Origin: Mesaphorura yosii | Lineage: Eukaryota > Arthropoda > Collembola > Poduromorpha > Tullbergiidae | DNA length: 64,000 bases | Direction of reading: 5' to 3' | Assembly (NCBI GenBank): GCA_009869945.1 | Contig: WIXG01000001.1 | Coordinates: 62,001 to 126,000 of the forward strand | Shown here: piece after piece, positions 1 to 64,000 of the stretch | How the letters are laid out: each line of letters opens with the position of its first letter | Numbering within the stretch: the first letter of the stretch is position 1 | Position numbers and translations under genes: made by a program | The notes under the pieces: generated by a model | The model's database searches: none | What the model was told of the DNA's origin: nothing | The model's input: the letters and a program-made list of their open reading frames with translations, nothing else

Positions 1-41
1 TTGATAACGTAGTCCAAAGGGCGATGGGAAATGTATCTTAC

Positions 42-391
42 GTCACGGCGAATGAAATCTCCGGAACGTCCGGGAGTGATGGGACTTCAGTCGTCCAGCC
101 CCATGGAATAAGCAGGTCGATTTTCCTCACGTAGAAACGACCGCGTGTTGCGGCGAAAAGATGTTCGGAGAAATCCTGAATGCGCTCATGAACATTTCGC
201 AAGTAATTCACCATGTCAATGGGCCAAATCCCCGTCTCTGGGCTGACGGCGATGACCATATGATACCCACCATCTTTTGAAAGTTTAACAATATCAGGCT
301 CAGCAGCAGTAGCCGAGAATTGGTTTGAGAAAGAAACGAGAAGACTAATTGCTAAAAGTACGTGCTTGACCGAGCACGCTATTCTAAACAT
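42..391 (-). CDS. CLCA-like protein, first coding exon (partial, runs off left edge)
   Basis: First exon of a gene resembling the calcium-activated chloride channel regulator (CLCA) family: secreted or membrane proteins with an N-terminal metallohydrolase-like domain that self-cleave and modulate chloride currents. The reverse-strand ATG at 391 opens a signal peptide (hydrophobic core LLAISLLVSF, about residues 12-21). The mature N-terminus carries the CLCA-type pattern GGYHMVIAVSP, then LFAATRGRFY and IDLLIPWGW, matching the family's 'GGY..V.AI.P', 'LFEAT..RF(Y/F)' and 'ILIP..W' blocks. A consensus donor (GTAAGA on the reverse strand, at 36-41) ends the exon in phase 2, so the remaining exons lie left of base 1. 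The rest of the family (VWA domain, FN3) cannot be checked here. The family call rests on one exon only. Confidence 0.72.
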
Positions 392-1105
392 GGTGGACTA
401 ATTGAGAGTAGGAATTCGCAACCACTGATGGACAAAAAGCTGAACAGGGATTAACTTGTAGTCGTACTTTGATACTGAATTGATTTGCGTCCAGTTCGAC
501 TCGGTTAAATACTGCTTGCTTGTTTACATTTCTGCTGACTGCGTTAGAGTCTATCCGCAGCAGTGGTAGCTGATCAATTCCGTCGTAGCAAGATGGGGAA
601 GTTTGGCCTCAGTGTCAAGTTCAATGTTAACCGGAAAAGCTGAGAAAACTCGGAAATAAAAGACCAATTAAAAGGCGAAACAGTAATTGGTTCCGACTGA
701 TCTGCATTTACAAAGTTCGTTCGCTCGGGTTTCATAGGATTACTCCCTGCTCATTAAATAAGGAAAACTGAGGGAATTCGATCCTGTGAGTCAAAAAAGT
801 TGAATCACCGGCCAGTTTTCAGGAAATGTTCCATTAATTAGTGCAAATGTTAATTAAGGTCTACGTCCGAGTTTCATGTTCACGGGCACGGAACGGAGAA
901 GCAGACATGGCCTTCGTCCACATATTTACTTTTGTAAGGTAAACAAAAACAAATCTGGGCACCCGACAGTTTATTACTCCCGTGTATCGACTCATCGTTT
1001 TACAGACAGGCGTGCGTACTAACTCGTAATCAGAACAAGCACGTTGTAAAGATAAGACTCAGAGTCCATCAATCAAACGCAGTCAATTGTCACCATCAAA
1101 ATGAT
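392..1105. other. intergenic region between CLCA-like and DUF389 genes
   Basis: No open frame with coding character. It should contain the promoter and 5' UTR of the leftward CLCA-like gene and the 3' UTR/terminator region of the DUF389 gene. No clear TATA box or repeat was recognised. Confidence 0.5.
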
Positions 1106-4100
1106 TCACTTTTTTACTGTCTTCTTGGTGGCGCTTCCCTTCAAAGCTGTTGATTTTGACAAATGCGGTCGACGGGGTTTGACGGAAGCCTTACTCTTGG
1201 TGTGGGACATCTTCTCACCCTCCTCGACCTCCTCCTCGGTTTCTCCCTTCCTTCCTCCAAATAAGCGCCCTATTGCAGAGAAGATGCCGCTGCCACCACC
1301 ACCAGCGGCGCCCTCTCCTCCTCCGCTTTCGGTGTCCTTCGCCTTCTTTGCTGCTTGCGGTTCAGCATCTTGAGCAGTCGTCTGCAGAAAGAAATATGTA
1401 ATGTCTCACAAGGAGACGGTACAGGCTGTCCGATTCAAAATCGACCCAAAATTATTTTCGTGCTAACTTATGACCTAAAACAGTCAGAAGTGTGCCCTCA
1501 GTTTACACAACGCTCAAAGGAGCCAAAGTTATTGCAAAAGAGTCTTTGATTCCGTGCATTGAAATAGGCATTAAAAAAACATTTTGTTTGTAATTTTATT
1601 TCATGCCATTTGTTTGTTACTATTTTGTTTATTTTAAGGGAGCGGTACGTAAAAATTGTTGTTTCCCATAAGGAATTGCTGATTTCCACATTTGTGAAAA
1701 TTCTTTTTGCAATAACTTTGGTTCCTTTGAGTGTTGTGTGAGCTGAGACCACTTTGCGGATTTCAGGGCAAAGGTTATTACCCAAAAATTTAGGACCGAT
1801 TTTGAGCTGGACAGCCTGTACCGTCTCCTTGTCAGTAATTAGTATTGTGGAGTCCCACAGCCCAGTCAATTTACATCGAGAATATTTCCAGATGCTCCAA
1901 ACAAGTTTCGCTGTGTGACTTGTGCGAATATGCGATCGTTCTTGAGCTCGTCTCGCACTTCGGCTCCATTGTCAATTTTGTTAAGCTCGTTGTAAATCTC
2001 TTGTTTGCTGTAAAACGGAAGTTGCTCGATCATCTGAATCTAGCTTAAAATAGAAATCAGCATACTTAAACGTTCCGTGGACTTTATTGTAGTCTCTCAT
2101 TGCTTTGAGATCTTCCTTCCAGAATCGATTCATAGTTTTTCGGGTAGTGTGTGGAGCAACTTCCTTAATCTGTCGAGTCAAATGACAACGGGTGAACGGC
2201 ATTTGCGGATGAGGTGGGAAAGAGACCAAACCTTCAGAAATATTGCGCCAACACACAAAATCAACGCGATGTTAACTACGGTCAATCCGAAACTACAGAT
2301 GCCCATTATCGCGAACTCCATGGCCACATTATTCGGGCAATAAATGGCCTCCCGCCCACGCGTATGGTCATCCACTAGCTGTCGTGTTTCAGCGTGATTC
2401 CCAAGACAGCTGACGGTTGCGTACTCACCGGAGTGAATGGCGTGGACGAAGGCGACTCCCCACTCCATGCCTGGGCAAAGTTAAAAGTGCAAAACTTTGT
2501 CAAAGACATTTATAATGCACCTTCAACCGGATGTATTCATAATACCTGCATTGACAGCAGGTGGCAACAATGACGCGGATATCGCTACTCCGACGAGGGA
2601 CCCCGCGTTACCAGCCAAAATACTCAAGGCGACGCCAGCACCACTTGGAATGGCGACAAATGCACCTGAAATGAGAGTAGCAAGCCATTGAGCGAGAGCA
2701 AGTAAGCACACGATTAGACCGGGTACCGTCAGGAGTCCGAAAGACACGATTCCGAACTACTTCCAATCTACGATTCGATTCGGACTTGTGACTTTCGGAC
2801 TCAAGTACGGTTGGCCTGAACGACCATTCGGACTGGGAGTAGTTCCGAATCGTGTCTTTGGGACTCGTGACATATAACCGGTTAGACTATACTCACCTAC
2901 TATCATTCCTCTCAATTGTGACCGTGCTTCCATCTCCAACGTCGGCCATCTCTCTATTTTTGCCCACGGGCCCTCGAATGGATGCCAGGCCACCGAAACT
3001 GAAGGTTCAAAACGCGTCAAATAAAATCTCCGTATTATTTGCTGTAGTTGTTTGTGGATTTATCAAGCGATGTCACCTCCAAAAACGAATCCAACGAGGA
3101 AACAAATGCAGATGCCCACCAGCTCGCCTATAACTCCTGTCTTAATAAGCTTCTTGTCTTTAATCACAGCGCCGAAGCATCCGGCTATGATTGGACCCAT
3201 CAGAGGCGAGATCAGCATACTTGCAACAAGATTAACGGAGCTGTTTTCGAGTAATCCGAGTGCCGCGATAACCGCGGCGATATTGATCAGGACAATGTAG
3301 TCAAACGTGATGACCGCGTTGTTCTGCACTGATTGGACCACTTGCGCTACTGTCAGGCGTGATTTTATTGACGCAATGAACTTCGACCTGAATGTGTTCT
3401 TTTCCCTGGAGTACAAATCGACGGTGAGAAATCATCCACGGCTTATTGTCTTATTGCAATCCTCACTCTTTATTATCAGATTCTCCGAGTAACTCTTGTT
3501 CCTTTTTCTGACGCTCCTCTTGATGACGGTTGTAATACACCACAGCAGCACACACGCTTCATATTGAACAATTATAATAACACCAACGTCCACAATAACA
3601 ACTAACGTCACTGGCTTTTCTTACCTCAGCGTTGATTCGTATTTTATTCCAATTCCTAAAGCCGTCATGCTATTGATAATCGCCTCTGAGCGTGACGCGG
3701 CTACAGTGAATGAAACCTGCGCGAAATTCCCGTCCACTGAAGTGGACCACGTTGCGTCGTATATCACAAATCTCTTCAAACATTCTTCCAAGTGCTGTGA
3801 ATAATTGGGTAACCTAATCAGTCAGGTGTAAGGTGAAGGATTGGGAAGTTTTGATCTCACCTTTTCGAGGTACGTGTTGCTGATGGCATCTTCAATGAGT
3901 TTCTGCTCTATCACTGCCGAATCGATGCTCTTCCGCTTGTTCTTATCAGCGTCCTTCACTTCGTCTTCGGGATAAATCGCCATCGAGTCCTTTGACACGA
4001 CTATATTCACTTTCCTGCCCTCCGCGGTGGCTTCGTACACATCAACCGTTGACACAGCTCGGGTTGGCAGAAGGGAGGATGCTTCCGAAATCATCGTCCC

Positions 4101-4395
4101 TCCTCCAAGAATTTCGCCCTCGATCACTGCAGCCACTTCGGACGACTTGATTGTGCTCCGTTTTCGAGCCGTGGCTAATCCAGACGCCATATTTGTAGGG
4201 AGATTCTTCTTTGCACTAGGAGATTAATAACATGCTCAGCTCAACCTTGATTATTGATGGCTCTATTGTCTGTTATGAATGCGACACAACTCACATATCA
4301 TCAGTCTCCTGCATGACAACAATTTGCTTTTCTTTTTGACGAAGTGACACTTCATACGCTCTAGTTGGGACATTGATGTAGAAAAGAGAACCCAT
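1106..4395 (-). CDS. DUF389-family multi-pass membrane protein, 11 exons, about 675 aa
   Basis: Polytopic membrane protein of the DUF389 family, common in bacteria and patchy in animals; its biochemical role is unknown. Exons (reverse order): 4295-4395, 3861-4215, 3625-3794, 3467-3556, 3077-3405, 2897-2998, 2546-2665, 2232-2470, 2083-2169, 1875-2033, 1106-1381; these sum to whole codons. The start is an ATG at 4395. The protein has an N-terminal ACT-like half ending FTVAASRSEAIINSM. The membrane core follows: IAALGLLENSSVNLVASMLI with SPLMGPI, then FVAIPSGAGVALSILAGN and SLVGVAISASLLPPAVNAG, the classic DUF389 signatures. The tail is Gly/Lys-rich. Two introns hold foldback elements. The exon 9/10 junction (donor GTCCAC) is the weakest splice. 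The gene diverges from the murE-like gene. Confidence 0.85.
1408..1832. repeat. foldback (MITE-like) element, about 140-nt imperfect inverted arms
   Basis: Lies in the last intron of the DUF389 gene. The left arm (about 1408-1545) and the reverse complement of the right arm (about 1694-1832) start with the same 24 bases, beginning ACAAGGAGACGGTACAGG. Similarity continues through CTCAAAGGA.CCAAAGTTAT near the inner ends, with substitutions and small indels. A loop of about 150 bp separates the arms and there is no transposase. A TA dinucleotide lies just outside each end region, so a TA target duplication is possible but not certain. Confidence 0.75.
2728..2871. repeat. short palindromic foldback element, 37-nt arms
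   Basis: Lies in intron 6 of the DUF389 gene. Arm 2728-2764 is nearly the reverse complement of 2835-2871, with about four mismatches in the core AAAGACACGATTC.GAACTA. The 70-bp spacer repeats the octamer TTCGGACT three times. It would form a stable hairpin in pre-mRNA. Confidence 0.75.
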
Positions 4396-5191
4396 TTTCA
4401 AGGAGCGGAGGGACTGGGACCGAAGCAGGCAAATCTAAGGATGTTGATTATCAGATTTGTCAGTGCGACATGGGCTGGCAATTCACGGATGAATCTACGA
4501 GCTTTCGTTGGCATTGGGTGAAGCGTTATTCGAATAAACTTGGTGATTCAGGTTGTTAATTTATTAACTTTTTATTTTCCTTTGCGCATAAAGCATGTGC
4601 ATGAGTCGTTTGCATTTGACCTGTTGCAAGTCGCATCGACGAAACGGACCTCAGTTCCAAACAGGGTTCAGAATGGTTTCATATCACAATGGTGACCAAC
4701 CTCGTGTCATGATTTCTTAAAATACCACAGAGGCAATAACGTTCAACACTCTCAATAAATTATTTCTGGCCACGGGGTCCGTCATCAGTCTGCTGTAGAT
4801 TCTCACCACTTCTGCTTTTTAAACTGTTTATAATTACGGCAAATCGTCTCATCGTGTCATTGGACGTGATGAATGAACGTTCTTAATTAGAGCATGCAAC
4901 AAGAATATTCGGTACGTACGAAAGAAGACAAGAAAAGCCGTTGTGGTCAGACTTGCTAGGAGACAGACGCTCACTGTCTTGTCTTTTGATAAGATGCGGC
5001 CGTGAGCCTGAACTTTGCGCGCGTACTGAATTCATTAAGCAGCACAATCTTATTAGCAAGCTATTAGTTAGTCAGCCTCAAAAGACACAGCGATCATCTA
5101 ATTTTTTGGAAGGTTAAATTGAATTTCCTCTTGGCATCGCCTCAGTCTCGCTCTGGTCATTAAATAAGTTAGTTATTTAAGACTTAGCACC
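4396..5191. promoter_or_regulatory. shared upstream region of divergent DUF389 and murE-like genes
   Basis: About 800 bp separates the two divergent start codons, so both promoters must lie here (unless one gene has a distant untranslated exon). The sequence is AT-rich with animal-like composition and contains no open frame of note. The murE-like start sits in ACCATGA, a good animal initiation context with purine-rich sequence upstream and no bacterial Shine-Dalgarno motif. No clear TATA box or initiator was assigned. Confidence 0.45.
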
Positions 5192-6853
5192 ATGAAATTG
5201 ATTAGCCTCGATCGCATTCTTGTGTCTCTTCCGGAACTTAAACTACAAAGGAACTCGAATGGAGAAGAAATTGGTGTACCCGAGGAAATTTTACTGTCGG
5301 GACTTACAAACGATTCAAGAAAAGTAAAGCGAGGTTACATTTTCGTTGGATTGCCTGTGTCCACCTCAAGTTGTAGTTCTGATCCAGAAAGACTGCAAGA
5401 CTACATAGAAGATGCAATTTGTAGAGGTGCTACAGCTGTGATAGTGGAAACCAAGTGGTTTCGCATCCTAGAACACGCGCGGGTGCCTGGAATAGCTTAC
5501 CTAACAACACCCAACTGCTTCAAAACACTCTCCGATTTATCTATTTTGTTTTATCGGTCGCATCCTCGGTGCCTCATCGCCGTGACCGGCACCAACGGGA
5601 AAACATCCACTGTGTCTTTCGTGCGACAAATGCTCGGGCATCTTGGTCACAGAGTCGCTAGCCTGGGTACACTTGGATTGCAAGCAGAAAATGTACCGGA
5701 ACTTGATTCTCCAGTGGCTGAGTTTGAAAGTGGAAACACGTCATTGTACGCCCCTGACTTCCATCGTTGTGTGTACGCATTGGCTGAAGAGTACGCGGTG
5801 GCGTGCTTGACATTTGAGGCCAGCAGCCATGGGCTGAAAGAATACCGAGCTCATGGAGTGAAAGTGCAGATCGCCGTATTCACAAACCTAACACAAGACC
5901 ACTTGGACTACCACCAGGACATGGAGGACTACTTCAAATCTAAGTGCAGACTATTCAGCGACTTGTTAATTGATAGTGGAGTTGCCTTTCTGAGTAATCG
6001 ACTCACTTCTGAGCAGATGCAGATCGTCCGTGATATATGCACGAGAAAACAGGTGAAAGTTTGGATCTACGGTCAAGACAGGGGCGACTTGTACTTCAAA
6101 GTGAACAAAACTGTTGCCGACGCTAGCGTCGTGTTCAATTTATGGGGAAATGAGCACTCTCTTGCCAGCGACATCCTTCGAAGGTTTCCAGTATTCCAGA
6201 TTGAGAATATTCTCGTCGCATATGGCGTTGTTGCCTCATTGCACCTGTCGTCGATGCTGTCCACATCTGAGTTGACACGGAGCCTAGATAAACTACTGAA
6301 GGAGTTGCCAACATTCATAAAATGCGTGCCTGGTAGGATGGAATACATCGGCACCTCTCTGCCATCACTGGGAAAAGTATTCGTGGATTTCGCACACACG
6401 CCGGACGCTTTGGAAATTGTGTTACGTGGCTGTCGTGAGTCCCAAAATGCAGAGCGAGACAGACTCATCGTAGTTTTCGGATGTGGAGGAAATCGAGACG
6501 GGACAAAACGATGCAAAATGGGAACGGTTGCAGCCACATACGCATCACACATTGTCGTCACAGATGACAATCCAAGGAAGGAAGATCCGGGTCAAATACG
6601 AAGGCAAATACTTGAAGGATTATCCGATTTCATATCTGAGGCAAGCGCAGGAAGACGTGTCAAACACGAAGTGCACGAGATCGGCGACCGGAGAAGCGCG
6701 ATTCGGTTTGGGATTGACTGTTTGCAGGCTGCAGCAGACATCTGCTTGGTCGCCGGAAAAGGAGCGGAACAGTACCAAATAATTGGCAACGTGCGGCATG
6801 AATTTAGTGATAAACAAGCTGTTATTGATTTATTGAAAGAAATGAGACAGTAA
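5192..6853 (+). CDS. murE: MurE-type UDP-MurNAc-tripeptide ligase, intronless, bacterial origin
   Basis: Homolog of UDP-N-acetylmuramoyl-L-alanyl-D-glutamate-2,6-diaminopimelate ligase, the ATP-dependent enzyme that adds the third residue to the peptidoglycan stem peptide. 553 residues versus about 490-500 in bacteria. Visible motifs: TNDSRKVKRGYIFVGL (39-54, UDP-MurNAc side), P-loop TGTNGKTST (132-140), EASSHGL (209-215), FTNLTQDHLDYH (230-241), YFKSK with the likely carbamylated lysine (K251), GRME (381-384), VDFAHTPDALE (398-408), FGCGGNRDGTKR (429-440), DDNPRKEDP (458-466) and AGKGAEQYQI (521-530). DNPR is the meso-diaminopimelate-type signature; the usual GKGHE reads GKGAE. There is no intron, frameshift or obvious targeting peptide. 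Flanking genes are multi-exon animal genes. The motif style (RQMLGHLGHRVASLGTLG, EASSHGL) is reminiscent of alphaproteobacterial MurE; this is inference. Confidence 0.95.
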   Translation: MKLISLDRILVSLPELKLQRNSNGEEIGVPEEILLSGLTNDSRKVKRGYIFVGLPVSTSSCSSDPERLQDYIEDAICRGATAVIVETKWFRILEHARVPGIAYLTTPNCFKTLSDLSILFYRSHPRCLIAVTGTNGKTSTVSFVRQMLGHLGHRVASLGTLGLQAENVPELDSPVAEFESGNTSLYAPDFHRCVYALAEEYAVACLTFEASSHGLKEYRAHGVKVQIAVFTNLTQDHLDYHQDMEDYFKSKCRLFSDLLIDSGVAFLSNRLTSEQMQIVRDICTRKQVKVWIYGQDRGDLYFKVNKTVADASVVFNLWGNEHSLASDILRRFPVFQIENILVAYGVVASLHLSSMLSTSELTRSLDKLLKELPTFIKCVPGRMEYIGTSLPSLGKVFVDFAHTPDALEIVLRGCRESQNAERDRLIVVFGCGGNRDGTKRCKMGTVAATYASHIVVTDDNPRKEDPGQIRRQILEGLSDFISEASAGRRVKHEVHEIGDRRSAIRFGIDCLQAAADICLVAGKGAEQYQIIGNVRHEFSDKQAVIDLLKEMRQ

Positions 6854-6883
6854 GTAATGAGGAATGAGTAAAGATTAAACTAG

Positions 6884-8919
6884 TTACGAAGCGAGAATTT
6901 CAACTGGCTCAAGCACGAACGCCTCTGCCTGGAGCCGCTTTCTACGTTTTTCTTCGGTGATTTTCTCCATTGCGACTCGCTTCATCCGTTCATCTCGCAA
7001 CTTGAAGAATTGCGTTTGTCGAGCCAGAATCCGTTTGTCCTTTATTCCCCGCTTGATGCAGAAGCGAATATAGGCCATGCGTAAATACTGTTCGATGTCA
7101 GGGTACATTGTGATGTCGTTCAGTGTCTCATCGTACTTCTTGATGATTTTCCCGACTTCGTCCGGCCTCAGGGGCTTGCCTTTTGTCTCGTAGTGATCCA
7201 CGAGGGTTTTGAGAACGGAGTAGAGCGCAGTGCTAAATGCGTTGCGGTAAGAATTCTTCTTCTGGATGAAGGATGAATTTCTCGCGTCCAAATCCTGATT
7301 GAGTTGTCGATCCCTTTCCGCCTTGATGAACCAATTGAGTCGTCGCCAGTAGAACGGTTTGCGAACCATGTACAGGCGATAGAGCACGATTCCAACTTTC
7401 ACCACAAGCAAGCAATGGAAAATCACTTGAGCTTGGATTATGGGTCCCACGTTGCCATTCTTCGCATTGAACCTGGCATGACAATGACGAAGATTAAATG
7501 AATCGATGAATTTCGCATTCACTTAACGGAATTGAGCATTCAGCACTGCTTGGCTTACCTGGCGCTAGTAAATGCTGGAAGTGGAGCCAGGATGCAAAGC
7601 CACAATTGTGTCTTTAGCCAGTAGGACAAAAACCTCCAATTACTCCGTCGCAGGGTGAAGATGAGGTTGACAGAATTGATCATGCTAACACAGTAGTAGA
7701 AGACTTCAATCTGGTACGGGTGGATGATAGACTCATTGCAGTTGAGCTGCTGCTTTGCTCTGAAGTACGTCATCCACATTTGGTAGGTGTAGATACGGAA
7801 GAGGATGTAATACGTGAGCACGTAATCGTATAGACCGACGAGCACGGTGGTCCACTTGACCACGGTCGCAAAAAGGGACGTTCTTTTGATCCCGTGATGA
7901 TAGGACGCGTGAATTTTGTATAGCTCTTTTCGAACGCTCTTCGGTGCGTAGCAGTCAATGCACTCTTCCGACTCCGAACTCGAGTCCCAGTTTCTGGTCA
8001 GCTTGTGGCACACGCGCTCGTGACGACGAGCTCGAGTGACGGCGGCTTTAATGATGGCCTTCTTTTGGTAGTTCATGATTTCCAAGGGCCCGTACGCAGA
8101 GTCAAGTTTTCCTTCGTGTTCCTTCTTTGCCCGGCTCAGCTTCTGCTTAATGGTTTCAGGAGGAAATTCATGGTACTTGTCCAGCTTCCGATACTCGCTC
8201 TCTTCGGCATGTCGACTGAAATCGAATCCACTCAGAGCCTCATGTATTTGCTCCTCAGTAGTTTCCTCCTCCGGCAGGTCGGAAATGTCGTTGGTGAGCG
8301 TGATGGCTTTCAGAAACCGTTTGACCTCTTCGGTTTTTTCAGCCTCTGACTTTTTTGGCTTCTTGGTACTTTCTTCTGTCGAGATCGGTCGGGGTGTTCT
8401 TGGTAGAGCTTCTTCGAGCCTCACTGCAGGTTTGGAGCTGGGCGTTGGATTTGGTTTGGATTTTCGAACCGGACTTCTGCCTGTTCGCTGTGCGGTTTTG
8501 ATCCTGCAAACCGAACAATCACCTGCAATAATAATTTTAAATAAATAATAATTTATAAATCAACTTCTTCATTGGCTTAGACATTCTGGGCTGGCTAGCC
8601 CCTGTTGATTTGCTGCGTTTTCTCGATTTCCGCGATGTATTTGACCAGCGCTGTGTTTTCTGGTCCGAAGACTCTCGTTGCTGTGGTCCAGGCTCCAGTG
8701 GCTCGTTTGCGTCCGTCGAACTACCACCCAACTGAATGTTGTAAAGCGAGTCAAACACGGATTTCTTGGTAACATTTCTGTGGAAGAACGTTCATTCAAT
8801 AATTCCAATCGCACTTATTTATATGCTTATACGAGAAAGCCGGAGAACTTTCTACGAGACGGAACTTACTTGGTTTTGTCGCCATCTCGACTCTTTCGCC
8901 CCTTCTGGTTTGAACTCAT
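6884..8919 (-). CDS. unrecognised multi-pass membrane protein, about 598 aa, 4 exons
   Basis: Exons 8870-8919, 8565-8777, 7559-8503, 6884-7472; phases match and the total is 599 codons. I do not recognise the family. The first ~300 residues are charged and low-complexity (Lys/Glu-rich, SDQKTQRWSNTSRKSRKRSK). Then come hydrophobic stretches compatible with about four to five membrane segments (around VVKWTTVLVGLYDYVLTYYI, EVFYYCVSMINSVNLIFTL, TQLWLCILAPLPAF, AQVIFHCLLVVKVGIVLYRL) and a C-terminal helical, Arg/Lys-rich cytoplasmic tail. The first ATG in good context is at 8919; an upstream in-frame ATG at 9084 exists but a likely acceptor (TTTGTGCAG) lies between them. The stop is 30 bp from the stop of the convergent murE-like gene, so the two 3' UTRs must overlap. 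Confidence 0.8.
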
Positions 8920-9636
8920 GGCCAGGAGTTCTGTAGTTTCAGCCACTGCACAAATTAGAATTGGCAAAACCGAGACATGTGCAAGAACCAAATGGTCAAA
9001 CATCAATAAAGCCACGGAATCAGAGAACGACAATTTATTTACTTGGATTTCAGTCTCAGTCCGTGCAAACTTGCAAGATGCCAATCCGTTTCATATTGGA
9101 TTACAGCGTAACGCGACGAGCGCGAGACCCGTTCCGCCTTGGAGGCGCAACGAGTTTAATTCTTGGCTCCTTCATCGTATGAAATTGCGGCTTCATGGAA
9201 ACATGCAGCTTCAAGCTAGATCTTTTCGAAGGTAGTAAATTAATTATGAAGATTTCGCACGAATTGATGCCGACTTTGCGAACATTATCATTATGACACA
9301 TCTTTTCGCATCAGTTTGGTGTGGAGAGCAATGCTGATGTGTTACGAAGTGCAGTTTCAATAGGTTTGCAGATCGCGTTCATTTTCAATGTTGTAAGATG
9401 CATATTTGAAACGTTTCTCGCAGACTGATAACATTTAATGTTTTTATTAAGGTATTTATGGTACAACGTATTTGTTTTAGAATTGCGGTGTCAACTAAAG
9501 TAGAAAAGTATATCAAGTTAAAGTTGAAGTAAGTGAAATTAAAATCGAGACTAAAGAAACAAGAACAGAATTTCTTATAAAGATTGAAGATACAGAGAAA
9601 GGCTAAGTATTTGGAGGCATAAAACGAGAATACAAT
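8920..9636. other. intergenic or 5'/3' UTR sequence
   Basis: Holds the upstream region of the membrane-protein gene and the 3' region of the l(3)mbt-like gene. Open frames here lack coding character. No repeat or RNA gene seen. Confidence 0.4.
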
Positions 9637-12600
9637 CTATTTGCTAGTGTTAATAATGTCTAATGCATTTGCAATCTTCATCGCAGGTCCATACGGGAAG
9701 CCGTAGCTCAAAATGTCATGCTGCTTGAGCAATAGGAAGGATTCTCCGTCGAGTTTGTGTTCGATGATAAGCCGTTGGGACACGCCTGCCGAGCAGCCAA
9801 CCTTCACCACAAACGCAGCCACCTCTTCGACGCCCCATTTGGACACGATCGACGGATTCAAGCCAACGACTAGTTTATTAATTCCTTGAATGTGTGCGTC
9901 AAAGTTGGGTGGCAGTTCTTTACCAGGCTGTTCTACTCCTGCTGCCTGGCCGAATGTTATCTGGGGTGATGCTTGTGGCGTCGCGAGTGCCGCTGATGTT
10001 GGGGGCAGACTTTGGTTCGGTGGAACTTGAGCAGTTGAATCAGTCAGCTTATTGCTCTGACCTTTAGCCCGCGACCTTTTCTCTCTTCTGTTTCGTCCTG
10101 CTGCACTGGCTGTTTTTGGGGCTCTGCGCGATTTCTTTGATGAAGTCGGGGTTTCTCCATCGCCCTGCGCTGTAGCTGGGATTTGGACCTCTAAATTTGG
10201 TTCTGCTGGCATTATGGCTTCGGAAATTGAAAAGTCCGACTCTTGCACGGAGGACTTTCTTAATTTCTTCCGTGGTGGTGCTGACGTTGTGGCGTCAGCG
10301 GTTGTTTGTTCTGGCACCGTTGTGCTATCCTGATCGACGGACGCTCGTTTACCGCGCTGGCTCACACGTTGTGGTGGTTTCCTCTCACGCTTCTCGGATG
10401 CAGTAGACGATCGCTTTCCTGATTGTTTCGTCTGACTTTTGGTTCTTGAAGCATTCGAAGAACGTCGCGATCCGCTCTTTCGTCTTGCCGCGGGTTTCTC
10501 AGGCACAGCAGGCTGGGCATTAGCAGAAAGAAGTCTGTCGCCTAGAATAAAATCTGTCAAGTAATGTGCATCCGCATAAGGACAGTTCAGTTCTGAATCA
10601 TGAGTCGGGAACTTTGGGCCATCAATGTTGCCGATCCCAAGGCAGCCGAATACTGGACACTTTTTCTTCTTCCAGTAAGATGACGTACTTGGAGGTGGAG
10701 GCGGCTGCAACGGATGTCTCGTTTCTGCACACCAGCCGATGGGATGAATATCTGGCGACAGTTCGTACACAGGATAGTCGTACTTCGAGTCCCAACCATC
10801 AAAATGGATTGTTATGAAGTGACAATCGACTTCAGCGATGGTCGCCACCCGAATCAGCGACGGAGTCCTTTTATCGACGCATTCGAGTTTCATTCCCTTC
10901 CTAAACTTGACGGGCGCCAGCGGTTGAAACAATTTCGAAGGCAAAGGCACAGAGTTTGTCTCCCTCAAGTACTCAATCCAGACAAACGGTCTTCCAGTGT
11001 CTCGCTCATCACCCCACTGCGGAGGAACCAATTCTCTTCCGTTCGCCTCGCACCAGCCGACGGGATGAATGAATGGCGATGTTAAATCGGTCCAGTAGTC
11101 GAACAAATTATCCCACGAGTCAAAATGGATTAGGAATCTGTCACCGATAACATTTCCCACTGTCGCTACACAGATGTAGTTAATGTTCTTCAAATCGACT
11201 GCCTCCAGTTTCATTCCAATCTGAACTTCTGAAGTATTCTCTAGCGGTACATCCTCTTTTACGATAGCAAAACACTCTCGAGGAACAGGCGTGGCGTCTT
11301 CCTCCACAATGAACTGGTGCCAGTTGAAAGGCTTTCTCTGGTCACAGCCCTTGCTGGCCGGAGGCCCAAGCAATTCTTGTCCGTGATCATCGCACCATCC
11401 ACATGGGAAAATGTCCGTACTGTCGGCGTTAACCCAGAAATCGTACACCTCAGCATATCCAGTAAATCTAAGCCGGAGCCGGAAGCCCAGAACTTCCATT
11501 ATGTGGACGACACAAAACAGACTTGGGTGTACGGGGTCAATTGCTTCCAAGACCATGCCGACTTTGAATTGGGAATTTACTAATGGCATTACTGGTTGCT
11601 TGAACATTCTGCCTGGGGCGGCCTTCGAGTTCGTTTCTGCTAAATAAATGGCCCAGTCGAATGTGCTTTGAACTCGATGTAAGTACTCTTCCTTTCGCAA
11701 CATTTGTTGCGGATTTTGACCATGCTTCGACTCCAGACGCCCGTGTCCTTCTCTTGAAGTACGTCTTTGGTTAGGAGCTGTTGAACGTTTCCTCATAGTC
11801 AGCGACGCCCTTTTCCTGTGCTTTCGCGGAGGCGGCTTTTGTCCGGACGTTGCATTTGCCTTTGCTTCGTCCTCGTCTTCACTTCTCGCCTCAGGATCAG
11901 ACGCTCGATCTTCGATTCTAAGCTCAACCACATTTTGCTCGTGTGTTCCAGGATTTTGTGAATGCCCAGCTTGCATGAACTCTTGCAAGTTCACATTCAG
12001 TCGAGGTTGTGGCAAAAACTGTGGGACAATTGTTTGGCCTGTTTGAAGTTCGATGGGAGCAATTGTGGTCTTTTTAGCGTAAAATACTGGTGGCGTGTTG
12101 GGTTCCAATTTTATATCGGCTGTCGAAGTGAGGATTGCAGAGGTTGAGTTCTCAAGTGATTTCTTCTTTGCAGCTTTTTTCTTGCCCGCGTCCTTCTTTT
12201 GCCCAATCAACTCCATCCGTTGATTTTTGGTCTCCTCTGCTGCTAACATTTTCACAGTGCGCCTGCAGATTGGGCTGCAAAACTTGCCGTCGATGAAGCT
12301 TGCGACTTCTCCCAAAGTAGCACAGTTTAAGCAAAGCGTTGTCTTTACGGTTGTTCCAGTTGGTTTGGGTTTTGGGGTCTTGCGGAATATGACTAGCGCG
12401 TCAGACTGTGAACTTGACGCTGGTTCCGATTGCCTTGGCTTGGGATTTCCTGGATTGCCTTGTGTTGCCAATGCTTTTCTAGACGGTTCGGAGTGCCTGC
12501 TTTTCTTCTCGGGACGTTCACCCACTGGCTTCGGTCTTACAAATTCGTGCGTTGAGTCAGACTTCACGGCCTAGTACGGACAAGAACCAGTTAATTATTA

Positions 12601-13930
12601 AGTAAGCACCATTACAAAGAATTACAGAGTACTGCGTTGTTACCTCAGTCAGGTGAGGTTGGGATGGCTTGTCAACACGGTGGTTGCCATTCGTTGATGA
12701 TGAGCCGATCAATTGTGAAGATCTTTTCGGATTTGAAGTTACGCTGACATTCGCCTTCTTCTTAGTGTTCGTCTGAATTGATTTCGGAAAGAGTTCTTTA
12801 TCATGATTCAGCTCTGGGTCTATCTTGTTGGAGTTGTCAGACAACCCAACCTTTCGGGCGTTCTTGGAATTCAGTTTCACAATTGCAGTCGACGCAAGTT
12901 TTCCCACTTTTGCCACGTCTTGGATAAGTCCATTGTCAACCACGTGATTCTCATTTCGCTTTAAATTCAACATGCGCACAGCCATGGCCATCTTCGCCTG
13001 AACTGGAATGACGGGACAGTGGAGAACGAGGTTTCCACTTTCGTTAACGTGGAAGGAAAATTCAGTTCCGGGAAGGAAAGCAATATCATCTCTCCAAACG
13101 AGGGGCTGAATTTCTTGTGGAGCCACAACTTCAGCCTTTACATGTTTACGATCGTAAGAAATTGAGCTAGACTTCTTCTTTGGAGGCTTATGTTGCTTAG
13201 TAAGCTCCGCTTCAACTTTTTTAAGCAGGATGTTCATAACGCTTAAAATCTCTTGCTTCTCTTCTTCTGTCGCTTCATTTTGTGGCGGTGGCTGAACTCC
13301 GTCGGCCTCAGCGTTCTTCTCTTTTTCTTCCCACTGTTGTGTTTGCACGGAGTCCGTGAGAGTTGGACCGGAAGTAGGAGAATAGACACCTGGAGTGGTC
13401 GATTCGCAGGACGCTTTTACATCACCGCCTAAGCCGCCAAGTTGAGTTTCGTTCAATGTGATGATAATATTTTGCTCTCCATCCGCTGCATTTGTAATTT
13501 GGCCTTCGTCTAACTTCACGTAAACAACTTCTGCGCTCTCTGGAATGTCTTGAGATAAACCGGCGTCTGAAAAGAGTGATGTAATAATTACCAAACATTG
13601 AACATGTTCAATTACGCCCAGATGCTTTAGTGCGACAGCCACCCACTTACCTATCATGTGGACACCGTTATTGATTTCTGCTGAAGTCAGAAGACTGTTT
13701 AACAGAATACTTTCCGGCTGAATTTGTTCCATATTCATGATTGGGTACTCAATCTGTAGCTCGTCCGGAGAGATAACTAAGTCTTGAACTATCCCAATTC
13801 CATTCGTACTTGTCGAGTCACCGATGTTGTTCACGCCTGGGACTACTGAAGGACCAGTGCCGTTGTTCAAACCTCGACAGAGAATTCTTGGTCGATACTG
13901 AGCAGCTGATCCCTGCGTCTGCTTGCTCAT
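9637..13930 (-). CDS. l(3)mbt: L(3)mbt-like chromatin reader: FCS zinc finger, 3 MBT repeats, C2HC finger, SAM domain
   Basis: Polycomb-related chromatin compaction/repression protein that reads mono- and dimethyl-lysine. Exons 13651-13930, 12644-13566 and 9637-12570 give about 1378 codons. In the big exon, counting from its start: FCS finger CLNC...CSPIC (about 79-101), MBT1 (303-405), MBT2 (414-517, with the cage-type sequence IHFDSWDNLFDYW), MBT3 (528-621, HFDGWDSKYDYPV), and C2HC finger CPVFGCLGIGNIDGPKF (637 on) with its Cys further along. After a long Ser/Lys/Arg-rich linker comes a C-terminal SAM domain (WGVEEVAAFV to YGPAMKIANAL). This order matches L(3)mbt/L3MBTL1-3-4 rather than Scm (2 MBT) or Sfmbt (4 MBT). 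The N-terminal 400 residues are low complexity. The 84-bp intron 13567-13650 is in frame, so retention would add 28 residues. Confidence 0.93.
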
Positions 13931-15660
13931 GATTCAGGCTTGCCGATCACCGAATCCGAAACGCTGTACACGAAATTACAACTGTTAGCGGAAGCATTAA
14001 TAATTAACTGGAGGACACAAAATAAGCAAGACAGGAGACAGCACAACGGGCGCTTGGTATCGCAATTCCCAATTCAGCCAGCTCCACTTGCAACGAAAGC
14101 GTGAGAATCTATTTTCGGATATTAATGTTCTTAAATCTTTGTACCTTCGGTTCGCTGTCACCACCACTGCGTCACAACACCTCAATTCAACTCTTAACAC
14201 CCACTTTGTGCAGTTTCTAATCGCACTTGTTACTTTAAACAACGTTTAATCAGTCCGGAGAATAAAATTTCAATGCATTATATGACTTGGCTTCTCTTGG
14301 AAAAGAAATAAAATGAGACACCAGTCACAACTCCTTTTACTCCTTACTTACTACTCCCGTACCATTGTGGGCCCAGACCGTACTGCAGTTTCACAGAATC
14401 CAACAAAAGGAATCGCACCGTGCGCTGAGCTACTCTTGAGAGTTGCCAGTTACGTTGCGCGTTTGTCTCACTTGGTACTACTTTAGCGACTTTAGCTTTG
14501 GTTGGTGTTCTACGTACTTGTTGATTCTGCTCTGCTCTGATGCTGAGTTTGCCTTATTTTGGTGGTGGAACAAATAATTTTACGTGCATACAAGGAGAGA
14601 ATGCTGACAACAACGCTGCTACACTATGCACTGGGTTTTATCACCCATACAAGGCTACCCGTGTTTGAACTATCCCGGTATGATATGCGAGCTCATAATA
14701 ACTATAAACCCAATCCATTAACACTGATTACGTCCCATAATGATGATTTTCGGGAGGCGGGATGCGTTAATTGGATTACAAGTCCGTTACCGCACGTTAA
14801 TCCATTAACCAGTTATCTAAACCTGAGCCAACACCTCTGTACGCTGAGGAAACACGGAATTACTTACCTAATGAGTGCTGAGACAAGCAACAACAATTTG
14901 GATCAATTGTCCGACAGTCAGTTGCAGTTTGCAGGTTGCAGGTGCCAAACGCCTAATCACTGTTCAACTAGTATTTTAAGCCACTGTTAATTGGGTGGGT
15001 GAGATAGCTCAGATTAATTCGTTCAAATTAACTTTGTTTGCAATGTTGCAAAGAAATATGCACTATACACACAGTCTCAGTCAGAAGATGAAATAAGAAT
15101 GAGAAATGAGAATGCTGTGAGTTGTGGCTATAGCGAATACTGTTGGTTGACTCAGCTCATGTTCAAGAGTTTTGATCAATGTCGATGTGATTGTGTGTTT
15201 CAAGCGTGAACATTAGGTCCTTTATTTTTTGACACGGTTAAGTTAATGGCCGTGACGTCGACGTCGTCGGTTGATTGTCAATGATTTTATTTCGCCCATT
15301 GATCAAGCCATCAATCACGACTATTAAAATCAGTCCTCGTGGAACCATGAATGAATGAATCAGTATAAATCCACTTGAAGACGAATTTGCCGATGTGTTT
15401 ATTTAAATCGATCAAATCAATCATTCATAATGTTACAATTAATTAACACCGAATACTCCACTACAAGTAAATGCTAAAAGAGATTCAGCTTTTCATGTCA
15501 GGTACTCTTGATTGGCACAGACGGACAATGCAATTAATGTCGTCAAAGCTGATAAATTTCATGCGGGCAGGACTGACTAGCATCTACGATCATTGGCGAC
15601 GTGCTACAGTTCCTAATCAACAGAAAACAAAACTTGAATTAGAAATTAGAACTAGCCGAC
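13931..15660. other. intergenic region, no supported gene
   Basis: The first ~350 bp are presumably promoter/5' UTR of the l(3)mbt-like gene. A 143-codon rightward open frame at 14559-14990 has no recognisable domain and random-looking composition, so I do not call it. The motif TTAATCCATTAA/TTAATGGATT recurs near 14710-14820. Confidence 0.4.
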
Positions 15661-16179
15661 CTAAAGTAATTTGCAGAAGCTGAGTGCTAGGATAGCCATT
15701 ACACTGAGCTTCGCCGTGGACCCACCGCAGGTCCCAATTGTGTTTAACGTGGATGTCTTCGACGAGGGATTGCACTTGACACCTGGCTGGCATGGGATTG
15801 TCCCTTTTCGTTCAATTTCTGAGTTTGTGTGGCACATGGCACCATTGTACGCGACGCATTTCTTCAGATCATTGCTCCAAACAGTGTTCAGTCCGGAAGG
15901 TAAGTTGGCAAACTCCATTGTTAGGTAGTCCGGGCATTTACACCTCCCCTCGATGCAGTAGAGGTTGGTCAGCTCATTATCACAACCTTCTTTCGAACCT
16001 GATACGCCGGTGCAGAAGCTCCCTGCAAACAAAATTCGATTAAATAATGCGCACTGCCTCAAAATATGCGTCGTATAGATATGATCAATTGGACTACCTC
16101 TTGTAACTGTTTGAGGTTGCGCATTGCCGATCAGCAGCGTACATATTACCAGTGAGGTAAGGAAAATCTTCGACACCAT
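15661..16179 (-). CDS. small secreted Cys-rich protein, probably GPI-anchored
   Basis: The start is the ATG at 16179 (MVSKIFLTSLVICTLLIG, a signal peptide). A 75-bp intron at 16023-16097 (GTAGTC...TTTGCAG) is in frame with its flanks, so spliced and unspliced products share the reading frame. The mature chain has about ten cysteines in patterns such as CIEGRCKCPDY and CGGS. It ends in a hydrophobic tail (LSVMAILALSFCKLL) after a small-residue stretch, typical of a GPI-attachment signal. The spliced product is about 147 residues. I do not recognise the family. Confidence 0.65.
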   Translation of the reverse strand: MVSKIFLTSLVICTLLIGNAQPQTVTRGSPIDHIYTTHILRQCALFNRILFAGSFCTGVSGSKEGCDNELTNLYCIEGRCKCPDYLTMEFANLPSGLNTVWSNDLKKCVAYNGAMCHTNSEIERKGTIPCQPGVKCNPSSKTSTLNTIGTCGGSTAKLSVMAILALSFCKLL

Positions 16180-17103
16180 TTTGAGGAGTTCCAATTTCCA
16201 ATTCGAACCAAATTATATGGCGATTTTGGGTAAAAAATCCAATCGTGGTTTCTTTACTTCTTTGATATCTGGCTTTTGTCTTCTCTTGTCGAAGTCTTTA
16301 CCTGGCGTGAAGTCAGTCCTTACTCCTTTTAGTTAACACTTAGAAGGAATTAAATATGCTTCTCATTTCACTAGTCACTAATTACCACCTCTTTGCTTCC
16401 TGTTACTCGGAACGTCCTTCAAGAATTACGAAGTGATGTGAGATCATCGTCTGCAAATAGAAAGAAAAAACTGCTCAACACGGCTCATATCGTATACGCA
16501 AGTGCAGCAGGCTCGATTATCGACTTACCGCGAGCCAACTCAAACCTGGAGAGCTTCTCAAGAATTTGCTCTTTTGGCCTGGCTTCCGAATTCTGAACCA
16601 AATCTATGCACAACAACTATTTTTACAAATGAACAATAACAATGAATGAAAGTAAATCAATGTTGTCGTGGGCCAACTTGAAAAGGTCAAAGGTCAACAT
16701 TCACGAAATGTTGGGACGTGTGCAAGTAGCAGCAGGTGGGTGTGGATATTTTGAAACCAGGTTGGTGACGAGCAGGTGAAATTGTATCAATGATACCTAG
16801 ACCGGTAAACGTGCCAGGGATTATTGTGGCACTGGCAGGTTTGCGACAACTCATCGACGCACACCATGTCAGCGTCAAACTTTCCTCTTCTGTTACACTT
16901 GTGGAACTGGTCAAGTACCTCCACGAATTACACGAATCAACACACTTATCATCAGACCGACATATTGACTCTGACTACGTAGATTCTCAAGCACTTCAGA
17001 GTTTGGAGATTGTTATATAAATTGAACAATGAAGCATGCACGACTCAAGAGAGTAACAACTCCCGAAGCTCGTAACGACTCCTGATACTCCCTTCCTGAC
17101 AAA
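16180..17103. other. intergenic region, no supported gene
   Basis: Upstream regions of the divergent Cys-rich and MOXD1-like genes. No open frame with coding character. Confidence 0.4.
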
Positions 17104-19509
17104 ATGCGGAATTACTTGCGCTTCATCTTTCTTTGCATCTTGTTGGCTTCTTTGGAGCCTTCAAGTTCGTCACCCATTTTAAATTTCCCCAAAATTGACG
17201 GCGAATACGAAAAGCTTGATCAAGATGGGAAGTATTTGCTCGACTACAGCGTCCTAAATTCAACCATCACATTCCAGGTCCTGGTCCAGACGACAGGGTT
17301 TGTGGGGTTCGGCTTGTCTACAAATGGACGCATGGCTGGTGCTGATATTGTCATTGGAGGTGTCCTTCCGGATGGGACAACCTATTTTGAAGTAAAACTG
17401 ACTCGAACAAAGCTACGGTAAAACAATGCACCACTGTACTTATTTGGCTTGCGAACTGCAACTTTCACAGGACCGTCACGGCGTTGGTCAAACTCTTCCA
17501 CCTCTGGATCTGGTTCAAGACTGGGATTTGCTGGACGTTTGGGAGAACGCAACTCACACATACCTGCGTTTCTCGAGACTACTGGACACTTGTGACAAGG
17601 CGCAAGATTTGCCCATCACTGTAACATAGCTCGTATTTCCCTTTTCCGTGATTATCAGAGTCTCATCTTCGTGTTGGACTGTGTACTTTAGCGTGACACG
17701 GTGAGCATAATTTGGTCTTACGGCCTGTCGGACACAATTTCGTACCATGGCGAGAATCGAGGAATTTCTGCCGCCATTTTGTTGGATCCACCGATGTCCC
17801 CATTCAAACCTGAAAAGTAAGGTGCCAACGAAAAGGTTTGTTTGCGACCTATTGACAGTTGAGTTTGCTTTCAGGTATAAACTTTGGCGAATGACAGTTG
17901 ACTATGAAATGCCAGCTCAAGACACGACTTATTATTGTACGACACAAAGAAGTCCGTTCCTGGCAGGAAAACATCACATTGTTGCTGTAAGTGATTGGCA
18001 TGAACACAGTCAATGAAGTTTAGAAAGCCTAATGAAAACTGATTGCGTCAATTCCAGTTTAATCCCATGCTCGTCGGAGCGGATGCCATCAAGCACACGC
18101 ACCATTTTATCGTGCACAAATGCCGAGCCCCAAACGGGCAAGACCCAGACGAATACTTCAGACCTTACTTGGAGGGACCTGGCGGTGACTGTTACAACGG
18201 GTCAACTTCAGCGAACGTGCCGTTACGCGATTGCAAAAGCTACCTATTCGTTTGGGCGACTGGAGGGAAGGTAAGCATCGTCGTGCGCGCAGCGTGATTT
18301 CTTAACTAAACTGCCTATAATTGTGCAGACAATGGTACTTCCTGACCATGTGGGCTACCCGATCAGAGAAAGCGGAGGATATGATTATTTCATGCTGGAA
18401 GTGCATTACGACAATCCAAATGAACTAGCAGGCAAGAGATTCGAGACGGGTCTGGAAATTTATTACACGGACCAGTTGAGGTGAGAATAGCAAAAATATG
18501 CCGCGTTTCACACATTTCCTGAATTGAACACTCTTTGCTTTTTACAGGCCTAATGAAGCGGGCACTCTAACGTTGGGGCACAGGGAAATGTATTCGCTGA
18601 CTATACCACCCAATGTGACAGACTTCATGGTCGTTGGCCACTGCAGCTTAGAATGCTCCAGAGCACTTCCCGCTGGTGGAATTAATGTGTTCAATATTCT
18701 ACTCCACTCGCATTTGGCAGGTGAAACCCCAGATACTTGAATATCCGAACCAAAATTGTGAATTCGAGCTGTCTTATTCAAACTCAGGCCGAAAATTAAA
18801 GATAAGGCACTACCGCGACGGGGTCGAACTGCCGTGGCTGGCCGTGGACAACAATTACGATTTCGACTTCCAACAAAATCGGCCGCTGAACACCAAAGGA
18901 AAAATTCTTCCTGGGGATCATCTGACATATGGTGAGAAGATCTTGAACGGGAATGCAGAATATCTGCTGGAATCCGAAAATTTATACTCAATTGATGTTT
19001 TACTTAGAGTGCACGTATGATTCAACTGTAGCGAAACATACGATAATTGGCGGACTCTCATCCCAAGAAGAAATGTGCTGTACTATCCTCGATCAACATT
19101 AGAAATTTGTCAGACTGAATTTCCTCAAAGTCAAATCCATGACGAGTTTGGAATTGGAAATGTTTTCTGGTAAGTACTTTCATCATACTGATTTGATTTG
19201 AAGTGGTAGTTTGCAGCAAATGTAGAATATTGGTAACACAGGCCCAGTATTGGTGACCCGATCATCATGAATCCGGCAAACATGTCTGGGAAAACATACA
19301 CGGAAGTTTTGGACACAATGGTTTCGTGGACTCCTGAGTACCTGGCTGAATACCAACAGAAAGCACGGTTTGCAGAGCAGATAAACAGATGCATCAGCCG
19401 ACCAATCAATGGAAATGGAAGCGTTTTCAAAGAAGAAATTCTGCCACGGGTCACTTATCCCATAATTGACGACGAGTATGTCCCACCAGATTCTTGCGCT
19501 TCTGTTTGA
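17104..19509 (+). CDS. MOXD1/DBH-like copper monooxygenase, 10 exons, frameshifted in exon 9
   Basis: DOMON plus copper type II ascorbate-dependent monooxygenase, the DBH-like (MOXD1) family acting in the secretory pathway. Exons: 17104-17391, 17471-17620, 17692-17816, 17875-17986, 18058-18270, 18329-18480, 18548-18720, 18788-18931, 19008-19169, 19242-19509. Signal peptide at residues 1-22, DOMON domain with TTGFVGFGLSTNGRMAGADI, then monooxygenase N-domain with the CuA His pair (HTHHFIVHKC) and C-domain with CuB ligands HSHLAGRKLK. The Met-ligand region reads GGLSSQEEMC. Directly after it (19073-19082) the frame shifts: upstream frame hits TAG after eight codons, while YYPRSTLEICQ continues in another frame. 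Exon lengths total 1787, i.e. 2 mod 3, consistent with a small deletion of about 13 nt. Pseudogene, allele or assembly error are all possible. Confidence 0.85.
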
Positions 19510-20004
19510 CGTCGTGATTTTGCTTCCCACAGAGCGATGATTAAATTAGAATTCTAGAAAAGACCCAACAAGATTTTCATACGAGTGAAGACGTAATTTA
19601 TTGAACTCTTGAATAAATGAGCATTGAATTTTATTGCCCTTTTGATCAATTGTCATTGACATAAGGCTGATCAACGGTACAAACCACAGCACGCTAGACT
19701 TATTCTCCGAAGACCAAAAGCCACTCATTGTATTGCTGGCAATTATTTTGATTACAAGTTGCGCAGCTGGGCGTGACTTGCTTATAAGTGCATCATCATG
19801 TACATAATAATGAATGGACATTTACTAATATATAATCGGAACGTTCAAGGATTTGAAGCTAATTTTGTAAGTTCAGTTGCTTTTGCTGTTCATGGCTAAG
19901 CATGCGTGTTAGGAGCAGGCGTCGATTGAAATACTGGTAATCTTTCATTGATCTAGAAGGCACGAGAAAGTTACTATTCGTGCTGGCGTGTGACTGAACA
20001 GACT
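19510..20004. other. intergenic region
   Basis: 3' region of the MOXD1-like gene and promoter of the first gustatory receptor. No other feature recognised. Confidence 0.4.
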
Positions 20005-21470
20005 ATGGCATATGTAAAACGCTTGACACTGACATTGGATGGTCAGCTCGAAACCACTTCAAGCGCTGGCATTCGCTGCATCAGGGAACATCCATATCTC
20101 ATGTATTGGAAATCCTTCTTTAACTTTTTCTACTACCTTGGTCTGATTCCGTACCGATTCGAACTCGGTTCTGACTCGGGTGAGTGGGAGATAAGAAGAA
20201 ATGCGTGGCAAAAGGTACGTCCAATCCGCACAGGCAGATTAAACACACAGTTATGACCTCCCTTCTGTCTTTATTGCAGGCATTTTGCTTAATTGGCACC
20301 GTCTTGTTCCTGGATTTAGTTCACATTAAGTACTTCCGAAATGAGTACCACTCAACTGAGCACGTGACCTTCTACCTGGAGCTGAACAATGACGTCGCGT
20401 TGCTGGTGTACCTGGTTGGGGTCTATTACACGGTGTGGGGCAAGGCCGAGGCTTTCCTGAAGGTGTTCAAACTCGTTCAGCAGCAGGAACTTCAAGGGGT
20501 CAGTCGAATCCTCGCCCCGAACTCACCTGATTGGTATAGGATAAAATATCTGGGCATTCGTTTTCTTCCCGGCGTGTTCATTCTGTACGCAATCGTCACT
20601 CAACTTCAAAACATCCCCGAGCTGAAATTCGAACAGTTTGAAGTGCTGACACAGCATTTGCTTTTAAGGAACACGCCAGTGAAACTCCCGGCTTTAAATT
20701 TCGCCGTTTGTCTGCTCACCTTTTATTTCGGATTCATGTGCTTTATGCTGGACTGTCTCTTCATTATGAATGCGTTATTGTACAAAGATTTGGTCTCGAA
20801 ATTCACAGATGAGTTTCGAATTCGGGTTCGAGAGTGCAGAAACGATTCTGACCTGAAGTCCGTGCTCATATCGTATCAGATTCTGAAGCAGGCAGTGCGC
20901 CTTATAAATGACGCCACAGGATGGGCCAGTCTCGGCTTTTTCTTCGGAATCCCGCCATTTGTCCTGGAGATTTTGGGAGTAATTTCTAATCTGGACGAGG
21001 TCCGCATGCTTGAGGTGATAAGGATCCTCGGAGTCAGCACTTACATTGCTGGCTCGACAGTAATCATGGCGTCATCACACAAAAAGGTTCGCGAGAAATC
21101 GGCTATATTTTTGCATTATACCCTTATGTTTTATTTGCTTTCTAGATTGGATCAGTTTACGATTGGTTGACTAGAGGATCCAAGTACATAAAAACGAGCC
21201 ACCAGCACTTTCATCTTTTTCTGCATGATCTTGCGTTGAACAACATCTCATTGAGTATTGTCGAAGGATGTCACGTCTCGTATAGATTTCTTGGATCAGT
21301 AAGTATTGTGAACTGTGCAGGTCAGTTTTGAAGTATTTATTTGGATGCGGGAATTTTTCCATCTGTAGATAATGGGTTTGATTGTCACGTTCCTGATATT
21401 GCTTCTGCAGTTCCAAAGTCCAGGCTCCAGTAGCGTGTTTCAGATGAAGAGCTCGATAATTGCCTGGTAA
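20005..21470 (+). CDS. gustatory receptor-like 7-TM protein A, about 423 aa, 4 exons
   Basis: Exons 20005-20214, 20280-21086, 21146-21298, 21369-21470 give 424 codons including stop. The chain has about seven hydrophobic segments and ends with the arthropod gustatory/odorant-receptor TM7 signature, here IMGLIVTFLILLLQFQ (family T-Y/F-hhhhh-Q-F). The last intron sits just before TM7, at the conserved position shared by the family. It is paralogous to the next gene (both share YWKSxF and the HQHFHLFLHDL/PRFFHMLINDL block). The donor of intron 2 (AAG|GTTCGC) is weak but is supported by alignment to the paralog. It probably acts as a ligand-gated cation channel in chemosensory neurons. The specific ligand cannot be inferred. 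Confidence 0.88.
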
Positions 21471-21874
21471 ACTCAGAAAGGGTGGGGTATATTACAAAGA
21501 AGAAAGCAGCATTAATTTAATATTTAGTCATTCAATAGATGAATTCTATTAGTTAATGGATGTCGCTGGAAAATTATGCAATGCAAATTGCAAATCTTTC
21601 TATTTCGTCGTAATTTTGATATGTGCGCAGAGCTTCTAATATGCTATAAATGTCAACTTTCTTTCAATAGTGAATAATTTTCTGTATTAATGAGCATTGA
21701 TCATCAGGTAATACATCCGTGTCACTTCATTTGTCAATGTCAGGCCCTGCCTACGAAAAGAAGATATCTACACCTTATAAACATGTATATGAACCGAAAT
21801 AGAACGTTGATATCAAACGAAGCATAGGTTGAAAGTGAAACTCGAACCGGAAAAAACAGCCAAAATTCGTCAAA

Positions 21875-23209
21875 ATGTCTGAGCATTCCTTCCTGTGTTA
21901 TTGGAAGTCTTATTTTGACTTGTCCTACTACATCGGGTTCGTGCCTTACAAATTCTCACTAAATCGGGAAACTGGTCAATGGGAAATGCACACAAGCAGA
22001 CTACAAAAGACGTTCGCGTGGGTTTTGTTAACTATCTTCATAAATATACTTCGTGCGAAATATTTCTCCGGTCACAGTAGACCTTTATCCATTATAACGT
22101 TTTACATTATCTTGTTTGAGAATGCACTCCTCCTTTTGTACGTGGCGACGTTTTATTACACAATTTGGTGTAAATCGGACTCAATTCTCACCGTTTTCAA
22201 CTGGATTCAGAATAATTTGGCCAAGGACAAGCTCAAGTATGCACAGTCCCCGTTATATCGAGATGTATTGATTCAGAACTTGGCCAAAACATTGCCCATG
22301 TTATTCGTATTATTTGCCTTTGTCACACAACTCGAGAATGTGCAAAATTTCGACTGGACTCTATTAGAATCATTGGCGCGAGACATATTTCTTCTGAATC
22401 CTGACATCAATATCCCAGCCTTGAACCTTCTTGCCTTCTTCTTCATCGTCTATCTGGACATCTTGCTGTTCTCACTGGATTGCCTCTTCATCATGACAAT
22501 CCTCTTCTACCGACGACTCGTACAACATTTTGTGGAAGAATTCGTGACGCTTAACCCTAACCCAACTTATTGCAACGATGCCGCGTTGAAGACCGTCTTC
22601 TTTGCCTATCAGCGACTCAAATGCGCTGTCATCCTCATCAACAATGCATGTGGATTGATTCATCTCACATTCCTCTATGGTTGTATGCCATTTCTGACCG
22701 AACTCGTCGCTGTGGCCCCCAACTTTCACAAGAAGGGCGTTTTCACGATCGCGAGACTGGTTTCACTGATAACGTACAACACTTTGGGGCTTACCACGCT
22801 CGGAGCGTCACACGCCAAAATCGGAAAATTGTACAACTGGCTGCTTGCAGGCGTAGAGTACGGGAACGGGGATCATGGTGATCAGGTTTCGTCGTCGTCG
22901 CCTAGATTCTTCCACATGCTCATCAACGATCTGCATCAGAACAATGTTTCTTTGAGTGTAAATGGAAAGAGCATCACGTTTGGGTTGTTGGGATCAGTAA
23001 GCCTTCTTCTATCTTAATTCTTGCTCTATAGCTAAGCCATAAGTAGATCATTTTAGTCTAATTCCTAGGCTGTTTTGAAATTGACTTTTTTCGGTTTGCA
23101 GATGATTGGCCTGATCTTGACGTACCTCTTCCTCTTCCTCCAGTTTCAAGATCCAAATGCCGTCAGTATTTTCGAAGAGAAGAATTCAAACACAGGGTTC
23201 GTTTGGTAG
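21875..23209 (+). CDS. gustatory receptor-like 7-TM protein B, about 409 aa, 2 exons
   Basis: Exons 21875-22996 and 23102-23209 give 410 codons including stop. Tandem paralog of the receptor 400 bp upstream, with the same start style (YWKSYFDLSYYIGFVPYKF) and TM7 motif MIGLILTYLFLFLQFQ. It keeps only the intron before TM7; the two internal introns of its neighbour are absent. Start ATG in AAAATGTC context. Family role: taste/odour detection in sensory neurons. Confidence 0.9.
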
Positions 23210-26200
23210 TTGCGTGGAATTTTATCAAGATAAATGATTGTAATCGCGTTAATAATCATGCAAGAGGCGAGCCAGAATGGTAATTGAAATTTTCATACGA
23301 ACGATTTGGTTTGGTCTGGCATTCGTTCAGCGATTAATGAACCAGTCGCCGAGAAGAAAGTACGAACCCAGAATCACAATGCGAACACGCACTCACACTT
23401 GAATACGCAAACTTTGATAGTTAAGTTTTATTAAGCATTCAGAACTTGAAGACACCCATCAGCATACAGCGGCAGCATTATCTTTACCGTCCCTGCCTCT
23501 CATTTTCTGAAAGAGAATGAAAGAGACAGTGGCAAGACATAAAAATGTAATGCGTTGTCGCACCGCACCGGTGAAAGTGTGTCTCCTGCTCGTTGTCTTG
23601 CCGTGCTGTGCTGGAAGATTATGAATATTGAATGGAGCTGTCATGTCGTCGTCGCCGTGTCAGCATGCATGCTGAGTTGAGAAGAAGAATTATGGGGAAA
23701 GTTTTACGAGCACACGAGACAAGAGTGAAAGCAGACAACACTTTGTCTCGACAGAATAGGTTAACTGAAGTCTCTTGAGGGTTGGTGATCAAAAGATTCA
23801 AGATTCAACGGCCTGTGACTTAGGTTGCAGTTCATCACACTTCGATCTGAAAAGATTGTCTTAATTTTGCATTGACTGAATAAACCACGCGTTTTCTAAA
23901 GTGTGTCATCGTTTCCCGTGCTTTGTTCGTTACTCCAAAATGTCAACAGTTTGCATTTCAGAATCTCCTAAATGAAATATTACAGGCGGCAGGCGCTTAA
24001 AAACTGAAGAGGGAAGATGTTCCAATTTCTGAAGCCTCTCTCAGCTTTTATTTTAACCGCTTTCTTCGCCTGCCTACCAGGAATAAAATTCGAAAGTGCA
24101 TTCAAGTTCTCCGGAAGGAATATTTTATGCGTTCTCGTAATGAAATAAATTGTCTACAAAAACAGATAAATATGTGTCAGACACTTTCTAATGCGAACAA
24201 CATACATTATTCGCCTTGTCAAGTTTCAGGGTTTCTTTCCCTTCGTTGCTTTTTTCCATGCAATTTTTCAAAATGTGACGAAAGCTGAACACGCTGAACT
24301 GGCTGAACCCAAAACGACGACGAGTGCTGAATGCGCGCTTTCCGTATTCTAGCGGAGCGGGAAGGATGTCTGCATTTTCTAATATTAAGCTGACAACACT
24401 AAGAAACGCAGAACTGAGTGACAGAGATTCAAACAACCTCGCAGCATGGGTTAATTCCTGCTTCCTACGGAAGGAATTGCATGGAATTTGATACATTCTA
24501 ACTAACCATTTGTCATGCCTGACTTTTGAGACATGCAGTTCCTGCCTTCGCTCGTGCTGACAGAATGACAAAGATCGTTTCACAAATGCAAAAGCAAAAG
24601 GCAGAAAGCCATGCTTGAATGGAAAATTAATTCAACTTTTTCCCTTGTCGCCAAACTTGTGGCCAAGAATTTACCCAAATGTCGGATTTTGGGACGTTGC
24701 TGATACGTGTGAATTTGCGAAATCTCGACTCAAGCTTGGAGAACAGAATTAGGACGCTCAATTTATATTGGTCGCAAGGGAAGACGAAACTACAGAACGA
24801 AAGAGCTTTTCCGTGTAATGTGTATGCTAATTGGAAAAATTTGCACATTTGTCGCGAGTTTTTTTAAAATTAAATTCAAACATTTTTGTATTGCGCACTT
24901 TTACACAACTTTTTGACAGAATGTTTATTGCAAGAGCTCGCGATCTACACAAAATTTTTCGCACACTCGAATTTTAACTGGAGGCTGGGATAATTAAGAC
25001 GGCGACAGTTAGACAACTCGCGAATTCTAATCAGAATTCACAAATTAATGAGTAATCGTGAATCGTTGTTCAAGATTGAGATGCAAGGAAGATTTATAGC
25101 TATTTTAAAGTAGAGCCACAAAAATGGGCGCCGACAATTTTTGCACAAAACAGGAGACCATAAACATTGAGTACAACGCGCTGCTCGGTACGAAACTGGA
25201 GCAATAAGATTGCAGTCTGACCCGATGCCTGAAGTTTACTTTTCCCATTAAACCTTACGACTCCGAGCCGTAATGAGGTTATTACCATTCCTCTGCCTGT
25301 TATTACATTGCAAGAAAGTAATAGACTGGAAAAGAAACAGAATCGCGGTAACAGTTCACCATTTAGCTCAGACGCGCAACGCACAAGCAGTCAGTATCTT
25401 AATCCATGGGACCATGTCACATTTCAGAGTCAAGTCCAGAACAGAGCCAAGCATTGATTGAAAAACTTTGTTTTTATGCCCTCTTGTTTCTGAGTACGTA
25501 TTTTGACTTGACTTTCACTGCCTGCTGGTTTGACCTGACCGTTTCAGCTGCGACGCACCTTGTGCTGAAGGCTACAAATGACAGGATATTTCTTAGAGCT
25601 GCAAACGGTGTGCCATCGACGAGCTCTTCAATTTGCTGTATAATGAAACTACTTACTACAATTTGGCATAGAATTTGGTATTCGTCACACCTCGACTCCC
25701 ATCCAATTAAACATCGATTCGCCTCCTCCATTTGGTTGAGTGCATACGGGCACATCATTGAATTACTTTTTAATATGCATTTTCATGCTCTATCTTTAAT
25801 TTCTTTAATGTACTGTGCATTCGACCCGCAATAAAAACTTATTACACTTCGGCACGTTCGACTGAACACCTTTGATGTTTATTACCTTATTTAAATAGCA
25901 AATAGCTTTTTTGCTCTCGTAATAACCTGGAAGCTTTTTAATTCCGTCTGCATGGAAAATACATTAATGAATTGAAAAACGCAACTGTAATGAATCTTCT
26001 CCGGCTTCAACGGTGAGATTTTTTACTTCCTGATGAAAGTTGTGAAATACTTTCTCCACACCGCACTGATTCTGCTATGGAGCTACGGCTGTAGTAGTCT
26101 TGTCTGACGGCCGTTAAAGGCCTTTCCTTTGCGATCTAGCTCTCTCGTCTGCAATTGTTAACATTTTTTGTCCGTATTTCTATTTCTTGGCTTGAAACTG

Positions 26201-27163
26201 CGATTATTCTTCTCATTATTTCATATTTCACTGCCAACAGTCGGCAGTCGGTCGCTTCGACGGTGCCTTGGCTGCCATTCTTTCATTTCCAGCGCTTGGA
26301 TTCTGTGCGAGGAATTTAATCCGTGTCCAAGACAAGTATCAAAACCATTCCCAACGGAATACAGCATCGCCACGAGTAACAAGATGGCACATTTCATGTT
26401 ATCATTGCGAGATTTTTTTTGTCAGTAGAGCAACGTCTGGCACTAATCTTCTGTGAGTCGTGGCGACATTATGTTTCTGGTCATACCAGACGCTGGCTTA
26501 GTTGGCTTTAAACTGCTCTGAAAAGGAGCAGCTTCTGCTGCGGAATGTGACATTTCCTTTTTCCTGTAATAAAAAGTATGGCATGGTTTTGACAAGCGGA
26601 CCGTGTAAGTAAGCAGGCACGAACCAAAACCAGGATTCACTTTGGCGTGGCAAAGGAGATCAAGAATAAAGCCTGCCTGATTCGGAACTGAATAGTCTTT
26701 ATGTTCGATTCAATTAGTATTGGGTCCATTGACGTGAGACGAGGCGAGAATCAAATTGAAGCTAAGCCGTGTTGTAGGATTGCAGCACAATTCCCGTGCC
26801 TTCGACGATTGCCAGTTTAATGTACTGGAAAATTTGATGTGTCGTAAAAATCCATAAATACCTGCCTCACAAAATTTCGGTCTCTTGAGTCTTGTTGGCT
26901 GTAATGCATTTTAATGAGTGTACGTGAAGATGATACGTAAAATTGGTTTATTCGATTCGATTTTCTAAGAAATACATACACTAACAAGAAAATATAAAAC
27001 GTTCTTTCTCTAAGCAAGAGTCTAGACTTAATTTCCTGCTGCTCCTCGCCATTCTCAAATTCTCACTCCCGTCCATTGCTTGGGCTCTAAACTGATTGTC
27101 CCACTGTGAGCTTCTGCATTGACAAATCGAGCCCATCTCCATAACCATAGTCGCTCTGTACTG
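23210..27163. other. about 4 kb without a supported gene
   Basis: AT-rich sequence. Open frames here (longest about 140 codons at 25406-25834) have no domain, no splice partners and unlikely composition. It should contain the 3' end of the receptor gene and the 3' UTR of the dipeptidase gene at the right end. Confidence 0.45.
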
Positions 27164-30100
27164 TCAAGGCGCCCCACGCGAGCTGCACGTGGTTGGATGC
27201 CCCGCGAGTTCGCTTCTCGGAATCCATTCTTCAATTGGTCCGACACCGGCCTGGCTCCATTCATCACGTACCTGAATTGCCAAGAAGAAAAAACTGCGAT
27301 TATACTTGCTACTTGCAGTTGTGCTCGTACTTGAGAAGATTTTCTCTCCAAGCAATGTCAGGAATTGCTTTTTGCTGGAGAAAAATGAAAAACTTGAAAA
27401 ATGAATGAATAACGCTGAGGACATGGTTTATGATGTTGGTTTCCGCTTGGGTGATATCTTTTGATTCAGATTCTGGGTCTGGGCGAGTAATGTGACTCCA
27501 AGACATGAACATTTCTCTGCATCCCACACTGCACGGGATCTTCCGCTCCGCTTTTCTCTGCATTCTGCGGTTCTCGATTCAATTCTCAATTTTTGTAATA
27601 TTGAGAAAGTGCATTTCCACTACGCTCACGGTTCACGCGGTCACGCGCGACGATCTCGCACTTTACATATTTGCATTTCAAGTCGCTGGAATCAGGCTGT
27701 TAACCAAGCCGTCTTCAGAGATTTTGTAACGTCCGAAGAAGAACGCCATGATAAATCATTGACGCCTAACTCGATTAAAGCAAATGCACCAACTAAATAA
27801 CTTCACGAGAGAGTGATCCTACAGCGCATTTGTAATTTGCATTAAATTCTCGTGGGATGAAGTGATAAATTCATAGCCGTTAAAAGATTCGTCTTTGACT
27901 CAAACCAGCGAAAGACATACAATAGTTAAAGAGAATTCTCGGTATGCTTACAGTCTCAACTGTTCGGAACACTCGGAGGAAATTGAGTCCAATCAGTTTC
28001 TTCAGATCCAGTTCAGTCCATCCGTCGCGATTGTACAGTGCTTCAATCAAATCCGGGTACTTGGAGACGTCTTCCAGTCCTGAAGGCACACTGCAAGCAA
28101 ACGTACGATCAAAATCGAAACGAAGCAGTAAAATGTAAACTTGTGCGAAGTGCGATCGATTTCTACTGTACGCGACTCAAACAATGTCCAGTGGACAAAT
28201 ACTAGACGTAATAACGGCCATTACACAAGTGCGGTGGATTTTGGTGAATGTTGACTTCCTCATGGCCAGGAAATCGCTTCGCTCCATCATAAACTTGAAT
28301 TTATTTTGTATTCTCTCTTCGGAAAAAAACATAAACTTTCTTCAGTGTGAGAAATCCTGAGAGCTTTTGTAGCTTTAGCTCGCAGCTGCAGCAGCCTGCT
28401 TCTACATAATTTAACGCCTGATAAGAAACAGCGCCTCGTACTTCTGTACACATTTTTATTTCCATTTCATTACCATTTCCATTGCACTACGCGGCAGAAA
28501 GAGTCAAGCCAGACCAAGTTATCCAGGCCAGTTTCGATAAGCACAATGCGTTACACTATTGTTCCTACTATTCTCATGACTTAAATTGTCCTGCTTGCGT
28601 ACGGTTCCCGCTGCATTATTATATGATTATTGCATTATAAAAACGACACCGTAAAAGAGAAAAAACATGTTTGGAAAATTTTATGAGCCACCCCGAGGAA
28701 AGTGTCGCTTAAGTAAATTATGAACGGAGAAAAGCCCGTCTCGTACTCTCGAAAGCGTCCGTCGTGTGAGTCGCGTTCATTCATTTGAATACGCGATGCG
28801 AAATGCTGTGCGGCAAAGTGTTAAGGAGAATGGACTTACAAATTTATTCCGTCGTATCCAGCACCAATTCCAACGTGATCTACACCTGCAACTTGGCGTA
28901 CATGCTCGATGTGAGCTGAAAGGCGTGCATAAGACAAGTGAGAAATGAGTCGACACATTTACATTCGCATTTAAAGCCAGTGAGTGAACAGTGAAGTGAG
29001 CCAGTGCTTTTGTTCTCTGATACTTGATTTGAATACGAAATTTGATACCTACTTTCGACTTTCTAGTGGCTTACTGCCTTACTTCAGCGCTCGCTTGCGC
29101 CACTGAACGTTGGCTCGTCTGTACTTACCAATAACGTCGTCCATTGTCGCGGTCTCATTACAGGCAATGAACACATTATAAAAGCTAACCATGACCAGGC
29201 CACCATTTGCGGTCTAGATCAGAGCCACGATTAATAAAAGTTGGAAATAAACTACACATTTCACGTACCACAAGCTTCATGATGTCGTCAGGCACGTTTC
29301 TTGAGTGGTTGCACAGTGACGAGGCGGCCGAATGTGAAAATATGACAGGAGCTCTTGAGACGGCAAGCGCGTCACTCATCGAATGGGCGGAAACGTGTGC
29401 CAAGTCCACAATGAGCCCGAGCCGATTGCATTCAAGTACCACCAACTGGAAGAAAAGGTCAAGAATTCAAGCCTTGTCTTAATTGTACTACCACCGCCAA
29501 CAAACCTTGCCAAATTCCGTCAGTCCTCCTCGATCAGGAAAATAATGGTCGGACGATGCTGAATCTGACCTGAAAACCGAGCAGCAGTCACTACCACGTG
29601 TTAAAGCAATTAATCACGGCTAAGCCTAAAAAACTCACCAAGGAGTGTTGCAATTGTGAGTGAGCGTCAGTGACCTTGCACCAAGATCATAAAGAATTCG
29701 TAGCACTGCCAAACTATTGCCGATCGCGTGGCCACCTTCTACGGCTATGAGACTTCCTATCTTGTTCCCTGAATGAGCAGTTTTAATATCTGCAAACGGA
29801 AAAATGAGAGGTTTAATATTTTACGGGATTCTTTTACCACGCGTTTGCTTCAGGTCACAGATTTCTTTCCTTGAGTTAACTCCGGCTTAATACCCAATTA
29901 TTTTATCAATTTATCATATCAATACCAAACTGTTATCAAGGATCTTGACATATGGTTTATCCCTTCAGGGAGATTATTTTACAATTCATTACTGTCACAG
30001 TTTGGTTTCAATTATTTCTTTCACCAAATGATAAAATCTCAGAAAAATGATTCTGTTGAAGCCCTCCACAATTTATTTGGTTTCAAGCTTAGAGATCTGC

Positions 30101-33100
30101 TCTTCAAGAAACTCACCCTTGATGGATCGGACGAGGGCCATTGAGTTTTGGTACTTGTCAACCAACCGCTTTATTACATCAATTTGCTCCATAGCTATTT
30201 GGACTGCATCCAAATGTTGTGCTGAGCAGGGAATGTACGCAGACCACAACTGGAGGCCGTTGACGGTTGATTAGTGTTGACGAATCGCGAACCAGAGAAA
30301 AGTAAAGAAACATAAATGAAAGAAAATACATTAATTTGTTAGCTGTCATCTTAGATTAGGGTCTTTCATGGAAAAAAATCGACAATTTTTGCCAAATCAT
30401 AGCCAAATGGGCAATAATAAGCGATCAGCACAATCAGGAGTAGGACACAAACGCAAAAGTTGTTGAACTTTCTCGAGGCATGTTATACAAGTGCACGAGC
30501 GTACCTGTGCTCCCACTCGACCTTCTCGCAGTCTTTTGAGATCCGTGTGTGACCACGCACTTCCAGCAAATGGTTCGTACTGAAATCGTAAACAGAGATG
30601 AAGTCAAGTTGTCAAGTTGTCAACTTTCTTCTATTCTACACGCATCGCATGGAGAAAGTGGCAGAAAAACTTTCGTAGAAGCTGAGAAGAATGGAAAGTC
30701 GATACACTGACACAGCGTCAGACATTTGCAGAAATTCGAAATTCGGTCCGTAATAGTAACGGTTACAGTAATAGGCCGCTGTCTGTCTACCATGTCTCAT
30801 GCGTAAGGCTGGGAGAAGAATCACCATCACAAACCTGTCTGAGATCCTTGTCAAACTTGATTTCCAAAAGTTGATTTTGCAGAAACTTTCTCAGATTCCA
30901 GGCCAGATCATTATGGCTGCGTGTGGGGAGAAAGAGAAAGAACGAATCGAGCTGTGAGCCGTGAAACTTTGCAGTCTTGTTATGGTATGATACAACAACG
31001 CACGTCGCACGTCCGTACTCGGTACGCATTACTTCCGCGTCTCGCTTTCGGTATGCTACGGCCATCCTCTGCTGCCGCCTAAATTCTTCGTCAAGAATTC
31101 AAGAATGTGGAAACGTTTTGAGCAGAGCGGCTGAGACAAAATGCTCGTGAAATATTTACATATTCATGCGTGTAAAATCAAGCGAGTGTTTTGGTCTGGA
31201 ACGCTAAATTAGGGCTCGGGTTGGAAAGTGCGTGAAAAATTTAAAAGTTTTTAGGCTGCGGTAATTTCGTCAGCCACAGACCACCACAGACGCAGCAGGC
31301 GGCTTGGGAAAAGTTTGCGCTGGAATGCGAGCACCGAGTAGCTTTAAATCATAAGTTGAAGTGCGTACGTTCAAGAAAGTTCACAGACTTTCACAAAATC
31401 AATACAGAAACGCAGAGAAATAACTCACCCATCGATAAGTGGCACTTCTGAGAGTAATTTACGCACAGTCTCATGCTTCCAGCCGCCGTGAGACTCCTTC
31501 TTCGAGTGAGTTTGCAGCTGCAGTGCGATCGGGACACCGACTCCGACGCCGAGTGCAGCAGCCACAATCAGAAATCCACAAACAACACAGATTTGGCGCA
31601 CGTCCAACTCAAACCCTGCAATGCAACGCAATAATCATATTTCATTATGTAACAATGGAGCACAAGAGAGCAGAAACATTTATACGAAATTAAATTACTA
31701 TGAATTTGAATACAAAAATACGAATACGAGTCGCGAATATTTGGCACAAAGAACTGAATCTCAGGATAAATAAGCGGCTGTACACATGCTTTTATGTAAT
31801 TTGCATTCGAAAGGGTACGAAATTGATTAATAATCCCCAAAATTAACCAAACCCACAAATTTTCTGCCAGCCATTGACTATTAGGAACTTACCAGCACAA
31901 AAACCCGTTCGCTTCGGGACTGGAGGGGAACCGCTTTTGTCCGTGCTGATCGTCGAGAATGTGCTCGTGGTGGAGGAGGGCGAAAATTGGAGAAAGTGAT
32001 GCGGATGTCCCTTGCCGCCTTGGCCTGTATGTGGTGGAAGGTGGACGCTCGACCCAGACTGGGAGTCAGGAATGAAGGACGAGGTATCCGGAACCAAGAT
32101 AATTCGCGAATTATGTGCGTAAGATTTGTTCGTTCCTTGAGGCAAGGGAATTCCCTTCGGAGCGGGCGCAGGAATGTTACGTGCCTGAACCACCGGATTC
32201 TGTAAAGGAGAAAAGATGGTTTCATGGATTAAATACTCGGCTTGGCTTGAGAAACCGCAAATCAAGAAAGATTATGATCGAAACTTAATTACAAGAAAGT
32301 TCTTGTGGTTAACTCCAAAGTAAAGTTCGGAATCCGAAAGCGAATCCCACAACTCATGGCCGATAGCCTCTCATAATATCATGGTAAACCATGAGCAAAA
32401 GCAGCACATCTTAAGTATAAGCGATTAAAGTTTTTTTTTAAAAATCGGTCGGACGAAAATGTAACATTTTGGTCTGTGTACACCGCCATTATTGGTCGTC
32501 TAAACAAATTACGAAAGGGCATGGCCAGGGTTAATGCCAAAATTGATTTTAAAAAATCAGTCCTATGAAAACTTGTGAAACCGTGTTCTATAATTTTCCG
32601 TAGTCCTCCATGTAAAAAACATGTAGTAGGCCACAGTAGAGTCAGTGTGAACTTCTCATTCCTACTTTGTTCTTCAGCGTTTGTCCCCTACCATCCCGGT
32701 TGACATGTTTGCTCTATTTCTCTCTCAACCTCCTTACATCTGCCCTTGGGTCATGGGTCTATATCTGCTTCCCTATGTTTCGCCAATTGAAGCAAGTGTG
32801 TTGCAAAATTATATCTTGGAAAATTATCCCATAAAAAGTACTTTAAAAAAGGCAACTTGTCAAGTGCCGCAAGCAGGTTGCTTCGCCCACTGCCATCCCG
32901 CCATTGGTGGCTATTAGAACTTCCATTTGTAAATTGGAAAATCGAGAAATCTCAATTTAAGGCATATTCTCCAGAGTTATGTCTGTTGAACTTAGGAAAT
33001 ATCTCAAATGAGTTGCCGCAATCGCTGCGACCTATTCCTTATGTGTTCAATACGTGCTCCACAAATGTGCTGCAATTTCAACAATACCACCTTTGATTTG

Positions 33101-34177
33101 GCGTTTCAAAAATGGCTCCGTGCTAGCTGTCACCGCTGCATGGAAATAACATCAAGCTCGATAATCAGCACAAATTAATCTGAATTTGTGCAGCAAGTGC
33201 AAATCAAGTTTAAAAAATAAACCGTGACACACACGGACAGACAGGGAATTGTGATTGCATAAGCACATAAGATATACTAATAAAGTGTAACTTACAACCG
33301 CACTGGCACTCGTATTCCAAGATGAGCCATACTCCGAGCAACCAAAAGGTAACGGTAGTTGTTGATGATGTTCTTCTGTCGGCGGAGATGTCAGAGTTGA
33401 CGTGTCTCCACTCGTGAGGCTGGACTCAGGTTCATTAGCCGGAATAATCAAATCAAGCTCGGCTTCCCACTGTCTCTGTCTCTCTTGTCTTGTCGCTTGT
33501 TCCTTCGTTAGTATTGGTTTGGACGTTGAGGTTGACGTGCAATTATCTGGAGTTAAAGTCGATGTTCGAAGCGTTCGAAAGGTTGAGCAGATTTTTCTAG
33601 CTGTCTTCAAATTGAAATGGGAAATGGCAGATTCAGAAGCAGCAGGACGACTTTCTAAGGTCCGTGCGTTTAATATCACCGGATTTGTAGTGCCATAGCC
33701 AGAGGCATACCTACAATCATCATCGACCCCGGATGACAAACGCTCTGCATGATTCTGATACCCGCCGCCTGTGCTTGTAGTAGTTTTCGCATTAATTTCA
33801 ACTTGAGCAGCACCTTTGACGACACAACTGCTAAACTTTGTATCACAGTGAAAGTCAGTCGCAGAGTAATGGCCGCCTGAAGATGATCGGCCTTCCACGA
33901 CGGTTGTCTCACTTTCGCTGGCCCCGCTGCCACTACCATTGCCATTGCCATTAGGAATCTGACAGTCGTCGAATAAACATTTGTCACTAAACTCAACTCG
34001 CCTTTTCCCCGTGTCCGTGTCGCACTTCTTGAGAATAGCACAAGCACTGTACCTGCATTTATCAGCTGCATCATCAGCGAAAGAAGTTTCACAAGATTTA
34101 TCTTGAGTGTCTGTGCGTTGATGAGGCTGACTTGTTCCATGATCCGGGAATGCAGCGGTCTGACCAAACCGCGACAT
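27164..34177 (-). CDS. membrane dipeptidase (peptidase M19, DPEP-like) with long cytoplasmic N-terminus, 13 exons, about 821 aa
   Basis: Exons: 33296-34177, 31893-32199, 31429-31615, 30835-30916, 30505-30579, 30117-30249, 29639-29789, 29506-29569, 29269-29445, 29129-29213, 28840-28915, 27952-28090, 27164-27271; every phase matches. The first ~396 residues are Ser/Thr/Gly-rich and disordered. Then one membrane segment ([20 protein letters not shown]) and the M19 domain. Zinc-ligand blocks are present: [33 protein letters not shown]; also [10 protein letters not shown] and RNVPDDI. The segment that reads G(S/G)DFDG in classic dipeptidases is GAGYDG here, so the first Asp is Gly. Vertebrate DPEPs (about 410 aa) use a signal peptide and GPI anchor; this one looks like a type II membrane protein. 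Known family activity: hydrolysis of dipeptides and cysteinyl leukotrienes. Activity here is uncertain. Confidence 0.92.
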
Positions 34178-37100
34178 GTCTCAACGTAACGCATTATTAA
34201 ATCTTCCAGCGTCGTGGTGGTGAAAGAGTCGAGAATATTGAAACTTTCACTTATGCGTTTACTGTCAGTGTCTCAACAACTTTAATCTCGTGTTGAAACT
34301 CGAGAGGGTCTGCACTTGGCAGAAAGGAGGACGTCAGCACCATTGGAAGACTCAATCTGAACTGAGACACTGAGATCTCGAATCCGGGGAGAATCTCAAC
34401 TGAATACAGAAATTGTTTCACCCGTTCAATCGCACAAAGCACACAGCTTGCTCGGAATTGCAGAAGCTCCACGCACAGATTCGTTCAGATTCACGGAGCC
34501 AAACTAATCGCGTACTCAAACCAACTTCAGCTTAACCACGCTCCCACTAACACCTTCCTTTCGACTCCAAGCCATCACTGCTTAATATGGTCAGCTTTAG
34601 AATTTGGATAACATTGGACTTGGATGCTGGGCTGCCCCAATTAGTAGTTATTCTCTTGCATTTACAGTTTACAGCCGACTAAGCAAGGACAAAATTATTA
34701 AATCCAATCCGTCGTCTCGTTGTTTCATTTCAGAAGCCGCCATTAATTCAGTAATTGTGGTTACCGCATCCATCGCAAATGGTCACTCGAGGGTCGAGAC
34801 GAACAGGCAGAGATTTAGTTTGTTTTATTCCAAAAGTTAGAGACGCGACCAGCGTGTACTTTATCATTGCGACGATGTAAGTGCGCTCAAGCCCAGTTTT
34901 AGCTGCATTTCAGGAAAAGAGTGAATGTCCTATTATTTAAATTCAGTGCAAGAGCGGAGAGTAGTGTCTCGAGGAGTGGTCTGACATGTCTGAAACAAGC
35001 AAAACCACAGTCTCAAAATAAGTTCACTGCAGAGTGCTGTCCCAGTACCAGTAATTAATGAAGTTAATCCGGACTCTTACTTTCACTCACACCGCATACT
35101 ACACTGGGTCTTGGTGCTCTGTACATTTCTACACGGTTCAGTGAATGAAGGCTCCTAGTAGTAAAAGCCATGATGATCCGGTTTCCAGTCCGCGTAGCAC
35201 ACAACGCTCATACTAGTATGAGCGTGGCTAACCAGGTCTATTGGATAAGAGTAAAAGTAAATGATCCTTAAAAAATTAAAAGTAAACTTTTAATTATATT
35301 ATTTATGAGGGTTCGTCGCAAAAGTATCCAATTTGTTGCAATGCAACTCCAGCTCTCCAAATCCAGGGAAATGAAGCAGAAACTCGACCAAGCCTCTCTT
35401 GGACCAGTTGAACTCGAAAGTGGTTGAACTCCACTCTATTCCACTGACTGAAGGCCGAGCTTAATTTTTAATGGTGAAATACTAAACTAATTCGTTGCAA
35501 GTGCGCGGTGCACGTGGGACCAACGCGGGCACAAAGAGAAATGACCAGAGAACAGCAGCCATCGGTTGGTAGTCGTAGGAGCTGTTAGATAAGTATCAGG
35601 AGGCCTCTTTTTGGTTGATACGATGTTAGAGAGTAAATTATTGTCCAGGCATTATTTTTTATTTCTGTGTCCAGAGAGTCTCTGACTCAGTGACTGGCTG
35701 ACTGGTGGCTGGAGACTGAGCAACATGAGAACGAGAACAAAGAGCCACCATAGCATTACCGGCCAGGCCAGTGCATTGTACGTGAACCCAGCTCAATTTA
35801 AACGCAACACTTGGGATTCATGATGCAAGTCTATATTTTAGAATGTCACGACAGCACTACAGCAGAGTAACAGTGAACAGGCGAACCATACAACAATAGT
35901 CAGTGTGAGCGTGGCACAATATTTAAGAGCCAGAGTCGAGTTGCGAGAGTCAAATTGAGACACTTGAACGCGAAAAATGACTGTGATATTTCTAAATTAG
36001 TGTCACCGTCACAGGCGAGCGGGTTCAACACCCAGTCCAGACGCAGTCTGACTAAGCTGCTTTTGAGTCGTCGACAGTCGGGCCATGGCAAGGGCAACAG
36101 AAAACATTTGGGCTATGGATCGATTTTTCTCATGGAATGTAAGAAATAGAAATAACAATCTCGTCCTCGAGTTTGTTGTTGAGAGATTGTTTCAAGAGAA
36201 GAACGAACTATTTAAAAAATTGCTATGTTTCGTCATCACGCACACGTCGCACTGTCGACATACGCGTACACTGGAGTTTGAGAGTGCAGAGCACGGAATC
36301 CAATTAAACTCTTTTGGTTGAAAAATGAGTTTGAAATTTATTTGAACCTCTGCACAGTGGGCGGAAATCGTCATAAAATTCCACTTGTCATTTTGGATAC
36401 TGTTTGGCCAATTTGTCAAAGTTTTGCACTTTTTAAATCGTGAAAAGCGAACAACCTGAGCTTTAAACTTTGACAAATTTCCCGTGCGCCACCTATGGGT
36501 CAATTGGAAAACCGAGTGCACCATCGGAATCTACAACTCTTCCTGAGTTCACTCAGTTGCAACAGTTAAGAAATTCGAAGATCCGGCCGAGATATGAGGT
36601 TACAAACAAAGTGTGATTAGTATTGTTCTAGTAGGAAAAATGGTTGACCAAATAATTTCCGAAATGGCAAGTGGAATTTTACATCGATTTCCTCCCGCTG
36701 TGTCTGACTCTGTCTGTGTGTCTTCAAAGCCAGAATCTTTTCAGAGTGAAAAAACATATTTTACAATAAAATGTTATTCAAGCGTAATAATGAATATAGG
36801 AACACAATAGTTTCAAAGCTTGCTTTTCGAATTCTCAATTTGGAAGTTACTGGAACTGCCAATTGCTCTTTGAGTTGACAACTGGCAAATGGAACGGCCA
36901 ACTTCGTAGTCATCTTCGGAAGCATGAATTTTGGGTAAAGCATGAATACATGAATTAGGAACTTTTGGTTAGAATAAGACTGTAATAATGAAAAACTTCT
37001 AATTTAATGCAGCCCACTTTCCGATATTTCCTCGCCTTTAAACTGGTGCTTGCCGAACGCGTATCACTTTCCGACCTACTACTGCCGTAACCCGCGTCCT

Positions 37101-40100
37101 AGTTTCACCATACTCAGTCATTCTTATTACCTTTCAATTCCAGATAAATGGAATAGCTAACAAAGGCTGAGAAAGAATCCGGATGATTGATTTTTGCTTT
37201 CATTCTGAATTGCATCTCATCCTTCATCAAAATCCAATTCAAATCCGTACGCTTTCCTTTTACTCTTTTGGGCATGGTTTGCGATGAGGAAGATTCTACT
37301 TCTGTATGCTGAAGTAGAATCTGAAAGCAGTGCAAGTGCAGAACCAACAATAAAAAAAACGGTACGATCCATTCTGATTTGACTTACCTCTGAGGTGCCA
37401 TTAGCAAGCTTCCGGAATTTGTCTGGCATTTTACTCTGAGCCTATCAGGCAGATACTTGAAGCCGATTTTAATCAGCCGAAGAGTTTCCTCAAAGTGCTT
37501 TTAAGAAAACAAAATGCAATCATATTACTTACTATGCTATTACAAGACGAGGAGACACCGACACCGACAATTTTTAACAGCTTTCTCTAAGCCCAACTCG
37601 CTTGACGCTTGACGCTTGCCTTCTTGAACGTTGATCATTTTCAGCCCAACCATTGAGAATTTGTCTGATCAAACATCGTTTTCAAGGACTACCACCGGTA
37701 AGCTTTTAGTCGAGCACAACGACAAGGAAGACAACAATTAACTTTCGGAATTTTCACGAAAGTGTTGCACAAAAAAACGAAATTATAAACGGCTTAGGAA
37801 TTATCACGTTGTAGTATTAATTTGAGTTAGTCAGATAGTCAAGATTCACCTACAATAAATTACAAGAAAAGATTAAAACGTCTGCTTGGTTTGCAAGAAT
37901 CCCAAGTCAATGTTACACTTAAAATCACCAAATGTAATCGGAAACATCTTCAAATATTTTGGAAATGAGATCCTAGCTTCAATCATTCTGGCTCTCATTC
38001 ACTGAACACTTTGACTAATTTTAATTTAATGCTGCGCCATATTATTTTACACTCACCAGTCATCTGATCAGTATTATTTTTAGTCCTCTGAAGAGCTCTG
38101 AAGATCTTGGTTCACCTGATACTTACACCCGAGAACGGAGGACCGATTTGAAAGGTTTTTATTGCTTTCGGCGTTCGCACAATCGCAGTTCGTGCCACAA
38201 TCCCTCAGACCGAAATCCCACAGCTGTGTGTGTCTACCCCTTTGCATTCGAGTTTTGTTTTGTTTCATTTTGGGGAAAGTTAATAATACAAAAAGTATAA
38301 TTTGCATCTTGCATCCACCAGAGAAAGCGATATTCAAATTGGTCCAGGGGGATGAGACTCTTTCGCCAAGAAGTAGAGCTCATCAATCAAGAGCACGGCT
38401 CACCAGACGCCGATGAGGCAACATTTGTCTGGTAATAAAATGAGCACATAAAATGTCGATTGTTGAAAATTGTGTCTTCTGCCTCTGCAGCACAAATAGC
38501 AAAAGTTCATCTTTCATCTATCACTGATCCGCATGCAGAATGTATCAAAATCGCTGCTTTGTCTTCGTTTGTATGATCTTCGGATTGTGGCACATGTCGC
38601 CTTGCTGTGCCTTTATTAAATTTTTCACACGCAATACAACATGGAGCACGAACGAATTTACAAAATTATGCCTTTGCAATTCGCGCAATATTAAATTTTA
38701 GGACTTGCAATAAATAAGAAGGCACCGAAGGCAGTAACGCATCTGTCACCGTCACCGAAATTTCCACTCTCAAAGATTCAGCCTTCAGCTTATGCCACGA
38801 AAGCAGGTTAAATTGGGGCTCTTGGCTCGCCCGTCTTGGTTTTCTACGAAATCTATGAATTCCCTTACAATTCATCTCTCGGTTTACAATTAAGGTGTAC
38901 AATTAGCTGATTATCGGTGTCGCAAACAAACGCTTCATAATTTAAACAACGAGATATTAACTTATGTGAAAAGTACCAAAAGATTGCTCTACAAAGAAAC
39001 TGTCATTGGTGTTTCTTCAGTGCACTCGGAACAATCTGCATCCGCAAAGATAATTGGATCTTGAATGTCTCACATCTCACTAAAAACTAACATGGGCCTG
39101 GGCTTTCAACATGCAACTGTGTTAAATAATGGGTAAAATTTCTGTGTAAGCAGGCTCAACGCTATATCTTAAATGTTGCCATTAGTTTAGATGATATGCT
39201 TTCCCAATCCAACTCAAGTTAATAGGTCTTAATCTGACTTCCGGAGACTAGTACCAGTTTGTCACGGACGCGTAAAAAATAAGACAGAAGAATTCTGAGG
39301 TTGGAGGCATGTTCAGCCTACACAGTCACTTCCAGTGCCAGTTACCGAAAGCTGCGCACGGGAAAGGAAATGGCGAAAGTAAAAGGCAAGTCATGAATGA
39401 TAAAATTAATACGAAGGAAGTAGCAGGAGCAATTCAGTAAAGTGGCTTAAGAGCAAAGTTAGATAATGAAAAGTCTCTCGCCTCTCGAGCGTCGAGCTGT
39501 TATCAATTGAATATGACCTCTTCAAATATTGTTTGTTCAGAAAACAAAAGAGGACGACTTCAGCTGCTGTTGCCTCTTTCATGCTCGTCCAAATCTGAAA
39601 AGTGAAAAATACTCGCGCAAGAGGATTAGGAAAAGTGCTGTGCAAAGAGGCTTTGCAGAAAGTTTCAAAGAAGTGATAAATACAAGTTGAACGTTATAAT
39701 ATAATGGCAACAATTTATATGATAGAAAGTTATGATGTTGACTTTCACTCTCTCGACCGACTTGGAATCTCTTTCCAGGGTTTCCTGCCGTCATATTTTC
39801 CATTCTTCAACTAAGCCAACTTGCTTTCTTTCTAAAGCGCTCATATTTCATGATAAATTGTTGCAGAAGGAGCAAAAGTTGAATGGAATGCGAAAACACT
39901 TCAGTCGGGCTGCCACATCAGCTACAGAAACAGAGCAGCTTTCAGTTCACGTAGCAGCCACGACCGTGCTATTGCGAGGTGATGATCTTCGGGGAATTCA
40001 AATCAATCTCTAAACTGGGTGCGCAATGAATGCACAGAGAAAGACAGCCGCCACCAACTCAACAGTTGCTTCAACTTCATGGCGAAGTAATTATTGGACT

Positions 40101-41003
40101 TCTTTTCTTGATGATGTCACGAAATATGGTTCCAAAAAATTTTCAAAACGGATTTCAGGCTTCAATTTTTCAAACATAGTGTCAATAAATACAGACATTT
40201 TCAAGAAATTGAAACATAAGCCTGATTCCTTCGTTTTATCTAGCTTGACATAAAACTCTGAGATGAGATGAAACTGGTAATGGAAAGTCAAAGTCATGCG
40301 AGGCTTTACAGATAAACTAAAAATTGCTGCATGAGTTGCGTCCGTCATCTCCCACGCGAGCCAGATTGGCGTCTTGGTCGTATCAGTTTCAGCTTCAGTT
40401 TCAGTGGGGAAACATAAAAAATGACTATAAAAAAATTCAATCGAGCGAACGCACTAAAATGTGCTTGTGGATTTGGAATCAAACTTCTAAGCAGGCACCC
40501 GACGACACAGACACAATGTGGACTTGGACCGCTACAGGACTAATAAACTGTGCCATATTTCATGCATCGCCCTTGAAATAATGATAACTTTAATGACTGT
40601 TCAACGCATTGCATTGTAATATCGATTAATGTGCTTGATGAGTCCGTAGACGAGAAAGCATTTTCAAAACATGGACTCATATTGCATAAATTCTTAAAAG
40701 AAATTTCTTTATTCGCAACTGCAACTAATTTAATCAAAACAAGCTAATACAATTCTCAAGTGTGGAATGAGTTAAACATTGGTTGATGATAAATTGATAA
40801 TTGATAGCAGCAGATAGAATATACAAAGTCCCCAAGCGTCCATACACCACATACAATAGATGCTGTACTCATTAAATATTATTAGTTTGATGATTACATT
40901 AGACAGAATTTTTATATTTTTAGAATTAAAATAGTGTTTCACGATTTCTGAATCAACTAAACGCTCGCTCCGATTCTTTCTTTGCTTAGAGTACTTGTGA
41001 AGG
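34178..41003. other. about 6.8 kb intergenic, one MITE-like element, no supported gene
   Basis: Contains the dipeptidase promoter at the left. No open frame shows domains or matched splice signals. Small oddities: tandem CGCTTGA(CGCTTGA) units near 37598-37620, and a TTTCAG(C/T) microrepeat near 40385-40405. Confidence 0.45.
36353..36702. mobile_element. 350-bp MITE-like element with about 65-nt terminal inverted repeats and TCTG duplication
   Basis: The left end CACAGTGGGCGGAAATCG matches the reverse complement of the right end, CACAGCGGGAGGAAATCG. Similarity continues through AAAATTCCACTTG.CATTT.G. The element is flanked on both sides by TCTG (36349-36352 and 36703-36706), a plausible 4-bp target-site duplication. 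An internal inverted pair AATTTGTCAAAGTTT (36410-36424 and 36465-36479) adds further hairpin structure. No coding capacity. Confidence 0.75.
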
Positions 41004-43608
41004 TCAATCGAATTTGAAGTGCTTGTCTGCCATGTCTACCGCCCAACGGAACTTGGCTCTCTGGGTCTTATTGTAAACTTTCTCGATCGGGATGTCATAC
41101 TTTTTACACCTGTGAAAACGCAGATAAGGCGTCAATTACGTTTGCGCATTACAGATTCATCAAATCAATAGCTGAACACCTACCAGGCAACGCTGATGCG
41201 AGGGTCCAAATAGTTCAGCTTGCTGGTGCCCAATGCAATCTCCTTGCCTTCTTCCTTATCGGTTTTGTTCATAATCAATCTTGCAAGTTGTTCTTCTAAT
41301 CGCTTGAGAGTGGCTTTCTTCTTCTCGTAGTCTTTCGATCCTTTGCTAAGGCTTTTCAACTCCTTTTTCACTTTTGAAACTTCCTTTTTCTTTGCATCAA
41401 TTTTTGCCTCCAAATTTTCCATAGACTTTTCATGGGACTTTGGTGGAGCACGCTGATGGTTACAAAGAATAGCCACTGCACGGTTTGCCCTGTTGTAGGC
41501 CAACAGCTTTTCTGCCGCTGTACCATTCTTTGGAGTCAGTTTATCCAATTGCTGCTGAAGAGTGTGAGATGCATTGTACGTACGGAATACTTTGGCGGAC
41601 AGCCCATCCATGAGACTTTTCAAGTGTTCGTTCAGAATGGTGGTCTAAAATGCACAATGAGAGAGCAATGAGCAAAAGCAGAACAAAATTAATACTTAAC
41701 TCGATCATCATTATACTTACGTTTAAGCGATCAAATAAATCATCTCCTGTCCTTTTGTTCTCCATGAAATGTTTCAAGTTCTTGTAGACTCGTTTTTCCA
41801 CAGGAACTTCATTAAAGTATCGAATTGAGTCCTTTCCCAAGAAGTCAAAAACAACAACCCACTCTTTCTCGTCGCCCTCAATGGTCTTCTTGTCATGAAG
41901 TTTCACGTGCTCAACGCGCAATGAGCAACAGCCAACGGTGTCTGCTTGATCTTCATCCTTCTCGTTACCAGCACGAAGAGCAAGCTACATATAAATAGTG
42001 CGAATTAGTAGACAATTCAAGAGGGATCAAGTCAGGGCAATTTGACATTTGGCTTACCCGATCAATGAAGTAAAGTGCCACCGCTCGTTGTCTTACTCTC
42101 ATTTCCTTGTGTTTAAAATCTTCGGTGTATGTCCGACGAATCTTGTCGATGTGCTTCGCGAGTTCCCGAGCCTTTTCATATTTAAGCCAGTCCTTTTCCC
42201 CCTTCAGGCGGGAGGTAACATTCAGCATCACATACTTCTGCTGTCCTTGCACGTTCTCAGTCCATCCAGCAAGCCACGAAGCGGTATTGTTGTATCGTAC
42301 TTCTTTCCATCTGTGTCCCTTCGGTGGCTCCGGAATCTTGGAGTCCTTACTGCAGTTGATAACGACGTCCTCCGGCATAACGCGCTTCTTAAGCATGCCC
42401 ATCTTGGGATGTTCACCTCGTCCACGGAAAAGGCCAGGCGGTTCAATATTAAAATTGCCAATCTTCTCTTTATGCCCATCGATAATGCAGAATCCATACT
42501 CCTTTTGAATCTTGTCCTTCTCTTCCTTAATTTTTTGCTTTTCTTCTTTGGACATATTTTTTCGTTCTTCCGATTTCTGCTTGTAGTATTCATTGATTTC
42601 AGAAAAGTCGCACTTCTTTAGATCGACGATGACTTCTCGCTCTTCCTTAGTCATTACTTTACGCCAATCCTTCCAAAAGTTGGTGTTGAACTTCTCTTTA
42701 GTAGTGTACTCGTGTTCAATAAGACGAGCGTAGAAACCAGCGACTTCTTCTGTATCTTGGGACAACTTCATTGGCTTGCCATTGTACTTGAAATGGACTG
42801 ATTTCGGCAAAGGTTCATAATCTGGTGCAAAAAGAGGTCCTTTGTGTTCCAGGAAAGTCCATTTAACACCGTCATCGCGTCTTTCCTCCTCCCACCATTT
42901 CCAAATTTCTTCCTCCTCCTCCTTGACCTTTCTCTTTGTAGGTGATTTCGTCGGCGAACTTGAAGATGAGCTTGGCTTCTTGTTGTTATTACTACTGTTC
43001 AATTTCTTCTGCTTCTTGCGCTTTTCCTCATATTCCGAGTCATCATACTCAGAACCGGAAGACGGTTCGCGTTTTACTTTCGTCTTGGGCTTCGGCTTGT
43101 TCTCAGTCTTCTTTTGCCTCTGTACCAATGGAACCTCGTCATCTGAATCCTCCTTCTTGATACGGCTCCATAGGGGAACATCGTCATCTGAGTCTGACGC
43201 TTGCGCTACTTTTCGATTAAACAGAGGAACGTCATCATCGGACTCATCCTTCACGATCTTACGGCTGGACAAGGGCACATCGTCGTCAGACTCCTCCGGA
43301 CCTTGTTTTCGATTCAAGAGTGGTACGTCATCATCAGACTCTTGTTTCTTGATCTTCTTGAGGTCTATAGAGGGTCGCTCGTCGTCGGATGAAGCTTTCC
43401 GCTTCTTAGATTCTTCTTTGTGAGAGTGCGAATGATGATCGCGATCCCGGTGGTGTGATCTCTCCTTATCTCTGTCCTTCTTATGATGCTTATGCTTGTG
43501 TTTGTGCTTCTTTCTACCATTCTCAGACGAGGAGACACTGGAGACGCCATTCTCAGACACATTCAGCTGCTTCAACATTGGTGGCTTGAAATCTTCGTCA
43601 ATTTCCAT
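41004..43608 (-). CDS. Top1: DNA topoisomerase I (type IB), about 793 aa
   Basis: Nuclear topoisomerase that relaxes supercoils by a transient 3'-phosphotyrosyl nick. Exons 42058-43608, 41721-41984, 41184-41644, 41004-41109 give 794 codons. The N-terminal ~270 residues are charged and disordered: His/Lys/Asp-rich, nuclear-signal-like, then five repeats of the acidic unit (E/S)DDDVPL or DDEVPL. Core starts [19 protein letters not shown] and continues with [59 protein letters not shown] coiled-coil linker ([20 protein letters not shown]) precedes the active-site block [17 protein letters not shown] with the catalytic Tyr. Ends HFKFD, normal for the family. Start chosen at ATG 43608, 24 nt inside the exon; an upstream exon may add residues. 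Confidence 0.96.
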
Positions 43609-45919
43609 GTTTTTACAGGGGTTTCTTCCTGAAATATTGAACAAATCATGTTTCTGAATGAGTAATTATATTAGCATAATTGGAACTAATATCTAATTAG
43701 ATAAAGCATAACTGCCTGTCCTATCCAAGCAGAACATTAGTTAGTAATTACTAATTACACGAACACTTTCATTCTAGTATTGATGAGATATAGCATATAG
43801 CTTCAGTAATTTTGCTTTGATAAGTAACGTTTGTATTAATTTAGCCTACCAAACAAGTATCAGTTGTTTCGATCAAATTAGTGCTATGTTGAATGTTAAG
43901 TTGACGGTCCCGTTGTCCAATAGTCCGTCCGCTCCGCGTCCGGTGTCAGTTTTAAAACATCCACAAAACTTAATGAATAACAATAGACGAGAACTCGTCA
44001 GTTCTCAATTGAAATCTGCCAAGCGGATCACTGTGGAAATTGTTAAAACTCGTAGCCAGCAGCTGTGGTCAAGTAGCCGTCTTTGAAGGAATTACGGCGC
44101 TGTACCAAAAACTCACTTCAGGTTATAAGGCTCAACACTCGACACGGTCTGAACAACCAATTCACCGCTGTATTAATAGTTTTTAAGACAATTGCTTCGA
44201 TTCAGGTGAGAAACAATTATTGGAACAGCCGCAAGCTTGTTGGCGTTAGAAAGGAGACATTTTTTTAGAAATTCCACCACTCTACTTGTGCTTTTCAAGC
44301 AGACACAGACGGTTGTTAAAATAGCAAGGCAGGCAGAGGAGAGGAGACAATTGACCGAAAAATGAAGCTTGAATTCATAGCTTTCCGCTGATGCTACACT
44401 TGTGTTTTTGTGCCTTGTGCCGTGCGTCTGCCTGTGCTGCTGGTGCGGTGGATGGGGTCTAGTGAAACCGTTTTATTTTTTAGCAGTAATAAACTGTACA
44501 GCGTGAATGCGAATCCCCGTCTAGGCTGTTGGCTTGAGACTGGTACCACCACAGAATCACAGCTTAGAAAGTTCTGTGTCTGGGATGGGGCGCTGTCGTC
44601 TCACTTGTGCAGGGCACAGGCTGAGTGCATTGAAATCGAATCGGGTGAACAGTGAGCCGACATTTTTGTACCTTGTCTCTGTATCGCTTGTGATGTTGAA
44701 CTTGTGGGAATGAGGATCATGAATTGCTACAAGTAATGTAACTGAGCAAAGTAACAAGAACAATACGGGCAAATAAATGTATGAAAATCCTCTCAGCAAC
44801 TCTGCTGAATTGAAACAAGCACTTGCTGTTGCTACTAAATAGGTTAGCTACCATTATGATGATGTGACGAGCATTTAGGTAGGACGAAGAGGAAGGACGG
44901 AGTTTCATTCCTTTGGTGGATTGGATTATTCACCGTGTGCAATCTGCTTTAATTTATTGGTTTACGCGAATTCTTCCAAACACTTGACCATAAGTGCTGC
45001 TGCGCACAGCGCAAACTGCAAACGTTGCTCGGCAATTGCAATAATTGCATTATGCAAGAAATGAGAGGCTCAAATTTGGCACGAGTACGGAGGAGAACGA
45101 CCACACGATCTGCGAATGCGAACCAGCTTGAAGCTCGAATTGCAAAAATTCTCACATTTCCAAGTTTACACACGAAGTCATAATTGCCAAAATCAATGCG
45201 AGAAGAATGATCATTTTCCGTACCTGGAGTTTTTGAATGCCTCACAGATCTTGCAGGAAGTCCGTGAACACGACCACGGCGCCGAATTTGACCTTCATTC
45301 CGACTAGGATCATATTGGCTCTCGTCACTGGCACTTACATCCCTTGTATCGGAGTTGCCATAAGTATTGGTGCTGTAATCTGAACTGAAATATCGTCGTC
45401 CGTTGTACTGGGGCTGTCTGCTACGTACGCTGCTGATGCAGCCTCATCCACGTGCTAATTTTGGCTTCTTGGTTACAGTCCGGCCTCGTCCTCGAACTCC
45501 GGCCATGATGTTATGTCGAAAGCTTACCACGAATTTTGTATGCAGGTGGATTTAATAATACAAGAAAATTTTGAGAGCAATGCACAGCAGTTTAAATTTT
45601 AGACTCTCGAAATGGACAAAAATGTCAAAGAATGCAGCAAAAAGAATATTGATGAAACAAGCCGGTGCCAACTATTCCCAGCAATGGAATCACAAAAAAC
45701 AATCAAGCAATTTCCTGGAATCATTTCGTGTGGCCAAATGCGTCATAGACATAGAAAGTAAATACCAAGTTCAATTTCAAGTATGGAATTCTCGACATCG
45801 TAGTTGCAAGTCAGCTGTGAATGAATTTGCACAAAAGTATCGATATGCGAATCCTGCTTTCTTTATTAATGCGAAACTTATGGCAATTAAGTGTACATTG
45901 ATAGTGTTTATGAACTGAG
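43609..45919. other. upstream region of Top1; possible alternative 5' exon at 45224-45506
   Basis: No strong gene. On the reverse strand, 45224-45506 reads MAGVRGRGRTVTKKPK from an ATG at 45506, then an in-frame TGA (45444-45446), then an open Arg/Ser-rich stretch (RRYFSSDYSTNTYGNSDTRD) ending at a donor (CCAG|GTACGG) in phase 1. The Top1 large exon has an acceptor whose phase is compatible. It could be a 5' exon of Top1 with an upstream ORF, a broken exon, or chance. Confidence 0.3.
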
Positions 45920-46840
45920 CTATCTCTCGGTGATGCTCATATAATTTCCCGATGATTCCATATTAATTCCCTTGCGAAATTGTAGAATCGTGTTTAGGAT
46001 TTTAAAGTTATTTTCGTAATTCGGGTCACGTAGAAGGTTAAATCTTTGAGTGAACCAACCAAATTCAGAGTTAGCTCGGTGTGCACTTCCACATGCGGTT
46101 ACTTCGACTCTTCCGTGCGGTGTAATTAAGCCAGTGATTCCTGTTCCGTTGAGGGTATTTGGATTGAATTGGATTTGCTCCTCGAGAACCAATGACCTCA
46201 GCATGGTGAATGACTCCTCTCCTGATTTCACTTCTTTGACAATTGGTGACGGTGCAACTCCGACGATTTCTAAATGCATGGTGCAATTAGGCCAGAAATG
46301 ATTTGGAGTGAAATCACACTGATTGTTGAGAATCTTGTAGAACCAACACACAAATTGTAGTGCTAAAGCGTGACCTGTCTCCTCCGCGGATGGTAACCGA
46401 ACAGTTGGAAGTACTTGGATACTTGAGGCGTGGCTTTGTTGGGTATAAGACGTTACGACTCCGGAATCATGTCGTACCCGTCGTGGCGGAGCAGGAGAGT
46501 CATCATCTTCAAACTCGTAATTCTGGCTATCGACACCCCAATATTGAAGTACAAGACGGCTTAACGCAGTTTTGTTAGCTGGAATTGAAAATCTAACATT
46601 GCGAGAATGGAGGTAGTCCGCCAAATATTTGGTCTTGATCTTCCGGCGGTTCAATAAAGTGACCGCATCAGAGTATCTTAAAATAACAGGAATTGCTTCG
46701 TCCACAGTTGTCGCCTGTATGAGTCCAGAAGTGGAAGTCTTTGCTATTTGAAGTACATCGTCCGGAGCAATTGATCGTAAGAAATCTGTTATCCTATCTT
46801 TCATGAAGTCTTCGGTCTTGCCCGATTCATCATAGTACAT
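45920..46840 (-). CDS. C3orf38 homolog (uncharacterised, NTF2-like/DUF4518 type), 306 aa
   Basis: Single-exon coding sequence from ATG 46840. The N-terminal half (FLRSIAPDDVLQIAKTSTSG, then EAIPVILRYSDAVTLLNRRK and YLADYLHSRNVRF) aligns in order with the human C3orf38 pattern (about 329 aa). The C-terminal half has ALQFVCWFYKILNNQ followed by HFWPNCTMHLE, like the family's NTF2-like portion. Human C3orf38 has been linked to apoptosis regulation but its molecular function is not established. An acceptor-like TACCAG 30 bp upstream of the ATG suggests an untranslated or additional 5' exon. Confidence 0.75.
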   Translation of the reverse strand: MYYDESGKTEDFMKDRITDFLRSIAPDDVLQIAKTSTSGLIQATTVDEAIPVILRYSDAVTLLNRRKIKTKYLADYLHSRNVRFSIPANKTALSRLVLQYWGVDSQNYEFEDDDSPAPPRRVRHDSGVVTSYTQQSHASSIQVLPTVRLPSAEETGHALALQFVCWFYKILNNQCDFTPNHFWPNCTMHLEIVGVAPSPIVKEVKSGEESFTMLRSLVLEEQIQFNPNTLNGTGITGLITPHGRVEVTACGSAHRANSEFGWFTQRFNLLRDPNYENNFKILNTILQFRKGINMESSGNYMSITER

Positions 46841-47651
46841 CTTGCTGGTGATTGCATTGGTCAGCTCAGCCTGGTACAGAGAGTAAAATTAATGCCTCGT
46901 GCCTCCATTCCACATTGTTGGGAACTACGCTGCTAAACTGAAGGAACTACCTCATAATCTCATTCAACGTCTGTGTGCCTTGAAAATCATTTTAATCAAT
47001 CCGTTACATCTTTCTGACAGTCACCGACAGTATGCGATACTGATTCCTGCTCTCGGATTACTGCATGAACAGATAAAATACAAAATTAGTCTAATTCGGT
47101 GTTGACAGAAATTACGAATTTCTCCAATCCGAGCTCTAGCAGCTTCGCGTGGCTTTAGCAAGTGATTACTAGTAATAAAATTGTCACGATCAGGGCTTAC
47201 CAGTTAATTCTAGTCCGAATCCGAGCCTAGAAGAGAGATCTGTGGGATTCAATTTATCAAAATTTATTTCGACAGAACCGAAAGGACAAGCTTCCAGACC
47301 TTTGTCATTCGATTCACCATCGACCCTTCTGAATTTTGAAATTGGTGTTGAGATATTTTGAAAGTTACTCAACAAAGACTTGATTCACGATATGACGCGA
47401 AATGGTGAGTTTTAGAAGTGAAAGTCCGTGAATTCGAGACCACCATAATTATTAGCCGAAGCGACCATATCAACTAAGACCATAGCCGAGATTGGCAGCA
47501 ATTAATTATTGGAAACTTGGAGCCTGACTATTGGGGCGAGTGTGGAATGTGTTCACACGAAATGGAATTTGTGATTCAACCTTAGTTTATACTACTTTAC
47601 AGTGCCCTTTGAATCTGAGGATACAACTCCAGTTTCAGTTTCAGTCAGAGG
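46841..47651. other. intergenic region between divergent genes
   Basis: Promoter region for the C3orf38 homolog (leftward) and the FRRS1-like gene (rightward). A leftward 61-codon frame at 47190-47375 ends near a donor (GTAAGC) but its phase does not join to the C3orf38 exon, so it is not called. Confidence 0.4.
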
Positions 47652-50600
47652 ATGATTTATGGAAAGCGGAGACTGCCGTTCCAGTTTATTCTTCTGCTCG
47701 CATGCCTTCAGATAAGTTATTCGAGATCACCACGATGCAAGGCAAGAGATCTAGAAGACAATCCTGCTCGGTACTGTAGCGACATTTGCGCCGTAAAAGA
47801 CACCTCCGATGCTGCGTATGAGCCCCTGAGGTATCCTGTGGCTAACCCTATGGCTTCGTTTTATAAAGACTGCTACACCCTCGACGCTTTCCCAACCTAC
47901 TTGCCATGGAATGACCCATCAAGTCTACCGATAGCTAAGGTTCATGTCAGAGTACAACTTAATGGTAAGTTAACGATAACGAACCTGTCTGCTCTTGGCT
48001 CTGCTCATATACAACCGCGTAATACATGAATATTGTCGTGGTGTTTACCTTTCGCAGAAAGTGGAATTTGTAGTAATAATGCCAAACGAACTCCGGGCAT
48101 GATGGCGATAGGAGCTGTTGATGCCAATTACCAGCCAATTGGAACATTTGAATTGAGTCCAGAGGAGGAAAACATAACTGCGGGTTGCCTCGACAAAGAA
48201 CACAATTATGAGATCTTGAACAGAAACACATCGAACAACGAAGGGGTGGAAAAGTTTCTCACGGGTTGTCTACACCCACGTCGGGTAAACTTGTGGATTT
48301 GGTCAGCCGTCAGCCTACTTTAACTACTTGAGCCTTGACATTTAAATTACTATTGGAATTAGGGACCGTCAAATTGCATTGGAATAAGCTTCACGAAAGC
48401 GCCAAAAGCAGAATACATAAACTTACAGAATTACTGTGGATTGTGGACCGCTCCCGACAATTTCAAGAAAGTGGATGTTAGATTTATGTAAGTCGCAAAC
48501 TAGAATTTAATAAGTCTCTATTTTCCGTCTTAATTTACGTTTTGGCTTTCGTGTGTGGTGCTATTCTTCAGCTTGGAAGTGGCACACACATGGCGTTCGA
48601 ATGAATTCGCAAAAAATTCTGGTAAGACTGCGGTCACCCTCGGAATGCTGACAATGCTGAGGCTGAGACAAACGATCTTTAATAATATGGTCCCATTCAT
48701 TTACTAGATGCATCATTTTACGTCAGTACTTATGAATCATACTTGTACTATTACGACGAGGCACGTGCAAAAGATCCTAATGCCAACCGCTCGAGTAAGG
48801 AGCTTATTGCTTGCCACAACGAATCATTACTGAATTATCCAAAAAGCCACTTGACAACAGCAAGTAAGACTATCGGTTTAAATATAGTTATTTATGCCAA
48901 GGTTAGCAATGGATGAACAATTTGTGCAGATACCGCAACACTCGCTGACGGCTGCTTTCAGAAACCTACCTTAAGCCAACCCTGCACTAATTTGTGCCTT
49001 GATGAATTCGGCAATCTTCCACGCGTTCAGTACGACCGACTGTTCGAAGACTGTTTTAAAATTGATGCATTTCCAATGTATGAACCAGACATACTGGTGC
49101 ACGTTCGAGTCAGATATTCAAGTAAGTGCTTGGCCATACTCAACGGCTGCATCGTGATGCTTCGCATAAATCATTTTTCGGACTTTTCCGATTCAGGGGA
49201 CTGCGAATATAAGTGCTGCCGAAACTATGAAATTATACTCATGAATGCAATTAACGAAAAAGGGGAGGCTGTTGGGAAGATTGAGATGAACCCACCATTT
49301 CTAACAGATCCGACCAAGACCATTTGCTCAGGCTAAACTCCTGGAGTCATGTCGACATATCCAGAAAAAGCAACTATTCTCGCAGACACCTGCCGCACGT
49401 CAGGTCAGGTATGCAATGAGTACATTTGAGACAGGTAGACAATACAGAGCCTGCTTAATAGGGGCGAGCTCAATTTGCAAGTATTAACTTTCGATCCGAA
49501 TTCAATCGCACCGACACTCCGGACTTCTGCTTCGTTGCAAATTTTACGGAAGACAACCCCACATATTTCATGTTTGCGTAAGTGCAAAAGCCACAACCTT
49601 CCATTTCTGAGTCATTGCATGCTGCCTTAATACGTCTCACCAATAGTTTGGAAATGAGAGTAACATTCTTCGGTCCTAAAAATTATGGGAGATTCCCTCC
49701 AATTGTTGGTCAGCCGCCGTCGACTAAGTACTTTACAGTCCACGCGCTCTCTGACTACTATCGTTTTGTGAAACGTGGGAGAACAAGCACGAAGATTACC
49801 GGCTGTCATGACCCAGCGTTGTTGACAGAACCGAACAGCCATGTGACAAAAACTGGTCGTAAGTCTGCTTATGAATTTCAATTGCAAAATTAGCCATTAG
49901 TTAATAATTAGTACAACTAAAAACTTACTGTCGGAGCCATCTCATCAGCTATGCTGCCGGAAGTACCCACCACGACTCAAAGAACAACCACCTCTACTGC
50001 TAAAGCTCCCAGTACAACCACTTCTACTACAACTTTCAAACCGGTTGAAGTCCCCACTCAGCGGCCCGTCATAATAGAAGCTCAGCCACCATCCACGACT
50101 CCTTCCTCAACCAGCGAAACTCCCAAATCAAAAGAGGTATGAGGTATCATACTCAATATAAATAACAGACACAATGGATTTTACGATTGATCACATTAAA
50201 TAACCTGTCACCTACTTCCATTTCCTGTGTAGGAAGAGAAAGAAGTAACCAAGGTCAAAGTAGGTGCACTTTTCACTGATTGTGGAAAAACGAAAAAGTG
50301 TCGGCCCGTAAGTTTTGGTTCAGTATCAGTGTATTATTCGTTGCAATTATGCTGATCTAATTCTGAACGGAAGGGTTACACACCAACATGTAGCACAGAA
50401 GAAGAGATGCGAACCGGCAAGAAGAAGATGAAAATTGAGAAAGACAAAGCGATTGCGTCAAGTGAGACCAAATCAGAATCAATTTTTTTTTCGTATTTCC
50501 AGAGTCACCCTTTTAACAATTGTTTCAGAAACAAGAATTGTGAGTTTTTACTTTCGTACGGCCAGAAGACTGACAACAATCAACGAATTAGGGAGGATGA

Positions 50601-52057
50601 AATGCTTCTTCAAATGTCTGGTCGAAGGTTTTTGCATATATTTCAGATGTGATTAGCTTAACAGATCTTTAATAGTGATATTCCTTGATGCAGTTTGTTT
50701 TGGATTGCTGTCGGGTTTTCCAAAGATGATCGAATGGTAGCCAGTATAATATTTATTATTCTGCCACCTCATGCATTTCTGAATCAAATTATGGTTTGTG
50801 TAATTTTGAACAGGGTGATGATTTTGTGGTCGAGTGTGTCTGGTCCAACGGCGAAATGTACGTTTACACATCATGGAATTATGACAGAAATGGACAGCGC
50901 GGAAATGAGCGAATGGTTCGTAAGTTTGTCGACGACGTTTCCCATTGCCTGAAGCATGGTTTCAATCTACGCAGTACAAGCACAGTACAAGAAATTCGTT
51001 CGCCTTCTCGATGGCTTCACGTCGGAAGGAAAGATGTACTGCAGCTTTGCGCTTAAGAAGAAAGTAGTCTTCAGAGGTGCACTCTATGACTTTGATAAAA
51101 GCAGCTACAAGACGTTGATGGCATTCGGAACTTCTCTTGGCCCAAACTGTATACCTATTTCTTGAAGCAATCTTATAGAATTGACTGCTCTGTGTACATT
51201 TTCAGTGATATTTGTGACATACAGGGTCATTAACCAAGCACGGTCCTAATAATGCACTCTACTCGCCGGTCAGTTCTGTTTTCGGAGAAACATTTGGTGT
51301 AAGCTCGAAGTAGACTTCAACGAATGTCATGTTATGATCATGCGACTAATTCAAGAATACTCTATGATTTGTAGCCGACCTTGCACCAAGAGAATATGAT
51401 TCGATGGCACGGCTTGACCATGTGGGTTGTTTGGACCGTCATAATTCCCATCTCGAATATGATGGCACGCTACTACAAAGAAACGTTTCAGGCTTCCAAG
51501 ATTTTCGGAACTAAACTTTGGCTCGTTGTAAGTTGCGAGTGCAAGTTTCAATTTAACCTTTGTTGTTTTCTACCGGTCATGCTGTGCATTGACTTATATT
51601 GTAGGTGCATGTTACTCTTTCTTCTCTTGGTCTCTCTCTCATATTTCTCTCTTATGGCGTCCTGACCGAAGCTAACAACAGTTGGCACTCTTTGGTGGGC
51701 GAGTTTTCGGCTAATGTCAACTATCATTTGTGGTGTTCTTTGGCGTGCTCCTCATTGTACCTTTTCAACGTGTTTATTGGCTGTCTCATCAAGGAAACTC
51801 TTCGCGGTCAGGGCAAGCCAGGCTGCTTAACGTGCACTTGATTTCATAAATGGATTGGCCATGGGTCATACGCAATTGGATGTGAGTGACTGCACTTTTC
51901 TCCGTCTTGGAATTTTCCCTCTTCAAGGCCCTGTTTGATTTTAGTGGTGCCCTTGTACACGTCGCCGGATACATTTTATTCGCATTTGCCGTGCAGCATC
52001 AAGCACGTTGTGATAGCTTGGGGTGTCGTCTATCACGTCTACCTCTTCGTGATTATT
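47652..52057 (+). CDS. ferric-chelate reductase 1-like: two Reeler-like modules, Thr-rich stalk, DOMON, cytochrome b561; reading frame damaged
   Basis: FRRS1-like membrane reductase. Resolved exons: 47652-47964, 48058-48284, 48363-48487, 48572-48621, 48708-48863, 48930-49121, 49197-49419, 49482-49577, 49647-49858, 49949-50136, 50233-50307, 50374-about 50627, 50694-50736, 50814-50919, 50975-51148, 51225-51298, 51375-51527, 51605 on, 51945-52057. Signal peptide (FQFILLLACLQIS). Module 1 has CYTLDAFPTYLP, PIGTFELSP, CGLWTAPDNF and LEVAHTWRSNEF; module 2 repeats it (CFKIDAFPMYEP, AVGKIEMNP, LEMRVTFFGPKNYG). Then a TTT/PST mucin stalk, DOMON (NCEFLLSYGQ, FWIAVGFSKDDRM, GDDFVVECVW) and cytochrome b561 with heme-type His (RWHGLTMW, HKWIGHGSYAIG, WGVVYHVYLF). 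Problems: in-frame TAA at 49334 in module 2, and frame changes near 51741 and 51838 in the b561 core. It may be a pseudogene, or the sequence may contain errors. Confidence 0.75.
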
Positions 52058-54907
52058 GTAATCAATAATCAACGATTGAATACATACCACACAAAATATG
52101 AGAGACTCAATAAATTTATTATTTTTCGACACAGGAATATCAGCTCGGCTTGGGTCAACTGGATTTTTAAAATTGTGCTGCCGAGGATGCAGGGCAGAGG
52201 AGTGGAAAATCCGTTTGACATATTTCAGGACCCGAAACTGCAAGAGTATGCGGAAGCTCCAGTAAGATTAGCACTGCGAACGAATGTCTTCTGTCCTTTC
52301 GTGAACCTGAGTTATGAAAACTTATTTTTTCTAGGGATCAAAGTGCAGAAAAATATGTTTGGCCATATTTTGCATTATCTCGTTTAGTTTCTGCATCTGG
52401 TTCCTTGTTCTTTCGACCAACACCACTGCAAAGAATGCATGCTTTGGGATTGAAAGCGTCAAACCCACCGAAACAAAAGACTCAGTCACGGTCATGGCTG
52501 TTTGCAATCCACCCTCAAATTGAGTAATTTGCAATTGGTGTGTAGAACTTGATTTAGACAGTAAATGTGATAGAGCATAGTCAGACCTATTTTGTATGTC
52601 TGGATTTGATATCTAGTGTAAGTTGAGTATGATTGTAATAAGACAAAGTTGATATTGAAGTGTGAAGACTTACTACCATGTCAATGATACGATAAAATTG
52701 TCGCTCGTATAACGAGTAATTCGAGTGTCGAGTAACTCGCGTCTAACTTACAAGAGTCGCATTTGGTACTAACAAGTCACGAAAACTTGACGAAATTCGA
52801 TATGTTACAGCTCCAGTAACTTTATAAAGTTATTATCAAGAGCGCAGGATGATGAGTTTCTCGATTATACTTTCTTCAACGCCTTTCTCTGCTCCTTTTC
52901 TCATTTTCGTGTTGCTATTACTGCAAACGAATAAATAACAATCGATATGTCCAAATCCACGCAAATACTTTTTGCTATCCAAATCAGACTAATGCCCACA
53001 GCGGTTGTTGAATCATTAAACCGGTACTGAATTATTTACCTTCAGTACTTTAAGCTTTGATGCACCATCGCTTCATTAAAATGAGTAGACGAAATTGACA
53101 TCAATTGTTAATGTCCAACTGGGCCTGAAACTATACGAGTTAGAAGTTCAGGTCATCGGAAAGGAATCGAAAGGAGGAGCAATCTTTGGGACCACAATTG
53201 CTACATAAATATTTCCCATTATGTTCATTAGGCTTTATAAATCGAAACGGTGGTAACTTTAACGTCACGATTGTTCGTCCTGCTTGATGAGACGCTTTCA
53301 CAATTCTCAGGCGGCAGGTTTTGTGATCAGAAATCCTAATCCTCTCTCTCGTCCCACATTCGAGCCCTTGCCAAAATGGTTACTTGCCAACAAGTTTCTT
53401 TGCGATAAGAATTATGAAATCTATTCAGCCAACAATTAACACAATTTATTGCACTTGTTCGATTTGAATAGGGACTTTCACTATGGGCTAGAGTTCTTGA
53501 ACGAACCGTGCTTAGCCAGATCTATTATTTATGACTGGAAGGTCAAAGCTTCATGCATACGTGGTTCGCGCTCGGTTCACTGCATAACGCTGACGTGGAC
53601 GTGACCCATTTTTATAATTTTCATGCCAAAAACCAAAGGAATTGGTTCTGGGTTTTACATATTCAAAGATTCCGTTCTTACTAAAAGTAATTGAATTGTC
53701 AAACGTACTTCCAATCCATTAAGCTCGGATGAGTCATTTTTATACTTATGGCTTTGTGTAACTATTAAGGAAATTGAACCACTTCTGCCGGGCTTGTGGC
53801 CCTTCAGCGTTTAGCAGTCTACGCACCAGTTTCTCCAGACGGGACAAAGGTCAGATGCGCTTGACGTTCTCTGGCAAGTTACAATGACAGGACTTGCAAG
53901 CGCAATTTGTAATCTGCTCGCATTCCGAACTGATTATATGCCTTGTGTGTTCTCTTCTGTTGTTCTGTCACTCGTTCTCTGTTCTGTCCTCTTTGTACCT
54001 GCTTATTCCCTCCTACAAGCGCATGAAAAGGTATCCCATTGTCGCAGCAAGTGACACAGGAAAACAAACTCACGTACCGAGCAGGCCGAGTATCGGTTCC
54101 GAAGAAAAGCAATAGACTTATTCGAGCACTTTTTGTAACCTAATTTTATGGAAAAGCTTCATATTAAGACTCAAGAAACTAAATCACGGTTCTAAAATAT
54201 TTATTGACCGAAGCTCCTCAGTCCGCACGTTGCTGGTCAATCAAGTAACAAAAAGTGAGTGCGCTCCGTATTAACCCCATCGGGCCCATAAAAGTCAGAA
54301 ACTCGTTACAAAGCACTTTGTGGGCAGAAGAAAATTATTTTCATGCATGGAATTATGGAATAAATTTCCGCGAGATGCGACGTAAAACCGAAACTAGCAA
54401 TAAAATCTGGCACGACGGACCAATGCAGGCTACTGTAAGTATGCATACGGTCAGACTTTGGTTTCTTCATTTATGAGACGACTTTCGGTTCGCCAGCCCG
54501 GCTGAAGCAAACAGCAACCCAGTAAGAAAGCAGCGAAAATGTGCTCCTGTAAAAGTTTCATGAATGAACAGAGATTTGTTGTTGCGAAGATGACAATAAT
54601 ACCAAAATTTCTTTTTCCATGCACAGATTTTGCCGGTTTTTTATTTTACCCAAAGGAAATCCATTTATATTGGAGTTTATTATTTGAGGCACGTAGCCAG
54701 GCCTGACTGGCCATAGTTGGCACTGTCCTGTGTCTAGGCCTGACTGAATCAAGTCAGGTACGCTTGTACAGGTCTTTGGCGGAAAAATAAACCAAGTCAG
54801 GATTCAAACGCGCAACGTGAGAGTCTTCGACATCGCCACAATTTTGTAAAACTGGCATGAACATTTTGTTGCTTCTGTTTTGCTTTAAAGACAAAGCTAT
54901 TGCCAAA
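52058..54907. other. about 2.8 kb without a supported gene
   Basis: The left end (to about 52387) contains a rightward open stretch (WVNWIFKIVLPRMQGRGVEN) that may be the C-terminal exon of the FRRS1-like gene, but I could not match its splice phase. The remainder is AT-rich with no recognised feature. Confidence 0.4.
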
Positions 54908-55409
54908 ATGGTTGCTTGTTTGAGCAGTGATGTATTGATAACAGACGAGTTGCATGCTGAATTCCGGTGCGTGATAAACGGAGTCTCGATTCATGATCGA
55001 CACGGCCATAAATCTGTTCAATGGAGCATATTCCAAGACAAGTCAGTATTTCAAAGGTAAACTGAATTCGCACATGCTTTCACAGCTTTCGCGATGCAAC
55101 GCACTGACTTGTCTTATGTTTTAATGTGAAATATTTCACATTTCATGCATATGATAAGGAGTCAAGTGTGGTGATTCTAGGCAGTTCATGCATTTTACGA
55201 GCCAGACCTATGCCAACTTTGAAATAGCGGAAAATTGTCTTCAGAATTCCTCAGTGAATGAAAAATGGTTGGATGACAAGCGCCTCAAGGGTGCCACCGA
55301 CCCCGAGTCTGAAAGGCAAGGGACTAACTCTTCCAACAAAGGACGACGACCCAAATTAGCTTCCAGAACGTCAGGGAAGATCAAAACTCGGGTAGAGAAG
55401 AATGACTGA
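54908..55409 (+). CDS. unrecognised two-exon protein, about 125 aa
   Basis: Exons 54908-55056 and 55181-55409 join in phase 2/1 through GTAAAC...TTCTAG, giving 126 codons. The sequence has real-protein character: VLITDELHAEFRCVINGVSI, WSIFQDKSVFQRQFMHFTSQ across the junction, then YANFEIAENCL. The C-terminus is basic (KGRRPKLASRTSGKIKTRVE). No signal peptide or membrane segment. I do not recognise the family. The frame is open upstream to about 54857, so a 5' exon may be missing. Confidence 0.5.
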
Positions 55410-57944
55410 AGTAAGCAAGAAGTTAGTGAACTCTAAACAAACGCTCAGTTTTGCATTTTTATCTTTAAAGGAGTTTAGGGACAGAGACTTCATTTGGGGC
55501 TCGGGAAAAGAATAACGGAAAATAAATTATTCGAGATTTGGGAATTTCTCCGAATGAAGATCTTGCCATGCTAAGCACTACAATAAAGGGAAAATACATG
55601 TAATGAATCCTGGGAATGTGTACTTTGACTTTGACGGAGTACACAGAAAGAAAGAAGTAGAAGAAAGAAGTTTAAATTAAAATGTTGAAGAGATACTTTA
55701 CAGAGTGCAGATACAAAACAAGGAGCGAGGAAGCAGCAGTTGCATTGAATGAACTTGACAGATAACAATTTAATAATGAACAGTTTCAGAAAAATATCTC
55801 CTTTCTTTCTCTGTGCTCTGCAAATACAAAAGTTTCAGTTTCTGCTACTTTTAAGTACATGACGCTCGTATTTCTTGCAAAGGAATGTTAAGAGATGAAA
55901 TCAGTGATATGAATAATCTATGCCAGAATTCTACGTAAAGTAACAAAGCAAAACGCGAAGGAAGTTGGTTTTGGTTGAGCTTTGGTTTGACTGCTGACAA
56001 GCCGTTGACTGCTGGCGAGCAGCCCCAAGCAGCTCGGAGACTTCAAGGTGGAATTCTTCTGTTTCTGGCTTCTGGTTTCATCTTTTTTCTCGAGATGGGA
56101 ATGATTTCCCAAGAGTTATTTTCAGCCTCCGCATAGAGTTTCATGCTCCCAAGTTCGGTTCTCCGTCCGAAGTTCAAAAACCCGATTCCCTTCAAACACA
56201 GCGAATAATTTGCGAATTTAATCTCATAATTTGCAATTCGAGGTGGCGATGTAATGTCAGGAAGGCCTATAGAAATCTGAAGCGCCACGAGATTATAGCT
56301 TGAAACTGTATCAATTTCTCCAGTTCAAGTACGAAAAGATCCTGTTAGCTGGTCAAGTCAGTCTATTTCGTTTTTAGGTCACCTCAGTGTGCTCCGACTC
56401 AAATGGCATCTTCAATCCCCAGGTCCCAGAAATTGAAACTTTGATGGCTTTTGCTTGAACTTTTCAATAGTCGCAGCTTTAGTCGCCAGAGTTGATTCCA
56501 CTGCAGACTTGGTCATATGTATTATGTTAAATTCCCCAGCGTCCACCGTTTGTCCAAGTTTCCGGGTTCCTATTTCGAGCTCACATTTTAAAGCTCTTTA
56601 CTGGGAATTAAACAACTACTGAGTGGTAATGAAAGAGGTGGACTAGCCAACGAAATACTTCAAAACTTCAATTCAAGTCGATTTACCTGACCAATTTACA
56701 CATTTGCTTTCAAGTTTCAACAAGAACTTGTCCATTCTGCTGGCATTTGTTTCACATTTCATTTCGAAGAGAACGGCAACTGCAACGGGGGAGACAAAAG
56801 TCAGTCCAAGTCACAGTCAGAGCAGTCAGACATTCAATGCACCAGAGACAAGGACGGTGATGCAATTTAAATTAATGTCAGCAGAGATCCATATTGCATG
56901 AAAAATGAGAAACTTTTCCCATTTAAGTATGTAAATTTTTCAGACACTCTAAAATGAAAAGTTGAGACAGACAAGACGTTTTAATTTGATGCATCATCCA
57001 ATTTCGCTATTTTGCATGTTCACGCTTGCCAAACTCGCCGAGCAGGGTCGAGACCATGATTGATTATGATGCATGAGTCTCTTCACATGACTGAGGACAG
57101 GCAATTTGGCAGCAAATCCATGCCCAAGCCGAACTTTTGCTCTGAAACATGGATTTTGCTCATCTTTTGGGAATCTGAATCCATTCAATGTTCACTAGTT
57201 GTCGGTCCAGCTTCAGGATTCGCCAGCAAGAGCATACGGCGAATACTGGCAGGTCAGCTGTGAGTTGCGAATCTTGCTTCATCAAAATATATGTTCGAAA
57301 CCAGGAAATTTGCATCTGTGCCGTAAATGTCTACAATCCAACTTCATTTCACTAAGCACAAAGGTGCGCGGAGGAAAACAGAAAGTTGGAGGTGCCGAAC
57401 TAGAAAGCTGGACAAATGTCTTTATTCCACTAAACGATATTTATAGCTACCGATACTGAGGAAATTTCTTATCTCTTCCTCTTCTCTTTTCATTAATCAA
57501 TTGCATCTTACATTCTATGAGACGCTAAAGTGTAACGATAAGCATAAAAACACATGTGATCGAGAGATTGTCCTTCTCGTTTAATTTAAATATTACTGCT
57601 CTTATCGTCTCATAAAACGGTTTCATAATGACTTTCACGACCGGATTCGTTGGGAAATTTCCCCGGTTGAGGTTCCACAGGCTCCATCGTACTATCATTC
57701 TCGGCGTGCTTCTCGTGTTCCGAAACCCAGCAGGGGTGGCGCTTTTCATTACGGCGACGGTGACGACTTTGTCGGTGCCGGTGTCGATGGCTGTGTTTAC
57801 GTCCTTGTTGGTTGCCTTCCTCGTCATGGTTGGCTTCTTTTTCGTCGTTCAAATCTTCAACCGGGTGGTGGTTATGATGCTGATGATGTAAAATGTCTTC
57901 ATCGGTGTCCGCCAATGAAGCTAAAGGAAGCATGCTGTGCCTAG
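55410..57944. other. about 2.5 kb without a supported gene
   Basis: AT-rich. A leftward His/Arg/Glu-rich frame at 57610-57966 overlaps the end of the next gene in another frame and could be an alternative or frameshifted C-terminus of it. Nothing else recognised. Confidence 0.4.
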
Positions 57945-58768
57945 TCACAGATGGGGTTGCAAACACCGTTCTGCCGGCGCTGCCTCCAGTTGATCCGGTC
58001 CCTGGCCTTTCATAGTAGGCTCCAGTCCTTCACACGCGCACCCTGTCCTCAGATTCTGGTCGCTCGTCTCATAGCTGTAGCGGTACGTCAGATTAACGAA
58101 GGCTCTTCGGACTGACTTCTCAAATGCATGTCCAGCATCCATGCAAAGCTGGTCCAGCTCGCCGTCACCGCCGTGCTGCAGATTTGTTACGGTGCATGTG
58201 AAGAACGGCTGCTCCAAATGCCAGGCACGTACTTCATTTATATGAAAAGTTGGTTTCATTGTTACCACTGCACCGCATTTCTTCAATGATCCTGTCACGC
58301 AACACACGAATTAGGGCATATTAGGTCGCATGGTCACAGAAAGCATAATAAACAAGAACGAGGGAATGACCGGCTCTTACTTTGGAGTCCACTTAGCCAT
58401 TCGGTACGGTAATCCAAAATCCCAAGGTGGAAGTATGGACCGAATGTGATCTTCACTTCTCGCGGGATCAGAAAGACTTTCTCTCGCTCATCCCTTGAGT
58501 GCGTTAAGCAGGCGTGGTGCGGGAGGACAGGCAGGCTGCGACGAGGAGCTCCGTCATGGAAGAACGTGCTAGTGCCAAAGTCAGGATGGCCCGAAGTGAC
58601 AGTATGACGCTGGGAATGGTGATGTGACCCAAGATTCGCAGCTAAACTCTTCTTGATGTGATGTGCCTGGGATACACAAGCTGATGAGACTGATTGCTTA
58701 GGGACAGCCATGGATTCTGTCGGTAAAGTCTTATCAATTACGCTTAATTTTGAGTTTACTTCCTCCAT
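57945..58768 (-). CDS. unrecognised protein, about 244 aa, 2 exons
   Basis: Exons 58381-58768 and 57945-58291 join in matching phase; the start is an ATG shortly after a TTTACAG acceptor, so a 5' untranslated exon is likely. N-terminal half is His/Ser-rich (NLGSHHHSQRHTVTSGH). The second exon is Cys-bearing and looks like an extracellular domain: HLEQPFFTCTVTNLQHGGDG, ELDQLCMDAGHAFEKSVRRA, TGCACEG, with an NLT glycosylation site. No clear signal peptide or membrane segment was found. Family not recognised; the true C-terminus may instead continue in the overlapping His/Arg-rich frame (57610-57966). Confidence 0.45.
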
Positions 58769-61700
58769 CTCAGCACTGTAAATCGTGCAGAATTGATTAT
58801 AAACAACCACTGACTGGTGGCTTACTGGGTCTCCTAACTAAATTAGAAGACGCAGAAGAAGAGCTTATCAAAAGTTCCTTCCACCTTATCACAGGGGATC
58901 GTTACACTTGTCACAATACAGGTTCAGTTGGCTTCGTTGACTTGATTCCATATACTTACTATATTCCATATTTACTATATATTTTGTTATTAAACTTACA
59001 TGTAGTGTGTAAAGTTTCGATGACTACAACGTGGCCGGCTAGCCCAGCCTAGGCTAACGTCGCCGCCGACGGGGCTGAGGAACTATAATCGATACACTTC
59101 AACAGAACTTGAACAAAGTATAAGATGGACTTAATAATATCAGAGCAAGCTATTTATATTTAAATTGGTGATTCGAGAGCAAATAGAATTTTGTTAGATT
59201 GCCAAAGAGTGGTGGTGAGCAAAAATTGAAATTTAAATTCAATCAAGTGGATTAGAATAATGGCCTTCTTAACAAGTAGCAAAGTGAAAGTGGCAATGCC
59301 AAGTTTGCCACTTTGTTTACGGCCCACACAAAGAAATGCAACATGCCAGGCTTTCTTATCTCACCCTACCATCGACCATTGCAAAGTCGCGTCTCTTTGC
59401 TTTTGATCTCGTGATTCGTCTGAGAGTTTGAATCGAGCTATCGGATGTATAATTCGACACTCTCATCAGTTCATGCACTCATTCTTCGAGCATTGTGGCA
59501 CCTTTCTTTGATCTGTCGCAGAAACTTTGAAGTTTATGCGAAAATTGTGGATAATACGTGGACATTTCCATGCACGATGACGGTAAACAATTTTATGCTC
59601 CAGTAACAATGCAAAGGATCAAGTCAAAGCTACTTTCGCATATAACGAGTTCACTTTTGAACTTCCTTCAGAGCGCTCAAGTTTCTTGCACAAAGTGGCG
59701 TCTGAGTATCTTAATTAAATCAAAGTACAAACTCTGGGCTCTAAAATGGATTAATTTTTCAATTGCAGCCGAAGAGACTAGAAAAGCCGAGACGTCTGAT
59801 CTGAAACTTGAAATCACGACAGAAATCAGAGAAATATAAGCTCGAGATTCTCAGTGTAACAGAGATTCATCAATCATTGTTGACATAAATCTTGCACCAA
59901 GCACCAGTGCTCGGATTTCTGTAGATTGGATCTGCAGCAGGCAAACAGGAAGACAGCCGGCAGTCGTGAAGAGCATTATTGCTTTGCGCTACGGAACTGA
60001 ATAAAATGTTCGATTCTCTGAATCAAATGCAAGCAAGAAGGAAACTTTGTACTCGTATTACTGTGTAACTATCTTGTACCGTATTTGTACTTCTCTTGTA
60101 GCATGTGTGTTGTATTATATTTGTATTCGTGCTACTAATAATAGCAGCAATAGCACACATGTGATGTGATGCGTGCATATTATGATCCAGTTCAGCAGCA
60201 GTTCAGTTTCACTTTACTTCACTGAAATGTTTACTTTAGTTTGCAACTTGAATGGAAATTCATCGAATCGAGAGTTGGGACTCAGAGGACCAGTGTGCAG
60301 GGTGCAGGGAAAGATTGCTTTCACTCTGCACTGATTCTGGCACCGGATGATGACGCAGAGACCAGATTCAAGTCAAATCATCGCAATTGCTTTTGCTTTT
60401 GATTCAGAATAATGTCCCAAGTCAACTTCAAAGTCAAGTCAAGTTTTCAATAAATTGTGAATAAGGTTATTGTTTTTATTGGTCCAACGACCACGATCAG
60501 CAAAGTACATTTAGTAAACCAATTCTCCCTACCTTCATGATACGCAGAATTTAAATACGCAATAGCGACTTGACAGTGGAATGCTTGGGCAAAGTCATTA
60601 TTATGCGATGATGTTGCTCGCGACGGGGTTATGATAATGTGCAGCTGATAGCTTGCCCCAGGCCGGAGTGAGCAAATAGAGTAGAAAGGCTTTTCTCAAT
60701 CATAATAAACCGAAACAATCAATTCTGTCCATTGGCAATGGTAATAGTGTAATGGTTTCATGGCCTCATGCACACCAGTTTGGGCTCCACATACGTAGTG
60801 CATTCCATAGTGCGCATTTATGATCTCCAAAATCCTTTTAGCGTGATTCGGTTTGCGCTTACCATTTACCACAAATCAAAAATTTCTGATGCTCGGTCCC
60901 CCCGCCACCGCGCAAGGGATCAGGCTCAGTCTGCACGTCGAGACTGGATTTCATGCTAGACAACGCAATGGCGGACTCGCATTCACAGTTTATAGATTTT
61001 ATTTTCTGGATCTGTGCACAGAGTGCCGTGAAAGGTACATGATACGTGCCCCAAATATAAATTCACTCAAAAATTATTATTGTTATTATATTTCGCATTT
61101 CGCTCTGGGTGAAAGCAACACGAGGCTGTGTGCAAACGTAAACACTGCGTGGACGTGGCGTGCTGAGTGCACAACGTGTTTGTGTGTTCCTGGGAAGCAA
61201 AACAATGCCACGCGGAAATTATCTGATTGCCATCACATTACCCATCCATGCATCCCATCCACCGTGTGTGCATTAGCGCCGGTAGTTGGGCGCAGCCATG
61301 CTCGGAATAATTTTCTGTTTCTATTTCATAGCAAAACACCATCATAAAATGCATTCGTACAGCGCATGCAGAGGTAATAAAGAAAAAAGTCATAAAATGA
61401 CAATTCGGAGATCGTTTTATGTGTTTTTCATTCATCAGATCAACATGTGCGATGCTGAGCACGAAACGATGGCTGAATATTGTATCAAGCTGCTTCCAAC
61501 TTTCTTATTTTGGAGAAAGCCTCTACTTTGCTCGTTTTATCACACCATTCGCAATTGCGATTCGCCAATTGCCATCTGGGTTAATGTGAATTTTTCGTTT
61601 TTCATTACGTTCATTGTTTCGTTAGAAAATTGGTGCAGTAATCGAGGTGGCACGAATTACTGAAGCCAATTTCGAATCAGATTAATGATAATTACGCTAT

Positions 61701-64000
61701 TTAGAAGAATCCTTGATTATTTTGCACTGGAGCGTTCGCCGACGCAATTTGTAAGTCATATTTTGCCTGATGTTGCAGTTCAGACCAAGACTCTCGCTAA
61801 ACGTGAGCGGAGATTCTTCTGTGGTCGTCGGCGAAGACTCGTCGCTGCTTGCCACGGTGTGGCTGGGACTTTTAATCTCGAATTTCCCATATAATTTATT
61901 CAAGAAAACACAACAGACCAAAATTCGTTTGTCGTTGTCGGTTCCTAATGAGAATTCGCCGTGAAAATACGTCGTAGAGCGCAATGCAGTCGGAGAAAGC
62001 ACACGATACCGGCCAAATTGGTTTCTTTCTTTCTGTTGTGGGTCTGTGTGCATGGAATCTATTGTTCTGTATCAGAAAATGGAGTTGGATAAATTGATGC
62101 GACAGCGACGGTAATGGTAATAAAAGGAGAAAGGTTTCCCAGACCTAAATCCACAAAGAGCGAGCAGCAGACTACAATGGCTATATTTAACCCAGAGACA
62201 CGAAGCACAGGATCGAGATGACCCTGGCGTGGCAAGGCAAGGCGGTGGAAATTGTCTTTGTTTTTTATTGTAGTGTTATTATTACCAAATTACACGCAAG
62301 AACGGGAAATTATATGTGACAATACAGACACAGACAGTGACTATTAAATTAAAATACACGAGAAAGCACGGGCGAGGCACCGGCTGAATCGGACCTTTAT
62401 TACCTATTTAGCATATAAAGGAACCGTAGCCGTAAAAATGTCCAGGAAGCAGAACACGGCCCAGAATCTTAGTCCAGTCCAGCACGTTGCTTGGCTCTCG
62501 AATGTGCTTCCTCCAGGTAGCAGGAGGAGCATGTAGGTGGCGAATTCGTGCCGAGACGAGCCAACTTTATCTCAATTAGTGAATTTTATTCATCACACTA
62601 TTCACACGGTTGTGACTTCTAAATGTACCTTCAGGGACTCGTTGCACTCGACTCCAGTCGCCAGTCTCCCGTCCATTTTTCAACACGTAACAGGCGGGAG
62701 GCGAGGGTATATTTCCAAATTAATGTCAAAATCACATTTCAGAAAATTAGTTTGGACTCTCGAAGAAAGGGTAATAAAAAATCAGAACCGGCTCGTCTCC
62801 GGCAATCTGCCCGGTTGAAATCCGTTGCTCTGCGTCACTCGGCTCCTTTCATTTTCATACGTCTTGTCTCGAGCGACTCGATTTCCGACACGGGAAAGTT
62901 TGCATATAAATTACCACCATACACGCATTGCAATACCAGTCGTTCAAGAATGTTGTGGATTAGCGTTATACCAGTTATGAAACTACGTCAACATTTTCAC
63001 AGCCGCTACCTTGAGGAATAGCAACATCATTCAGCACTGCGATATTGCGAATGTGGACAGTTTAAGAATGACTCCACATTTCTTGCAGCACGAATTTATA
63101 CGAAGAGCATTTCACAAATACTAGAAACGCAGACGCTAGTGAATAAATTAGTAAATGTCACCGTATAATGACGGCAATGGCAATGGCACTGCTGCTGTCT
63201 GGTGACGTAGTCACCTCTTCTCCGTACTGCTGGAGTTCTCCTTCATCGTCTGCCCGGTTTTGAATAATGCACAACTTTAAATATGCAGTGACTGACACGA
63301 GCTACAAACAACGACAACGATACGAGCCTAAGTGAGAAAAATGAGAGCTCCTGACAAAGTAGTTTAACATTACAATTACTCTTTGTCGTAGTAATAAAAG
63401 AAGCGTATTATGCGAATCACGAGTATAATGCAGCTGGTTGGAATTTTCATCATTGCAGAACGAGACGAGCCGACGACGTCGAATTGAGAAAGTTCAACTC
63501 AAAAGACAACACAAAGGAAGAAATTCTTCTTTCCCTTCCGTGGCATCAATGACAATGCGAAATTTTTTCCCTTGCCTTTCAATCCTGAGTTTTTCGTCTT
63601 GAATCCTGTCTTGTTCTCGCTTCTCCGAACTGACTCGAAATTCCTGATGGGTTTCTGCTCGGCCTGTGATAATGGCGTGGAGCGGGCGACTCAAGAATTT
63701 AATACTTTAAAAAGTATTTCAAACAGATCAAAGACCGAGCTTATGCTGTTTAGTGCTTATGCAGAAGATGAATTGAAGGATCACAGCGAACAACGTCAAG
63801 ATGAATAAGTTGATAAGTTGATACATCTTTTGTTCGTTTCGCGGCGTCTTTAATTCGCCGTCTTATTGTATTGATTAATTATTATTGCAGATTCCAAAGA
63901 AATTAAGACTAAAGATAAAAATAGAAACACACAGAACAGAAACAAGAGACAAAGAAGAAGCGAGAGACTTTATTCTTTGCGGCGATGGTGAAAGTGAAAG
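58769..64000. other. about 5.2 kb without a supported gene
   Basis: AT-rich intergenic sequence. A small GC-rich patch with GGCTAGCCCAGCCTAGGCT lies at about 59036-59070. A possible hairpin of CATGTGTG/CACACATG lies at about 60104-60164. Candidate leftward exons near 61790-61880 and 62410-62530 were considered but not accepted. Confidence 0.4.

Follow-up and report, generated by a model that had tools for sequence, protein, structure and literature searches.

The assembly of Mesaphorura yosii was found to carry intact frames for MurA, MurB, MurC, MurD, MurE, MurF, and Ddl, i.e., seven genes located on six contigs by profile searches, and we regard it as nearly certain that they represent a transferred and constrained gene set. 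Our best explanation overall, which we consider reasonably probable, is that these are transferred nuclear genes for the soluble steps of peptidoglycan precursor synthesis, retained to provide for the wall of a bacterium living inside host cells. The murE-like gene lies in the window, by which we mean the whole stretch of 64,000 nucleotides analyzed (C1:62001-126000 of a 93.0-Mb assembly with 1,127 contigs).

The MurE gene in the window

An intact murE-like gene of 553 codons was identified at 5192..6853 (+), in a single frame without internal stop that starts with an ATG in AGCACCATGA context. The original prediction had described a MurE frame of this position and length, which was confirmed, and the five MurE hallmarks quoted there are all present in the translation. 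The features of the gene are as follows:

5192..6853, + strand, murE-like gene with a DNPR (mDAP-type) motif (family profiles, structure matches, model)
5585..5611, + strand, P-loop TGTNGKTST, residues 132-140 of the translation; T132, G133, T134, G136, and K137 invariant in 28 sequences
5942..5944, + strand, Lys251, invariant in 28 sequences
6566..6577, + strand, DNPR motif, residues 459-462, invariant in 28 sequences

The deduced protein matched the curated family TIGR01085 (murE) with 351.9 bits (cut-off 257.3, E 5.8e-105) and the narrower equivalog NF001124 with 414.7, below the cut-off of 476 of that model; in Pfam, PF08245 and PF02875 were both above their cut-offs. Since a frame of 553 codons fits a curated family at such an E-value, a match by chance was excluded. 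Used as a query against the assembly at E <= 0.001, the protein retrieved a single match, namely itself (C1:67192-68850). Among solved structures, the top match was the bacterial chain 7d27 (193.8 bits, E 4e-56). An AlphaFold2 model based on a 20-row alignment (pLDDT 86.9, pTM 0.89) had E. coli MurE (1e8c, E 3.8e-40) as its best PDB match, and the predicted fold is that of a three-domain Mur ligase. Besides the P-loop lysine K137, the middle-domain residues E209, H237, and K251 are invariant across 28 aligned sequences; their roles are presumed from those in known Mur ligases, and Lys251 is taken to be the lysine that is carbamylated in the bacterial enzymes. In bacterial MurE, the DNPR motif goes with meso-DAP as the third residue, and, judged by its motif D459-R462, the M. 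yosii enzyme is of the predicted meso-DAP type.

The seven genes and their surroundings

A search of the assembly with the Mur ligase middle domain revealed four genes, namely MurE (C1), MurF (C439), MurD (C331), and MurC (C49), and further family searches added MurA (C87) as well as MurB and Ddl, which are both located on C2 at a spacing of 86 kb. Overall, six of the seven genes passed the cut-off of a curated model: apart from MurE, these were MurA (TIGR01072, 422.4, cut-off 392.7), MurB (NF010480, 329.6, cut-off 259), MurC (TIGR01082, 382.1, cut-off 335.1), MurD (TIGR01087, 305, cut-off 211.95), and Ddl (NF002378, 261.2, cut-off 243). MurF remained under the cut-off of TIGR01143 (276.9, cut-off 288.6). 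MurA shared 43% identity over 417 residues with E. coli MurA, with its motifs visible, including the cysteine of PGGCNIG. All genes but MurC consist of one uninterrupted frame, extra upstream exons being possible; open codons without an ATG extend upstream of MurF (39) and MurD (42). MurC harbors a 74-base GT..AG intron within its P-loop codons, the removal of which restores the loop GTHGKTT, and its unspliced frame meets a stop at codon 169. A purine is found at position -3 of the start in six of the seven mur/ddl genes. In total, murA-F and ddl are all present in an animal nuclear genome, as described for the mealybug type of gene set.

An obvious N-terminal hydrophobic stretch was detected in MurB only among the seven proteins, so that import signals are not evident. 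In MurB (L009:718-1821 on C2), hydrophobic residues 20-38 precede the family match, which begins at residue 67; judged by its sequence, this stretch could serve as an anchor or in targeting of the protein. A second match to the Ddl family scored 41.4 bits (C551:20306-20914) and was treated as a different ATP-grasp gene rather than counted as Ddl. It belongs to a 345-aa frame in DNA of 53% GC, which we take to be ATP-grasp-like, followed by a presumably methyltransferase-like frame.

The surroundings of MurE are made up as follows:

3066..4190, - strand, left neighbor, presumably one gene comprising the open pieces 3066-3431 (matching DUF389) and 3822-4190 (ORFs, Pfam)
6884..8559, - strand, right neighbor, convergent, GTAAGC donor in the gap between its open pieces 6884-7522 and 7558-8559, without Pfam match (ORFs, Pfam)
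9640..12570, - strand, at 2.8 kb from MurE, exon of an animal MBT-repeat protein with a C2HC zinc finger (MBT 275.7 bits over three stretches) (Pfam)

The right-hand gene had been placed 30 bp from MurE, and indeed 30 bases separate the MurE stop from its convergent end. For the left-hand gene, a distance of 0.8 kb had been given, which does not hold, as the ATG of the open exon is found at 4190, 1,002 bases upstream of the MurE ATG. Further along, Pfam named a UCH protease gene 10 kb and a topoisomerase I gene 35 kb away from MurE. The window also contains a DOMON-domain frame (17086-17418) and two similar-looking single-exon frames without Pfam match (20184-21167 and 21839-23014), which in our view resemble multi-pass chemoreceptors and may be collembolan receptor-like.

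A scan of 30 neighboring frames resulted in 16 with a Pfam match above or near the cut-off and none for the remainder, and Pfam-named animal-type genes were located near six of the seven genes, all but Ddl. These were TRAPPC9 (about 2 kb) and a carbonic anhydrase (about 11 kb) for MurF, V-ATPase subunit a (4 kb) for MurD, an Ufd2 core (2 kb) and a cytidine deaminase (240 bases) for MurC, a CBM_14 chitin-binding exon (3 kb) and a piece of an aldehyde dehydrogenase of borderline significance (5 kb) for MurA, and a myosin tail (5 kb) for MurB. Near Ddl, the two frames scanned (L122:3238-3636 and L121:2821-3756) had no Pfam match; this gene shares contig C2 with MurB. The CBM_14 exon had no match among solved structures. 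Close to MurD, a frame on C331 (L113:2895-3260) matched PRiA4_ORF3 with 74 bits, a family named after a plasmid protein, and it is possible that this is another transferred gene. The GC3 of the mur/ddl genes ranged from 0.45 to 0.71 compared to 0.42-0.60 in ten host coding pieces, with MurB and Ddl above this range and the other five within it; for comparison, a Wolbachia locus displayed 31% GC.

Based on the CBM_14 exon near MurA and the animal gene content, the host is likely an arthropod. The description of the locus as an arthropod nuclear one holds with respect to its nuclear, animal-type neighborhood, and with respect to the arthropod it is plausible on the two grounds just named. Horizontal transfer into a nuclear animal genome, as proposed from MurE, gained support by the six further intact pathway genes on five further contigs. 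All of this evidence stems from the assembly, which leaves bacterial contamination or misassembly to be weighed. We rejected this explanation, which we consider hardly credible, because of the intron in MurC, the animal-type neighbors recognized for six genes, and the spread of the seven genes over six contigs. The inspected neighbor stretches of the mur genes contained 0 N, a bacterial cluster is not seen (even MurB and Ddl are 86 kb apart, and the others lie on separate contigs), and the GC3 of five genes is inside the host range, the Wolbachia locus having 31% GC. Also, the PBP, DapF, Alr, and MurI families are absent from the assembly.

Origin and constraint

Relatives were collected by an alignment scan with MurE, from which the best 80 of at least 595 matches by query similarity were used, a sample weighted to Alphaproteobacteria; dcw stretches were taken from 30 hand-chosen genomes among those best 80. 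After ORF hits of <60% of the query length and duplicates per genome had been dropped, the bacterial rows were reduced from 105 to 78 (MurE), 97 to 75 (MurF), 27 to 25 (MurC), and 19 to 18 (MurB), and all rows were kept for MurD (28) and Ddl (16). By rank, 57 of the 78 usable MurE rows were alphaproteobacterial, a share biased by the similarity-ranked choice from the best 80 of at least 595. For nine loci, the alphaproteobacterial label came from clustering (L035, a MAG, L058, L060, and L104) or from the taxonomy of the record (L022, L023, L169, L170, and L172). Outgroups in the trees covered several phyla and no plants. In addition, reduced trees were calculated from 33 of 90 MurE rows and 28 of 78 MurF rows, hand-picked to balance the groups and excluding Pelagibacter, which formed a long branch in the MurE tree.

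The phylogeny against bacterial sequences that had been suggested for MurE put the animal protein on the alphaproteobacterial side of a branch with a support of 100/99 (33-row tree, no plants). The same was found for MurF (100/98), MurD (100/100), MurC (100/96), and Ddl (99/97), and more weakly for MurB (91/91), whose best tree separated the alphaproteobacteria from all other rows, including the animal one (42/31). The MurA tree, consisting of nine rows, did not resolve the placement. MurE grouped with Wolbachia, Holosporaceae, and two further rows in the 87-row tree (SH-aLRT 98), and with Wolbachia, Holosporaceae, and one further row in the 33-row tree (93/85). MurF was likewise placed next to Wolbachia and Holosporaceae, with a support of 84 among 76 rows and 93/92 among 28 rows, and MurD was 46% identical to the homolog from Wolbachia of Fragariocoptes setiger. 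The trees of MurC, MurB, and Ddl showed no Wolbachia/Holosporaceae placement. In AU tests, a position of the animal row outside the sampled alphaproteobacteria was rejected for MurD only (p 0.005), and it was not rejected for Ddl (0.099), MurC (0.148), MurE (0.32), and MurF (0.38). In several trees, at least eight rows per gene were long-branched or odd in composition, and long branches may pull the animal row toward Wolbachia and Holosporaceae. The Mur ligases of these two groups were the nearest rows by path for MurE and stood beside MurF, with one row each sampled; in contrast to recent Wolbachia insertions, however, the divergence seen here is deep. From the sequences, we infer that the genes derive from intracellular alphaproteobacteria, perhaps from one Rickettsiales-like lineage, and a single donor for the set is possible.

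Among viral contigs, no close Mur relatives were confirmed. A plastid-type MurE (PAP11) was not favored either, as seven bacterial chains outscored the best plant chain among the solved-structure matches. Plant PAP11/MurE-like proteins are likewise MurE-fold proteins in eukaryotes, according to the accessible part of PMC9434261. The four plant MurE-like chains scored 90-148 compared to 193.8 for the bacterial 7d27, the score of S. aureus MurE (126.5) falling within the plant range.

The end branches of the animal proteins were long, with 0.87-3.2 changes per site. Conservation was counted for six proteins, leaving out MurA, and near-invariant bacterial columns were largely kept, i.e., 33/33 in MurB (18 bacteria), 39/40 in MurC (25), 31/31 in MurD (28), 57/62 in MurE (78), 25/28 in MurF (75), and 35/44 in Ddl (16), compared to a match of 16-24% at columns <50% conserved. 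Since conserved columns persist over long branches, we assume selection on the set, and the pattern fits long purifying selection, in agreement with the retention under selection that had been proposed for MurE. That the genes are unexpressed relics on their way to decay is highly improbable: all seven frames are open, and the near-invariant columns have been kept despite end branches of this length.

Exceptions to this conservation bear on a different explanation, according to which each enzyme has been recruited to a different reaction outside peptidoglycan synthesis, be it an amide ligation or a transferase reaction. In MurE, five of 62 near-invariant residues are changed, including His525 to Ala in GKGHE, and changes affect nine of 44 in Ddl and three of 28 in MurF; these changes and the long branches would be in line with such repurposing. 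However, substrate motifs survive (DNPR in MurE and the cysteine of PGGCNIG in MurA), and the joint survival of all seven pathway steps would be hard to explain, so that we judge repurposing to be very unlikely.

Proposed role and comparison with known systems

Searches for further steps of the pathway gave no match in the assembly for the PBP transpeptidase (PF00905), DapF, the C-terminal domain of alanine racemase (Ala_racemase_C), and Asp/Glu racemase (Asp_Glu_race); this search runs exon by exon, and heavily split or intron-broken genes may escape it. Thus, the genome-wide search that the original prediction had suggested for murA-D, murF, ddl, and dap recovered the mur genes and ddl intact, but no DapF. 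The MraY family (PF00953) had two matches on one contig, and the single locus examined is, as we recognize it, DPAGT1-like. For the MurG family (PF04101), 36 matches were obtained; of the two loci examined, we take the best to be ALG13-like and the other to be an ALG14-ALG13-like fusion. None of these loci was accepted as a host MraY or MurG. The remaining 34 PF04101 matches, which for the most part are confined to approximately positions 70-158 of 166, are presumably UGTs. The fusion (C144:108149-108589) lies in a 1,459-codon open frame and is presumably joined to a further glycosyltransferase-like region.

Since PBP, DapF, Alr, and Asp/Glu racemase had no match and neither MraY nor MurG was recognized, the pathway seen spans only the steps from UDP-GlcNAc to UDP-MurNAc-pentapeptide, and the role of the set was narrowed accordingly to the soluble precursor stage. 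From the lack of PBP and DapF matches it also follows that the assembly contains no bacterium with a DAP-type wall; possibly its sequence was removed by filtering, or there is no such bacterium.

We infer a symbiont from the gene set, and a role of the set in supplying it is somewhat probable. The seven nuclear genes would together encode the soluble stage of precursor synthesis, in which MurE would add meso-DAP to UDP-MurNAc-L-Ala-D-Glu in an ATP-driven step. Either the host genes would build UDP-MurNAc-pentapeptide, or the enzymes themselves would enter the resident bacterium. The latter would carry out the membrane steps (MraY, MurG, flippase, and PBPs) and would provide D-Ala, D-Glu, and meso-DAP, the usual makers of which (Alr, MurI, and DapF) had no match in the assembly. 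As a result, the host would control the wall of its symbiont, like the mealybug Planococcus citri. More tentatively, a further animal lineage, distinct from the mealybugs, may have taken the complete soluble stage from one intracellular alphaproteobacterial lineage, possibly the ancestor of the present symbiont, which would put the wall under nuclear control and create an organelle-like dependence of independent origin.

The host might also use UDP-MurNAc-pentapeptide or parts of it for itself and live free of a symbiont, e.g., in immune signaling or tolerance, as a decoy for bacterial enzymes, or as a step of secondary metabolism. In favor of this, the PBP transpeptidase was without match, neither MraY nor MurG was identified in the assembly, and other metabolism unexpected in an animal is present, such as an AROM-like fusion. 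However, as Alr, MurI, and DapF are without match, the product could not obviously be made without a bacterium or the diet. We know of no animal use of UDP-MurNAc-pentapeptide, and we consider a use by the host itself unlikely. The AROM-like gene (C146:160070-161408 onward) contains introns and joins EPSP synthase to shikimate kinase; its open frame has 989 codons, and a weak shikimate dehydrogenase match follows further on.

Coming back to supply of a symbiont, nuclear mur genes of bacterial origin in mealybugs had been put forward as a precedent in the original prediction. The same seven steps are encoded in the nuclear genome of P. citri, murA-F and ddlB being listed among its transferred genes in the accessible text of PMC5664097. 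In the available sections of further reports, the host MurF of P. citri, a protein of 56 kDa, was located in the cytoplasm of the symbiont (PMC12176269), and the last precursor steps and the flippase are left to the symbiont (PMC5664097, PMC12176269, PMC9116674). Gene sources in mealybugs are described there as diverse, with Bacteroidetes for some enzymes (PMC5664097, PMC7154730) and with Rickettsia and Wolbachia among those tabulated for 22 genes of P. citri (PMC5664097).

These likenesses raise the explanation that the set simply represents the published genes of the P. citri type and that the genome is that of a scale insect, which overlaps in mechanism with our best explanation and is, in our judgment, quite unlikely. 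In its favor, the list of murA-F and ddlB is identical as far as that text goes (PMC5664097), an alphaproteobacterial origin is compatible with Rickettsia and Wolbachia among the sources (PMC5664097), and MurF, with a predicted mass of 56.2 kDa, is close to the 56 kDa of the mealybug protein (PMC12176269). On the other hand, compared by description, all resolved genes of M. yosii point one way, to alphaproteobacteria, whereas the mealybug sources given in the available text are diverse (PMC5664097, PMC7154730). MurF from M. yosii has no signal-peptide-like N terminus from its first ATG, upstream of which 39 codons are open. P. citri has DapF, for which the M. yosii assembly gave no match, and an assembly of 93 Mb with an AROM-like fusion is, to our knowledge, not scale-insect-like. 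Altogether, the host is seemingly no scale insect, and its symbiont, unlike that of mealybugs, is deduced from the genes. For a mealybug host, the finding would already be known.

Other insects offer partial parallels. Aphids also carry bacterial cell-wall genes in the nucleus, namely the transferred ldcA, amiD, and rlpA (PMC8689515, PMC9116674, in the parts available). While these act on the finished wall or its fragments, the M. yosii set would build the precursor. In ants, single transfers of ddl and murA have been described (PMC13320244, accessible part), i.e., isolated individual genes of the same pathway, compared to the full set in M. yosii. In the open literature found, no complete mur set was reported for any animal apart from mealybugs, a weak negative given that subscription papers were mostly outside its scope and sources were partly accessible. 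A full soluble-stage set in an animal nucleus is thus known from one insect group, and the case of M. yosii is likely an independent and mostly alphaproteobacterial one. If this is true, a reduced symbiont not yet observed is to be expected, and two lineages could be compared for the order in which genes were taken over. A second independent set next to that of the mealybugs would then show that symbioses can arrive more than once at a takeover of wall synthesis by the host.
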